Assembly: GCA_001972305.1 (NCBI GenBank)
Contig: BDDD01001807.1
Span: 124,001-188,000, forward strand
Length of the DNA: 64,000 bases
Source: Cephalotus follicularis
Taxonomy: Eukaryota; Streptophyta; Magnoliopsida; Oxalidales; Cephalotaceae
Direction: 5' to 3'
Under the pieces are notes generated by a model. It saw only the letters and a list, made by a program, of their open reading frames with translations. It was not told where the DNA came from and did no database searches. Position 1 is the first letter of the stretch, and each line of letters begins with the position of its first letter. The position numbers and the translations under genes were made by a program. Positions 1 through 64,000 of the stretch are shown piece by piece.

Positions 1-495
1 TTACCAATATTCAGCAGAACTGAGTCTCATATTAACTCTCGAGAAATGATTTTTTTCTCCCTTCCCATTGATACCAACAGCTCATTCTCAAACTTTAAAC
101 GAGAGAATTTAAAGAGACAGCTTTCCTTGAAAAAAAATGAAAACATTTTAACAATCACTAATCCATTCCAGCACAAACAATTAACAATCTGTAAACCATC
201 AACAAAAATTATGTACAATTTATGAGCCAATACAACAATAGATACAATGACTGCGTGCAAAACTACAAGATATCCAATATGATATACATCATCTACAATT
301 AAAATTCAAGATTAAGTGAACAAATGAAGAAAAATGGAAATTCAACCATAGTCTATCAATATTAAACAGTCACACGGACCCCTACTACGATACAATTTAA
401 AATAGAAGCCAATGATACAAGAAAAAAAAAACAAAGGCCTATAACAGCATATAATCACATCGATAATAAGGAATAACTTCAAAAGAGAAACATGC
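1..495 (-). other. NAP1 intron 3 (runs off the left edge)
   Basis: This stretch lies downstream of NAP1 exon 3 on the minus strand. I could not find the expected next exon (the GKHDEIETKF-type segment known in plant NAP1) in any frame here, so I read it as intron continuing past the window. It is AT-rich with no other recognisable feature. Confidence 0.55.
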
Positions 496-919
496 CTGTA
501 TCTCTCTAAGAACCTCAACCCGCTTCCTTATTTTCGGTGTTAAATTATCGAGAACGTCAGAGTGCTGCACAGCAAGATTCTGCAGTTTATTCTACACACA
601 AAAATCACAAACCCCAACCCCATTAGACATAGATAACATAATTAAAACAAAAATTTAATCGCTACATGACCAGAGAGTCCAATAAACAAACGCAAAAAAA
701 AAAAAAAGAAGCTAAACAAAACTGTTCTTAAACTAAACCGACCTTAAGAACATTAACGAGACCTGCGCGATCCTCTTCGTTAAGGGCTAAACACAAAACA
801 AACAAAACAAAAAACATGAGTTAAGACTAATAGCAAAGTAAAGTAGAGAGAAAGAAGTTAGGGTTTCAGTTACCGGCGGTGAGATCGGCCATAGAGAAGT
901 TGTTTTTATCGTTACTCAT
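496..919 (-). CDS. NAP1: Nucleosome assembly protein 1 (NAP1-like), first three exons
   Basis: Three exons on the minus strand, 919-874, 786-743 and 591-496, join in frame to give 62 residues. They read [20 protein letters not shown], then [20 protein letters not shown], then [20 protein letters not shown], ending IQ. This matches the start of plant NAP1, a histone H2A/H2B chaperone that shuttles between cytosol and nucleus. The start at 919 agrees with the family. Introns 1 and 2 have GT-AG ends. Intron 3 appears to begin with GC (CAG then GCATGT), a rarer donor class. The gene continues beyond position 1, so the NAP domain and the acidic tail are not visible. No lesion is seen, and it is probably a working gene. 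Confidence 0.88.
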
Positions 920-1024
920 TTGGGGATTTTGAAGAGAGAGGGAGAGGCTAAAACCCTAGAAATGAAAAAGCGAAGAAAATGAAGAGAGGAGATTTCGTGA
1001 TGATAAAGGGCTTGGTATATATGT
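920..1024 (-). promoter_or_regulatory. NAP1 5' UTR and core promoter
   Basis: On the minus strand a TATA-like CATATATACC lies at about 1024-1014, roughly 95-105 bases before the start codon. A telo-box-like word (AAACCCTA on the plus strand, 951-958) sits in the leader, and another (TTAGGGTTT on the plus strand, 858-866) sits in intron 1. Telo-boxes are known in plant promoters of growth-related genes. The positions are seen; regulatory use is inferred. Confidence 0.5.
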
Positions 1025-1168
1025 AAGGATCGTGGCCTCTCCTTTAAACAAAAAACCTAACACCTGTGCCTCCCGCTGTTTTATTTATTTATTTTTCAGG
1101 TATGGATGTCACTAATTTTAAATCGGGTCAAATAGCTCTGTATTTTTATTTGACTGAATTCAGATAGT

Positions 1169-1180
1169 AATTAATAATTT
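1169..1180. repeat. Target-site duplication of the LINE (left copy)
   Basis: AATTAATAATTT at 1169-1180 recurs at 10651-10662, directly outside the two ends of the LINE. The left copy runs into the element's tail (poly-T on this strand). The match is 12 of 12 but AT-rich, so chance is not fully excluded. Confidence 0.65.
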
Positions 1181-1844
1181 TTTTTATTGAAAGATTAAGA
1201 GTTATATTAATCAGAGAAAAATACAATGAGCAGGACTACACTTGTGTACAAAAAAGATAGGGTGATCAAAGAAGCAAGTGGCTAGGCCGTCAAGAATAAG
1301 CCTATACACAAACTACCAAACAAAAACATGTTGGACATAAGGGGTATCCACAGATCAAAAGGATACCAGCAGCTAGGTACAACGCCTACTAGGAGGAAAA
1401 ACCTATTACAAAGAGACAAAACAGCCTATACAAGACTATGCCACAACAGATTTACAGGCATACTCATAAACAACACAACCATTAGCAATACCTACCAGCA
1501 AAGACCTAAACCGAAGTCAAAGCCCCTGCTATGCGACATCCTCACCAAAGGAATATGCAGCAAGAGACCTATAGGTATCAAACATCCATCATCCACAACA
1601 TCAATAGAGTACTCCACTGCCATCTACCAGGACCAGCACATAACCAGGGGGTTGCACTGCCAGCAGAAAAACAGCTGCACCCCACACAGCTCCATGATTT
1701 GGGCACATACCAGCAAGTACCAGGCGACTACACCACTGCAGGTCATACCAGGATCCAAAGGAACACCATCTCCTTACCACCCATACCCCTAGCCATCAGC
1801 ACCAGGCTCAAAGACTGGAATGCGATAGAGAAACCACAGCACCC

Positions 1845-3602
1845 TCACGACACACTTCGTGAGCTGTTAGCGGGCTCTCGGCCATAACTAAACAAGCTCG
1901 TAGGAAAATTCCAGTTAGAGAATAACTCACTGTTTGTCGGATTGTCAGCAACCCGAGTGAGGCCTCGACATTTACAATCGATGTCCAAAGTCTCTAGCTG
2001 GATGAGGCAGTCCCAATTGCGGAAAGTGTTTTTGAACAAACGATTGTTACGCTATATCCAGTAATGGTATATAACAGCAGTAAGAGAGAGTTTTGTGATC
2101 CATGACCTAAAAGAATTCCCCTGTAATCGCTCACATGTAGACAGGAAGTGGTTCCATATCCTGGCAGTGAACGGGCATGCGAAAAATAAATGGTCAATAG
2201 ATTCCTCCTGTCCACATCCAAAAGAGCAAAGAACATGCTGGACCACCCCCCATCTGTGCAGTTTGTCAAGCGTTCTATGGGCACCCCTGAAAGTTAACCA
2301 AAGATAAAAACTATGTTTCAGGATACGCCTCGAAAACCATACCACTTTTGACCACGGAACAGTCGGGTTATGCGGGATGAAGGCCTTACGAGCTTCATGT
2401 AGCGAGAACATGCCACCCTTCTTCATTCGGTGGATCGTGTCACAGCCTGCTGAAAGAGGAATTACGGATGTGATATTACTGATAACAATCAAGTCCCAGG
2501 AGAACAAAGGCCATTCCCACCTTCCCTCTCTGATAACACTACTGACCTTCGCTTCCTGAGGGAGTCTCGAGTCATGGATCACTGTCATTCCATGCTCATC
2601 AACGATAGAGGTCCCCAAAAACCAGGGGTCAAACCAAAGCGAGAAAGAGTTCCCGTCCTTCACTTCAAAGAAAACTTTATGGATCAGAAATTTCCTTGAA
2701 AGCAAGATATTCCTCCAGCTCCAAGAACAAGCTCCCGTGACTGGTGCCGCCCAGAAAAATTTGTTCTTTAACAGGACGACATAGCACCAATCAGTCCACA
2801 CCGAGGCCTTTCTACGGCATATATACCACCCAATTTTCATGATGGCAGCCCGATTCCAAGACCTGATATCCTTACCCAATCCCCCTTAAGCCTTGGGACT
2901 GCAAACTACACTCCATGCTACCTTGCCACCCTTTTTAGAACTGCTAACCCCATGCCATAGGAAGCTTCTTAGGATTTTGTCACAATCCTTTGTAACAGCA
3001 ACAAGAAGCAAGAAGGTACTGCACCAGAAAACTTGGATGCTAAACAACACCGACTGAAGGAGCTGCAATCTACCCCCAAAGGACAGTGAATTGCTCAGCC
3101 AGGATGAAGTTCTACTCATCAATTTGTCGACCAGGACCTTACACTCCATATGGGACAGTTTGGATGCTATCAGCGGGATGCCCAGATATCTAACCGGTAA
3201 GCTGACTTCAGAGATGTTCAGCAGGTTGATGATTCTCCTATTAGCCTCCCTACCAACATTTTCGAAGAAAATCTGGCTTTTATCAAGGTTAGGATGCAGC
3301 CCCGAGACAATCGCAAACTCAACCACAACTTCCTTGAGGAGAGAGAGGGTAGGTAAATCTGCCTTGGCAAATAGAAGGAGATCATCAACGAAAGTCAAAT
3401 GCTGGAGCCTCAAATCTTTGCACCTATGGTGGAATTGAAACTCTCGTTTGGCTAAAGCTTCCTTGAGGAGACATGATAGGTAATTCATACCAATGACAAA
3501 GAGATATGTGGAGATAGGCTCACCCTGCCTAAGCCCTTTAGAACTCTTGAAGAAACCATGAAGATAACCATTGACTGCCACCCTTCCTGATTTTTGGTCC
3601 AC
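1845..3602 (-). pseudogene. LINE ORF2, reverse transcriptase C-terminal half and zinc-finger region
   Basis: The frame 3602-2886 holds reverse transcriptase palm motifs (KGLRQGEPIS, then TFVDDLLLFA with the paired aspartates) and the thumb. The frame 2879-2052 carries the plant LINE C-terminal region (WSKVVWF then CSFGCGQEESIDHLFFACPF, a C-x3-C...H-x4-C pattern). These two frames are offset around 2880-2886. A stop at 2052-2054 is followed in the same frame by more family-like sequence (RNNRLFKNTF) to about 1845. So this part has at least one frame break and one internal stop. There is no RNase H domain, unlike the second LINE in this window. Confidence 0.85.
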
Positions 3603-4032
3603 TCTCCATCTTCCTTCTGAATTTTGACTATGGTATTTCTAGCTTGCCTCACTTTGACCACTCTATGAAAAAATGCAAAATTGGAGTCCCCCAAGCTTAA
3701 CCATTGTACTCTAGACTTTTGTTTTAGGAAGGACTCATCAACCCTGCTGGCTTTGTGATACTTCTCTATCAGCTGTTTCTCAGAATTATGAGCTGTCTCA
3801 TTTGTTGGATCCCCATCCAAAATTGCCTGGTGGACACCTATGGCTTGTTTGAGTTTAGCACAATCCCTGACCGGGTCCTTCAAATGATTTCTATGAAGGT
3901 CCTTGAGAGTTGGTTTGAGCATCCTGAGTTTCTTACCCACAACCTCCAGCAAAGAGCCCTCCACATGCCTAGACCAAACCTCCTCTACCACTCACAGGAA
4001 AGAAGGGTGGGAAGCCCACGCATTGAGGTACT
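3596..4032 (-). pseudogene. Duplicated LINE ORF2 segment (endonuclease-RT linker)
   Basis: This segment encodes the region from about LNAWASHPSF to GEWTKNQE and closely matches 7712-8155. At its left edge it joins directly to the later reverse-transcriptase half (GRVAVNG), skipping the N-terminal part of the domain. At its right edge it meets the LTR-like insert at 4033. The shared word ttcctgatttttggtcc at both copies marks the left limit of the duplication. It is not a separate LINE insertion, because only one 3' tail and one pair of target duplications are found. Confidence 0.8.
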
Positions 4033-5379
4033 TGTGTAACACCCCCGATTCGGAGGGAGTCGTCACGGGTCCTAATCCGAAACTAAACATAACCTATCTT
4101 ATAACGTGGCTCAATTTTTATTTTTTTTATCAAAATATTAACTCGTCTTTTATTCAAAATTGCGTGACGGTCTAAACATAACATTTATAATCCAAGACAT
4201 AGTCTGAAAACTTTATTCATAATCCGAAAACTTTAATATAAACCAAAAGTTTAAACATAATTCTAAGTCATAAACTGAAAGACTTAATATAGTTCAAATA
4301 AGGATCTAACATGACCATAAAAATAACTAAGTATAAACGAGTCCATCTCCTAAGTGATCCTTATCATAGGTGACATCTCGCTCATCACACATAGCCCGGA
4401 TGCTGTCCCATAGTACCTGCTGCATGGAAACAAAAACGCGGTTGAGCAAACCTCAGTACGGATATAGAATCTAAAACATAAAACGATAATTTATGAGATA
4501 GAAAAATACCTGAATCTTTAAGTATCATATACTTTATGCATAAAATAATTTAACATTAATTTCAAAAAGAGTGAAGGTAAGTAGTCATACAATAAATTTA
4601 AAACGAATATTAAATTTTCAAGCGTTATTCAATTTCAAAACATAATCTAAGTTCAAAATCCCAAAACATATTCAAAACGAAAAATAACAAACAGAGACTT
4701 ATCCGATTCCATAATCTCATTACCGAGATCCAAAGCGCATACACATATGCGAAGTTGCAAGGGGTTTGCAAGGCCCACATGCCAAACGGAAGAACGTGTA
4801 CGGCACTACACAATCGATCCCCAAAATCAGAATCCATAACATAACAAAAACTAGAGTATACTCATACGCCTCTATCACAAAATCGGATCCATAAATCCAT
4901 CTCATGGGATTTATTCAAAACAAAGAGAGACGTCGTAGTCGCATCACACTGCTACGGAAGTGTCACGTCCCCATGCCAGACCCACGACGTACCCATGGTA
5001 CCTCCATAGGTAGGAAATATCTCTGTGCATATCTTTATTTTAAAAACATCTCTTTATTTTTAATATCAATTTAAAAATGTATACACGTTTTCTAAACATA
5101 TTCTGGACGTAGTAAAAACATTACATAGCATCAACTCATTTATTTTCCACTGTAAAGAGATGATCATTTCTTAACATACCGTAACGTATCTTAACATAAA
5201 AATATAGTTGGAAACGTTTAATTTCATAAAATATTAAAAACCAATTTATTTACGTAACATATAAAACATAATCAAGTCTATAAAATGAAATCATAGAATA
5301 AAACTGATTTTAGTTTGAAAATCAAATAGCCAAGGAACGATAGAATTCCATACATTAATTATAAAGTAAAACATGACAG

Positions 5380-5935
5380 TTTCAATAAAATCGGCTAACC
5401 AAAGAAAGAAGGACATCCGTACGTTTTCCATAAATAAAACTATCTTTTTACTATAAAAATAGTAGGAGGGTGTCAAAGAACGAAACATCCGTACAAAAAC
5501 ATATTTTAATTCATTTTAGTAAGACCGGAGGAATAAGCCAAAGAGCAGAAAATCCGTACGTTATTCATAAAAATATAAAACTGAATTTATTTAGATAAAA
5601 TCGAAGGAGATATCGAAGAACAAAAAATCCGTACGTTATTCATAAAGTAAAACTAACATTTTTACTCTAATAAAATCAATAGGAGCGCCAAAAAAAGAAT
5701 GATCCGTACATAAAATATATTTGCATTCATTTTAGTAAAACCGAAGGAATAAGCCAAGAACGAAGAATCCGTATATTTTCATAAAAACATATAACTGATT
5801 CATTTTTATAAAATCACCAGAGTATATCAAGGAACGAAGATCCGTACAAAATATATTTTAATTCATTTCAGTAAGACCGAAGGGTTAAGCCAAAGAGCAG
5901 AAAATCCGTACCTTAAGCGATCACAAAATAACTTT
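5380..5935 (+). repeat. Imperfect tandem repeat around ATCCGTAC
   Basis: Seven or eight degenerate units of roughly 60-100 bases. Each has a word like AAGAACGAA, then ATCCGTAC, then ATTCATAAA, alternating with TAAGACCGAAGGAATAAGCC-like words. It lies inside the LTR-like block and was read by eye. Confidence 0.6.
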
Positions 5936-6125
5936 ACGAATTGATCAACAATTTAAAAGTCCCTCGAAGCACAACAATCTAAAAGATACAATACCATTCA
6001 TACAAGGGTTCAAAATCACTTTCAAACATCAAACAGTAATTTAACAATGCTTAAAACATGCTCCAATTCATTACAAAACCAAACGGATGACAAAACTTGA
6101 AACCAGAAAATTTTCTGGGTAATTC

Positions 6126-6280
6126 CAGTCGACTACTCAAAGGTGGCAGTCGACTACACAACATAGGCAGCCGACTACTCAATCTGGGTTGAATCCAGTT
6201 GACTGGGACAGGGGTCCTGTCGACTGCTGAAGGCCAAACAGTCGACTGTTTCAAGAGGCAGTCGACTGTTCTGAGCGACA
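6126..6280 (+). repeat. Cluster of CAGTCGACT-type words
   Basis: About eight copies of a word related to CAGTCGACT(AC/GT)T are spaced 15-30 bases apart, several with the palindrome GTCGAC. They sit near the middle of the LTR-like block and are far more dense than chance. Confidence 0.7.
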
Positions 6281-7249
6281 GAACAGCAAAAACACAACAA
6301 TTCAATTCCAATTTTCTGTCAAAATCATGTTACAACATTACCAGATGATCTCAAACACTTATATTGGTCTTATGTGACTTACTAGTTTCCATTTAAACAC
6401 CAAGAATCATACAATGGTGATCACACTTTTTAAAGAGAAGCAAGTTCCAATTTTTATATGCATAACCATGTGTTAGATTCTTGTCAAACCTTTACTGTTA
6501 AATCCAAAACCAGTTTAGTACAATTACTAGACTTCCCAGGACTTACTAATAGTCTCAAGACATCAGCAAAACATGCATGACAAGGAGCAAAACAAAACTA
6601 ACATACTAGCAGCCTATGAACATGCAACTTGATGGCATAAAACGAAACTCACTGCTATGCCAAATTAACAGAGGAATACCAACCTGATTCAGTGAAGCAA
6701 GAAGACAATAACATGTCCTAATCCTTGCAAATTCGGCTCCCAAACTCAAGAAAACAATGATGGCATGTGACAATGGTAATAGGCATACATAACAGAAAAT
6801 ATAAAGAGCAAAATCTGCTGGGTATGGAAAGGAGCAATCACAATCTTATTAGTTAAGGAATTAGGGCAGAAATTCGGGCTTGATAGGGAGAAGGAGAAGG
6901 AAAGAATCGGTTTGGGCAGAAGAAGGAAGAAAAAACGTGAGAGAGAGGGAGAGGGAAAAATAGATCGTAATATGTTTTAAAATAGGAAAAAGGGTTTATT
7001 TCCCAAAATGCTAAAATTTTGCCATAATACATTATAAAAACTGATTTAAAATTAATTTACAATATAATAAAATTAATTCCATTAATTTTACTTATTCACG
7101 TACATAGTCCAATTAATATTCAATAGCCCGAAATTAACGTCTTTAAGCCTAAAACGTAAAAGCCCAAATTAATATTCACCAACCATATTAATATTTTAAA
7201 AACTGATTTTTAAAATACAAAACAATAAGTTTTTATTTTTCCATAATCC

Positions 7250-8890
7250 TTATTCCCTTATGATGCTGTCCAGCACCGGCTTAATCCTTCTAGCTATCAC
7301 TTTGGAGATTGTTTTATACAAGAAATTGCAGCATGCAATCGGCCTAAAGTCCTTTAACTCCGAAGGGCTGGGCGATTTTGGAATTAGGCACAAAATGGTA
7401 GCATTAGTTCCTCTAGGCATCCTCACGAGGGAGAAGAAGGACAAGATAGCTTGGACCACCTCCTGTCCAACTATGGACCATGCATCCTTAAAGAACCGTC
7501 CACTATACCCATCCGGACCTGGAGCCTTATCCAAGTTTTGGGACCACATAGCCTCGTCTATTTCCTGGGCAATAACATCATTCCCCATAGCCTCTCTTTG
7601 CAGAGCATCAGTCCCTTCCCCATACCTAGCGAAGTTAGACCTTCCCAGATTACCTTGCTCATGGAGGAGGTTGGTGAAATATCTCACACTTTCCCTTCCC
7701 ACCTCTTCCTGATTTTTGGTCCACTCTCCATCTTCCTTCTGAATTTTGACTATGGTATTTCTAGCTTGCCTCACTTTGACCACTCTATGAAAAAATGCAG
7801 AATTGGAGTCCCTCAAGCTTAACCATTGTACTCTAGACTTTTGTTTTAGGAAGGATTCCTCAACCCTGCTGGCTTTGTGATACTTCTCTATCAGCTGTTT
7901 CTCAGAATTATGAGCTGTCTCATTTGTTGGATCCCCATCCAAAATTGCCTGCTGGACACCTATGGCTTGTTTGAGTTTAGCACAATCCCTGACCGGGTCC
8001 TTGAAATGATTTCTATGAAGGTCCTTGAGAGTTGGTTTGAGCATCCTGAGTTTCTTACCCATAACCTCTAGCAAAGAGCCCTCCACACGCCTAGACCAAA
8101 CCTCCTCTACCACTCGCAGGAAAGAAGGGTGGGAAGCCCACGCATTGAGGTACTTGAAAGGTCGTACACCCTGATTGTTAAACCTTTGCAGAGGCAGAAT
8201 GCAAGGCAAGTGGTCAGAAATGCCAAGGGGAAGGAAATGTGCCTGGCAATCACTGAACTCCTTAAACCAACACCAGTTGCCCATAACCCTGTCAATCTTC
8301 TTAGCAACCACCCCGCTCCCTGATCTTTTGTTGCTCCAAGAAAATAAGTGCCCTGTCTGGCTTAAGTCTTCAATTTCACACTTTCTGATGCAGTGATCAA
8401 ATTCAATCATGGGTTTGGATACCAGAGGCCTCTCCCCACTGTGTTCCTTGAGGTAACGCAAGACATTGAGGTCGCCAAGGACAACCCACGACCTTCCAAT
8501 GAAGCTGGATGAGTGGTGAATGAAGTTGTCCCAAAGGTCCCTCATTTCCCTATAGTCACAGCTGCCATACACAATCGAAACATAAAGCTCAGACTCCCCA
8601 ATAACCAGATTGCCATGAATAGCCTGATGAGAGATGCCTAACACTGTAAACTGAATAGAGGACGGGTTCCACAACACCCATATCCTGCCTAGCAGAGAAT
8701 GGGCATGGTTCGTGACTGATATCCACCCAAAGGGCAATCCCCTTGCAATACGATCTTTATTCCCAGCTCTAACTCTAGTCTCCAGAAAGCCCATGAAGGC
8801 AATATTATTCTTCAAAATCAGAGATTTAACCTCCCTCTATTTGATGGGATCATTCAAACCCCTTATGTTCCAACATGCTCCATTAATCAT
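7250..8890 (-). pseudogene. LINE ORF2, endonuclease and N-terminal reverse transcriptase
   Basis: The ORF2 start is at 8890 (MINGACWNIRGLND), overlapping the ORF1 stop. A TAG follows at codon 18, after DPIK, and the rest is open from 8815 to 7250 (521 residues). The apurinic-type endonuclease shows WNIRGLN, FLETR, GDLNVLRY and GISDHLP, the usual catalytic blocks. Then come the linker (SLRDSNSAFFHRVVK) and the first reverse-transcriptase motifs (KAPGPDGYSGRFFK, LIPKSPSP, DFRPIACCN). It stops at the LTR-like insert after SIIRE. The single stop in the endonuclease would inactivate this copy. Confidence 0.87.
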
Positions 8891-10403
8891 TATAACTAGT
8901 GAGAGTTCCTACTTTGGCATGTAGGAAGGCTTTTCTTTTTCTTCTTTCTACTGTTACTACTACTCCCAGTTGGGTTAGAACTCCATCACGTCTGGTCTTT
9001 GGAACATCTATGATGGGATCCATTTGGAGTTGACCTTCTATATTCTTAATCTTTAGGGCCAACGGGTTTACACTAGGGGATGCCGTAGAAGGGGACACCA
9101 CATCAGCATTCCTATCCTTGTCAGGAGTTTTGGGGACCTCTATGTTCCTAGGAGGGACATAGATCCCCTGGTGCTTCATGGCCGGTTTGAGAGTAGGAAC
9201 CTGGGGAGCCACCGCTTCGCCCAGCTTCTCTTTGCCTTTTCCTTTCACTGCCACCCAACCTTTCGAGTCAGTGTTACCCTTAGACACCTCCAACAGGGAA
9301 GAAGGCCTAACCGGACAGGCCCTCGTGGGATGATCAAACACCTTACAACACTCGCACACTGGAGGCTTCCAGCTATACTCAACTTTTACTTCCACAATAG
9401 CTCCACTCATCTTCTTAGTCTTGATAACATCCGGGAACGCTCTGTCAGCACTCATCTCCACACAAATTCTTGCAAAGCTAATCATCTGTTTAGCTTCAGT
9501 GGCTGGGTCCATATGGAGAGGAGTCCCCAGGACGCTGGCTAGGTGGCTAAGCCCCCGAGTCGTCCAGTACTCCATAGGGATGTTCATTAATTTAACCCAC
9601 ACTGGGATTTTGGTGAAGCCGCTACTGATAGGGGGCAAATCCCTCTCCCATAGCCTAAGAGCCAAGTGGACTCCCCACACATCCCAAGGACCATTGTCCA
9701 AAATCCAATTCCTCACATCCCCCGTTTCACACTTGAAGACGAAAATTCCATTATCAGCAATATGGATAGAGAACTTACCGGCTACACTCCACTTCTTGCA
9801 CAAGACTGATTGCAGGGAATGAAACGGAATCTTTTTCCCCACAAAGAAGCCCACAAGGGCATGCTCCCACTCATTGGCACCCTCTATCAGTACCTCCTCT
9901 GACAATTCCTCCATGCTCTCCCCATTGTGGATAACCGGAGCAATGTAGGTTAGTCTTTGGGTCTCACTTCTAGCATTTTGAAATAGGTGGGCCCATGGCT
10001 TCCTACCTTCTTCTCCTGGAATCCCAGGCTCGCTTCTTGCTTCCCCTTTCTCCTTGCGGGGAACATCCTCATTAACCTTTCCCATGCTCGTCGATGCACT
10101 TTGCACATGAGCAGTGCCAATGCTGGATGCCGGGGGGGCGTCCTCTCTCGCAGCTACTATCACTGACACGCTACCTGATGTGACTTCAATGCCTTTTGTA
10201 GCCAAATCTACCGCTTGGCAAACCTTGAGTTCCATAGAGCTAGACCAGTCGCTGAGCTCTCTTTGTTGGATCAAAGATCCATTTTCTCCTTGAGCCTCCG
10301 GCGGTGTTTCCTCAACCACCGTGTCACCAGAGAAAGATGGGATCGAAACAGGGGAAATGATGTCAAGCGGGCTAGACACGTCTGCTAGCGTTGCAGATGC
10401 CAT
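8883..10403 (-). CDS. LINE ORF1 protein (DUF4283 plus CCHC zinc knuckle)
   Basis: The open frame extends back to 10517. I prefer the start at 10403 (MASATLADVS), which gives 506 residues, because the upstream residues (PSFSPIPFPSLP) look like translated leader. A DUF4283-type domain runs from about WEHALVGFFVGKK to VWVKLMNIPMEYW, followed by SWKPPVCECCKVFDHPTRAC, a C-x2-C-x4-H-x4-C knuckle. This is the RNA-binding, gag-like protein of plant L1 elements, which coats the LINE RNA. The frame is intact. Its last codons overlap the ORF2 start by eight bases. Confidence 0.85.
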   Translation of the reverse strand: MASATLADVSSPLDIISPVSIPSFSGDTVVEETPPEAQGENGSLIQQRELSDWSSSMELKVCQAVDLATKGIEVTSGSVSVIVAAREDAPPASSIGTAHVQSASTSMGKVNEDVPRKEKGEARSEPGIPGEEGRKPWAHLFQNARSETQRLTYIAPVIHNGESMEELSEEVLIEGANEWEHALVGFFVGKKIPFHSLQSVLCKKWSVAGKFSIHIADNGIFVFKCETGDVRNWILDNGPWDVWGVHLALRLWERDLPPISSGFTKIPVWVKLMNIPMEYWTTRGLSHLASVLGTPLHMDPATEAKQMISFARICVEMSADRAFPDVIKTKKMSGAIVEVKVEYSWKPPVCECCKVFDHPTRACPVRPSSLLEVSKGNTDSKGWVAVKGKGKEKLGEAVAPQVPTLKPAMKHQGIYVPPRNIEVPKTPDKDRNADVVSPSTASPSVNPLALKIKNIEGQLQMDPIIDVPKTRRDGVLTQLGVVVTVERRKRKAFLHAKVGTLTSYND

Positions 10404-10650
10404 GGCACAACACCGCAGCGAACGGGGGGTGGGGGGGTTGGGAAGAGACGGGAATGGAATGGGCGAAAAGGAGGGAAACAGACAAATGACAAGATAAATA
10501 GGGACTGGGTGGGACAAGAAGAAAGAAAACAGAATGGTTGCAAAAGCTAGGTAAGGGAGAGGGTTCTAAAGAGAAGGAAGAGCTTTTCTCTCTAACCCAT
10601 TGGTTTGCTTTTTTTAAAAGGTAATAAGAACTTCTGTATACAACTGCTAA
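10404..10650 (-). other. LINE 5' UTR
   Basis: Pyrimidine-rich on the minus strand (CTCTTCCTTCTCTTTAG and TTTCTTTCTTCTTG), as is common for plant LINE leaders, with no coding signal. The exact 5' end rests on the target duplication at 10651. Confidence 0.5.
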
Positions 10651-10662
10651 AATTAATAATTT

Positions 10663-11178
10663 CAATGAATTAGTATATATAATTAAAAAAAATTATAACT
10701 GTGTTAACATGAACTTTAAACAGTATTATCGTCTACTAGAGGGACACCAAAATTGTTTAGTTAACATGACATACTTTAAAGGAAAAAAAATGAATTGGGT
10801 ATTTCAAACTTTAATATTTGTATATGTGTGAGTGAGATAGATTAGAAATGTATGCAATATTTATCTCATTAAATTTCATAAAGACATGCACACACAAAAT
10901 CCTAATGATTTGAAAACTTTAAAACGGACTAACTGATCTGATTGGTTTAGATTGGACACAAACCTTTTTTCAATTCAAAACCCTCCAAAAATTGTTTTTG
11001 ACCTCGTCCCGAGTTGATGAAGCAGTTTAACCAGTTTGAACCAGGGTTTGACTGACCGGGTCACAAAAATATTAAAACAAATCAAGTTTATTTTATAAAA
11101 AAAAAATCAAAGTTTTTTATTAAAAAATAAAAAATTTTAAAATTATCGTATGTGAATGGGCTGACCTGTCAAACCGGT
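10663..11178. other. Spacer between LINE and Tat element
   Basis: AT-rich sequence with no frame longer than chance and no repeat end recognised. It includes the phrases ttgaaccagggtttgactg and tgacctgtcaaaccggt, which resemble degenerate transposon debris, but I cannot assign them. Confidence 0.4.
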
Positions 11179-11711
11179 TGATACTACAAAAATTCTGTTT
11201 ATAATCAGTGTCACGTGTCCTCGGAAAAATAAGACAAATGTCATCCAGGGCTACAGACACGTGGCCGAGCGCTCACAAAATCTGGCAAGATAACCCATGG
11301 TAACGTGATGGCGCCAAATCCGGTGAAGAATAAAGGAAATCCTGAGATACTCGGCATTTCCTTAAGGGAACAACGATCAGCTCCGAAATTTATGCTTAGC
11401 AGTTACATTCCAACACTATAAATACAAGAATCAAAGACTATACACAGGTCTGCTACTTTTACGTTCTAAAATACCTTATGATTGTATTCTTCCTTGCCTT
11501 ACCTGACTTAAGCATCAGAGTGCCCCTATGAGTAAACCATCCTGGACCTACGATCAGTTTGCTTATTTGTGCAAGAAATACAGTCACACCATCACTCAAA
11601 CTACCTTTTCGGAGCAACCACAGCGTTTCCTTCAACAAATTAAAATCTTTCACGTAAGGGACTGTTGAAGAAAGGATTTTCGTATCAACAGTTGGTGCCG
11701 TCTGTGGGAAA
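11179..11711 (+). repeat. 5' LTR and primer-binding site of the 11-18 kb Tat element
   Basis: The LTR (11179-11690) has a TATA-like ACTATAAATACAAG at about 11422 and ends ATCAACA. It is followed at once by GTTGGTGCCGTCTGTGGGAA (11691-11710), the primer-site form shared with the other Tat elements here (CGCC or GACG variants). I do not assign the tRNA. Confidence 0.85.
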
Positions 11712-11735
11712 CGCGACAAAAAGCTATTAAGAATC

Positions 11736-13557
11736 ATGCATCCAAGAAAGAACAATAACTACTCAACGGTCGATGGCAGCCAGGCCGCTACTGGAAATCA
11801 ACCACCTGCAACCGGCCGAGTTGTTGCCACAACCGAGCAAGCTCCTATAACAGGGAATCATTTTAGTCAGTTGCTTCAGGGAATGGAGCTCCTTACCAAC
11901 CTGTTAGCAACTAATCTAGCCAACCACGAACAGGTCGGACCTGCCCGACCAGTTAGCCGAGGATGATCTGGTCCGAGCAGGCCGGCCCCGGAGATCAAGC
12001 AGCCCCAGGGGGCTAGGTGAAACCCTCCGAGGGGGGCAAGACGCCCTCCGAGATGGTCAGAGGTTCAAACATCTCTGAGAGTATCCGTCGAGGAGGACCA
12101 CACGTCCCCCGAGGCAGCCGGGGATTAATACATCCTGAGGAGGAGACCAGAGATTCATACATCTCTGCGGGCGGAGTCCTCGACCACCAAGGATCATAGC
12201 AATCATCCTCGATCTGAGAATCCCGAGCAGAAACCAATGGAAGTGGATCGCCTAGTGGATGTCGAGGATACCCGAGTGCGTTCCAACGCATCGTACAGAA
12301 CGGAGACCCAGCCAAGGAGTAGAACAGCCCATTCAGCCACATTGGCGAGGCATTCATAAGTTTCTAGCAATACTAGAAACATTGAGGATGTGGAGCAAGC
12401 CATGAATATGAGGCTTACCAAGATGGAGAGGAGGCTCCAAGGAGTTGAGAAGTCAAAAGGATACCTGTCCGAGGTACGCAATATCAGTGCAACCCCTTTC
12501 GTATCCAAGATAATGAAGGAACGTATCCCTAGAGGATTCCGGTTCCCGAGTCTCAAGGAGTACGATGAGTCCTCGAACCCTATTCAACATGTGCTCTATT
12601 ACTCACAAGTCATGTTCGTGCACTAAGCCTCGGACGCTATTCTTTACCGAGGATTCCCGGAAACATTAACAGGAGCAGCCCAGTCATGGTATTCTACCCT
12701 GGCAATGGGTTTGGTGGCGAATTTTGAGCAGTTTATGAAACTGTTAGTTACCAAATTCCTTAACAGCACCACGCAGGGAAGGAATTCAGGTCATCTGATC
12801 AATGTGGTGCAAGGCAAGGATGAGTCCCTCAGAGACTACCTTACCAGATTCAACAAGGAGTCTCTGACGGTGAGGGACTTAGAGCCGTCTTTTGCTCTGG
12901 TAGCTCTGACTAGCGGATTAAAGGATAATTCACCATTCACCTTCTCCCTTATGAAGAAGCCTGCTCATGATATGACAGATCTGCTGAGAAGGGCAGAGAA
13001 ATACGTGCATGTCGAGGAGGCAACGACAGCTAAAAAGCAAAAGACTTCCTGGTCGGGCCATCAAGTGGAGAAACAAGAGCACCCACGAGGTGCTCAGGAG
13101 TCAAAGGAAAAGAGGAAAGATAGGTCAGAGCTCACAAGAGATGACCTGAGACACAAGCTCTCCAGAAGGGAAGAATCCTCAAAAAGGGGTTGGGAGAGGG
13201 GGGAGGGCACAAATCCCTACTTATAGCAACTTTGCCCCTCTTTTGGAGACACACACCAGGATTCTGGCCGTAGAGAAGGATAAGCTCCCAATCCAGTGGT
13301 CAACACCCATGAGATCCTCGGAAGAGAAGAGGGATACAGAGAAGTATTGCGGGTACCATCGTGACCAAGGGTACGCTACAGAGGAGTGCAGGCAGTTAAA
13401 GAATCAGATTGAATACCTGATTCACAGAGGTCACCTCAGGAAGTATGTGGACATAGATGCCCCTCAGGAGAGAAGGGAGCATAGAGAAGAAGCTCCCCAA
13501 CAGGCCGAGGAACAGCAGCCGAGAGATGTAATACACACCATCTCTGGAGGAAGGTAA
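11736..13557 (+). pseudogene. Gag region of the 11-18 kb Tat element
   Basis: It starts MHPRKNNNYSTVDGSQAATG, the same start type as the gags at 40429 and 63939 (MPPRKN). The capsid core is recognisable by homology to the better copy at 38569-39980 (QSWYSTLA, LINVVQGKDESLRDYLTRFN, DLLRRAEKYVHVEEA). A C-x2-H-type segment (YCGYHRDQGYATEECRQL) follows. It is a broken fossil with several breaks. Confidence 0.8.
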
Positions 13558-13979
13558 CGACAAGCACCCGAGTAAGTACTCCAAGGTAGCTCACAGTTAG
13601 GGACCGAGGGAGAAAGCCTCGAAAACCTGATACCATGATGCCATGACCAGACTACAGGGCAGAGGAAAGCTAGCCCCTAATTGGGAAGGACTTTGCATTG
13701 TAAAAAAAATACTCCGACCTGAAACATTCAAACTTGAAACCTTGGGGGGCAAGGAGACTCTTGGAGCTTGAAATGCCGAGCGTCCAAGGATATCTCAGCG
13801 ATTATTTGTAAGTTGTACAAAATTCAGGAATAGCAATAAAGTTGAATTTTTTCTCCAAAAAGTACTTGTTCAAGATCATAGTTACAAGTTTGCAAGGGAC
13901 CGGAGGCCCAATGTTCATGTCCTTAAACATCTGAATAGTCACTGATCAACTCCCTCAATCAAAAAGCTTTAATACAGAC

Positions 13980-14370
13980 TAAGATCTCAAGTCAGAAAAG
14001 ACTCCTTCCTAGGAGCACCAAAAGACTCCTCCCGAGGAGCACCCAAATTCTTCAACAAAGACTCCTCACGAGGAGTACCAAAAAGTACGCATACAAAAGA
14101 CTCCTCAGGGAGCAAACCCAAAAAGACTTCTAAAGAAGTAATAAGACTCTCAATGGAGCAAACACTAGTCGGCATTCCTCTGCCCGACCAGACCAATATC
14201 GTGTCTTGAGAGGCGAATCCATAAGAACTTGCAACGATCAAGTTCGTTGGACTGAGCACTTTGAAATAAGTGTCCCTACGTGGACTGCAAGCTCAGACGA
14301 CCTGGTCTAGAATATAATTGACCAGACAAGATCCTGCTCGACAAACCCGTAAGAACTTGCTCGAGCAGAC
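13980..14370 (-). repeat. Convergent-zone hairpins of the 11-18 kb Tat element
   Basis: The zone lies between the gag-pol remains and the 3' end of the opposite-strand gene. It has short palindromes built on CTCC..GGAG (13990-14110) and hairpins of a conserved type. At 14334-14368 the arms CTGCTCGA and TCGAGCAG pair, then CAA/TTG pairs after a one-base bulge, with a 12-base loop. At 14168-14188 the arms are GTCGG and CCGAC with the same bulge and a shorter loop. Matching hairpins occur at 36446-36658 and 44711-44921. Confidence 0.65.
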
Positions 14371-14728
14371 CTAAAACTTGGTCTACGAACACGTCTGAAC
14401 TCGTAAAGATCAAGTCTCGTTGCCTAAGCGCTTTTTAAACAAAGTGTTCTATGGGGACTAGAAAGCTTAGGTAGCTCGATCTGAAAAATGTAAGACCACA
14501 TTATAAAGTATACGAAATAGACTAAGTGAAATTTCTTAAGGGAAATATCTAATCTCGGACGAAGCTACAAAGCATGCTGAGCAACAAACAAAGAACATAA
14601 AATCCGAGGTGCAAAAGTTCCGTGTTCCATTCATAAAAAGTTGTATTACAAGAGTCAGAGAAAAGAAATCTCATTGTAGAGGCAAAAATACAAGGCAAAA
14701 GGAAGAGATATCTAGCCTAAATTTAGTC

Positions 14729-17094
14729 CTATGATAGGACATAATGTACATTGGGGGAATCGGGCATAATGGCATTGAGAAGAGAAGGGCTCAAGATAGG
14801 ATCCACAACGGCTTCAGAGAATAGGACCATGGCGCTTGGTTGTTCATCCCTCGTTTGATCCTTGGCCTCTCGAGCCAAACTTTTTTTCTCCTCATAGGCG
14901 ACGCGGGCTTCTAACTCTTTGTCATCACCCCCCTCGGGAAAGAAGTCAAATTCGCTCATCCCGGGATGGAAATGACAGAATCAAGAGAAATATCCAACTG
15001 TCGAGCAACCAAGTTCCGGTAGGTGTAAAAGCCTCGATGGTAGTACTTACACCGAGGATTCGACGAAAACTTCGTCTTCAAAAGCAGATGAAGCCTTAAA
15101 GTCCCCCACGGCGGCCTTCTTCATCTCACGAATTTCATTATATGTCTTGAAATCTGAGAGGGCCTTATCTGCTGTCTCCTTGGCCCGAGCTTCCTCTCTG
15201 TCTCTATAGGTGGAGAATCACTCCTCAAGGTCCCGATACAGATCCCCAATGTGCAAAAGTTCATGCTCTGTCTTCATCCTCTCGGCCTTCTCCTTAGCCA
15301 GTGCCTCAAAAACCTGTCTCTTCTCCTCCAAGATGGATTCTTGAGCACTAAGCACTTGCTCCAACTGCAAGCTAGCTTCTTCAGAAGATTTTTTGAGCTA
15401 AGCATTTTCCTCTTGGAGCCGCTCCATTGTCGCGTAACCATCTCTGGCATCCTTGTGTATGAGGTAAGCATCGGCCATAACCTGGAAAAGGAAATGTTAG
15501 GCCAAAAGCATAATGAAAATTTACTTGAAAAGGAAATTGAAAGAAGTTGCTAACCCTAAGACAGCTCTAGAATAGATGGGTCCAGGTCTGATTGATAGAC
15601 CAACCTTCCTTAGCCTCAACCTCGGCAGGAAAAAGCCCTAACCTACCGAGCTCAATGGCCACGCCAGGAGTTTTCATGCTTACACCCGACTTGGTGAGCT
15701 CGTCGAATATCTCATTCACCCGGCCGAGCTCCACAGAAACATCATGATAAGCAGATTGTCGCGGCATCACTTCGGGAGCATGTTCCCCAGAGGCCCCCTC
15801 CTCATATCTCCTTTTCTTTTGTTTCTTGGAGGCACAAGGTGGTGGATAGGCAGCCTTGCATTTGTCGCGGGCGATCTCGGCCCTTGCAGCCTCAGCCGCA
15901 GCAATAGCTTCCTCAGCTGCTCTCCTCTCTGCCTATTTGGCAGTCATTTGAGCATCTCTTTCCTCGGCTCTCTGCTTTTCCTCTTCGGAAGGAACCCTTA
16001 TTCTCCTATGGGCAACCCTCAAAACATCATCAGTAGAATGACGATGGGCCATTGTTGTATATAAACAATGAAGTCAGTCAGTCATAGGTATAAATTATAT
16101 GAATAAAAGAAGACTGAGTAAAGAGCCAGAATTGGAGGAGATGAAGGCTTAATACAGCTTTCGCTCTCGGACTCGGACCGAGTATCAGGTTCTTCTCGAC
16201 TAACTTCAACCTTCTCTCTCTCTGAGCCCGTTGGGATCTCCTCGTCTCCGTCCATGCGAAATTGTCGACTTGGAGACATGCTCAACCCAACGCTACACAA
16301 GCGATCCTCTAAAATGACATGATTCACTTCCTCAGGGTCCAGAGCAGAGAGCTTCTCTAAAGCATTTTTCTCAGTGAATGATAAAGCTGGCCTCTGGTTA
16401 AGTTGAGAAACGTTCAAGGTCTCACGGCAGCGACAGGGAGTGAACCCAGGGAGGTTCTCAACAAGAAAATACCTCTCCCTCCAACCCTTCATGGACTTGG
16501 TTGGCTCAACAAATAACTTCTTGGTCAGACCGATGGGAGATTTGAAATAGAACCCCCGCTTGCCTGGAGAAGCCGCCAGAGCATAGAACTCCATGAAGAG
16601 CCTCACTGTCGTCGTTGCCTTAACCTCCAAGCACTTCACCAAGAATCCAATGATAAAGCCCCAGGATTTTGCCTGTAGTAGAGAAGGATGAATATGGAAA
16701 TGCCTCAAAACTGCTATGGCAAAGGGAGGCAGTGGAAGCCTCAAGCCATGCTCCAAGGCGTCCGAGAACACCACAAAGAGACCAGGCCTACTCTCGGTCA
16801 CCTCCTTGGGATCTCAGGGGAGAAAGCATTTCACGTTGCTCGGTAATGCAAACTTTTTAGCCAATTGCTTCATCTTCTCAGGCCCGATCTTGCGTCTATG
16901 GAATTGGGTCCTAGAAATTTGGACCCCAGCTTCAGTGGAAGTAGTGTTTGGAGCGCCCACGGGGCAGCCTCCATCTCCGTATCAGCGTCGAGAGGGATCT
17001 CGGCAACGCTAGCTAGGTTGTTGATGCGTTGGATTGCTACGGAAGAAATTGGTTGAGAGCCAGCAGGTCTGACGGTTTGCTTGGTTCGAGCCAT
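14729..17094 (-). pseudogene. Opposite-strand gene of the Tat element (putative gypsy-type 'transposase_28' family)
   Basis: Frames on the minus strand match the gene at 33349-35786. The core (TESRPGLFVVFSDALEHGL, then FAIAVLRHF, HPSLLQAKSWGFIIGFLVKC) lies in 16801-16082. Coiled-coil and C-terminal parts (DFFPEGGDD) reach 14729. The likely start is at 17094 with MARTKQTVRPAGSQPI, whose first residues equal the histone H3 tail. This family of extra genes, placed antisense between pol and the 3' LTR, is known in plant Tat elements; the function is unknown. It is a fossil with several breaks. Confidence 0.75.
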
Positions 17095-17647
17095 TTCGAG
17101 AGAGAGATATGAAGATTCAGAAGCTGAAAGCAACCCTGTAATCGATTCGAATAAGATCCGAAGATGAACAAAAGAAAAATAACTCACCAAACTTTTAGCA
17201 GTGGGTTTTAAGATCGATTCAAATGGGTGGAGTTTTGAAATACTTTGGATAACAAGAAACTCTCACATTCAAATGAAAACAAAAGCGAAAAGTTTTTCCT
17301 CAAGAGGGAAAATGGAATTTAGAGGGGTAAAGATCACTCCCAGACCGTTAGATCTCGGCAAGGTAAACGGTAGAGATCAAGCAATCATGATTGTTACAGA
17401 AACCGAAGCGTTCTTGCGTGGTTGTTGAAAAGACACGGGCGTAAGATGTGCTCGCCTGGCCACGTGTTAAGGTTGGAATTGGGTTAAATGTCAAGGCCCA
17501 ACGGGAGAAATGGTTATACGACTTTCAGACAATTAGCCCAATGGCCCAAAACAAGCTCGGATAATACGTTGAAGCCCCGCTCAAAGCCAGGCCGCTAACG
17601 ATCTTTCTCTTCTGCCGAGCCCAGAAAATGAAGACCAGGGGGGCATA

Positions 17648-18159
17648 TGATACGGCAAAAATTCTGTTTATAATCAGTGCCACGTGTCCTCGGGAATATA
17701 ATACAAATGTCATCCAAGGCTACAGACACGTGGAAAAGCGCTCACAAAATCTGGCAAGATAACGCATGGTAACATGATGGCGTCAAATCCGGTGGAGAAT
17801 AAGGAAAATCTCGAGATGCTCGTCATTTCCTTAGGGGAACAACGATCAGCTCTGAAATTTATGCTTAGCAGTTATATTCCATCACTATAAATACAAGAAT
17901 CAAATACTACACACAGGTTCGCCACTTTTACGTTCTAAAGTACCTTGTGATTGTATTCTTCCTTGCCTTGTCTGACTTAAGTATCAGAGTGTCCCCGGGA
18001 GTAAACCCTCCTGGACCTATGATCAGTTTGCTTATTTGTGCAGGGAATACGGTCACACCATTACTCAAACTACCTTCTCAAAGCAACCACAACGTTTCCT
18101 TCAATAAATTAAACCTTTCCACATAAGGGACTGTTGAAAAAAAGATTTTAGTATCAACA
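17648..18159 (+). repeat. 3' LTR of the 11-18 kb Tat element
   Basis: TGATACGGC to GTATCAACA, 512 bases, equal in length to the 5' LTR. The purine tract at 17630-17647 precedes it. The same LTR family appears as a solo LTR (61610-62682) and in the element fragment at 30354-30851. Confidence 0.9.
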
Positions 18160-18455
18160 CTAGTCGACGCGAATTACAGAACCGTTTGAAACCAGACATG
18201 GCCCTCGGGTCTTAAAACATTGCAAAATCCCATATAAAATTATTACAAAACCTAAATTAAATAGACCAAAAATAATTGATTATTCGTTGCATTTTATAGG
18301 TTTGGGTTGGAGTTGTAGTTAAGATTCAGGATAGTTTAATGTGTTTTGGTTTGTTTTTTCAATTGTTGATATGTTTATTGACATTTAACGCTAGGAGCAT
18401 TTTAATCACGATGCCTAATATCATAATATAACATCAATAAAAAAAATTGGTTTAA

Positions 18456-18635
18456 TTTTTTTTGTTTTTTTGATATCGTCAAGTAGGACAGAGCCAACTA
18501 CAAGTCTATGTATACGAGGAGCAACCTCAATACATGAGATGTACAAATTTCATTACATAATTGACAAATATATGAAATTCTAGTGGAGGATTGAACCCCG
18601 TCTATGCCAAGGCAATTGCACTACCTAGCTATAAG
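18456..18635 (-). mobile_element. tRNA-derived SINE
   Basis: Read on the minus strand: an A-box-like TAGCTAGGTAGTGC near the start, a B-box GGTTCAATCC at 18597-18588 (consensus GGTTCGANNCC), an unrelated body, and an A-rich tail (18471-18456, CAAAAAAACAAAAAAAA form). This layout is that of plant SINEs transcribed by RNA polymerase III and moved by LINEs. No clear target duplication was found. Confidence 0.65.
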
Positions 18636-18644
18636 GTTAGGAGT

Positions 18645-18760
18645 GTTTCCCTCCAAGTTTGATTTAAACTTAAATAGATGAATATTGCATATATTGGTAA
18701 TTGTTTCCCTCCAATTTTGATTTAAACTTAAATGGATGAATATTACATATATTGGTAATT
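18645..18760. repeat. Tandem duplication, two 58-bp units
   Basis: 18645-18702 and 18703-18760 are adjacent copies starting GTTTCCCTCC and ending TGGTAATT, with about three differences. It is simple spacer sequence next to the SINE. Confidence 0.85.
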
Positions 18761-18774
18761 GTTATATATATAAA

Positions 18775-19186
18775 GTGAATATGTTAGATCACCTTATATG
18801 CTGGATCAAGTTTAGGTGTTAGATCACCTAAAAACAGTATGTTTACGAGTTATATTTTATAAATCCGACCGTTGGTTTTAATAATTTATATACGTAGATC
18901 ATATCTACAGATTTTCAAGTCGATTGAATACTTCTAATTATTTTTTTTTCATATAACAATCTGAACCGTCATAACTAGATATGAGGAAAAACTGACTTAA
19001 CCGTTAAATTTGTTTTATGATAATGAAATAGTTAGAGAATTTTAATTCTCTTCAAAATTGATATGTTGATCTACACATATAGATTACCAAATAGAACGAT
19101 CGAATTTGTAAGATATAACTTGTAAGCATTTAGTTTTTAGGTGATCCAGTTGTTGAGAGTGATTCAAGATATAAAGTGATTCAGTG
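18775..19186. mobile_element. MITE-like element with long imperfect inverted repeats (1)
   Basis: The left part (AGATCACCTAAAAAC at 18821-18835 and neighbours from 18781) matches the reverse complement of the right part (GTTTTTAGGTGATCC at 19133-19147 out to about 19186) over roughly 140 bases with mismatches. There is no coding capacity. The flanks are TA-rich (tatatata on both sides), a possible but weak target duplication. It is a non-autonomous DNA transposon relic; the superfamily is unknown. Confidence 0.6.
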
Positions 19187-19214
19187 TATATATATAGGAG
19201 TATCTTTTATGAGA

Positions 19215-19565
19215 TGACACTGCACCCAACTTCGGTGTAGTGTTACCATATTTACCATACTTGTAAATAGTATTTTTCAAATCTATTAATATTCTATTAA
19301 TATAGATCACTTATATAAATTTTTAAATTAATCAGATATCTATAGATATTATATTGAATAATATGATATTTTTATTATTTATAAGTAAATTATAGAACGA
19401 TTAAAATTTTTATCTAGAAATGAAATAGTTAGATATATTCAATTGACTTGAAAATTTGCATGCATGATCTAGACAAATAAATCACTAAATCTATCGATTA
19501 TATTTGAAAATATTATTCATAAGTACGATAATTAGAGTGATACTACACTTAAGTTAAGTACTATA
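19215..19565. mobile_element. MITE-like element with inverted repeats (2)
   Basis: The left end (CTTCGGTGTAGTGTTACCA, then ACTTGTAAATAGTATTTTTC) matches the reverse complement of the right end (GAAAATATTATTCATAAGTA, then GTGATACTACACTTAAG) with mismatches, over about 100 bases. It sits just right of the first MITE-like element and is similar in size. Confidence 0.55.
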
Positions 19566-19920
19566 TATATATATATTCACGAGGGGTGTTTCACCTCTCT
19601 CTAAACTTTGTGGGAATTGATCCATTTCCTAAACCTATCCATACCGTAAGTAGATCTTTTTTTTTCCTTTAAAATATGCCACTTTAGGAATAAAATTATT
19701 AATTATTATTTTGTGTGTGCTGTCGTGCCAATATTGTAAACAATCACATCAACATTGCTATATTTCTTATTATAATAAAATGTTGGTTGATTCAAATCTA
19801 AAAGTTCACTATCTCAATTGAACATAATAAAAGTATACAGGTATATCTCTCCAAAATTCATGAAATATTTGTAATTTCAACTCTTTTCTTTCTCTATTTT
19901 CTTTCTTGTTTTTTTTACAT
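19566..19920. other. AT-rich spacer
   Basis: I see no gene, RNA or repeat end in this stretch. Confidence 0.4.
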
Positions 19921-21860
19921 GTTAGTACCGTTTGAATACGATAAAGTTATTTTTCCTCGAAAATCAAATCTCTTGGGGTGCTATTCTTCGTTTGGAAAGA
20001 TATTAATATATGATTCATTCGTTTATGGTAATACATGGAGGGAGGTTACTATTTTGGCTTTAGATTTCCTAAAATACACTCAGGACAATCAAGATATAAA
20101 TATCCGGATAAAATTGTTGGTTTTCTCAATCGTTTTCTCGACCGGAAGAATGGCTCGTCTTGTTTTGTGATACGCACTTGGTAGTAACTCGGTTTACTAT
20201 ATTTTTTAGGGTAAAATATAAAAAACCTGTCGAGATTTAAACTCGTTAACACTTAACCCCGAGATTAATCCTTAAACGGACTCAAACTTGAGAGAGTTAA
20301 TCATTAAACGGACTTAAACCAGAGGGTTTTTTTTGTAATATTTGAAAACAAACGGGACATGTTAACGAATCCAAAACTTATGTAGAATTTTTTATTTTAC
20401 CACACGTTTCACTTGTAATAGATTTTGGCTTAAATACACGAAACATATTCAAACTTTACTATTTTAGTCAATCTAGCATTTTGATGATAATTTGGATCAA
20501 TATATATAGTCTAACATTCAAATTCAAGTAAACTTAACAGTTACCGTTATAATGATTCTAAAGACGTTAACTCGTATCCTAAATGACATTAAATTTATTT
20601 TTAAATAAAAAAAACTATGAAATATCTGACACGACATGAATCAATTTAAAAATTAAAAATACTCACTATTGAAAGCTCTATCGACTTAAAACAAATAACA
20701 GAGAGGATTTAAAAAAAACAAACTACGAAAAATGAGCAAATGAAAAATAAACAAAAAAAAATGTCCGACAAGCAGATTTTCACAATACATATATATATTA
20801 AAAAAAATTGATTTTGAAAATATATGAGGATACAATGTCAAAGCATCAACAAAACTATGCAGAAAAGATACCAACGAAGTTTTGATAGGAAGAGAAAAAT
20901 TGAAAAATTTGAGGTTTATTATTATTATTATTATTATTTTGGTAGAAAAATATAAGGCTTATGACTTCGTTGTTTACTTCAACTTAAAAAGACTAAAACT
21001 ATCATTATGAGTTTCCCTCAAATATAAATCTCAGAATACCCATCTAATTTAATTATCTAACCAATATAGAAAAGTTTCCACTTTTCCAAAAACTAAAGAT
21101 TTTTGGTGAAACAATGGCACAACATTCTATTAAGGACACATTTGGTATTTAATATTTGGTAATCCAGTTAAGATCAAAATGTCCACATTAATAGTTACGG
21201 GCTTTTAAGATCGTTACTCTCCAATTAAGGCCAATGTATATTTTTGGTCCACAACGAGTTTTACCGTTTTTAGAAGATAATCACTTCTCTATGTGCGGAA
21301 AAACTTCTAGCAGTGCTGTCTAATGAAATAACAATTATTTTTATACACACGTTTTTTTTACATATTAATAATTTTTTTATTTCATGAAAAAAATATAATA
21401 AGTGTTCGTGACCGATGTATGTGACGAAATAATAACACGTGAATTGTTATAACTGAATTTGATACTTAAATTGCTATAATTTGTCATTAAATTGAATTCA
21501 TAAAATTTGACACGTGAATCATATATTCTTTGAAGAGTAAAGTTTTTGGGTGTGAGTGACACTGGCATTATACTACTAATAATAAAGTTACAAACAATAA
21601 TTATTATAAATTCTCTAATTGGCAATTCAACCTCTATTTCTAATTTATAGAGTCAAATTTTATTTTCAAGTCATTCGAGGTGGATTACAAGATAAATCGG
21701 GATGATGGGTGTGGTGTGAAGTATATATTATTTATGTGTGAATTATATACATATATATATTAATTACATCATCCATATTAGTCATGTTACAAGCTTTGGT
21801 TTCATTAGAAATAATAAAAAAAATGTTCTGACGTATACGGAAACATCACAAAAAATCTTC
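19921..21860. repeat. Block A, first copy of a duplicated spacer
   Basis: About 1.9 kb that recurs, split, at 30852-31854 and 47399-48335 in the same orientation. It contains short internal repeats of TTAA-CATTAAACGGACTCAAAC type (two here, three in the other copy). The homology begins exactly at GTACCGTTTGAATAC, where the second copy abuts an LTR. No gene is evident. A 67-codon frame present in both copies looks unconstrained. Confidence 0.8.
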
Positions 21861-21884
21861 GTTCATTTTCTCTTCAAGGCAGTC

Positions 21885-21929
21885 ACTAGGAGAAAACAGG
21901 TAACCGATATCACCAACAGGGATCGACAT
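21885..21929 (-). pseudogene. Truncated NAC gene start (block B, first copy)
   Basis: The first 15 or so codons (MSIPVGDIGYLFSPSD) match the NAC-type gene at 25877 (MAIPAGDMGYRFSPTD), together with about 300 bases of shared upstream sequence (21930-22280 against 25878-26170). The rest of the gene is absent, so this is a duplication breakpoint inside the NAC gene. Confidence 0.75.
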
Positions 21930-23204
21930 TGTTTCTTTCTCTCTCGTTCTCTCTGTTTATCCACTATGTGTGTATTTCAAGATTGGTTTTGATGCTAAAT
22001 AAAAGTAGAGTGTTGAGTGGGTTGGTGGATTTGTCGATTTTACAGTCTTGCAACTTTAAATTAGATATGGAATACTTTGATTTTCTGACATGTGTCTCAA
22101 AATAATAACCTATCTATCCGTTTTGTTTAAGGTTATATGGTTATAACTTGTGAAAGAGTAGAGTTGGATTTGCAGATTTTATAGTCTTGCCAGTTGCCAC
22201 TCCTAATTGATCTGAGAATACCTCAGTGCCACTTTGATTGTTTGACACATGTCAGGTGATAATAGCTCATCTATTGGTTTTTCTTTCTTGTTTTTAAGGT
22301 TACGTGATTATAAGTTATAAAAGATGTTTTGGGCAGGATAGATTGCAAGACAAAATAAACCGTTGGATTCAAGTACAAAACAGGTGGCGGCGTTACGCAA
22401 AGTGTGTGGGGTAATATACAGTTATAACTTGGAGTGAAGAATGGTGGATTCGTGGTTTTAGACATTTTAGTCTTGCTCTATTGTCATCCAAGGATGATTA
22501 TAACAAAGGGCACCTGCAAATGATTGGTCATGTAAATAATGTAGAACATAGCTAGCAGTGTTTATGTAATATTGAATAAATAAAATGCCAGCACTCTCCT
22601 ACACTCTTTTTAGTTGCCTACAATTTGTTTACATTTTTTACCTCCAAATGCATTTGCCAAAATAATGCTGAGAAAAAGACTCATGTAACAATCCTGTTCC
22701 TTTTTTTTATTCTTAATTTAGAGCTATCCTAACATATTAGTAGTTAGAGATAGAAAGGGACGAGTCTACACCAAACCATACAAAAACACGAGCATTAAAT
22801 TTAATGGTTACCAGTTCAAAACGGGACACTCGAACATTGGTTGATACCAAAGCGTAAGGCAAACCCAACCATCAAGCTGGATGCTGTCCCAATATAACGA
22901 TCCCATTGTAACTGAAAAAGAAATTAGTTTAAGGAAGGTTTGAGGGCAGAAGAATCTATATTCGTATGTGATGCCCCTTTTGACAAAAGAACTATATTGT
23001 AACTGTGTTTAAGTTGGATATCATAGGTTTAATTTGATCAATGTTTTCTAAATAGTCATTCAAATTGCCTTCCGATAAAAAAAATGGTTTCTTTTATGAA
23101 GTTTGCATCAGAATAGTTGCTTTCCGTCTTTTACTGTCAAAAGTTTGAGAAATGTAGTGTAGTTTGGCTTTGATCTTTTAATAATTTATTGTATTGGTAT
23201 GTAG
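21930..23204. other. Shared NAC upstream region and spacer
   Basis: 21930-22280 parallels 25878-26170, the region between the NAC gene and the eS1 pseudogene. The remainder to 23204 has no recognised feature. The copies carry similar words (GACTGAGAATACCTCAGTG-like) but also internal repeats present only here. Confidence 0.55.
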
Positions 23205-23530
23205 TGTAAGGACTCAAACACACAGTGTTTGAGGTTTCACTTGGTGATCTTCAAAGAGATTAGGACCAAGCTTAGAGGAAGATCAGATTGAGAGCTGAAG
23301 ATGTTCATGGAAATAATGTTTAAAATGACTCAAGTGGACCTCTTGATTTTGCATCAAGGAGTTTCTAGCTGCTTGACAGTCTATGTGTTGCTACTACAAT
23401 ATGAAGGTCGTCATGTTTTTAATATTTATGTTTAGGCTCATCATCTCTGTATGCCGCAAGATGAGGAAGAGGCTACCTCTTGTGATCTGAAGGAACTGGT
23501 CCTGAGATGATAGGCAAGGAGATTGTGATA
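23205..23530 (+). pseudogene. Ribosomal protein eS1 (RPS3A) pseudogene fragment, first copy
   Basis: Exon-like sequence at 23212-23325 reads LKHTVFEVSLGDLQRD, a stop, then DQA and further eS1-like residues, with two stops and a broken end. After intron-like sequence, exon-3-like sequence (CGCAAGATGAGG, then [10 protein letters not shown]) runs to about 23530 with internal losses. The MDFTTDKL exon is missing. Introns are partly kept, so it is a duplicated, not retrocopied, pseudogene. Confidence 0.8.
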
Positions 23531-25295
23531 CAGTAGTGCCAACTGGGGATCGAGAGAGTGCATGAGGTTGGAGCTGCAGTGGAAGCTGGTAATGAGGAGG
23601 CAGAGGGAGAAGAAGAAGCCTGTTAGATTTAAGGATTTTGTATTGGGTTAATCATTGGGCCTGTTGTAATGAGTAAGTGGGCTGATGATTGTGTTACGAA
23701 ATAGTCAATTGTAATGAGGCTTGTCAATGTGTCAAAATGTTATTGGTCTGTTGGTTAGTTAGAATTAGTTTGTTAGAAGCCGAATACAGAGGAGGTTACT
23801 CTTACTTTTTGGATCATTGTTGAATATGAAATAAAACAAACCCATAAATCTTTCTCTTTTGCTTTTCTATTCTTGGAGCTTGTCTGGTACTCGAAACCAG
23901 ATACCTTTTGATTATTTTGAGTGATACCAATTTTTTTAGTTTAGTTCAGTTTATTTGTTTTCGGTGTAAATAATTTTTTATTTTTTATTTTTTAAATTTT
24001 CACATCGGCGTACATTTTCGAAATTCTGTAATTTCAGATAACTGAAACCCAAAGTTTTGAAATAATATCGTTTCATACAATTTTTTTTTTTCTTTTTCAA
24101 AGCAATGTTTTGGTGCTTTTTTTTTTCTAATTTTGTTATCAAAATAATGTAGTTTTGAATTTTTTTTTACAAAATGATATTGTTTTTAGCCAGACCAAAA
24201 ACTTTCGAACAAAACGCTCTAGTCTCACTTTATCCGTACCTATGTCCCACTAACCAAACCTCCAAATCTTAGATATCTAGCAATGCATCTCAATTTTAAA
24301 TTTATTTATGTCTTTTTGTGACTATCACAAAACTAAATGCGTTCTTCTTCGACATGTGGAGTGGTCAGAAATTTAAGTTCCAAACTACCCTAACAAAATA
24401 AGTAAGGTCCAAATTGATCCGTTAATTCCCAAAAAAAAAAAAAAAATTGTACACAATTTTTATTAAGTCAAGTATGATAAAATGCCACATTTACATTTTT
24501 CCTCGCTTACAAAAACTATAAATGCAACACGGCATGCATATAAGAATTTTGGTTATAATTTTTTTTTAAAAAAAAATCGGATTCCCTTTCTTTAATACTC
24601 CAAACTTACTTAAATGCTAAGTGATATTTAGATAGAAAAATTAGTCACAATTCGTTCCAAAGGAAATGAAATTAAAAAGGTCTAGAAAATAAATAATTAA
24701 AATGTAAACAATTAGGTGTTAAACGAAAAAAGAACCCAAATTTTTCTTTTGATATTTTAAATTGTTGGAATTTAGCTTATGTATTACTATATTTACCTCT
24801 AAAATATTGATTGAATTTAAGTTATGTATTAATATGTTTATCTCAAAATATTGACAATAATAAACATAACATCGTCTATATTCATAATTTCATATAAATA
24901 AATTTTTTATTTTCATCAAACTGCGGTTATTGAATTTAGTTTGAGAATGAAATTTTAGATATCTTTAAAATACGATAAAATAAGATGCTAATGATATTTA
25001 TTTAGGATCATTAGATTAATAAGTAGATAAAATGAATATGACAAAATAAAAGTGGATAAATCTGTTCAAGAATTTTAATTAAAATCATGAATTTGAACTA
25101 TCAAATTACTAAACAATTTCACATTCCATAAATGAGATTTAAACATAATTTCGCTAAGTGCTTTTACAGATAGCAATCTAATTTAATACTAATTTTATAT
25201 TCTTACGGTAAAATTAAAATAGGGTAATTTTTTTTTTCTCTAATTTTCTAATCCTTAATATCTTTGTAGGATGATTTGGGTCATTTAGGGAGGCA
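23531..25295. other. AT-rich spacer, one possible LTR remnant
   Basis: No gene recognised. The stretch from about 23619 (TGTTAGATTTAAGG) to about 23910 (GTCTGGTACTCGAAACCA) has the flavour of a short solo LTR, but ends and target duplication cannot be shown. The rest (23920-25295) is poly-A/T-rich spacer downstream of the NAC gene. Confidence 0.35.
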
Positions 25296-25877
25296 TCAAC
25301 AGCCTTCTTTTCTTCTAGGCAAGAGACGTGTGTCAACACAAGAAGCAGCTTCTACTTGAAGGATTTCTATATCAGATGCTAACATGGGATCATCGATGGC
25401 AACCACTGGGTCCATATCACCATCTCTTATTGCGGCATCCTTGTTTCGAATTTTGCAAAGGACCCAAGTATCTTCATCTGGTAAGGAGTACTCGTGCATA
25501 ACCCAGGTTCCATTGTCGCCGTTTCTTTGCTGCGGTGGTTTCTTTGTCTTGAAAACAAAGTATCTCCTAAAACCCAAGCCATTGATAGGGTCTCTCTTAC
25601 TCCGGCCGTCCCAACACCCGATACCCGCGACCCTACTGATTCTTGATCGGCTATTATTCTTCTTGTTGAGAGGGGTGAAGACGTAGAAGCATTGCTTCGA
25701 CGACTTGTCAAAGAGATTCCAAGGCTCCTTGTCCTCGTCGCCGTAAATATCACAGTCAATGAAAGCGTTAGCAGGCAGCGACAGCAAATCTCCGTTCAAT
25801 CTCTCTCGAAGGCAAGAGAGTAGGTCTTCATCGGTAGGAGAAAACCGGTAACCCATATCACCTGCAGGGATCGCCAT
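25296..25877 (-). CDS. Short intronless NAC-domain-like protein
   Basis: 193 residues from the start at 25877 (MAIPAGDMGYRF). The frame stays open upstream to 25928, but the family-like sequence starts here. The NAC subdomains are recognisable though diverged: GYRFSPTDEDLL (about 9-20), DIYGDEDKEPWNLF (about 43-56), RVAGIGCWDG (about 82-91), GFRRYFVFK, and WVMHEYSL (about 125-132) followed by WVLCKIRN. NAC proteins are plant transcription factors that bind DNA as dimers. This one keeps little beyond the domain and has no intron, whereas most NAC genes have one inside the domain. A TATA-like CTATTTAG lies about 70 bases upstream on the minus strand. The frame is intact; whether it is expressed is unknown. 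Confidence 0.8.
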   Translation of the reverse strand: MAIPAGDMGYRFSPTDEDLLSCLRERLNGDLLSLPANAFIDCDIYGDEDKEPWNLFDKSSKQCFYVFTPLNKKNNSRSRISRVAGIGCWDGRSKRDPINGLGFRRYFVFKTKKPPQQRNGDNGTWVMHEYSLPDEDTWVLCKIRNKDAAIRDGDMDPVVAIDDPMLASDIEILQVEAASCVDTRLLPRRKEGC

Positions 25878-26265
25878 TGCTTCTTTCTTTCTTGTTCTCT
25901 CTGTTTCTCCACCGTGTTTGTATTTCAAGATTGGTTTTGATGCTAAATAGAGTGTAGAGTAGGTCGGTGGATTTGCCGATTTTACTGTATTGCCACTCCA
26001 AACAAACAGGGAATACTTTAATTTTCTGACGCGTGTCCATCTATCAGATTTGTTTTGTTTCAGGTTATATGGTATTGGATTTTCATGCCACTCCTAATTG
26101 GACTGAGAATACCTCAGTGTTACTTTGATTGTCTGAAACGTGTCATCTAATGGTTTTTCTCTTTTTGTTTTTTAAGGTTATGTGCAGATGTATTTAAAGT
26201 TTATTTGAGATGTAAAGATGGAAATATTGATTCAAGCATTTGATATCTGTTGCATTCTGTATCAG
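25878..26265. promoter_or_regulatory. Region between the NAC gene and the eS1 pseudogene
   Basis: It holds the NAC promoter on the minus strand (CTATTTAG near 25946-25955) and sequence shared with 21930-22280. It ends in an intron acceptor-like TATCAG before the first eS1 exon at 26266. The promoter call is inferred from spacing only. Confidence 0.4.
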
Positions 26266-28122
26266 ATTGCTTATGAAGGACTCAAACACAGAGTTTTTGA
26301 GGTTTAACTTGCTGATCTTCAAGGAGATGAGGACCAAGCTTACAGGAAGATAAGATAGAGAGCAGAAGATGTTCAAGGAATTAAAGAATGTTCTTACAAA
26401 TTTCTGGGTATGATAAATCTTAAAAGCACAACTTGTTTCTTGGGTCAATTTTATGTATCCACTGACAACATAAACAATATTACACGTTTTCCGATCCACC
26501 AAAAAAAATTCAGGGAATGGATTTTACAACCGACAAGTTGAGGTCTTTGGTGCGTAAATGGAAAACTTTGATTGAAGCTCACGTGGATGTCAAGACAACT
26601 GATAACTATACTCTGAGGATGTTCTGCATTGGATTCACAAAGAGGCGTCCAAACCGGGTCAAGAGGGCTTGTTATGCACAATCCAGCAAGATAAGACAGG
26701 TGAACCATCATCAATTATGTAATTCATGTTTGTCCTATCTAGTTGCATTACATGCTGTTAGAATCTCTCCAGTGATGTCTTATTTCTTGTTAAATGTTAT
26801 CATTGGGATGTAACATAGTAGGCATATTAAACGTCTTAGTTAATTTCCTAAATCAGGGAATCTGTAAATTTTATTGACTTGAATAGGTAAAATGATGTTT
26901 AAAATAACTTAAGTGGACCCCTTGATATTGCATCTAGGAGTTTCTAGCTGCTTGAATGTTTTGCTTCTATAATATGAATGTCATGTTTTTAATATTTATC
27001 TTTAGGCTCATCTCTGTAATACAAATTTTTGTTCAGATTCGCCGCGAGATAGGGAGATAATGACTGCCCAGGCTACCTCTTGTGATCTGAAGGAACTGGT
27101 CCTGAAGTTTATTCCTGAGATGATAGGCAAGGAGATTGAGAAGGCTACTTCAGGCATCTACCCTTTACAAAATGTGTTCATCCGCAAAGTCAAGATCTTG
27201 AAAGCTCCTAAATTTGATCTTGGAAAGCTGATGGAGGCATGTCTTTTTATAATCTTGTTTTTAGCTTCTGATTTTAACATATATGTACATCACACTATTC
27301 AGGAAATTACTCACTTTGCCTTTAGAAATTGAATTATTTATGATCTTTTCATATATATTCTAAGGTAGACATAGAGCACATGTTTTACAAGTGAAATATT
27401 TACCTACTATTGCAAATAAAGTAGCCAGGTGCCATACCATAAAATTTGTAGATAAGTGCTAGTTTATTAGTCTGAGGGCGACTGTTATTAGTGTGGTTAG
27501 AGTTAGGTTCAATGACCAAATAGAGTTTTTTTTTTTTGAAAGATTAAGAGTTATATTAATCAGAGAAAAATACAACGATCGGACCACACCTGTGTACAAA
27601 AGGACAGAGTGGTCAAAAAAACAAGTGGCTAGGCCACCAGAGGTATGCCTATACAATCTACCAAACAAAAAGCTTGTTGGACATAAGGGGTATCCACAGA
27701 TCAAAAGGAGACTATCAGATAACTACAGAACAGACTAGGAGAAAAGACCTATTACAAAGAGGCACATACAGACTTTACAAACTAGGTGTCAAAACAGTAT
27801 TACAGGCAGACTCATAAACTTCTCATCCATCTAGTCAGCTATGTGTCAAATAGAGTTTGTGCATTCAAACTTAATATCTAGATCCTTCTCTTGTGTTCAT
27901 TTACTAGTTTTGAAGAAATTCATGCAATTTGAATCTTTCAGACTCTGCTTGATACATGAAGATACAAATGCAATAGGTTTTAAAATGGACAAAGTTGAAA
28001 TTGTTTGTTGTGGGTGTTGTATGTAGGTTCATGGTGATTATTCAGAAGACATTGGTATGAAGCTTGAGAGTCCAGCTGATGAAACAGTAATGGCAGAGGC
28101 TACCACTGAAGTTGTAGCTTGA
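26266..28122 (+). pseudogene. Ribosomal protein eS1 (RPS3A) pseudogene, second copy
   Basis: Four exon-like blocks with introns: 26266-26408 (IAYEGLKHRVFEV), 26514-26700 ([16 protein letters not shown] to SSKIRQ), 27036-27236 ([20 protein letters not shown] to FDLGKLME) and 28027-28122 (VHGDYSEDIG to a normal stop). eS1 is a small-subunit ribosomal protein of about 262 residues, and the N-terminal third is absent. Block one has two in-frame stops and a 4-base insertion; block three has lost one base near its start. The last intron begins with GC (GAG then GCATGT). The C-terminal exons are otherwise well kept, so decay is recent or partial. A truncated LINE lies in the last intron. Confidence 0.88.
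27529..27846 (-). mobile_element. 5'-truncated LINE in the eS1 pseudogene intron
   Basis: 318 bases matching the 3' UTR end at 1181-1500 (TGAAAGATTAAGAGTTATA and on), with the poly-A tail on the minus strand. It is flanked by a perfect 12-bp target duplication, CAAATAGAGTTT, at 27517-27528 and 27847-27858. It is a dead-on-arrival copy of the same family as the 1-10 kb LINE. Confidence 0.92.
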
Positions 28123-29559
28123 ATGAAGGGTTCCCCATTTTTCATTTGTTTTTTCTGTTTATGAGTTTTAATTATTTCACTGTTTTGGGACTTGATCGGT
28201 GTACTTTTTTGCATATTTTGGTTTACTTGAGGAATTCATAGTGATTTTCGTGTTGAGACTGATTCTTCTGTGTTTTTAATATTGTGGACCAATTATTTAG
28301 GTTTTAAATCTAATATAATCATGAAATGCTTGTTTTACTTAGTAACCATTGAATGTAGTTGTCCTCTATGAGAGGGCATCTTTGTTGTACCGCAGAGTGT
28401 GCACTGTATGTGCAGTGCAAGTACGGACCCGTTGCTAACAATTCTCCATTTTCGATCTCTGAACTGGAGACCTAAGCATCAGTTCTTTAAGACACTTTAC
28501 ATATGCAACTAATTGAATCAAAATATATTTTATTTTTTGGAAAAACATAATGATACATATATTTTTAATCTGACCATTGATTTTAATGTTCTATTAAAGA
28601 ATTACTCATAATTTTTTTTTGATATTTATAGTTATTATACTAAATATGAAAATCTTTTGCTATAAATATATAAATAAATTATGAAATGATTAAATTTTGT
28701 ATTTTAGATATAATTAAATATATCCTGTTGATTACATGAATAATTTTAAAATATAGAACACCACATCTTTTAAAAATAAATACTAATAGTAAGAATGTTT
28801 AGTTTAGGGAAAATATTAATACCATGTATGGATCAAGTGCTAACAATTTTCTATTTAAGATCCTTTGATTTGCGTTCTTGAAAAGATGCGAGCTCACCAA
28901 TTTGGCTGCCAACAGTTCAACTCGCATTGTTGGCATGATAGAGGGGAGTCCGATGTTTGAAAAAGCATACTTAAGGCTTTTGAGGCGTGGGGCACAAGGA
29001 TTAAAACACCTGTAAGTTGAGGTAAAGTGATTTAACTTAAGCGCATCTTAGGTGTATGAGTTTCACGTTCATTGACGAGGAGTTTTGAGCTATTTGATGA
29101 GGCACAAGGTGCGTCTCACGCCTCGGATTTAATTTAATTTTTTTAAAAGTATTCATTAAAATAATAAAATAAATAAATAAAAATGAACTAATAGAGAAAT
29201 GTATTATCATTCTACAAACCTAAATTAACTAAATAACGTATAAAATCAAATGTTATGTTTCGGTTTAAATGATTTGATAATTATTTTATTTACTTTTTAA
29301 AGTTTCATATCAAAAAAAATTCATATAAATTATTACGTAATATCTATAATACAATGAGTTTTTTTTGCAAAGTGAGGTGCTTTCGTCTTGCGCATCCATT
29401 CCAAGACCTTTTAACGCACCTTTTAATGCTTTAGTGCGTCTAGGACTTTTTAAAACGCTTTAAGGCCTTACATTTATGTAGCTTAGATTGAAGCTACATA
29501 TGACGATTTGAGACTGTCGTGGAAAGCGTGAGACTAATGAGTGTTGTGGGTCGCAGTGT
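28123..29559. other. Spacer with degenerate repeats
   Basis: AT-rich. Two related segments, 28430-28470 and 28830-28870, share TGCTAACAATT-TCTATTT-type words. 28960-29470 contains GGCGTGGGGCACAAGG, GCGTCTCACGCCTC and CGCTTTAAGGCC words, common debris in plant genomes. No gene seen. Confidence 0.4.
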
Positions 29560-30851
29560 GTCAGGGTCGACGTTAGCTCTCTGGTAAGGATTGGTCGCGC
29601 AGTGGTGGTGAGGATGACGAAACTTTGTTAGTGGCAATGGGAGGTTTTGATGTTTTTGAGTAGTGCTCTATTAGATTTGTTGTACAAAGGAGGTAATGGA
29701 TGTGTAAGCACAATGGTGACTGCCCAGCAACTTGTGACTGCTCAGCAAGCTTGACTGCATGGTCCGACCTGCTCTTTGGTTGGGTCTTAGTCCTTCGAGA
29801 GGTTGAGAAGCGTGCTCGGGTGTCCTCCACCTCCACCGAGTAATCCTCATCCATTGGGTCTTGCTCGGGGAGGTCTTCTTGGAGATTGTAACTACGATCC
29901 CTAGCACTTGAGGACTCTTCCCTTAGAGATGTATTAATCTTTGTTCTACTCCCTAGAGATGTATCAATATCCGACAGCCTCGGAGGACGCATGGTCCTCC
30001 TCGGCAGGTTTCGCTTGCCCCCTTGGGGTTGTTGAATCTCCAGGGCTGGTCTGCTCGGACCAGATTGTTCTCGAATGATTTGTCAGCTCGGGCCAACCTG
30101 GTTTTGGCTGGCTAGATTGCTCGCCAACAGGGTTGTGAGACACCCCATTTCCTAGAGCAGGTGGTTGAATTGCTCATCAGTGATGGGAGCTTGCTCTGCA
30201 GCAACGACTTGATCAGCAGTAGGAGGTTGATTTCCCGTGAGATCCTGATCGCCATCGGCTGCGGAGTTGTTGTTGTTGTTTCTTCTCGGAGGCATGATCA
30301 ACTAGTTTTTTGTATAAAACTTTTCGTTGCTCTTCCCACATACGACGCCAATTGTTGATATGAGAATCAACTCATCAACAGTCCCTTACGTGGAAGGGTT
30401 TGATTTGTAGAGGAAAATGCTATAAATGCTTTGAGAATGGTACTGGGTTGAGTGTAACACGATCTTCCCTGCACACAAATAGCAAACTAATCAAAGGACC
30501 AGAAGGTTTCACTCATGGGGACTCTCCGATGTTAAAGTCAGTAAAGGCAGAGAAGACAACAATATAGGTTCTTTAGAGAATAAAAATGACGGACCTTTAT
30601 AAAGTGTTTGATTGTTGTATTTATAGTGGAACTTGAATGTAACTGCTTGCTTGACTTGCGGAGATGATTATTGTACCCCTAGAAAATGCTGAGTATCTCG
30701 CCATTTCCCTGACTTTACGCCGGAACGTTATTGTGCGTTATCTTTTTAGATTGTAAATGCCTGACCACGTGTCTGTAGCTTTGGAGGATACTTGTCTTGT
30801 TATCTCTAGGACAAGTGGCGGTATTTTTTGGGCAGAATTTTTCCCATATCA
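29560..30851 (-). mobile_element. 5' end of a Tat element (LTR, primer site, gag start)
   Basis: On the minus strand: LTR 30851-30354 (498 bases, TGATATGGG to ATCAACA, same family as 11179-11690), a primer-site block at about 30353-30334 (TTGGCGTCGTATGTGGGAAG), and a gag start at 30295 (MPPRRNNN) with gag N-terminal sequence to about 29573. The rest of the element is not here. It is a fossil. The LTR abuts block A at 30852. Confidence 0.82.
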
Positions 30852-31854
30852 GTACCGTTTGAATACAATAAAGTTATTTTCCCTTAAAAATCAAATCTCT
30901 TAGGGTCCTATTCTTGGTTTGGAAAGATATTAATATATGATTTATTCGTTTATGGTAATATATGGAGGGAGGTTACTATTTTGACTTTAGATTTCCTAAA
31001 ATACACCTAGGACAATCAAGAAATAAATATCCGGATAAAATTGTTGGCTTTCTCAATCGTTTTCTCGACCGGAAGAACGGCTCGTCTCTTTTTGTGATAC
31101 GCACTTGGTAGTAGCTTGACTTACTATATTTTTTAGGGTAAAATACAAAAGACTCATCAATATTTAAACTCGTTAACACTTAACTCCCTGTATTTTCAAA
31201 TATTATATATACCCAATTGAATTATAATTTATGCTAATAATAAATGGGGTTAATTCTTAAACGGACTCAAACCTGAGGGGTTTAATCATTAAACGGACTC
31301 AAACATGAGAGGGTTAATCTTTAAACGGGCTCAAATCTGATAGAGTTTTTATAACATTTGAAAACAGACGGGACAAAGTGTTAACGAGTCCAAAACTTAT
31401 GAATTTTTTTGTATTTTACCCACGTTTAACTTGTAATAGATTTTGGTTTAAATACACGAGACATATTCGAACTTTACTATTTTGGTCAATTTAGCATTTT
31501 GATTATAATTTGGATCAATATATATAATCTAACATTCAAATTCAAGTAAATTTAACAGTTAACGTCAGAATGATTTTAAAGGTGTTAATTCGTATCCTAA
31601 ATTGTATTAGATTTATTTTTAAATAAAAAAATTATGAAAAATCTCACACGACATGAATCAATTTTAAAAAAATAAAATACTCACTGTTGAAAGCTCTATT
31701 GACTAAAAACAAATAACATAGAGGATTTTAAAAAAACAAACTATGAAAAATGAGCAAATGAAAAACAAACAAAAAAAATTGCACAAGCAGATTTTCACAA
31801 TACATATATATAAAAAAAGTAGATTTTGACAACATGTGAGAATACAATGTTAGT
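30852..31854. repeat. Block A, second copy, left part
   Basis: Homologous to 19921-20850. Its last 118 bases (31737-31854) are repeated at 47281-47398 on the far side of the fused retrotransposon pair. It carries three TTAAACGGACTCAAAC-type units at about 31255-31350. Confidence 0.8.
31737..31854. repeat. 118-bp direct repeat flanking the fused Tat pair (left copy)
   Basis: It starts CAAACTATGAAAAATGAGC and ends AATACAATGTTAGT, and recurs at 47281-47398 with about three differences. The uninterrupted block A (near 20715-20835) has this segment once. Confidence 0.9.
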
Positions 31855-32732
31855 TGTTGATACAGAAAACCTTCTCTCAACAGTATCTTACGTGGAGGAC
31901 TTTTATTTGTAGAGAGAAACGCTAGTCACTGATGCCTGTGAGGAAGAAACTGATATCGGACACCTGCACAAGTAACAACAATAATGGAAGTCCAGGAGGT
32001 TGTTCTCCTGGGGACACTCCGACGCTCAAGTTAGTCAAGTGCAGATGAAAATAATTCTCTTTGCAATGTAAAAGTTGCTGACCTTTGTTCAGTATGTTGA
32101 ACTTGTATTTATAGTGGAGTTTTGTAACTGTTGGAGCGTGTAAATCGGATGTGATCATTATCCCTTAGGAAATGCCGAGGATCTCGGACATTCCCTTATC
32201 TCCGCCTGTAATGTCGCTGTTTTCCTTTGTTGTAGTTGATTGTGACTCAATATCCTTGTTTGGATAAGTATAAATCCCATTAAATCTGCTAAAGATTATC
32301 TCCTTATCCCGTAGATAAGGTTTAGGTCCTCCGTTTACATAGCTGTAAAGGAAAGTGAGTCTCTGTTGTGGTTCCGAGGATGGAACAAATTTAAGTGCGT
32401 CCGAGGAGAAGATCCTCAGTTTCTGTGTAGTGGAGACCGTATCTCCTGTTTCTTGTCTGATAGGCATTGTGGGCAGAGGTAGTCCTCGGCCCTTACTCCT
32501 TGTATGTGATCTTCTGTCTTTGAGTCCGAGGAGTGTCCTCGGACTTGTGGTCTCAGTGTGCTTCCCTAAAAAAGTAATGGTCCTCGGCTCTTGGTCCGAG
32601 AAGGACATTCTTTGTCATGTGTGTGCTCCTCGGCACGGCCTATCTGTCAAGCTTGCAATCCCCGATGGACAACTGGTCAAGTCTGCAGTGGACACGTGTC
32701 CTTGCTATTACAAGTATATTTTTCCTCCATCA
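31855..32732 (-). repeat. 3' LTR of the 31-40 kb Tat element
   Basis: Read on the minus strand it runs from TGATGGAGGAAAAATAT to ATCAACA. It includes CACGTGTCC near its start and a TATA-like TATAAATACAAG (near 32110-32100). 5' of it lies GGACCAGGGGGGCATA, the purine tract. Confidence 0.88.
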
Positions 32733-33009
32733 TATGCCCCCCTGGTCCTTGTTCTCTGAGCTTGGTCAGAGGAGGAGGACCAGAGTTGAGATCCGTGGCC
32801 CAGGCAAAGACTCCTCTGCAATATTTCTTGGTAGCTCTTCCTTATACAAACGGGCTGAGGACGAGAGTGTTACCTTTATTGTTCCTCTGGCACATAACCT
32901 GGTCTGCTTGGTCCGAGGACTAGCGCTTGACCTTTGATCTGCCTTCAATCCTATCAACAGGCCTCGAGTATTGAACCGTTATACCTATCATTGAAGTTGC
33001 GTATTGAGT

Positions 33010-33348
33010 ACGCTTGACACGTGGCGTGCGCAGAGCAATTCCCGCCCCTGCCTTTTCATTTCCCGCGCTTGATTTGACGGTCTGTCTTCCCACCGTTGGA
33101 TCTTATGTGAGGTGGATGGCTAGGATCCGAGGAAAGGGCCTATAAAACCTTTTGTTCTTCACACAACACCACTTTTACTTCTTCAATCTTCAAAACTCAC
33201 AGTGCTTTTTGAGAGCCCGAACTTGCAGTGTCTTCAGTAACCTTTTTCTCTCAAATCTTCAAATCAAAACTTTTGGTAAGTTTCTACCAACTTTCTTTCT
33301 TTGTTTCCCAGATTGTTTTCTTCTCTTTGGTGATTTCTTCTTCTTTTA
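33010..33348 (+). promoter_or_regulatory. Promoter and leader of the opposite-strand Tat gene
   Basis: On the plus strand a G-box CACGTG at 33018-33023 and a clear TATAAAA at 33141-33147 are followed by a CT/CAA-rich leader typical of plant genes. The coding start is 33349. The corresponding place in the 11-18 kb element (about 17450-17470, other strand) also has CCACGTG. This suggests the gene has its own promoter, separate from the LTR. Confidence 0.55.
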
Positions 33349-35786
33349 ATGGCTAGTCAAGAACTTTATGTTGGGTCTTGTTCTTCTTCTTCTCTTTCTT
33401 CTCCCCTGTCCGTTGTACCTTTGGCTATGGTGGTTCCCCCCACTGAGAGGCCAAGTGATGTGGAAGGTAGCCTAGGGGCTGTGGTGGGTGACCCTGTTGC
33501 ACCCACTGCAGAGGCCAATCCTCTGCCTGAGGATTGTGCCTTTGGTTTAAGTAAACTTAGTCAAGCCGAGGTCAAAAGGCTTACCAGAAAGTATAATTTC
33601 CCTCGTGGGTTGACCTTCAGTATTCCTAAGGATCCTCGGGTAGTTACTGAGAGCCGAGAAGGCCTTTTTGTGGTCTTCGAAGCTGCTCTTGCCCATGGTC
33701 TGAGGGTCCCTGTCCCCTCCTTTGCTATCTCGGTCCTCCTTAGCTTTAGTCTTCATCCTTCTCTTCTTCAACCTCAATCTTGGGACTTCATGATAGGTTT
33801 CTTAGTTAGATGCATAGAGTCCGAGGTGGCAGCCACTGTGAATCTCTTCAAGGAGTTTCATGTCATCTCGGCTACCCCCAAAACAAACGGATATTTTTTC
33901 AAGTCCCGTTCTGGGGTGAAAAAACTTCTTCTCAACCCCACCCAATCAATACAAAACTGGAGAAGGAAATATTTTCTGATAAAGGACTTTGAGGGATTCA
34001 TTCCCTCTCCTTGGTGCACGTCCTTAGACGTTAAATCTTTAAACAAAAAATCTTGTCTGACCTCGGCTGAAAAGCTAGGTCTTATCAAGCTCCTGGCCCT
34101 TGAGCCAGAGGACGTAAACTCCACCGTGACCGAGGATCGTCTAGTCCAAGCTGGACTAAGTGTGATCCTCAGACATGAATCCTCCTCGGACGGATCCGAG
34201 GAGGAAGAATCAGAGGGTGAGGAAGAGCAGGATAGTCCTCCGCCCCCAACTTGTATAACATCTCTGTCTTCTCTATCTCTTCCATTAATACTGCTTTTAC
34301 TAACACTTGCATTTCAGTAATGGGTCCTCGCCGAGATCTATCTTCCATCCTCAAGGCCACTGATAAGAGGAATGCCTCTTCTTCTACACCCGTCGGACCA
34401 AAGTCTAAGGGGAAGGCTCCTGCGGCCGAGGGGTCAAGGCAGCAAACCAGGACTCCTCTTCCTCCTCCTCCTCCTGCCAGGGTGCAAGTGGCCGTAACCG
34501 AGAAGAGGAAAGAGACCCACAAGCGGCCGGCCGACAATGCCCCCTCCTCTGAACGAGCTTCTCTGTCCAAGAAGAGTAGAAAGGGGAAAGCTGTGGAGGG
34601 CGCCGAGAGGGTGCGCGAGGTTGAGGATGTGGCTGCCCTCGGATCCAGCTCCCAGGACCCCATAATCCTCCCCCCATCTCTGACGATGGACCAGTTGCTT
34701 GATGGGTTTGATGGGATGGAGGTTGACCACCTGAACTTGAACGGTGCTGGAATCCCTCAAAGACTCAGCCGGCTGGTCTTCCTGCCCCAGGAGTTGGAGG
34801 CGAGGCAGAGATGGACGAATGAGGACTTGGCAACCATTTGTCTGAAGAGGCATCTGAGGGTAAATGATCTTGTCCTCAGTCACCTTGCTTTTTCTTGCAC
34901 TTTAGTTCTTTATAATATCTAACACTTTTTATTTCTCTGACAGTCTCTGAACGACACCCAGCTGCTTATGGACAACTTCTGTGCAGTTGTGGCCAGGGAC
35001 CGAGAGCTGAGGTCAAGCATGGCCACCTTAGAAGAAACGGCTCACTCGGCCCAAGCCCAACTGAATGAGGTTCTCAAGGCTCAGGAGTCCTTGGCCGAGG
35101 AGAAGAAGAAAGCAGTTGAGGCCCTGGAGGGGGAGAGGTCCGAGTATAGGAGGCTCGAGGCTAGACTGAAACTGGCCGAGGAGAAAAACTATGGCCTGGT
35201 GGCCGATCTTCAACGGCAGCGAAGGAAGGACGAGAAGCAACTGAGGAGGGACCAACATCAGGCCGTGGCCGACTTCAAGAATTCGGAAGAGTTCAAGGAG
35301 TTGCTGAGGTCCTCGGTGGAGGAGTTCAAGGGCTCCGAGGAGTTCGATGAGGCAGTCTTTGAGGAATCGGCCGAGTACTTTCGCCGAGGCTTCTATGCCT
35401 GTCGGAACTGGGTCGCTTCTCTGACGCCTGATCTTCCCTTGGATGAAGTGGTGTACTGCCCCTCTGCAGATGCATTTGACTTCTATCCTGAAGGAATCGA
35501 TGAGGTGGAGGACAGGGTCCGTCAGAGGTTGGCTCAAGAGACCTCGGTTGCCCCTGTGGGCGAGACGGCAACTCCTACTTCTCCAGAAGTAGTCATTCTT
35601 GCTGAGGATCCTACTGCTACCTCCTCGGAACCTGCTGCGGACTCCTCAGCTCTTCATTCTTCTCCTCCTCCCGAAGAAATTTTTGCTGGGGTTGGAAGTC
35701 CTCCTCTGCCTTCTACTGCGGCCTTCTTTCCTCCTGCCCCTCTTGAAGATCCTCCTTCAGAGCACGAGGATGCTCCTCAGACTTAG
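33349..35786 (+). CDS. Opposite-strand Tat gene ('putative gypsy type transposon' family)
   Basis: Open frames at 33349-34320, 34251-34922 and 34968-35786, all plus strand and opposite to gag-pol. The first (MASQELYVGS) holds the conserved core TESREGLFVVFEAALAHGL, FAISVLLSF, HPSLLQPQSWDFMIGFLVRC and FKSRSGVKKLLLNPTQS. The second is basic and low-complexity with KKSRKGKA, a possible nuclear signal. The third is a long charged coiled coil followed by FYACRNWVASLTPDLPLDEV and a proline/serine-rich tail. The short gaps between frames have intron-like GT/AG edges, so it may be a spliced gene. Function unknown. It looks the least decayed of the three copies in this window. Confidence 0.7.
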
Positions 35787-36439
35787 TTTTTATTTTTCTC
35801 TTGTAATAGCTTTTGGCTTCCTCGTTTCTTGTAACCTCTTCCCACTATTAATAAAAGGAACTTTTTCCTCATTCTTTTGCATTTAAATTTTTCTGCTAAG
35901 TATTGTGATTGTTGATCTCTGCATGCTTGAACTTGTTAATAATTCCCTTAGGAAATCTTGTCTTCACAGTAATCTCGGACTTCTCACATAAGTGAACACT
36001 TAACTTCAAAAGAACTTAAGTAACTTAAAAAATGTAAGTGAAAGGAGCTCTGCCTTCTCGAACTTCATCTTCAATTGCACCCTTATATACTTGAACTTTG
36101 AAAACATTCACTGGTAATCCCCTTGGGAATTTTATCCTCGTTGTGACCTCGGACTCCTCACATAAGTGGGGAATTAACTCCACAGAGGTTTAAGTAATCA
36201 ATAATAAAAGGAACAAGCCCTTGCATTCTCGGACTTAATCAACTCCACGCGTGTTTGAGCTTTGAGTGTGTATGTATACTGATAGTTCCTTAGAACTTTT
36301 AACTTAGCACAAATCACTAACCTTTGGTGGGCGAGGTCACTACAGCTTGATAGTCCCCGTAGGACCCTTCACCTTTGAGAGTACTTTAATTTGACAGTAT
36401 CTCAGTCTTCATAGTATCTTTATACTCATAGTTTGAGTT

Positions 36440-36900
36440 CTTGGTCTGCCCGGACAAGTTCCCATGGGTTTGCCGAGGAGAGTATCGTCTGACCTAGGAT
36501 GTTCTAGGACAGGCCGGCTGAGCTTTCAGTCCAGTTGGAGACACTTGTATTAAAGTGCTCAGTCCGACGAGCTTGATCGTTGCGAGTTCCCATGGATTCG
36601 CCTTTCAAGTCACGATTTTAGGCCTGGTTGGACAAGTTCCCATGGTGTTGCCAACCAGTTCTTGCTCCCTTAGAAGTCTTGGTGCTTCCTTGGAAGTCTT
36701 TGTTGATCAGTATAGGTACTCCTCAGAAGGAGTCTTTTGCATGCTCCTCGGAAGGAGGCTTTTTGTGGGCTCCTCTGAAGGAGGATTTTGTGTGCTCCTC
36801 GGAAGGAGGCTTTTGTGTGATCCTCGGAAGGAGGCTTTTGTGGGCTCCTCTGAAGGAGGCTTTTGTGTGCTCCTCGGAAAGAGGCTTTTGAATGAGCATC
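36440..36900 (+). repeat. Convergent-zone hairpin array of the 31-40 kb Tat element
   Basis: Three hairpins share a loop like GTTCCCATGGGT: 36446-36479, 36582-36601 (arms GCGA/TCGC) and 36624-36658 (arms CTGGTTGG/CCAACCAG, one A bulged, then CAA/TTG). Then at 36715-36890 there are seven units of about 30 bases, each with a small palindrome CTCCTC-GGA-AGGAG. The array lies between the 3' ends of the convergent pol and opposite-strand genes. Confidence 0.72.
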
Positions 36901-37199
36901 CTTGGATGCTCTTGAACGCCTGTTTGGCTGGTCTTCGTGAGACCTCGGCTTCCTGTGATTTTCTTTTTGAGAATTAGCCTCCGTAAGGCTTAGGAAGCTT
37001 TGGATCTTGGTGCCCCCTTGAGGGCATGGTCCGAGATGCTCAGCTTAAACCTGAGGGAGTTGATCGGCGGCTGTTCAGAGGTTTGAGGACATGAACATTG
37101 GACCTCCGGTCCCTTGCAAACTTGGAACTATAATGTTGAACATACATCTTGGAAAAATCTTGAAAAAATTCAAACTTTATTGAAAATATCTTACATTCA

Positions 37200-38326
37200 T
37201 TGACATACATGGGGATTTGATTGTATCCTGAGTAAGCATCCAAGAAGCTTAATAATCTATAGCCCGAGGTTGCATCCACCAGTTGGTCTATCTTCGGGAG
37301 AGGGAAGTTGTCCTTTGGGCAGGCCTTGTTGAGGTCGGTGAAGTCTATGCACATCCTCCACTTGCCATAAGCTTTTTTGACTGACACAGGATTTGCTAGC
37401 CAGTCCGAGTAGTGCACTTCTCGGATAAAACCTGCCTGTAGTAATTTGCTCACCTCCTCGGCTATTGCTTGTTGCCTCTCAGGAGCAAAATTCCTCTTCT
37501 TTTGTCTGATCGGTGGTCTGGCTGGATCCACACTTAGCTTGTGAACCATTACTTCTGAACCAATGCCAGGGACCTCCTCTGCCGACTATGCAAAAACATC
37601 TTTATTTTCTCGGAGGAATGTTATTAACTCCTCCTTCTCCGCCTCTCCAAGTTGTGAGCCAACTTGGAGTACCTTCTCTTCGTTGCCCTCTTCCACGGGC
37701 ACTTGAAGGACATCCTCAACAGGCTGTGGGCGTTCTGGCTCCACATAACCTCAGAGCTCCACATTTGCTATGGAATGGACCTTACCTTTCCCCTTATCCG
37801 AGATGGCAGTTTTATAACATCTCCTCGCCACCTCCTGATCTCCTCTGACCTCCCCCACGCCAAACCTTGTGGGAAACTTCATCAGCAAGTGTCTCGTAGA
37901 CACTATGGCTTCCAACAAGTTCAATCCTGGTCGCCCCACTATAGCATTGTAAGGGCTTGGGGTGTCCACCACCAGGAACGTCATCTCTACCTGAGTTTGA
38001 CGTGGGGCCGTGCCTGCAACCACCGACAGGTTGATAGATCCCAGAGGATGGATCATTTCACCTGCAAAACCAACCAGCGGGGTTTTTACTGGCTTCAACT
38101 GGTCGGCTGGTATCCTTAGCTGATCAAATGCGTGCTTATATAGGATGTCGGCCGAGCTGCCATTATCAATCAGAATCCTTTTCATGGTAAAGAGCTCTAC
38201 CAGAAGAGTTACCACCACTGGATCATCATGAAGAAGACGTACTCCCTCATAGTCCGCCTCCGAGAAGGTTATCACCTCCTCTTCTCCACCAGTTCTGAGC
38301 CTTTTGCTGTGAGGAACTTGTTGCAC
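37200..38326 (-). pseudogene. Protease and start of reverse transcriptase, 31-40 kb Tat element
   Basis: The aspartic protease is shown by RILIDNGSSADILYKHAF (catalytic DNGSS) and VVDTPSPYNAIVGRPGLN at 38326-37751. The reverse-transcriptase start is shown by FIREVHYSDWLANPVSVKK, WRMCIDFTDLNKACPKDNFP and LDAYSGYNQIPM at 37549-37215. The later pol domains are not found. Fossil. Confidence 0.82.
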
Positions 38327-38425
38327 AGCAAGGGACTGTCTCCCATAGGCTTTTCTCGCATTTGAGTCGTCGCCCCCTGACGCGACCCCCCCAGAGATGG
38401 TGTGGATAACACCTCTGGGTTTTTG

Positions 38426-39980
38426 CTATTGTTGCTCCTCCTGCTGCTGATGAGCTTCTTCTCTTCTCTGCTCTCTCCTTCCTTGAGGAGCATCTCTATC
38501 CACATACTTGCGCAAATGTCCCTTTCTGATCAGATCCTCAATCTGATTTTTCAGCTGTCTGCACTCCTCTATATCGTGGCCATGGTCACGATGATAACGG
38601 CAGTACTTTTCCACGCTTCTGTTCTCTGCCGGGCCCTCATCTTCTCTGGCCATTGGAAAGGGACTTTATCTTGCTCTACTGCAAGTATTTTTGTGCGTGT
38701 ATCCAGGAGAGGGCCAAAGGTATTGTAAGATGGTATTGGCGCTCCCCCCCTGGATGTGCCTTCTCGCCTAGAAAGCTTATGTCTGAGGTCTCCCTTGGAC
38801 AGGTCTGACCTGTCCTTTCTCTTCTCTCTTCTTTCGGGAGCATTTCGTGAATGCTCCCTCCTCTCCTCCTGTTGGCCTGTCCAAGGTGCCTTCTGCTTCC
38901 TGGCCAACATCTCTTCCTTGGCATTAACATATCTTTCTGCCCTCTTCAACAGGTCTGCCATGTCCTTGGCTGGTTTCTTCAGCAGGGAGAAATTGAACTT
39001 CGAGTTGCTCCTCAGCCCGTTGTTCAAGACTGCCAGAGCAAAGGATGGCTCCAGGTCCTTCACTGTAAGAGATTCTTTGTTGAACCTAGTGAGGTAATCT
39101 CTTAATGTCTCATCTTTGCCCTGCACCACATTGATGAGGTGGGTGGAGTTTCTCCTCTGCGTGGTGCTATTGAGGAACTTCGTCACAAACAGCTCTGTGA
39201 ACTGATTGAAGCTCTTCACTGAATTCTTGGCCAAGGTGAAATACCATGATTGGGCAGCTCCAGTCAAAGTCATTGGGAATCCTCGGCAAAGCATCGCGTC
39301 TGAGGCCTGATGCATCCACATTGCCTGGATATAAGTACGCACATGCTGAATGGGGTCCGTGGAGCCATCGTACTTATCAAGATTTGGGTTTCGGAACCCA
39401 CTGGGGACCGGCTCTGCTGTGATCTCAGCTGTGAAGGGGTGTGCATTGATATTTTTCACCTCAGACAGGTGCCCCCTTTGTTGTTCCACTCCTCGGAACC
39501 TCCTTTCAAAGTCTGCAAGCCTCCTGTTCACTGCTTGCTCTACATCTTCAATGTTCCTAACTCTGCTAGAAACATGTGACCCTCCAGCCACTGAGGCTGG
39601 GGGATTGACCCTACTTCCTCGGGCCGTACCAACTCTGCATGGAGCATTAGAACGCACTTGTGCCTCCTCTGCTCCCCTGTCCTGCTGCCGAGGATCCACA
39701 TCAATGGGCTGATGCTGAGAGTGTCCTCCCTTGGGATCATTGGGATGATCCCTAGCGGTCGAGGACTCAGCTCTCTGAGACGCATTGATCTCGGCTCTCC
39801 TTCCCAGGGGATTGTTATCCCCTGACCGCCTGAGGAGAGGTTCGTTTCTCCCCGACGGGTTTCGCCTGGCACCTCGTGGGTGCCTTGTCTCCACCTCTGG
39901 CCTATGGGGGCCAGAAACTCCTCGGACCACTGGGTGAGCAGGCCCGGCTTGTTGTTGGTTGGCCAAAGTTGTGACCAACA
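38426..39980 (-). pseudogene. Gag of the 31-40 kb Tat element
   Basis: A long gag frame with the plant retrotransposon gag core (AQSWYFTLAKNSVKSFNQF, HLINVVQGKDETLRDYLTRF, KKPAKDMADLLKRAERYVNA), a basic stretch, and a C-terminal [17 protein letters not shown] segment with the usual Cys/His spacing. The N-terminal start is not present because the element ends at the junction near 39980. Fossil. Confidence 0.83.
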
Positions 39981-40403
39981 CTCCAATTCATTAATGGGCA
40001 TGCGGCTACGCTCACCAAAGGGGGAGGAGACCAAGGAAAATGTCAGGGCCACTGACGTCCTTCCCCTAGGGGTAGCCACTCCTGATTGGACACTCATCAA
40101 TCACAAGCATTCCTATAAATACCAGTTCAACAGTCAATACAAAGGTCAGCCATTTTTCTAGCATGCAAAGAACCCATTACTCTCTGTACAACAGCTAACT
40201 TAAGCTTCGGAGTGCCCCCGGGAGAATAACCTCCTGGACCTTCCCCCACTCTTTCTTGCTTGTGCAGGGATCATCAACCACCATTACTCAACACCCTTTC
40301 TCGGACAGATTCACTCATTCCCCAAAAACAAATCAAGCCCTTACACGTGGGGTACTGTTATAGGAGAGATTTCAGCATCAACAGTTGACGCCGTCTGTGG
40401 GAA
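39981..40403 (+). repeat. Partial 5' LTR and primer-binding site of the second fused element
   Basis: Matches 46878-47280 over 403 bases, ending GCATCAACA, then GTTGACGCCGTCTGTGGGAA. A TATA-like TATAAATACC lies near 40112. The first 240 bases of the LTR are not present at this end. Confidence 0.9.
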
Positions 40404-40428
40404 CCGCGGTGAAAAGTCATCTAGAATC

Positions 40429-42050
40429 ATGCCTCCGAGGAAGAACCCTAACAATTACTCCACAACAGGTGGAAGCCAACGTACGGCGGGGAATGACCCG
40501 GCCCAAACCAGCCAAGTCCCCATGGATGCCGAGAAGGTTCCGGTTACGGGTGAGCAGCTCAACCGTCTGTTCCAAGTGGTGGAGCATATTACCGATTTGT
40601 TGGTTACAACTATAGCCAACCAACAGCAGCAGGCCGGATGTATTCAGCATGCAATCCGAGAAGTTTCTGGCCCTAACAGACCAGAGGTGGAGGCATGACA
40701 CCCACGAGATGCCAGGCGAAACCCGTCAAGGGGAGACGAACTTCCCCTTAGGCGGTCGGGGGACAACATTCCCCTGGGAAGGAGACCTGAGATCAATGCA
40801 TCTCAGTGGGCGGAGTCCTCAACCGCCCGTGACCAACCTAACGGCCCCAGGAGGGTGCGTCCTGAGCACCGGGCAATGGATATAGACCCCCAAGGGGAGG
40901 CCTGAAGCGTAAAGCAGGTACCGGCGCGCACCAATGCTTCGCGCAGGGCCGGAGCGAAACAGGGGAACAGACACGACCACGCGGCCGCGGTGTCCGGGGG
41001 GTCGCGTGTTTCCAGCAGGGTTAGGAACATCGAAGACGTGGAGCAAGCGATCGATAGAAGGCTTACGGAGGTGGTGAAAAGTCTCCAAGGAGCCGAAAAG
41101 CCGAAGGGATACCTGGCGGAGGTGCGCAGCCTCACCGCCCATCTGTTCACAACGGATATCATGGCAGAGTGCATCCCTAGTGGATTCTGGCTCCCCAACC
41201 TCGACAAATATGACGGGTCCACGGACCCCCTCCAGCATGTCCGCACCTATATCCAAACTATGTTGGTACACCAGGCTTCAGACGCCACCCTATGCCGGGG
41301 GTTCCCGTCCACACTAACTGGTTCCGCCCAGTCTTGGTTCTCCACCCTGGCCCAGAAGTCGGTAGGGGATTTCGATCAACTCACGGAGCTGTTCGTCACC
41401 AAATTCCTGAACATCACCACGCAGAGGAGAAATGCTACCCATCTGATCAACGTGGTGCAAGGAAGGGACGAGTCATTTAGGGACTATCTGACCAGGTTCA
41501 ACAAGGAATTCCTCATGGTGAAGGACTTGGAGCCATCTTTCGCCATGGCAGCACTGAGCAACGGCCTGAGGAACAACTCCTCTTTCACCTTCTCCCTTCT
41601 GAAGAGACCTGCCCTAGATATGGCCGACCTGATGAAGAGGGCAGAGAGATATGTGAATGCGGAGGAGGAAATGGCGACCATGAAACAAAAAACCCCCTGG
41701 TCGGACCATCAGGAGGAGAGAGGGGGGCATTCAAGAAATGTCCCCGGGAAAAAGGAAAAGAAGAGGGAGAGGTCGGACCTAACCAAGGACGACCTTCGGC
41801 ACAAACTCTCCAGGAGGGAAGGCACGACTCAAGGGGGAGCACCTGTCCCTACCTACAACCACTTTGCCCCCCTCCTGGACAACCGCACCAGGATACTTGC
41901 TGTGGAGCAAGATAAGGTCCCCATTCAGTGGCCTGAGAAGTTGAGGTCCCCGGCAGAGAGAAGGGACGTAGAAAAATATTGCCGGTACCATCGTGACCAC
42001 GGCCACGACACCGAAGAATACAAGCAGTTAAAAAATTAGATCGAGGATCT
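40429..42050 (+). pseudogene. Gag of the second fused Tat element
   Basis: Starts MPPRKNPNNYSTTGGS. The core (QSWFSTLAQKSVGDFDQL, HLINVVQGRDESFRDYLTRF, RPALDMADLMKRAERYVNA) and the [17 protein letters not shown] segment are clear and close to the gag at 38426-39980. Fossil with some breaks. Confidence 0.83.
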
Positions 42051-42059
42051 GATCTGAAG

Positions 42060-43490
42060 GGGACATTTGCGCAAGTATGTCGATAGAGAGGCTCCCCAAG
42101 ACAGAAGGGAGCGGAGGAGAGACGAAGCTCCTCGCCCGGAGGAAGTGCAGCAGCAGAAGCCCAGGGGTGTTATCCACACCATCTCCGGGGGGGTTGCGTC
42201 TGGCGGCGACCATAAGAATGCCCGGAAAGCTTATGGAAGACAGTCCCTGGCGGTGCAGCAGGTCCACCACAGTAAGAGGCTAAGTACGGGTGGAGAGGAG
42301 GAGGTGATATCCTTCTCCGAGGTGGACTACGAGGGAGTACGCCTCCCTCATGACGATCCAGTGGTAGTGACTCTCATGGTAGAACTTTTCACCACGAAGA
42401 GGATCCTGATTGACAGTGGCAGCTTGGCCGACATCCTGTACAAGCACTCCTTTGATCAGTTAAGGATACCGGTCGACCAGCTGAAGCCAGTAAAGACCCC
42501 CCTGGTCGGATTTGCAGGAGAGATGGTCCATCCTTTGAGATCCATTGACCTGTCAGTGGTAGCAGGCACAGCTCCTCGCCAAACCCATGTGCAAATGACT
42601 TTCCTGGTGGTTGACACGCCAAGCCCATACAACGCGATAATCGGACGACCGGGGCTGGACCTGATGGAAGCAATAGTGTCCACGAGGTAATTAGTCATCA
42701 AGTTCCCTACAAGGTTTGGTGTAGGGGAAGCCAGAGGGGACCAGCAGGCGGCCAGGCAATGCTATAAGACTGCCGTTGCAGACCGCGGGAAGGACAAGGT
42801 CCTCCTCATCGCCAATGTAGAGCTCAGGGGGGACGTGGAGCCTGAGCGCCCGCGCCCCGTTGAATACGTGATCCAAGTGCCGTTGGAGGCGGGCAACTCT
42901 GAGAGAGTCTTCCAAGTCGGCTCACATCTCGGAGAGGCGGAGCAAAGGGAATTGATAACATTCCTCCGAGACAACAGAGATGTCTTCGCCTGGTCGGCGG
43001 AGGAGGTCCCCGGGATCAGCCCAAGCGTAATGACTCACAGATTAAGTGTGGACCCGGCGAGGACCCCGACCAGGAAGAAGAAGAGGAATTTTGCTCCCGA
43101 GCGCCAGTAAGCAATAACCGATGAGGTGAGCAAGCTTATACAGGCAGGGTTTGTAAGGGAGCTGCATTACTCAGACTGGCTGGCGAACCCCGTCCTAGTC
43201 AAAAAGGCGAACGGAAAGTGGAGAATGTGCATTGACTTCACGGACCTCAACAAAGCTTGTCCCAATGATCACTTCCCTCTTCCGAAGATAGACCAGCTGG
43301 TGGATGCGACCTCGGGCTACAGAATGTTGAGCTTCTTGGACGCTTACTCGGGGTACAATCAGATTCCTATGTATGAGCCCGATGAGGACAAGACAGCTTT
43401 TATCACCGGCCGGAGGATGTATTGTTACAAGGTCATGTCCTTCAGTTTGAAGAACGCAGGAGCTACTTACCAACGGCTAGTCAACAAAAG
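42060..43490 (+). pseudogene. Protease and start of reverse transcriptase, second fused element
   Basis: Protease signature RILIDSGSLADILYKHSF and VVDTPSPYNAIIGRPGLDL. Reverse-transcriptase start FVRELHYSDWLANPVLVKK, WRMCIDFTDLNKACPNDHFP, LDAYSGYNQIPMYEPDEDKT and MSFSLKNAGATYQRLV. Later domains of pol do not follow on this strand. Fossil. Confidence 0.82.
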
Positions 43491-43496
43491 GGGGAG

Positions 43497-44198
43497 GAGG
43501 CCGTTCAGGAGGCCCGGAGGGAAAGGGGGCTCAAGATTGCAATGACTGAGCGGGCGGCTGGGCTCGACGCCTGGGTTAATGCTTTGACCAGCCAGCTGGC
43601 CAAGTGTCAAGAGCTTGGGGACGCCCGGGTCAGGGCAGCTGCAGAAAGGGCTGTCCTGGACTTCAAGGCCTCGGCAGAGTACCGGGACGCAATGGACCAG
43701 ACCGTAGAGCTCTACAAGGCTTCCGAGGACTTCAACCGAGAGGTCCTGAAGAAATCCTCAGCCAACTTTCGCTGGGGGTATTACACCTGTCGGAATATGG
43801 TGGAGTGCTTTCCAGACCTTCCGCTGGGGTCCTTCGTCTGCGGCCCTGCTGTTGCTGAGTTCAACTTTATCCCGGAGGGGGTCGAGGAGGCCCAGGACGA
43901 AGCCTTCAGAGCTTTTGACGAGGAGCAGATCCAAGCCCAAGATGCTCCCTGGTCGCCCAACGGTCACGACATTGTCCCCTTCGATGCCTCTGCCGAGGTG
44001 GCCTTCGATGCTGCGCCCCTCTCGCGGATCATTGCTGAGGAGTCCGCCTCGGCACAGACGGCCGGGGGTGATCCAGGTCCTCCTCCCAGTCTCAGTCTTG
44101 AAGACCCCCCCTCCTCCTCCTCCTCCCATGGAAGAGGATACCCCTCCCCCGCCCCCTCCGATAGTGGACATACCCTCGGGGGACGAGGCCTAGGCTAG
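43497..44198 (+). pseudogene. C-terminal part of the Tat extra gene, here in the gag direction
   Basis: A coiled-coil stretch, then FRWGYYTCRNMVECFPDLPL, which parallels YFRRGFYACRNWVASLTPDL at about 35370-35430, and a proline-rich tail. In the other two elements this gene is opposite to gag; here it is on the same strand, and its N-terminal core is absent. Fossil. Confidence 0.75.
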
Positions 44199-44699
44199 CT
44201 CTTTCTTTTTGTTTCTTGCCTTGTAATTTTCTCTTCTTTACATTGTACTCTCCAAGTTATTAATATAATGAAGTGTTTGTTCATTTGACTTGTCTATTTT
44301 GCTTACTTGTTTTAACAATTCATGAAGTACCTGGGGAGCATCGCGCTCCCTGGCCCCGGGCTTAGCCTAACTTAGCGCGCTGCGCTTGCGCTCCTCCCGG
44401 GCCCGCACCGTCCCCTCAGGGCAGTTGCACGCGAACAATCATAATAATCCTATTAACTTGATAAACTTAACCACTTAGGTTTTGTAGCCCTATCAGGTCA
44501 ATGAAGTATAAATAATATAACAATCTCTGGACTTGGCCGCCCAACCTCAGTAGTCCCCTTAGGACAACAAAGTGCGAATTGTATAATTGTCTTTAAATTC
44601 CAATCGCCCAAGCTTGGTAGTCCCTTTGGGACACCTCGTTTTAAAGGTGCTTAGGCAAAAAGGACTTGGCCTGTGCAGGCTCTATTGTGTCCGTGGGCT

Positions 44700-44925
44700 A
44701 GGCGTCTGGTCTGCTCGGGCAAGTTCCTATGGGTTTGCCACGCAGGTTGTCGTATGGCTCAGCAAGTCGCGAGCCAGGTCGTCTGAGCTTGCAGTCCACG
44801 TAGGGACCCTTGTGATAAAGTGCTCAGTACGACGAGCTTGATCGTTGCGAGTTCCCATGGGTTCGCCTCTCAAGACACGACTTTAGGTCCGGTCGGACAA
44901 GTTCCTGTAGGGTTGCCGACCAGGG
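44700..44925 (+). repeat. Convergent-zone hairpins of the second fused element
   Basis: Three hairpins with the shared loop: 44711-44745 (CTGC..GGCAA/TTGCC..GCAG, loop GTTCCTATGGGT), 44847-44866 (GCGA/TCGC) and 44891-44921 (GGTCGG, A bulge, CAA / TTG, CCGACC, loop GTTCCTGTAGGG). The block AGTGCTCAGTACGACGAGC before the second is shared with 36555 and, inverted, with about 14240-14262. Confidence 0.7.
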
Positions 44926-45566
44926 GGCACTCCCTGGGGAGTCTAGTATCTTCCTTGGAAGTCTTCACGTGCCCCCCCGAGGGAGGATTTTCGTTGGGTA
45001 CTCCGTCGGGGAGTTTGGGGTCAACTAATCATGGGCCGAGGCCTGGCTGAGCCCTCAGGTGCCGGTGCCAGGAGCGCGGGCTTTATGGGAGAGTGATAGG
45101 TTTGGCCTAGGTTGTTAGGTCTGAGCCCTGGGGGCATGTGCCCTGCTGGGGTTGAACGACCACACGCTGGGGTCGGGTGGAGCGTCCAAGAGTTTGCCTT
45201 AGTTTTGGCCGCGCTCCCGACCTCGGACCAACCTGGCCCCTGGAGGGACTTTGTCTGGGGCGCCTAGGTGGAACCCTCAGCTACGTAACCGGGGTGAGAC
45301 GACGCCGCCTTGGCATAGGTTGAGGATTTGGGGGAAGTTGGGGTGGTTCCCCCTACTTAGCGTTGTTAGGACTGCCCCCTGGGGGGTCTTTGTGGTGCTC
45401 CCTGGTAGGGAGGCTTTGTTTGGTCGACGGCTGTTCAGAGGTTTTAAGGACATGAACATTGGACCACTGACCCCTTGTAAACTTGGAACTAAAGTCTTGA
45501 ATACAATTTTTCAAAGGGTCGAGAAGAGTGTTTTATTTCCTCTTTGAGTTTGTGTACATTTAACAA

Positions 45567-46300
45567 CTATTGGTAATATTTCCTTAGATGCTCGGCATTC
45601 CAAGATCTGGCAATCTCCCTACCCCCCAGAGTTTCGAGTTTGAATGTTCCTGGTCGGAGTACTCTCTGGATCTTGTATGACCCATCCCAGGTGGGGGCTA
45701 GCTTTCCTCTAGTTCCAGTGGGGTCTGAGATTGCGGAGTTGCGCAGGACCAGGTCTCCCTGCCTTAGTGGTCTGGGGCTCACCCTCTTGTTGTAGCAACG
45801 GCTCACCCTTTGTTGATAAGCTGCGACTCTGATGGCGGCCTTGTCTCTGAGCTCTGCCACCAAATCGAGGAGGCACCTGAGCCCTTCTTCGTTATTTTGC
45901 TCTGTGAAGTGCACAACCCTTGGTGACTGGACACCAATCTCCACCGGTATCATGGCCTCTGCTCCGAAGCAAAGACTGAAAGGGGACTCCCCCGTGGTGG
46001 TCCGGGGAGTGGTTCTATATGCCCACAAAACACTTGGTAGCTCCTTGGTCCATCTTCCTTTGCTGTCCTCCAGGCGCTTCTTCAAGCCCGAGATGATTTC
46101 TCTGTTTATTACCTCTGCTTGGCCATTACTTTGGGGATAGGCCACCGAGGCGAGTCTATGTTCTATTCTCCACTCTTGGAAAAAGTCGCAGAAAGCCTGA
46201 CAGTCAAACTGTTTCCCATAATCTGAAACTATTATCCTGGGGACTCCGAATCTGCAAATGATGGACTTCCACACGAAACTTTCCGTGTTCTTCTCTGTGA
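45567..46300 (-). pseudogene. Integrase C-terminal half, minus strand
   Basis: Retroviral-type integrase core remnants (RFGVPRIIVSDYGKQFDCQA, WRIEHRLASVAYPQSNGQAE, the D and E of the catalytic triad) and the GPY-like C-terminal region (GKLAPTWDGSYKIQRVLRPG, ending SWNAEHLRKYYQ). It lies opposite to the gag of the same element. Fossil. Confidence 0.8.
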
Positions 46301-46301
46301 T

Positions 46302-46505
46302 GGTCAGCCCAGGCACGCTCAGCGCGTCAGCCCAGGAGGGGTCCTCGGCCCGGCCTCTGCCCTTCACCTGGTCAGCCCAGGCACGCTCAGCGCGTCAACC
46401 CAGGAGGGGCCCTCGGCCCGGCCTCTGCCCTTCACCTGGTCAGCCCAGGCACGCTCAGCACATCAGCCCATGAGGGATCCCCAGCCCGGCCTCTTCCCCT
46501 CGCCT
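46302..46505 (+). repeat. 68-bp minisatellite, three units
   Basis: Units at 46302-46369, 46370-46437 and 46438-46505, each starting GGTCAGCCCAGGCACGCTCA. Unit junctions form the palindrome CCTGG-tcagc-CCAGG. GC-rich, unlike the surroundings. Confidence 0.88.
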
Positions 46506-46637
46506 GGCCAGCCCAGGTTGGATCCGCTAGCCGATCCGCGGGAGATCTTCCCCCAGGGGGGCCATCTCGGTCCCGTTTCCTCAACTATGTTCCCCCTCCT
46601 CTGCCACAGACAGAGAAGCAGGACCAGAGGGGGTGTA

Positions 46638-47280
46638 TGATATGGGAAAAATCCCTTTTGAGCCTGAGGACACGTATCGGGAGAGGAGGACGACAGCTGT
46701 CCTCCCAAGGAATGATGGCATGGCCTATGGGTCTTGTCACCAATTAAGGAAAATGTCTCCTCTAAGCGGTCTGACACGCCACAGAGGTCAGGAAGCCGCA
46801 CGCCCGCGCAGACGCACAGATAGGATGGCCCCCCATCACGTCAGTGTGGGGAAAGAGACTAACAAGCCGCCACAGCTCTCCAATTCATTAATGGGCATGC
46901 GGCTACGCTCACCAAAGGGGGAGGAGACCAAGGAAAATGTCAGGGCCACTGACGTCCTTCCCCTAGGGGTAGCCACTCCCGATTGGACACTCATCAATCA
47001 CAAGCATTCCTATAAATACCAGTTCAACAATCAATACAAATGTCAACCATTTTTCTAGCATGCAAAGAACCCATTATTCTCTGTACAACAGCTAACTTAA
47101 GCTTCGGAGTGCCCCCGGGAGAATAACCTCCTGGACCTTCCCCCACTCTCTCTTGCTTGTGCAGGGATCATCAACCACCATTACTCAACACCCTTTCTCG
47201 GACAGATTCACTCATTCCCAAAAAACAAATCAAGCCCTTACACGTGGGGTACTGTTATAGGAGAGATTTCCGCATCAACA
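46638..47280 (+). repeat. 3' LTR of the second fused element
   Basis: TGATATGGGAAAAATCCC to GCATCAACA, 643 bases, preceded by the purine tract GGACCAGAGGGGGTGTA (46621-46637). The nested solo LTR at 62020-62579 is a diverged relative. Confidence 0.9.
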
Positions 47281-48335
47281 CAAACTATGAAAAATGAGCA
47301 AATGAAAAACAAACAAAAAAATTTGCACAAGTAGATTTTCACAATACATATATATAAAAAAAGTAGATTTTGACAACACGTGAGAATACAATGTTAGTGC
47401 ATCAACAAAACTACGCAAAAAAGACATCATTTAAGTTTTGATACGAAGAGATAAATTGAAAAAGATAAGGTTTATTATTATTATTATTATTTTAGTAAAC
47501 AAATATAAGGTTTATGACTTCGTTGTTTACTTCGACTTAAAAAGACTAAAACTATCATTATGAGTTTCCCTCAAATATAAATCTCAGAATACCAATCTAA
47601 TTTAATTATCTAACGAATATAGAAAAGTTTCCACTTTTCCAAAAACTAAAGATTTTTCGTGAAACAATGGCAACATTCTATTAAGGACGCATTTGGTATT
47701 TCATATTTGGTAATCCAGTTAAGATCAAAATGTCCACATTAATAGTTACGGGCTTTTAAGATCGTTACTCTCCAATTAAGGCCAATGTATATTTTTGGTC
47801 CACAACGAGTTTTACCATTTTTAGAAGATAGTCACCTTCTCCACGTGCGGAATAGCAATTATTTTTATATACACGTTTTTTTTATTTCATGAAAAAAATA
47901 TAGTAGGTGTTCGTGATCAATGTATGTGACGAAATAATAACACGTGAATTGTTATAACTGAATTAGATAATTAAATTGCTATAATTTGTCATTAAATTGA
48001 ATTCATAAAATTTAACACGTGAATCATATATTCTTGGAAGAGTAAAGTTTTTGGATGTGAGTGGCACTAGCATTATAACACTGATAATGAAGTTACAAAC
48101 AATAATTATTATAAATTCTCTAATTAGCAATTCAACATTTATTTCTAGTTTATGGACTCAAATTTTATTTTCAAGCCATTCGGGATAGATTACAAGATAA
48201 ATCAGGATGATGGGTGTAGTGTAAATTATATATATATTAATTAATTCTACATCATCCGTTTTAGTTACGTTACAAGCTTTAGTTTCGTTAAAAGTAAAAA
48301 AAAGTAAAATGTTATGACATATATGGAAATATTGA
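47281..48335. repeat. 118-bp repeat (right copy) and block A, second copy, right part
   Basis: 47281-47398 repeats 31737-31854. From 47399 (GCATCAACAAAACTACGC) to about 48335 the sequence continues the homology to 20835-21836. It carries a short TTA microsatellite near 47470 (ATT-ATT, as at 20920) and no gene. Homology to block A stops near 48335. Confidence 0.82.
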
Positions 48336-48410
48336 GACTCTTTATCTTGTGACAAATGCCCTTAAGGGTTTATTTGTGTTTAATAAAGATCCTAATAAAT
48401 TACTCTTCCT

Positions 48411-49980
48411 TTTTTTTTATGAATAAGGATCCTTTTCTTGAGAAAAACTTATGAATTACAAAGAAATAAAGTAGTGCATGCAACCAAATACATTCATCAG
48501 TATGTTTCCTAGCAGATGACGTTGTGTTATGTGCAAACACATTATCACACATACTAATATGCCTTACAGGACGCTGATTTGATATTCTTAATATCCTCAA
48601 TAACACTCATATAATGCATCATATGTACCTAGTTTATTTATATCATCCACAACAACCCACGCATCCGACTCCACTATTAATATACGGTACCTAAGTATTG
48701 AGGCACAGAGCAATCCATAGTAGACCGCAAATGCTTCCGTCATAGGTGGATCTCTTTGTGGTATAATTTTCCTACTACCCGCAGCTAGGATAATTCTCTT
48801 CGAGTCTCTAAACACCCATCCCACTCCGGAACACTCCCCGTCACTATAGACTGCACCATCACAACTCATACGAACTTCCCCAGGCAAAATAGCATACCAG
48901 GTTTGTCGCCACTGCTCCTCATCCAGGCATTTTCCTGCCACCTCTCTATATTCCTCTATGTGTTGTGAGCATTTTTGTGCCACCAGAGTAGGTGTCATCC
49001 TTTTCCTTCCAGCCTTGCAATTTCGACCACACTATCTTTTATGGATTGGAAAATTATCTTTTTGGAATTACCTACCATTGCCGAAAGACCCAGATAATTT
49101 TCATAATTTTGCTTCAATCTAGTGCCCAATAACGTTCTAATAGATAGTATGGCAGGGGGAGGAGTATTAGGGCTAAAGAACAAACATGTTTTTATCAATA
49201 TTCACTTTCTGGCCAGATGCTAGCTCATACTGGTTCAAGATACCCAAAACCGCTTCACTCTCTTTAACTGTGACTTTGAGGAAAAGCAAATTATCATCTG
49301 CGAAAAACAAATGGGAGATTCTTGGACTTCTATTACAAACTCTCACACCATGTATCTTACCTTGCTCGGCTGCTTTCGTCAAAAGCGTCGATAACCCTTC
49401 TGCACATAAGATAAAAAGATATGGAGATGAAGGATCCCCTTGTCTCAATCACCTCGAAGGAATGATCATATTCTTCGGCTGTGCTGTGCCTATTCAGAAC
49501 AACAGAGTAAGAAACTGTAGACAACCACTCCATAATCAAATGCACCCACCTAACATCAAACCCCATATAAATCAAAATTTCACGCATAAAGTCCCATTTG
49601 ACCCAGTCATAAGCCTTACTCATGTCTAACTTAACAACCATCAAACCTTGACCACCCCCTCTGCGAAGTTTAATATAATGTAATGTTTCAAACGCCACAA
49701 GAATGTTATCAGTTATTAATCGACCCGATACAAAAAGCACTTTGATTATCAGATATAATAACCTGCAAGATATGTTTAAATCTGTTAGCAAGCACTTTAG
49801 AAATAATTTTAAAGGCCATATTACACAAACTAATAGGCTTAAACTATGTCATAATTTTCCAGGTCTTTTACTTTAGGGATGAGAATAATATGAGTAAAAT
49901 TCATTTTACGCTCCATGCGGCCTTCCTGAAAAAATCTCTGAACACCTGAAACCACATAATTAACCACTATATCCCAATAT
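48411..49980 (-). pseudogene. Second LINE, 3' portion (reverse transcriptase, RNase H)
   Basis: Minus strand, with a poly-A tail at 48419-48411. From 49980: reverse transcriptase ([91 protein letters not shown]), spread over at least three frames. Then the thumb (GTRLKQNYENYLGL), and then a plant-LINE RNase H domain at 48998-48597 (MSCDGAVYSDGECSGVGWVF, PPMTEAFAVYYGL, VESDAWVVVDDIN). The zinc-finger region between thumb and RNase H is missing. It is a different family from the LINE at 1-10 kb, which has no RNase H. The 5' continuation is at 60985-61332, across the copia-type insertion. Confidence 0.86.
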
Positions 49981-50429
49981 TGTTAGAAATATTTATAAAA
50001 TATTGGACTTCTATTAATTGTTATTTTTGTTTTATAAAACTGGTAAGATAATGATCCATAAGACAGGCTTATGACAAAATAGCCATTTAGTGATCTATTT
50101 TGTATGGGATGACGCAATTCAAGTTGTAGATGTGAGTTGTAGTTAGTGTGGGCTTTAGTGACCTAATGGGAATAATGGGAAAAATCATTAGTGTTTACTA
50201 TATATATATCGGGCTAGGTCACCTCTCCTGTAACTATCAGTTGTTTTCGATTCACATATAAGAACCACATTTTGTCTGATAAAAAGGAAGGGAATACCTG
50301 TCTGTTTGATCTAGGATCGCACTGATTTTGATATTCCGCTGCACAGTTGAACATGACTCAACCAGGTACGATCCTTACTCATTAATTATTGTGTTCTAAT
50401 GTCGCATATGATCCTATTAATTTTCAACA
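49981..50429 (+). repeat. First LTR of the copia-type element
   Basis: 449 bases, with a TATA-like CTATATATATATC near 50200. Copied exactly in the tandem repeat at 54475-54923. Confidence 0.9.
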
Positions 50430-52297
50430 AGTGGTATAAGAGAGGTTATATGCGAATTAGAACCAATTTGTAGAATTATTATTGAAATTCAAGTTTAAAA
50501 AAAAAAAAATCAGTTTAGTCCCGAAACTTTAACATTAAAATTGAAGATTAAAACGTGAATAATTAGTTTCGATTTCTTCAGGGTTTTTGTTCCTCTCTTT
50601 TCACTATTCGATTTGATATATAGATCATAAGTTTTCATGACCCATAACCCGAGATATCGACCATTGAAATTTTCGGATCCCGAAATCACAAAAAACGATT
50701 GAATCTTGATTTTTTGTCGTTGTTAATCCGTTTTGTGGCTTGATATCTGTTGCTTGCATGTTATGGAACAAAACTGTGCCAATTGATTGCAGTTTAACAG
50801 TGATTTTGTCAGTGAAATCAACCAAAAACCAGTTCGGCGATTAGGGTTCTAAGCCGAATTTTAAAGCTTCGATTTCATGTTTCTTGAGTTGATTTTTTGA
50901 GAAATTTCCTTGGGGGTAACCTTAAACAGACCGTGCGCGTCAAAACCATACCTCAGTCTTCGAATTTGGTGGCCTAGATCACCGATTTGCGTCGGATCGC
51001 AAACTGGGTCGCGTTTCTGGTCTGGCGGGTCGAAATCCATCCGCCAGAGGTTGCTGGCGCATCAACAGTGCACACAGCCATTCCCCACGCGCTTCCATGG
51101 CCCGTTCTGGCGCATGGGCCTCGTTCCGAGAGCCTTTTGGGCCCAAATTTTTGGGTTTTCCCATTTTTCTCCGAAATAAAATTTTTGGTAATTTTTAATT
51201 ATTTTTTCAAATACCAGAAGTATTTATTTCAGAATTATCTTCATAAAAATTAATTTAAAATAGTTAAATACTATTTTTTGTAAAATAATTTTTACGAAAA
51301 TTATTATTATATATGGAGAATCTTTTGACAGTAGTCACTCTTCCTATTTCAATTATTAATCTACTGTACTCTCCAACTTTTGTGTGCTTTAAACTTGTCC
51401 GAATTTTGTACAATTACAACATGGATTGTTGATGATCCAACGAGGTACATTTTGTTACAGTATCTCATTTTGTGGGATCACGTGCATATATTTTGACCAT
51501 AGTATGCACACTTACTTTGTGGGTAAGGTTGTTTATACGTTTCGGTTTGAGTTGATTCTATTTGTTCACGGTTACACCAAAGTGGACCATTCAGGAACTT
51601 TTGGGATTTTCTCATGCTGTCGTTACGGAACGAAATCTGAATTATTACATTAAATTTCCTGCCCAAAGGTGGTTATTTGATGTTTTAATTTGGTGGTTTA
51701 CATGAAACATTTTGTTTAAGGTGTGCATCGGTTTAGAGTGTTTTTCTGCCCAAAGGTGATAAACTATTCGAACATCGATGTATACTCGGTTGTTGGTTTC
51801 ATGTAGGAAATCCTACTTGCATGTTATATTTTTTACCCAAAGGTGATTATATAATGATGCGCCTGAATTTTCGTGATGAATATTGCTTATTTTGTTTCCA
51901 AGCATATTCATATTAAAATTACTCACATTATTGACATGTTGTGATTTTTATTGTTATCTTGACAGTTTGTTTCTCTGTGAATAACATGCCTTGGTTTTTG
52001 CTTTTTTTTTTTCCATTATGCTATTTTTGCATAATTTTCTTGATTTGGTATGATAAGTATGACGTATACGATATTTGACTTTGTTTGAGTATATTATATT
52101 ATGATATGAAGTAAATGAATATCATGATTATTTTTTTTTGTGAGAAAATTAATAGGTTCTTTATATGAATATATGACATATTGAATTTTTTTTTTAATAT
52201 TTAGTCATGCTCAATTTTTTATTTTAACCACATAATATTATACATCATTCGAGTTGACCATTATGCTTACGGTTATATTGTCTCGATATGTTTGTTA

Positions 52298-52341
52298 CTC
52301 ACACATGAAAGTGAGAGAATATGTAATTATTCATGTGTGAG
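52298..52341 (+). repeat. Long perfect hairpin, 12-bp arms
   Basis: CTCACACATGAA (52298-52309) and TTCATGTGTGAG (52330-52341) are exact reverse complements around a 20-base loop. It lies in the non-coding interior and is copied at 56792-56835. Confidence 0.85.
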
Positions 52342-52688
52342 AGTGTGCTTGGCAATGGTTCAAATAGAAATTGTTAAAAATGAAACTTATTACATACATG
52401 CATATTAATATATTAAAATTTATGCATGACTATTACAACATAAATATTGTATATTAAGTGAGGGATTCAATTTCAACTAAAATCCTGGGCATTCCGCCTA
52501 TTGTTTTTGATGCCATCTATTTAGTGATTGAAATGATGATTTTAATCAGTCAGTAAATTACAGATACAATATTTTTGCTGAAACTTCCTTTTAGATTTTA
52601 GACTCATAATATGATGACTTAATTATGAGTATCTATTGAAAGTAATGATTGTATTTTTATTGGAAGTTTTTAGATGGTCATTAATATC

Positions 52689-52758
52689 TATATATGTTTC
52701 GATACATATATCATGAGTTATTGAATAATTCAATAACATGATAAGTTTTACTTATCAT
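52689..52758 (+). repeat. Three consecutive hairpins
   Basis: TATATATGT..ACATATATCA (52689-52712), GTTATTGAAT-AATTCAATAAC (52717-52737) and ATGATAAG-TTTTA-CTTATCAT (52738-52758) stand back to back. Similar small palindromes recur through the interior (for example GTAGGAAATCCTAC at 51803-51816 and GTCCATTTTGGAC near 53600). Confidence 0.75.
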
Positions 52759-53762
52759 TAGTTGAAATTGTGTTTAAATTCTCATTGTGTATAAGTAAGA
52801 AAAGAAAATCTATTAAAATTTTTAAAATATGAATGATCATATTTGTGTAATTGTTTCATTCATATGTGCTAATGACTATCATTCTGTTTGCACTTAACGA
52901 CCTATATGATATACTTTTGAATATGCTTTTGTACGATAATGTTTTGTTACATTTAAGTGTATTGGTGCTATGTCATAATCATAAAGTACAATAGATAGTT
53001 ATCTTAAGTTGAGAGTTTTGAGTACGCTATAATTTTGTTGATATAGCATATGCGCTCAACTATAGGGTTTTTATGTTGAATAATGCTTCTTGATTTATTT
53101 GATTAAGCTTGAGACTGTGGTAAACATCATACTTATAGATACACATTAGTGTGTGGTGCATTCTTTGTATTTATAAGCTAAAACATGAATTATTATGGAC
53201 ACATATTTTTGTTCATTGATGTCCATGAGAATATTTGAAGCATTATTATGAGATTTTTGGTTAACCTATTTTTCTGATATCCTACTGCGTGTTACAATCT
53301 CTGCCCAAAGGTGAGATTTTAACCAAATCATTGTATATTAATGTTATGGATTTTATAGTTGACCTATGTTGGATAATTCTACTGCAAGCTGCATTCTCTG
53401 CCCAAATGTGAGGTTGCAGTCAATGCATTAGGAGTCTCATTGAGTATCTTTCGTTATTACGAAATCAATGGATTGTCATCACCAATTTTGATTATATGAA
53501 TGTTTAAGTCTGATCTATGATGAATCTACTGTATAATTTGTTATTGGATGATAATTGCCTTTGCAATTTTGTGTGATTTGTCACATGAGTCTATTTTGGT
53601 TCATAAGTCCATTTTGGACGATATAAAAATATTGTGTCTTATTGTTATTGTGTCAAATAAAATTGACTCCTCATTTTTAACACTTCAATAGGTCTTATGT
53701 AATTTATTTTAAAGAAAGTTTGGATGTGTTGTATCAATCATTTTGGGATTGATTGTGCTAGT

Positions 53763-56700
53763 AGTGACTTTGAGGAAAAGCAAATTATCATCTGCGAAAA
53801 ACAAATGGGAGATTCTTGGACTTCTATTACAAACTCTCACACCATGTATCTTACCTTGCTCGGCTGCTTTCGTCAAAAGCGTCGATAACCCTTCTGCACA
53901 TAAGATAAAAAGATATGGAGATGAAGGATCCCCTTGTCTCAATCACCTCGAAGGAATGATCATATTCTTCGGCTGTGCTGTGCCTATTCAGAACAACAGA
54001 GTAAGAAACTGTGGACAACCACTCCATAATCAAATGCACCCACCTAACATCAAACCCCATATAAATCAAAATTTCACGCATAAAGTCCCATTTGACCCAG
54101 TCATAAGCCTTACTCATGTCTAACTTAACAACCATCAAACCTTGACCACCCCCTCTGCGAAGTTTAATATAATGTAATGTTTCAAACGCCACAAGAATGT
54201 TATCAGTTATTAATCGACCCGATACAAAAAGCACTTTGATTATCAGATATAATAACCTGCAAGATATGTTTAAATCTGTTAGCAAGCACTTTAGAAATAA
54301 TTTTAAAGGCCATATTACACAAACTAATAGGCTTAAACTATGTCATAATTTTCCAGGTCTTTTACTTTAGGGATGAGAATAATATGAGTAAAATTCATTT
54401 TACGCTCCATGCGGCCTTCCTGAAAAAATCTCTGAACACCTGAAACCACATAATTAACCACTATATCCCAATATTGTTAGAAATATTTATAAAATATTGG
54501 ACTTCTATTAATTGTTATTTTTGTTTTATAAAACTGGTAAGATAATGATCCATAAGACAGGCTTATGACAAAATAGCCATTTAGTGATCTATTTTGTATG
54601 GGATGACGCAATTCAAGTTGTAGATGTGAGTTGTAGTTAGTGTGGGCTTTAGTGACCTAATGGGAATAATGGGAAAAATCATTAGTGTTTACTATATATA
54701 TATCGGGCTAGGTCACCTCTCCTGTAACTATCAGTTGTTTTCGATTCACATATAAGAACCACATTTTGTCTGATAAAAAGGAAGGGAATACCTGTCTGTT
54801 TGATCTAGGATCGCACTGATTTTGATATTCCGCTGCACAGTTGAACATGACTCAACCAGGTACGATCCTTACTCATTAATTATTGTGTTCTAATGTCGCA
54901 TATGATCCTATTAATTTTCAACAAGTGGTATAAGAGAGGTTATATGCGAATTAGAACCAATTTGTAGAATTATTATTGAAATTCAAGTTTAAAAAAAAAA
55001 AAATCAGTTTAGTCCCGAAACTTTAACATTAAAATTGAAGATTAAAACGTGAATAATTAGTTTCGATTTCTTCAGGGTTTTTGTTCCTCTCTTTTCACTA
55101 TTCGATTTGATATATAGATCATAAGTTTTCATGACCCATAACCCGAGATATCGACCATTGAAATTTTCGGATCCCGAAATCACAAAAAACGATTGAATCT
55201 TGATTTTTTGTCGTTGTTAATCCGTTTTGTGGCTTGATATCTGTTGCTTGCATGTTATGGAACAAAACTGTGCCAATTGATTGCAGTTTAACAGTGATTT
55301 TGTCAGTGAAATCAACCAAAAACCAGTTCGGCGATTAGGGTTCTAAGCCGAATTTTAAAGCTTCGATTTCATGTTTCTTGAGTTGATTTTTTGAGAAATT
55401 TCCTTGGGGGTAACCTTAAACAGACCGTGCGCATCAAAACCATACCTCAGACTTCGAATTTGGTGGCCTGGATCACCGGTTTGCGTCGGATCGCAAACCG
55501 GGTCGCGTTTCTGGTCTGGCGGGTCGAAATCGACCCGCCAGAGGTTGCTGGCGCATCAACAGTGCACACAGCCATTCCCCACGCGCTTCCATGGCCCGTT
55601 CTGGCGCATGGGCCTCGTTCCGAGAGCCTTTTGGGCCCAAATTTTTGGGTTTTCCCATTTTTCTCCGAAATAAAATTTTTGGTAATTTTTAATTATTTTT
55701 TCAAATACCAGAAGTATTTATTTCAGAATTATCTTCATAAAAATTAATTTAAAATAGTTAAATACTATTTTTTGTAAAATAATTTTTACGAAAATTATTA
55801 TTATATATGGAGAATCTTTTGACAGTAGTCACTCTTCCTATTTCAATTATTAATCTACTGTACTCTCCAACTTTTGTGTGCTTTAAACTTGTCCGAATTT
55901 TGTACAATTACAACATGGATTGTTGATGATCCAACGAGGTACATTTTGTTACAGTATCTCATTTTGTGGGATCACGTGCATATATTTTGACCATAGTATG
56001 CACACTTACTTTGTGGGTAAGGTTGTTTATACGTTTCGGTTTGAGTTGATTCTATTTGTTCACGGTTACACCAAAGTGGACCATTCAGGAACTTTTGGGA
56101 TTTTCTCATGCTGTCGTTACGGAACGAAATCTGAATTATTACATTAAATTTCCTGCCCAAAGGTGGTTATTTGATGTTTTAATTTGGTGGTTTACATGAA
56201 ACATTTTGTTTAAGGTGTGCATCGGTTTAGAGTGTTTTTCTGCCCAAAGGTGATAAACTATTCGAACATCGATGTATACTCGGTTGTTGGTTTCATGTAG
56301 GAAATCCTACTTGCATGTTATATTTTTTACCCAAAGGTGATTATATAATGATGCGCCTGAATTTTCGTGATGAATATTGCTTATTTTGTTTCCAAGCATA
56401 TTCATATTAAAATTACTCACATTATTGACATGTTGTGATTTTTATTGTTATCTTGACAGTTTGTTTCTCTGTGAATAACATGCCTTGGTTTTTGCTTTTT
56501 TTTTTTCCATTATGCTATTTTTGCATAATTTTCTTGATTTGGTATGATAAGTATGACGTATACGATATTTGACTTTGTTTGAGTATATTATATTATGATA
56601 TGAAGTAAATGAATATCATGATTATTTTTTTTTGTGAGAAAATTAATAGGTTCTTTATATGAATATATGACATATTGAATTTTTTTTTTAATATTTAGTC

Positions 56701-58256
56701 ATGCTCAATTTTTTATTTTAACCACATAATATTATACATCATTCGAGTTGACCATTATGCTTACGGTTATATTGTCTCGATATGTTTGTTACTCACACAT
56801 GAAAGTGAGAGAATATGTAATTATTCATGTGTGAGAGTGTGCTTGGCAATGGTTCAAATAGAAATTGTTAAAAATGAAACTTATTACATACATGCATATT
56901 AATATATTAAAATTTATGCATGACTATTACAACATAAATATTGTATATTAAGTGAGGGATTCAATTTCAACTAAAATCCTGGGCATTCCGCCTATTGTTT
57001 TTGATGCCATCTATTTAGTGATTGAAATGATGATTTTAATCAGTCAGTAAATTACAGATACAATATTTTTGCTGAAACTTCCTTTTAGATTTTAGACTCA
57101 TAATATGATGACTTAATTATGAGTATCTATTGAAAGTAATGATTGTATTTTTATTGGAAGTTTTTAGATGGTCATTAATATCTATATATGTTTCGATACA
57201 TATATCATGAGTTATTGAATAATTCAATAACATGATAAGTTTTACTTATCATTAGTTGAAATTGTGTTTAAATTCTCATTGTGTATAAGTAAGAAAAGAA
57301 AATCTATTAAAATTTTTAAAATATGAATGATCATATTTGTGTAATTGTTTCATTCATATGTGCTAATGACTATCATTCTGTTTGCACTTAACGACCTATA
57401 TGATATACTTTTGAATATGCTTTTGTACGATAATGTTTTGTTACATTTAAGTGTATTGGTGCTATGTCATAATCATAAAGTACAATAGATAGTTATCTTA
57501 AGTTGAGAGTTTTGAGTACGCTATAATTTTGTTGATATAGCATATGCGCTCAACTATAGGGTTTTTATGTTGAATAATGCTTCTTGATTTATTTGATTAA
57601 GCTTGAGACTGTGGTAAACATCATACTTATAGATACACATTAGTGTGTGGTGCATTCTTTGTATTTATAAGCTAAAACATGAATTATTATGGACACATAT
57701 TTTTGTTCATTGATGTCCATGAGAATATTTGAAGCATTATTATGAGATTTTTGGTTAACCTATTTTTCTGATATCCTACTGCGTGTTACAATCTCTGCCC
57801 AAAGGTGAGATTTTAACCAAATCATTGTATATTAATGTTATGGATTTTATAGTTGACCTATGTTGGATAATTCTACTGCAAGCTGCATTCTCTGCCCAAA
57901 TGTGAGGTTGCAGTCAATGCATTAGGAGTCTCATTGAGTATCTTTCGTTATTACGAAATCAATGGATTGTCATCACCAATTTTGATTATATGAATGTTTA
58001 AGTCTGATCTATGATGAATCTACTGTATAATTTGTTATTGGATGATAATTGCCTTTGCAATTTTGTGTGATTTGTCACATGAGTCTATTTTGGTTCATAA
58101 GTCCATTTTGGACGATATAAAAATATTGTGTCTTATTGTTATTGTGTCAAATAAAATTGACTCCTCATTTTTAACACTTCAATAGGTCTTATGTAATTTA
58201 TTTTAAAGAAAGTTTGGATGTGTTGTATCAATCATTTTGGGATTGATTGTGCTAGT
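53763..58256. repeat. Tandem duplication, unit 2 (4,494 bp)
   Basis: Copy of 49269-53762. It contains a LINE fragment (53763-54474, minus strand, RT part), the middle LTR (54475-54923) and interior with the five hairpins at +4,494. After 58256 the interior continues uniquely. Confidence 0.92.
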
Positions 58257-60528
58257 AATTATGTTTTTAAACATTTATTGTTATCCAAACTTTCAGCGGT
58301 ATTAATCTAGTATTAGTTATTATCATTTATTTGATCAACCGTTTTCGTACATAAAGACATTTGATTATTGTTTCTTTTAAAAGCCATTGATAAAATTAAA
58401 GAGTTGAATTTTTTTTAAAAGAAAGAAGAGTTCTAAAAAATAATAAAGATTTATAATTACCAATGAATAGTTGAATTTGTCGACTATGTTTTGAATTATT
58501 TTTTCTTAGTTCTTTTCAAATCGATTATTTTTATCTATCTTATTTTGAAACTTTATAAATTTATCTTTTGTTATTTAGATATGAAAAATTTATAAAAATG
58601 TATCTTCTGATATAAATTTGTTTCAACTCTTATTTTGTAAAGGATGATCGAATAAAATGATTTTGTATTGCATCAAGATTATGAAATTTTGAAACAATTT
58701 AGAGGTAAATATTTTGTGAACAACTCTTTATACATTTTAAGATTTGTGTGTATAAACTGTTGATATTCCAATTGAATCCTTTTGGAAAAATGTTTACGCA
58801 CCTTAAAAATTCACGTATATTTTGTGTTTATTGTGTTTATCCTTTGTGTGTAAGCATCTTGATGCTTTTAGTGATGCATAAAATCAGTGGGAGTGTGGAG
58901 TAATGTATCACCTCATGATAGTCATTATTTTGACAATCATTATTTTGACGATTGAGTTAAAATTGAAATATTTTTCAATTTTTAGTGTTTGACACTTTTG
59001 TGATAACTCTTGAAAAAATATGTGAAGGCATAAGTTATTATACATATACTAAGTTTAGTCTAACACTTGTTTGTTAGACAATGTTGTGTAATAAACTTTA
59101 AAAGAGAAATATTATTTATTTCTTATTGCGTTGTCTAATCAGACTTGTTATGGTGATTATTAGATCAAGAAATTAAGCCAATTATGTTTTATTTTGAATC
59201 TCAGTGAAGAGATAATTTAGGCTTTCATGATGCACTTGATCTGTGAGAGTTATTTCCTTTGTCATAACTGTGTGATGACATATCCATTTATATTATTGTT
59301 GACAACCATAATGGTTGGTGATCATGTACCTATGTGGTATAAAAGGTTTCCGTGACTTTCGTAATGATACCACCTTTGTTAATAAAAGTCGCTTTATGGA
59401 TAGTCATCTCTTTTCTGTGTAATTGATGACTTAACTCTGTTATTTGTGCACGTAATGTTTGTTTTTACTTGTGAGCTCACATCATTTAAAGTCTTAAGAT
59501 CCTAGGCATGCCAATATCGTCGTATTGAAAATCCTCGAGGTACTAATTTTTAATTTCTTAAGCATGATTATTTTGTCACAAACGTTGATGACTTTAAGGT
59601 ATTACCTTATATATTAAGTGTGACAATATAGTTTCAGTGTTCTATACAAAGAATATGAAGTATTCATATGGTGCTATGTACATCATCAATCTTAATTTTT
59701 TTTAAGGTTATAAAATGGGTTAAGCATAGTATGCTGTCTTTGATCACATTACCACTATGGATATGATTGCTTGCCTTTGATTAAAGGACTTGAGCCGTCT
59801 GATTTTGTTAGACATGTTGATAAAATGAACATTATAAGTTTCTTTGATGTACTTTAACAATGGGAGTTTAGCATATGTATGTTGGACTTTATATGTCATG
59901 TTGTTTCCATATGCTCTGTTGTGAACTCCCATATTTAGATTTATGATTTTATGATAATTGAGGATTATCATTTTTGTTACTGTTTATCATATATCCTGAT
60001 TATGTGCACATTTGTGTTTATGACATGTCATTTGCATAAACTCTTGAGACTGGTGTCTGTCTTAAGCATGTTGTGTATGTCTCTTGATGACACATTTTAT
60101 GATCCATAGATATTTTGATCGAGACATACTCGCTTCCTTGGGAAGTCTTGGGATTTCTTATTTTGTTCAGATAAATCAGATTTCTCATTTTGTTTCAGAG
60201 AAATCGAGGACCGACAATGAATAACATGTTTTGAGATCACATTTTGTATGTTGTTTCATTGCCACACTACCACATCTAGATCCATGTCAGTAGAGTTGTT
60301 GGCATATGTAACCATGGATGGTCTTGTGTTAATGACGACATAAAGACGCTATGATTCTATGTTTGATGGCTTTATGGGACCGGATCATTTATGAAGTGAT
60401 TGTCTCACGATCATGTTTTAAAACTATGGCGCCAATGATTTAAAATTTTGTCATTCTACCAGAGAGTCGTTTTCTAAACTGTTTTCCAAATTTTTAAAAC
60501 TACAATTAATGTTGCCCAAGTGAGAGAA
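58257..60528 (+). other. 3' interior of the copia-type element
   Basis: AT-rich with no coding frame and many short inverted words (for example TAGTTGA..TCGACTA near 58478, and repeated ATCATTATTTTGAC near 58925-58965). It ends in the purine-rich tract AAGTGAGAGAA at 60518-60528. I found no sixth CCCAAAGGT hairpin, though TTGCCCAAGTGAG at 60512-60524 resembles the loop. Confidence 0.6.
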
Positions 60529-60979
60529 TGTTAGAAATATTTATAAAATATTGGGCTTCCATTAATTGTTATTTTTGTTTTATAAAACTGGTAGGATAAT
60601 GATCCGTGAGACGAGCTTATGGCCCAATAGCCCTTTAGTGATCTATTTTGTATGGGTTAACGCACTTCAGGTTGTAGATGTGAGTTGTGGTTAGTGTGGG
60701 CTTTAGTGACCTAATGGGCATGATGGGAAGGCTCATTAGTGTTTACTATATATATATATCGGGTTAGGTCCCCTCTCCTGTCACTATCAGTTGTTTTCGA
60801 TTCTCATATAAGAACCACATTTTGTCTGGTGAAAAAGAGGGGAAGACCTGTCTGTTTGATCTAGGATCGCACTGATTTTGATATTCCGCTGCACAGTTGA
60901 ACATGGCTCAATCAGGTACAATCATTACTCATTAATTATTGTGTTCTAATATCACATATGATCCTATTAATTTTCAACA
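60529..60979 (+). repeat. Last LTR of the copia-type element
   Basis: 451 bases, TGTTAGAAATATT to TTTTCAACA, followed by the target duplication AATAT. It differs from the first LTR at roughly 37 positions by eye, including a 2-base AT-repeat difference. Confidence 0.9.
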
Positions 60980-60984
60980 AATAT

Positions 60985-61332
60985 TTTTTATAAAAAAAGC
61001 AGACATGTCATCAGGCCTTGGGGCTTTGGTTGGATGCATTTGATTAAGAGCTTTTTTATTTCCTTCAGAGAACGTCTGTAGAAGCTTCTTATTCATCTTA
61101 GATGTCATTGACTATTTGACTGCATCCCTAAAGCTCTCTATACCCATAGAGCCCCGAGAAGTAAATATATCATGGAAATAGGAATCGACTAAATTCGATA
61201 TGCCTTCTTCGGCAGTCACCAGCCTACCGTCCTCATTTATCAAGCCACTGATTGTGTTTCTCTTCATTCTTTGATTGACTTTTGCATGGAAAAAAGCCGT
61301 GTTGCGATCTCCTTCTCTCAGCCAAGACACTA
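60985..61332 (-). pseudogene. Second LINE, 5' piece across the insertion
   Basis: Minus strand: SWLREGDRNTAFFHAKVNQR, TISGLINEDGRLVTAEEG, a stop near 61112, then LNQMHPTKAPRPDDMSAFFI up to the insertion point. This is the endonuclease-RT linker and the first RT motif (KAPGPDG-type, here KAPRPDD). It joins in order to 49980 across the copia-type element. The LINE is 5'-truncated near 61332. Confidence 0.85.
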
Positions 61333-61609
61333 TATATGAATTTGGTACTAATGATATGATAGGTATAAATAATCTTAATAGGTTTAAATCAATAAAACTT
61401 GAGTATGTATCTGATTAATAATGAGCCTTAGTGGGTTTAAACGATATTTAGTTGAAATAATACTCATTTTTTTAAATACAGGCTCTAAGTACCTATTAAA
61501 AACATAATAATAATAAAAAAAGGAAACTGTATCAATAATTTTTATTACTACAAAGTAATTAGTTTTGAAATTTTTTAAAAACATTTCCAAGAAATATCAA
61601 TAATATCAG
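61333..61609. other. Spacer
   Basis: AT-rich, with no recognised feature. A target duplication for the truncated LINE could not be identified here. Confidence 0.4.
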
Positions 61610-62682
61610 TGATATGAGAAAAATTCTGCCCATAAACAATGCTACGTGTCCTCAAAAAAATAAGACAAATGTCATCTAGGGCTATAGACACGTGGTCGGG
61701 CGTTACCTGTTTGAAGGAGTAATGCACGATAACGCTCTGGCGCAAAATCAGATGGAGAATCAGGGAAATAACGAGATACTCTGCATTTTTAGGGGGTGCA
61801 ATAATCATCCCCGCAAGTCAAGACAAACAGTTACAACCAAGCTCCTATAAATACAGGAATCAAACATTTTACACAGGTCCGTCATTTTTACACACTTAAA
61901 GCACCATGTGATTGTTTTCAATGCATTTTTTAACTTAAGCATCGAAGAGTCCCCCTGAGTGAAACTTCCTGGACCTACGATCAGTTTGCTTCATTTGTGC
62001 AGGGAAGACGATCACACACTGATGTGGAGAAATTTTAATTTAAAGCACAACGACACCTGCCCCCAGGAGAACATGACAAGTGTCACTTTAATGCCTGGGC
62101 ACGTGGCCAAGGAATACAAATTTGAACCATTAATGTGCCGTGATCCTCGGGCGCTGCCAGCCCACAACCAGAGATGTGCGCATACACAACACCACGTCTT
62201 ACAAGGAAAGAGCATAAAATCCGGCAGAGATCAGAGGGAATGCCCGGGCTCCTCGGGCATTTTCCTTAGGGGACATCATCAACTCCTATTTCTACGCTTT
62301 ACAGTTACATTGGAAGTCTATAAATACAAAATCAAACCACTTCAACCAGGTCAGCAATTTTTTGCACTCTAAAGAACCTAGCTTTCTCTGTGCAATTACT
62401 AACTTGAGCGTCGGAGTGTCCCCGGGAGAACAATTTCCTGGACCTTCAACCTTTGTGCTCTTATTGTGCAGGGATCATCAACCACAAACGACCTTTCTCG
62501 GACAGATTCCAGCATTTCCCTAAACAAATCAAGCCCTTACACGTGGGGTACTATTGAGGGAAAGTTTTTTGCATTAACACACACCAACAAAACCACCATT
62601 TTCGGGGCATCCACAGCGTTTCCTCTACAAATCAAAGTCATACACGTAGAATACTGTTGAGGAACTGATTTTCGTATCAACA
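61610..62682 (+). mobile_element. Solo LTR, Tat family, with a nested insertion
   Basis: TGATATGAGAAAAATTCTG to ATTTTCGTATCAACA, about 508 bases without the insert, same family as 11179-11690. Flanks ATCAG (61605-61609) and ATAAG (62683-62687) agree at four of five bases. No internal region follows. A second solo LTR sits inside it. Confidence 0.87.
62020..62579 (+). mobile_element. Nested solo LTR
   Basis: 560 bases, TGATGTGGAG to GCATTAACA, with a perfect 5-bp duplication CACAC at 62015-62019 and 62580-62584. Its 3' half resembles the LTR at 46638-47280 (GGGATCATCAACCAC, TTTCTCGGACAGATTC, CCCTTACACGTGGGGTACT). It inserted after the outer LTR element. Confidence 0.92.
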
Positions 62683-62705
62683 ATAAGTTTATCAAATTTT
62701 TTTAG

Positions 62706-62881
62706 GAAATGATTCTTCCACAACCCAAAAACACTCCTTCCACAATATAAATAAAAATAGAGTTTTTGCCCTCAATAATTTCAATCCTGTTTATACCTAT
62801 TTCAATCTTCTTTAAGGGAAAAATTCTATTCTCATTCATAAATTTGTGGATAGAACTTTTGGGTTGTGGAAGAATCATTTC
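62706..62881. mobile_element. MITE with perfect 25-bp terminal inverted repeats
   Basis: GAAATGATTCTTCCACAACC (62706 onwards, 25 bases with CCAAAA completing it) is the exact reverse complement of 62857-62881. Inner parts continue to match imperfectly. It is 176 bases with no coding capacity. No convincing target duplication is seen (flanks TTTAG and ACAAT). Confidence 0.82.
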
Positions 62882-62993
62882 ACAATTTTTATTCATTTTA
62901 TTATTTTATCAATAACATAAAACTAAATTAGAAATAAAATATACATAAAATATGAAGTATTTATATATTTTATATCCACAAGTCATTTATTAT
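62882..62993. other. Short AT-rich spacer
   Basis: Nothing recognised. Confidence 0.4.
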
Positions 62994-64000
62994 TGATGGA
63001 GGAAAAATATGCTTATAATAGCACGGACACGTGTCCACTCCACACTTGACCAACTGTCCATGGACGATTAGAGGCTTATCAGCGAGCCGTGCCGAGGAGC
63101 TCACTCATGGCAAAGAATGGTCTTCTCGGACCAAGAGCCGAGGGTCATTACTTTACAGAAGATAACACTCTGAGACCACAAGTCCGAGGACACTCATCGG
63201 ACTCAACGGCAAAAGACCATATTCACGGTGCGAAGGCCGAGGACTTCCTCAGCCCAAAGTATCTATCAGGTGGAGAACAGGAGATACGGTCTCCTGTATA
63301 CAGAAACTGAGGACCTCTTCCTCGGAAGAACTTACACTTGTCCCATCCTCGGAACAACAGCAAAGACACACTTTCCTCTGCAGCCATATCACAGTCAATA
63401 CTACCCTATAATGGAGGACCTCAACCTTATCTACAGGATAAGGAGATTATCTTCACCAGATTCCATGGGATCCGTACCTATCCAAATAAAGAGATAGAGT
63501 TCAAGTCAACTACTACCAAAGGAAAGTAGCGACATTATAGGCGGAGATAAGGGAATGTCCGAGATCCTCGGCACTTCCTAGGGGATAACGATCACATCCG
63601 ATTCACACGCTCATTCAGTTACAGAAATCCACTGTAAATACAAGTTCAACACACTGAACAAAGGTCAGCAATTTTTACATTGAAGAGAGTATAATATTCC
63701 ATATGCACTTGACTAACTTGAGCGTCGGAGTGTCCCCGGGAGAACAACCTCCTGGGCCTTCACCATAGTTGCTACTTGTGCAGGTGTCCGAGATCAGTTT
63801 CTTCCTCACAGGCATTCAGTGACAAGCGTTTCTCTTAACAAATCAAAGTCCTCCACGTAGGATACTGTTGAGAGAAGGATTTCTTCATCAACAGTTGGCG
63901 CCGTCTCTGGGAAACGCTACGAGAAGTCATCAGCAATCATGCCTCCAAGGAAGAACACCCACGTTGGAGCCACTCGCAGCCGACAAGAAGAGGTTGTAGC
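62994..64000 (+). mobile_element. 5' LTR, primer site and gag start of a Tat element (runs off the right edge)
   Basis: LTR 62994-63893 (900 bases, TGATGGAGGAAAAATAT to TTCATCAACA) matches the LTR at 31855-32732. Then GTTGGCGCCGTCTCTGGGAA (63894-63913) and a gag start at 63939 (MPPRKNTHVGATRSRQEEVV). Only 62 bases of gag are inside the window, so its state cannot be judged. Confidence 0.88.

Follow-up and report, generated by a model that had tools for sequence, protein, structure and literature searches.

Why should an LTR element that encodes neither gag nor pol carry five RNA hairpins with almost the same loop, and what could such hairpins do? The question was raised by a window of Cephalotus follicularis DNA (the whole stretch analysed, 64,000 nucleotides of contig BDDD01001807.1), in which an earlier note, made from the sequence alone, had claimed five hairpins with a fixed loop and variable stems. 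All five were found with RNAfold and a covariance model. On the forward strand they occupy positions 51647–51683 (H1), 51734–51770 (H2), 51821–51857 (H3), 53289–53325 (H4), and 53386–53422 (H5). Since a stretch of 4494 bp is doubled, the hairpins recur at 56141–57916 (56141–56177, 56228–56264, 56315–56351, 57783–57819, and 57880–57916, respectively). The covariance model gave ten matches in the 64-kb window, i.e., five hairpins in each of two tandem copies, and no further match at E up to 10.

The hairpin module is 37 nt long. H1, H2, and H3 are spaced by 87 nt; H4 and H5 are spaced by 97 nt and are located 1.47 kb beyond H1–H3. According to RNAfold, H1–H4 form a long lower stem with one bulged base on the 5' side, followed by GCC–GGU pairs and a CAAA tetraloop. 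H5 of the window copy, with AAATGT, had an open loop in the fold. H3 of the window has TACCC where its relatives mostly show TGCCC. The innermost C–G pair of the upper stem was unpaired (C–T or other) in 11 of the 31 rows of alignment A1. The next pair outward (C–G, U–G, or U–A) was intact in every row of A1 and of alignment A2, and was disrupted in 6 of 144 rows of a larger hairpin set. Rfam covariance models yielded no match at E up to 1 across positions 49900–61100.

The hairpins lie in a copia-type LTR element (49976–60984, forward strand), which is flanked at both outer ends by the 5-bp target duplication AATAT and is enlarged in tandem; once the 4494-bp duplication is discounted, its length is about 6.5 kb. 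The tandem units (49270–53763 and 53764–58257) are 99.8% identical, with 8 mismatches, and may represent a true duplication or an assembly artefact. The duplication (49270–58257) takes in flanking LINE-like DNA and most of the LTR element. Shorter tandem repeats of about 68 bp (46301–46517) and about 210 bp (5396–5915) were also observed in the window. On the forward strand, the left LTR is located at 49981–50429 (second tandem copy 54475–54923) and the right LTR, 91.6% identical to it, at 60529–60979. Ty1/copia features of the element are LTRs with TG..CA ends, the 5-bp target duplication, and a decayed primer binding site, AGTGGTATAAGAGAGG, recognised by reading the sequence at 50430–50445 (forward strand). 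We take this site to be of the initiator-tRNA type, which it resembles. An interior at 56480–59618 replaces gag-pol, and only its hairpin units matched the coding relatives L065 and L073 in blastn; it is followed at 59619–60528 by a 3' part, stretching from the pol end as far as the right LTR, that is shared with L073 (both on the forward strand). In Pfam searches of the three forward frames of 54925–60528, with stops read as X, there were no matches at E up to 1. The element thus has the large interior without gag or pol of the LARD type in these three frames, where the claim of an element lacking recognisable gag and pol held.

Coding relatives sharing the LTR and hairpins, which the earlier note had proposed to look for, do exist, and they share the leader as well. 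A pattern designed to avoid the window family, RTCTGCCCAAAGGTGAY, was found in 21 places, with the outer positions A..T in 19, G..T in 2, and A..C in none. Five fetched copies were 75–85% identical to the window element across the longest matched stretch. In L065, the same leader is followed by an open frame of 438 aa with Retrotran_gag_2 and Pol_BBD and a zinc knuckle scoring below the Pfam cut-off. Its downstream piece, L073, contains gag_pre-integrase, an integrase core (below the cut-off), SH3, and RVT_2, and its 3' end and LTR are those of the window element (84.7% identity). The pair L067/L074 shares this domain order, with Pol_BBD below the cut-off; in L074 the integrase core had no match, and the match to the shared 3' end covered only 103 bp. 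Both L065/L073 and L067/L074 have the integrase before the reverse transcriptase and after a copia-type gag, as in Ty1/copia. No coding domain above the curated cut-off was detected in L062 (both strands) or in L066, L068, and L069 (one strand each), L066 having one weak match below it. In L064 (C523:219363–227862), a second LTR-leader copy directly follows the first element, as in a tandem LTR array. Judged from shared sequence, the window element is a derivative of this coding copia family (family 1), because the parts up to the gag start and from the end of pol are common to both. Between them lie 3.1 kb of other DNA carrying H4 and H5.

A query of 200 residues of the L065 Gag, for which the best 150 of 7928 candidates were scored, gave identities among the matches listed of mostly 68–100%, followed by a step to a large group at 48–54%. 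This group constitutes a second copia family (family 2), with a Gag about 50% identical to that of family 1. Leaders upstream of gag were fetched from both families (11 and 9, respectively), and hairpins were counted, at most three substitutions being allowed in the 11-nt word. All 20 leaders contained at least two hairpins. In family 1, three were present in 10 of 11 leaders and two in L098; in family 2, seven of the nine leaders had three, L108 had two, and L109 had four. Measured from the end of the fetched piece, H1, H2, and H3 lie at −320 to −347, −252 to −261, and −165 to −174 in family 1 and at about −336, −250, and −163 in most pieces of family 2, so that the last hairpin is found about 130–150 nt upstream of the conserved Gag start. 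Among 100 listed triple arrays, at least 18 were located 133–150 nt upstream of a listed gag match on the same strand, except for one of these 18 at 334 nt, where the gag match starts late. One of the four units of L109 (C6813:9602–10321) has its 5' arm from H2 and its 3' arm from H1, as though units had recombined inside their common loop word.

Eight control leaders were taken from the best Retrotran_gag_2 matches (best 150 of 30,099 candidates; 117–143 bits vs. 44 for L065), which appear to represent other copia lineages. The hairpin was absent from all eight, both by word plus fold and by the model; in seven of them a primer binding site was seen by eye within about 100 nt of the gag start. 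In L073 and L074, which hold pol and the 3' part, model R1 had no match. H1–H3 are the standard leader array of coding copia families, and only H4 and H5 are extra in the window element; the array did not originate in the non-coding element. A coding role was also considered, since one frame of the loop word translates as LPKG and the 87-nt spacing is divisible by three; it was ruled out because every one of the 20 leaders has stops in each of the three frames on the way from H1 to gag.

H4 with its flanks resembles the H2–spacer–H3 block (86% in the best match, which is 37 bp long, E 5e-05), and for this reason the leader array is the probable source of H4 and H5. The counter-case named in the earlier note, a short repeat bringing its own flanks, thus applies to the H4 unit, but the stems have been kept paired.

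Pairing of the stems was assessed at several levels. Consensus sequences of eight hairpin classes agree at 9–11 of 11 loop positions, which bears out the near-constant loop, although the word is partly paired in H1–H4 (GCC–GGU around CAAA) rather than wholly a loop. Between the two copia families, the arms agree at 2–6 of 10 positions. Within the element they are not completely different, as had been stated, and agree at 6–8 of 10 (7 and 6 between the H4 and H5 consensi, 7 and 8 between those of H1 and H3); yet they do pair. The eight class consensi pair with their own arms at 62 of 80 positions, and only 5 of 40,320 permutations of the 3' arms, true order included, pair as well; in the underlying file the hairpins were taken by position, H4 and H5 were split by the letters of one pair, and 4 of 58 rows were lost. 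The covariation score of A1 was 0.436, compared to 0.237 in shuffled versions (sd 0.018; 0/500 as high) and 0.115–0.186 in slid ones; this alignment is partly hand-picked (32 rows chosen by script, six dropped, including the L109 chimera, and five added, two of which were chosen because they show paired changes). Family 1 alone scored 0.384, against 0.198 shuffled and 0.076–0.194 slid.

Because of the selection in A1 and in the class file, the count was repeated on 166 distinct rows without those choices. In this set 76.5% of cells were paired, compared to 64.8% after shuffling and at most 46.0% after sliding, and the covariation score was 0.422, compared to 0.223 shuffled (the largest of 200 being 0.249) and 0.096–0.197 slid. 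The result was the same without the pair that splits H4 from H5. Hairpins with indels were left out (6, 2, 6, 3, and 0 for H1 to H5). Paired cells, double-change cells, and the covariation score all exceeded every shuffled and slid version, so the earlier proposal of an RNA element used several times, with covarying stems around a constant loop, is supported in the larger set as well. No excess was found in the number of pairs with any double change, either in A1 (12 vs. 11.0 shuffled; 174/500 as high) or in the 166 rows (13 vs. 13.1), and pair types in A1 showed no clear excess over shuffles (44/500 as high). Related rows inflate the scores; it is therefore the comparison between families that carries the weight. 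Individual exchanges include A–U for U–A within the stem of L079 H1 and, between H4 and H5 of the window, U–A to C–G and A–U to G–C, the second of which is mostly G–U in relatives. Model R2, trained on family 1 with family 2 held out, detected the family 2 H3 in all nine leaders (15.9–21.3 bits, E 0.0046–0.16) and in none of them H1 or H2; a sequence-only model gave six partial matches in three leaders, with 9.3 bits at most. A one-position shift of the lower stem left H3 of family 2 with just 2 of 10 pairs in the fixed-register test; in RNAfold this hairpin is well paired.

The frequency of the module was estimated in the genome as a whole (1.58 Gb, 9746 contigs). The exact word TCTGCCCAAAGGTGA occurred 471 times and its reversed version not once. 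The bare word CCCAAAGGT with one mismatch allowed was mildly enriched in the window (28 vs. 18.4 expected). With the H1–H3 stretch as query, the best 40 of 409 candidates showed 95–100% identity, and with the H4–H5 stretch the best 40 of 307 showed 92–100%. Three CCCAAAGG words at gaps of 62–92 nt were found in 272 places, compared to 46 for the reversed pattern. Among 80 triple arrays listed with their letters, 74 start, by eye, with stems of the two copia families; the other six, on C70 (three), C81 (one), and C340 (two), have other stems. An array of CCCAAAGG with an 87-bp period and stems of neither family at C70:666376–666731 may belong to a third family or be a simple tandem repeat. The pattern with very short spacers was not found in the genome. 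Spacers of 44–73 nt gave three places, all of them indel variants of the window family and none a separate family.

The leader with its primer site and hairpins is predicted to be an intron whose donor lies in the LTR and whose acceptor is at the gag start. In the window element the predicted first exon (50353–50365, forward strand) runs from ATG to CCAG, with the donor CCAG/GTACGA inside the LTR, and the predicted intron (50366–51965, forward strand; second copy 54860–56459) holds the primer binding site and H1–H3. In both families an LTR ATG is followed 10 or 13 bases later by the donor word (CCAG/GTACGA or CAAG/GTACGA), shortly upstream of the primer binding site, and the acceptor word at the gag start is GACAG/T or TACAG/T. 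Across the predicted junction, both families read a short start followed, in the Gag frame, by V-x-FSVNNN. In 28 family 1 LTR matches, some of which are overlapping loci, the donor GT was kept in 27, the AG before it in 22, and the ATG in only 21; one of the two family 2 LTRs has CAAT/GT and has lost the AG before GT. The acceptor AG was kept in 18 of 20 leaders. Nine of the 11 family 1 leaders could be resolved between the last stop and the conserved residues: seven (L091–L096 and L099) have no in-frame ATG there, and L098 and L100 have one. In family 2 (five of nine resolved), it was absent in L104 and L106, and one was present in L105, L108, and L110. An in-frame ATG stands right after FSVNNN in family 2, so that the splice may be dispensable for a start there. 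The predicted intron is not enriched in T (37.4%, compared to 35.1–42.3% in its surroundings). The hairpins H1–H3 lie 108–318 nt upstream of the predicted acceptor. H4 and H5 are located 1.3 kb beyond it, outside the predicted intron, and would still be carried by a spliced RNA of the window element.

Taken together, the array is very probably a functional RNA element of the genomic transcript. For its function we favour, at an even chance, a packaging mark of the unspliced genomic RNA that would be read by Gag. This reading is preferred because the array lies beside gag (the leader location expected of a packaging signal, present in 20 of 20 leaders of two families), has a constant loop, is restricted to some copia families, would be lost on splicing, and is kept with two extra copies in a non-coding element. 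The hairpins would then be a modular mark on the genomic transcript of a plant copia group. Spliced RNA would make the Gag polyprotein, and the unspliced genomic RNA alone is predicted to keep the primer site and the hairpins. Gag of the element may read the loops, several per RNA, and thereby package the unspliced RNA, and the window element, without gag or pol, may be packaged by particles of its coding relatives. A fuller scheme is more tentative: splicing would both supply the Gag start codon and remove the packaging mark, Gag would bind several loops at once, and non-autonomous descendants, having acquired modules beyond the intron, would compete for particles even after splicing.

Leader hairpins of retroelements can also serve export, splicing, dimerisation, and translation. 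The constitutive transport elements of some retroviruses are a model for the export of unspliced, intron-bearing RNA. A host export factor could likewise use the hairpins to take such RNA out of the nucleus; retention of the predicted intron and the presence of one structure in several copies would suit this function, and structured export elements in mouse LTR elements, as well as a structured leader used by a plant pararetrovirus, have been described (PMC12786077, in excerpt). We consider it unlikely, as the extra copies in a gag-less element and the restriction to one group agree at least equally well with a reader that the element itself encodes. It is less probable still that the hairpins restrain splicing and so keep part of the RNA at full length. 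Their position within the predicted intron of both families agrees with such a control; it is the loop that is constant, however, rather than mere structure, and H4 and H5 lie far beyond the acceptor. Dimerisation through kissing loops, or through strand exchange between identical hairpins, is similarly improbable. Two copies can pair with each other through the GCC and GGU of their loop words, and kissing hairpins of Ty1 serve both dimerisation and packaging (PMC5454406, in excerpt), but the loss of the innermost C–G pair in 11 of 31 rows leaves a self-complementary core that is both short and unconserved.

A neutral reading, in which a functionless tandem repeat of some 87 bp folds by chance, is very improbable and largely refuted already. 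The units do have common flanks, L109 has four units, one of them chimeric (5' arm of H2, 3' arm of H1), another CCCAAAGG array with an 87-bp period occurs on C70, and the counts of double-change pairs do not exceed those of shuffles (12 vs. 11.0; 13 vs. 13.1). A neutral repeat, however, accounts neither for paired cells, double-change cells, and covariation scores above every shuffle and slide nor for the same place in two families with Gag proteins about 50% identical. Control of translation by the leader, through internal entry or start-site choice, can hardly be expected: the array is indeed just upstream of gag, but the non-coding window elements retain it, and no data point toward translation.

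The packaging reading can be compared with several known systems. The retroviral packaging signal (psi) sits downstream of the major splice donor. Common to psi and the present array are leader hairpins near gag whose loss on splicing is predicted here; the array differs in that a single module recurs, its loop word being fixed and its stems free, and it is a putative packaging signal. MS2-type coat-protein hairpins consist of a stem with a bulged base, a short upper stem, and a fixed tetraloop, the lower stem being free. The likeness to our module is one of design only, and no homology is claimed.

At the 5' terminus of Ty1, kissing hairpins are needed for dimerisation and packaging (PMC5454406, in excerpt). 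In both systems, the 5' end of a copia-superfamily RNA carries hairpins; Ty1 has two, with complementary loops and within a pseudoknot, in contrast to the three to five alike loops described here, which recur at intervals of about 87 nt in a leader longer than 1 kb. In barley, BARE2 lacks Gag and is thought to be packaged by its coding relative BARE1; the same source (PMC3735527, in excerpt) describes separate RNA pools and splicing in these copia elements, and names conserved dimerisation and packaging signals for BARE2. A Gag-less element with a presumed coding helper and splicing in a copia element are thus common to both cases, but the BARE intron is at the end of gag and the one predicted here is in the leader. 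Fungal GalEa copia elements have a conserved hairpin in the non-coding 5' part, too: their Conserved Hairpin Site is one hairpin directly after the LTR that replaces the primer binding site, with a conserved stem and a variable loop (PMC5445492, in excerpt). Here the reverse applies to stem and loop, three to five hairpins are separated from the LTR by more than 1.2 kb, and the LTR of family 2 is followed by TGGTATCAGAG, unlike in GalEa. Sireviruses, likewise plant copia elements, have palindromic motifs that recur in their non-coding parts; these are DNA palindromes with a CGG–CCG core, mainly in the 3' LTR (PMC2829016, in excerpt), and not constant-loop hairpins in the leader.

In the accessible portions of the open-access literature searched (including PMC2576258, PMC6317226, and PMC10578108), no report of a hairpin array of this kind in copia leaders was found, and the loop word occurred only within strings of letters in papers that, by their titles, are unrelated. 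Leader hairpins as such are already known; their modular form with identical loops in plant copia elements appears to be new. With its fixed loop, free stems, and multiple copies per RNA, the 37-nt module offers a tag linking non-coding elements to their helpers.
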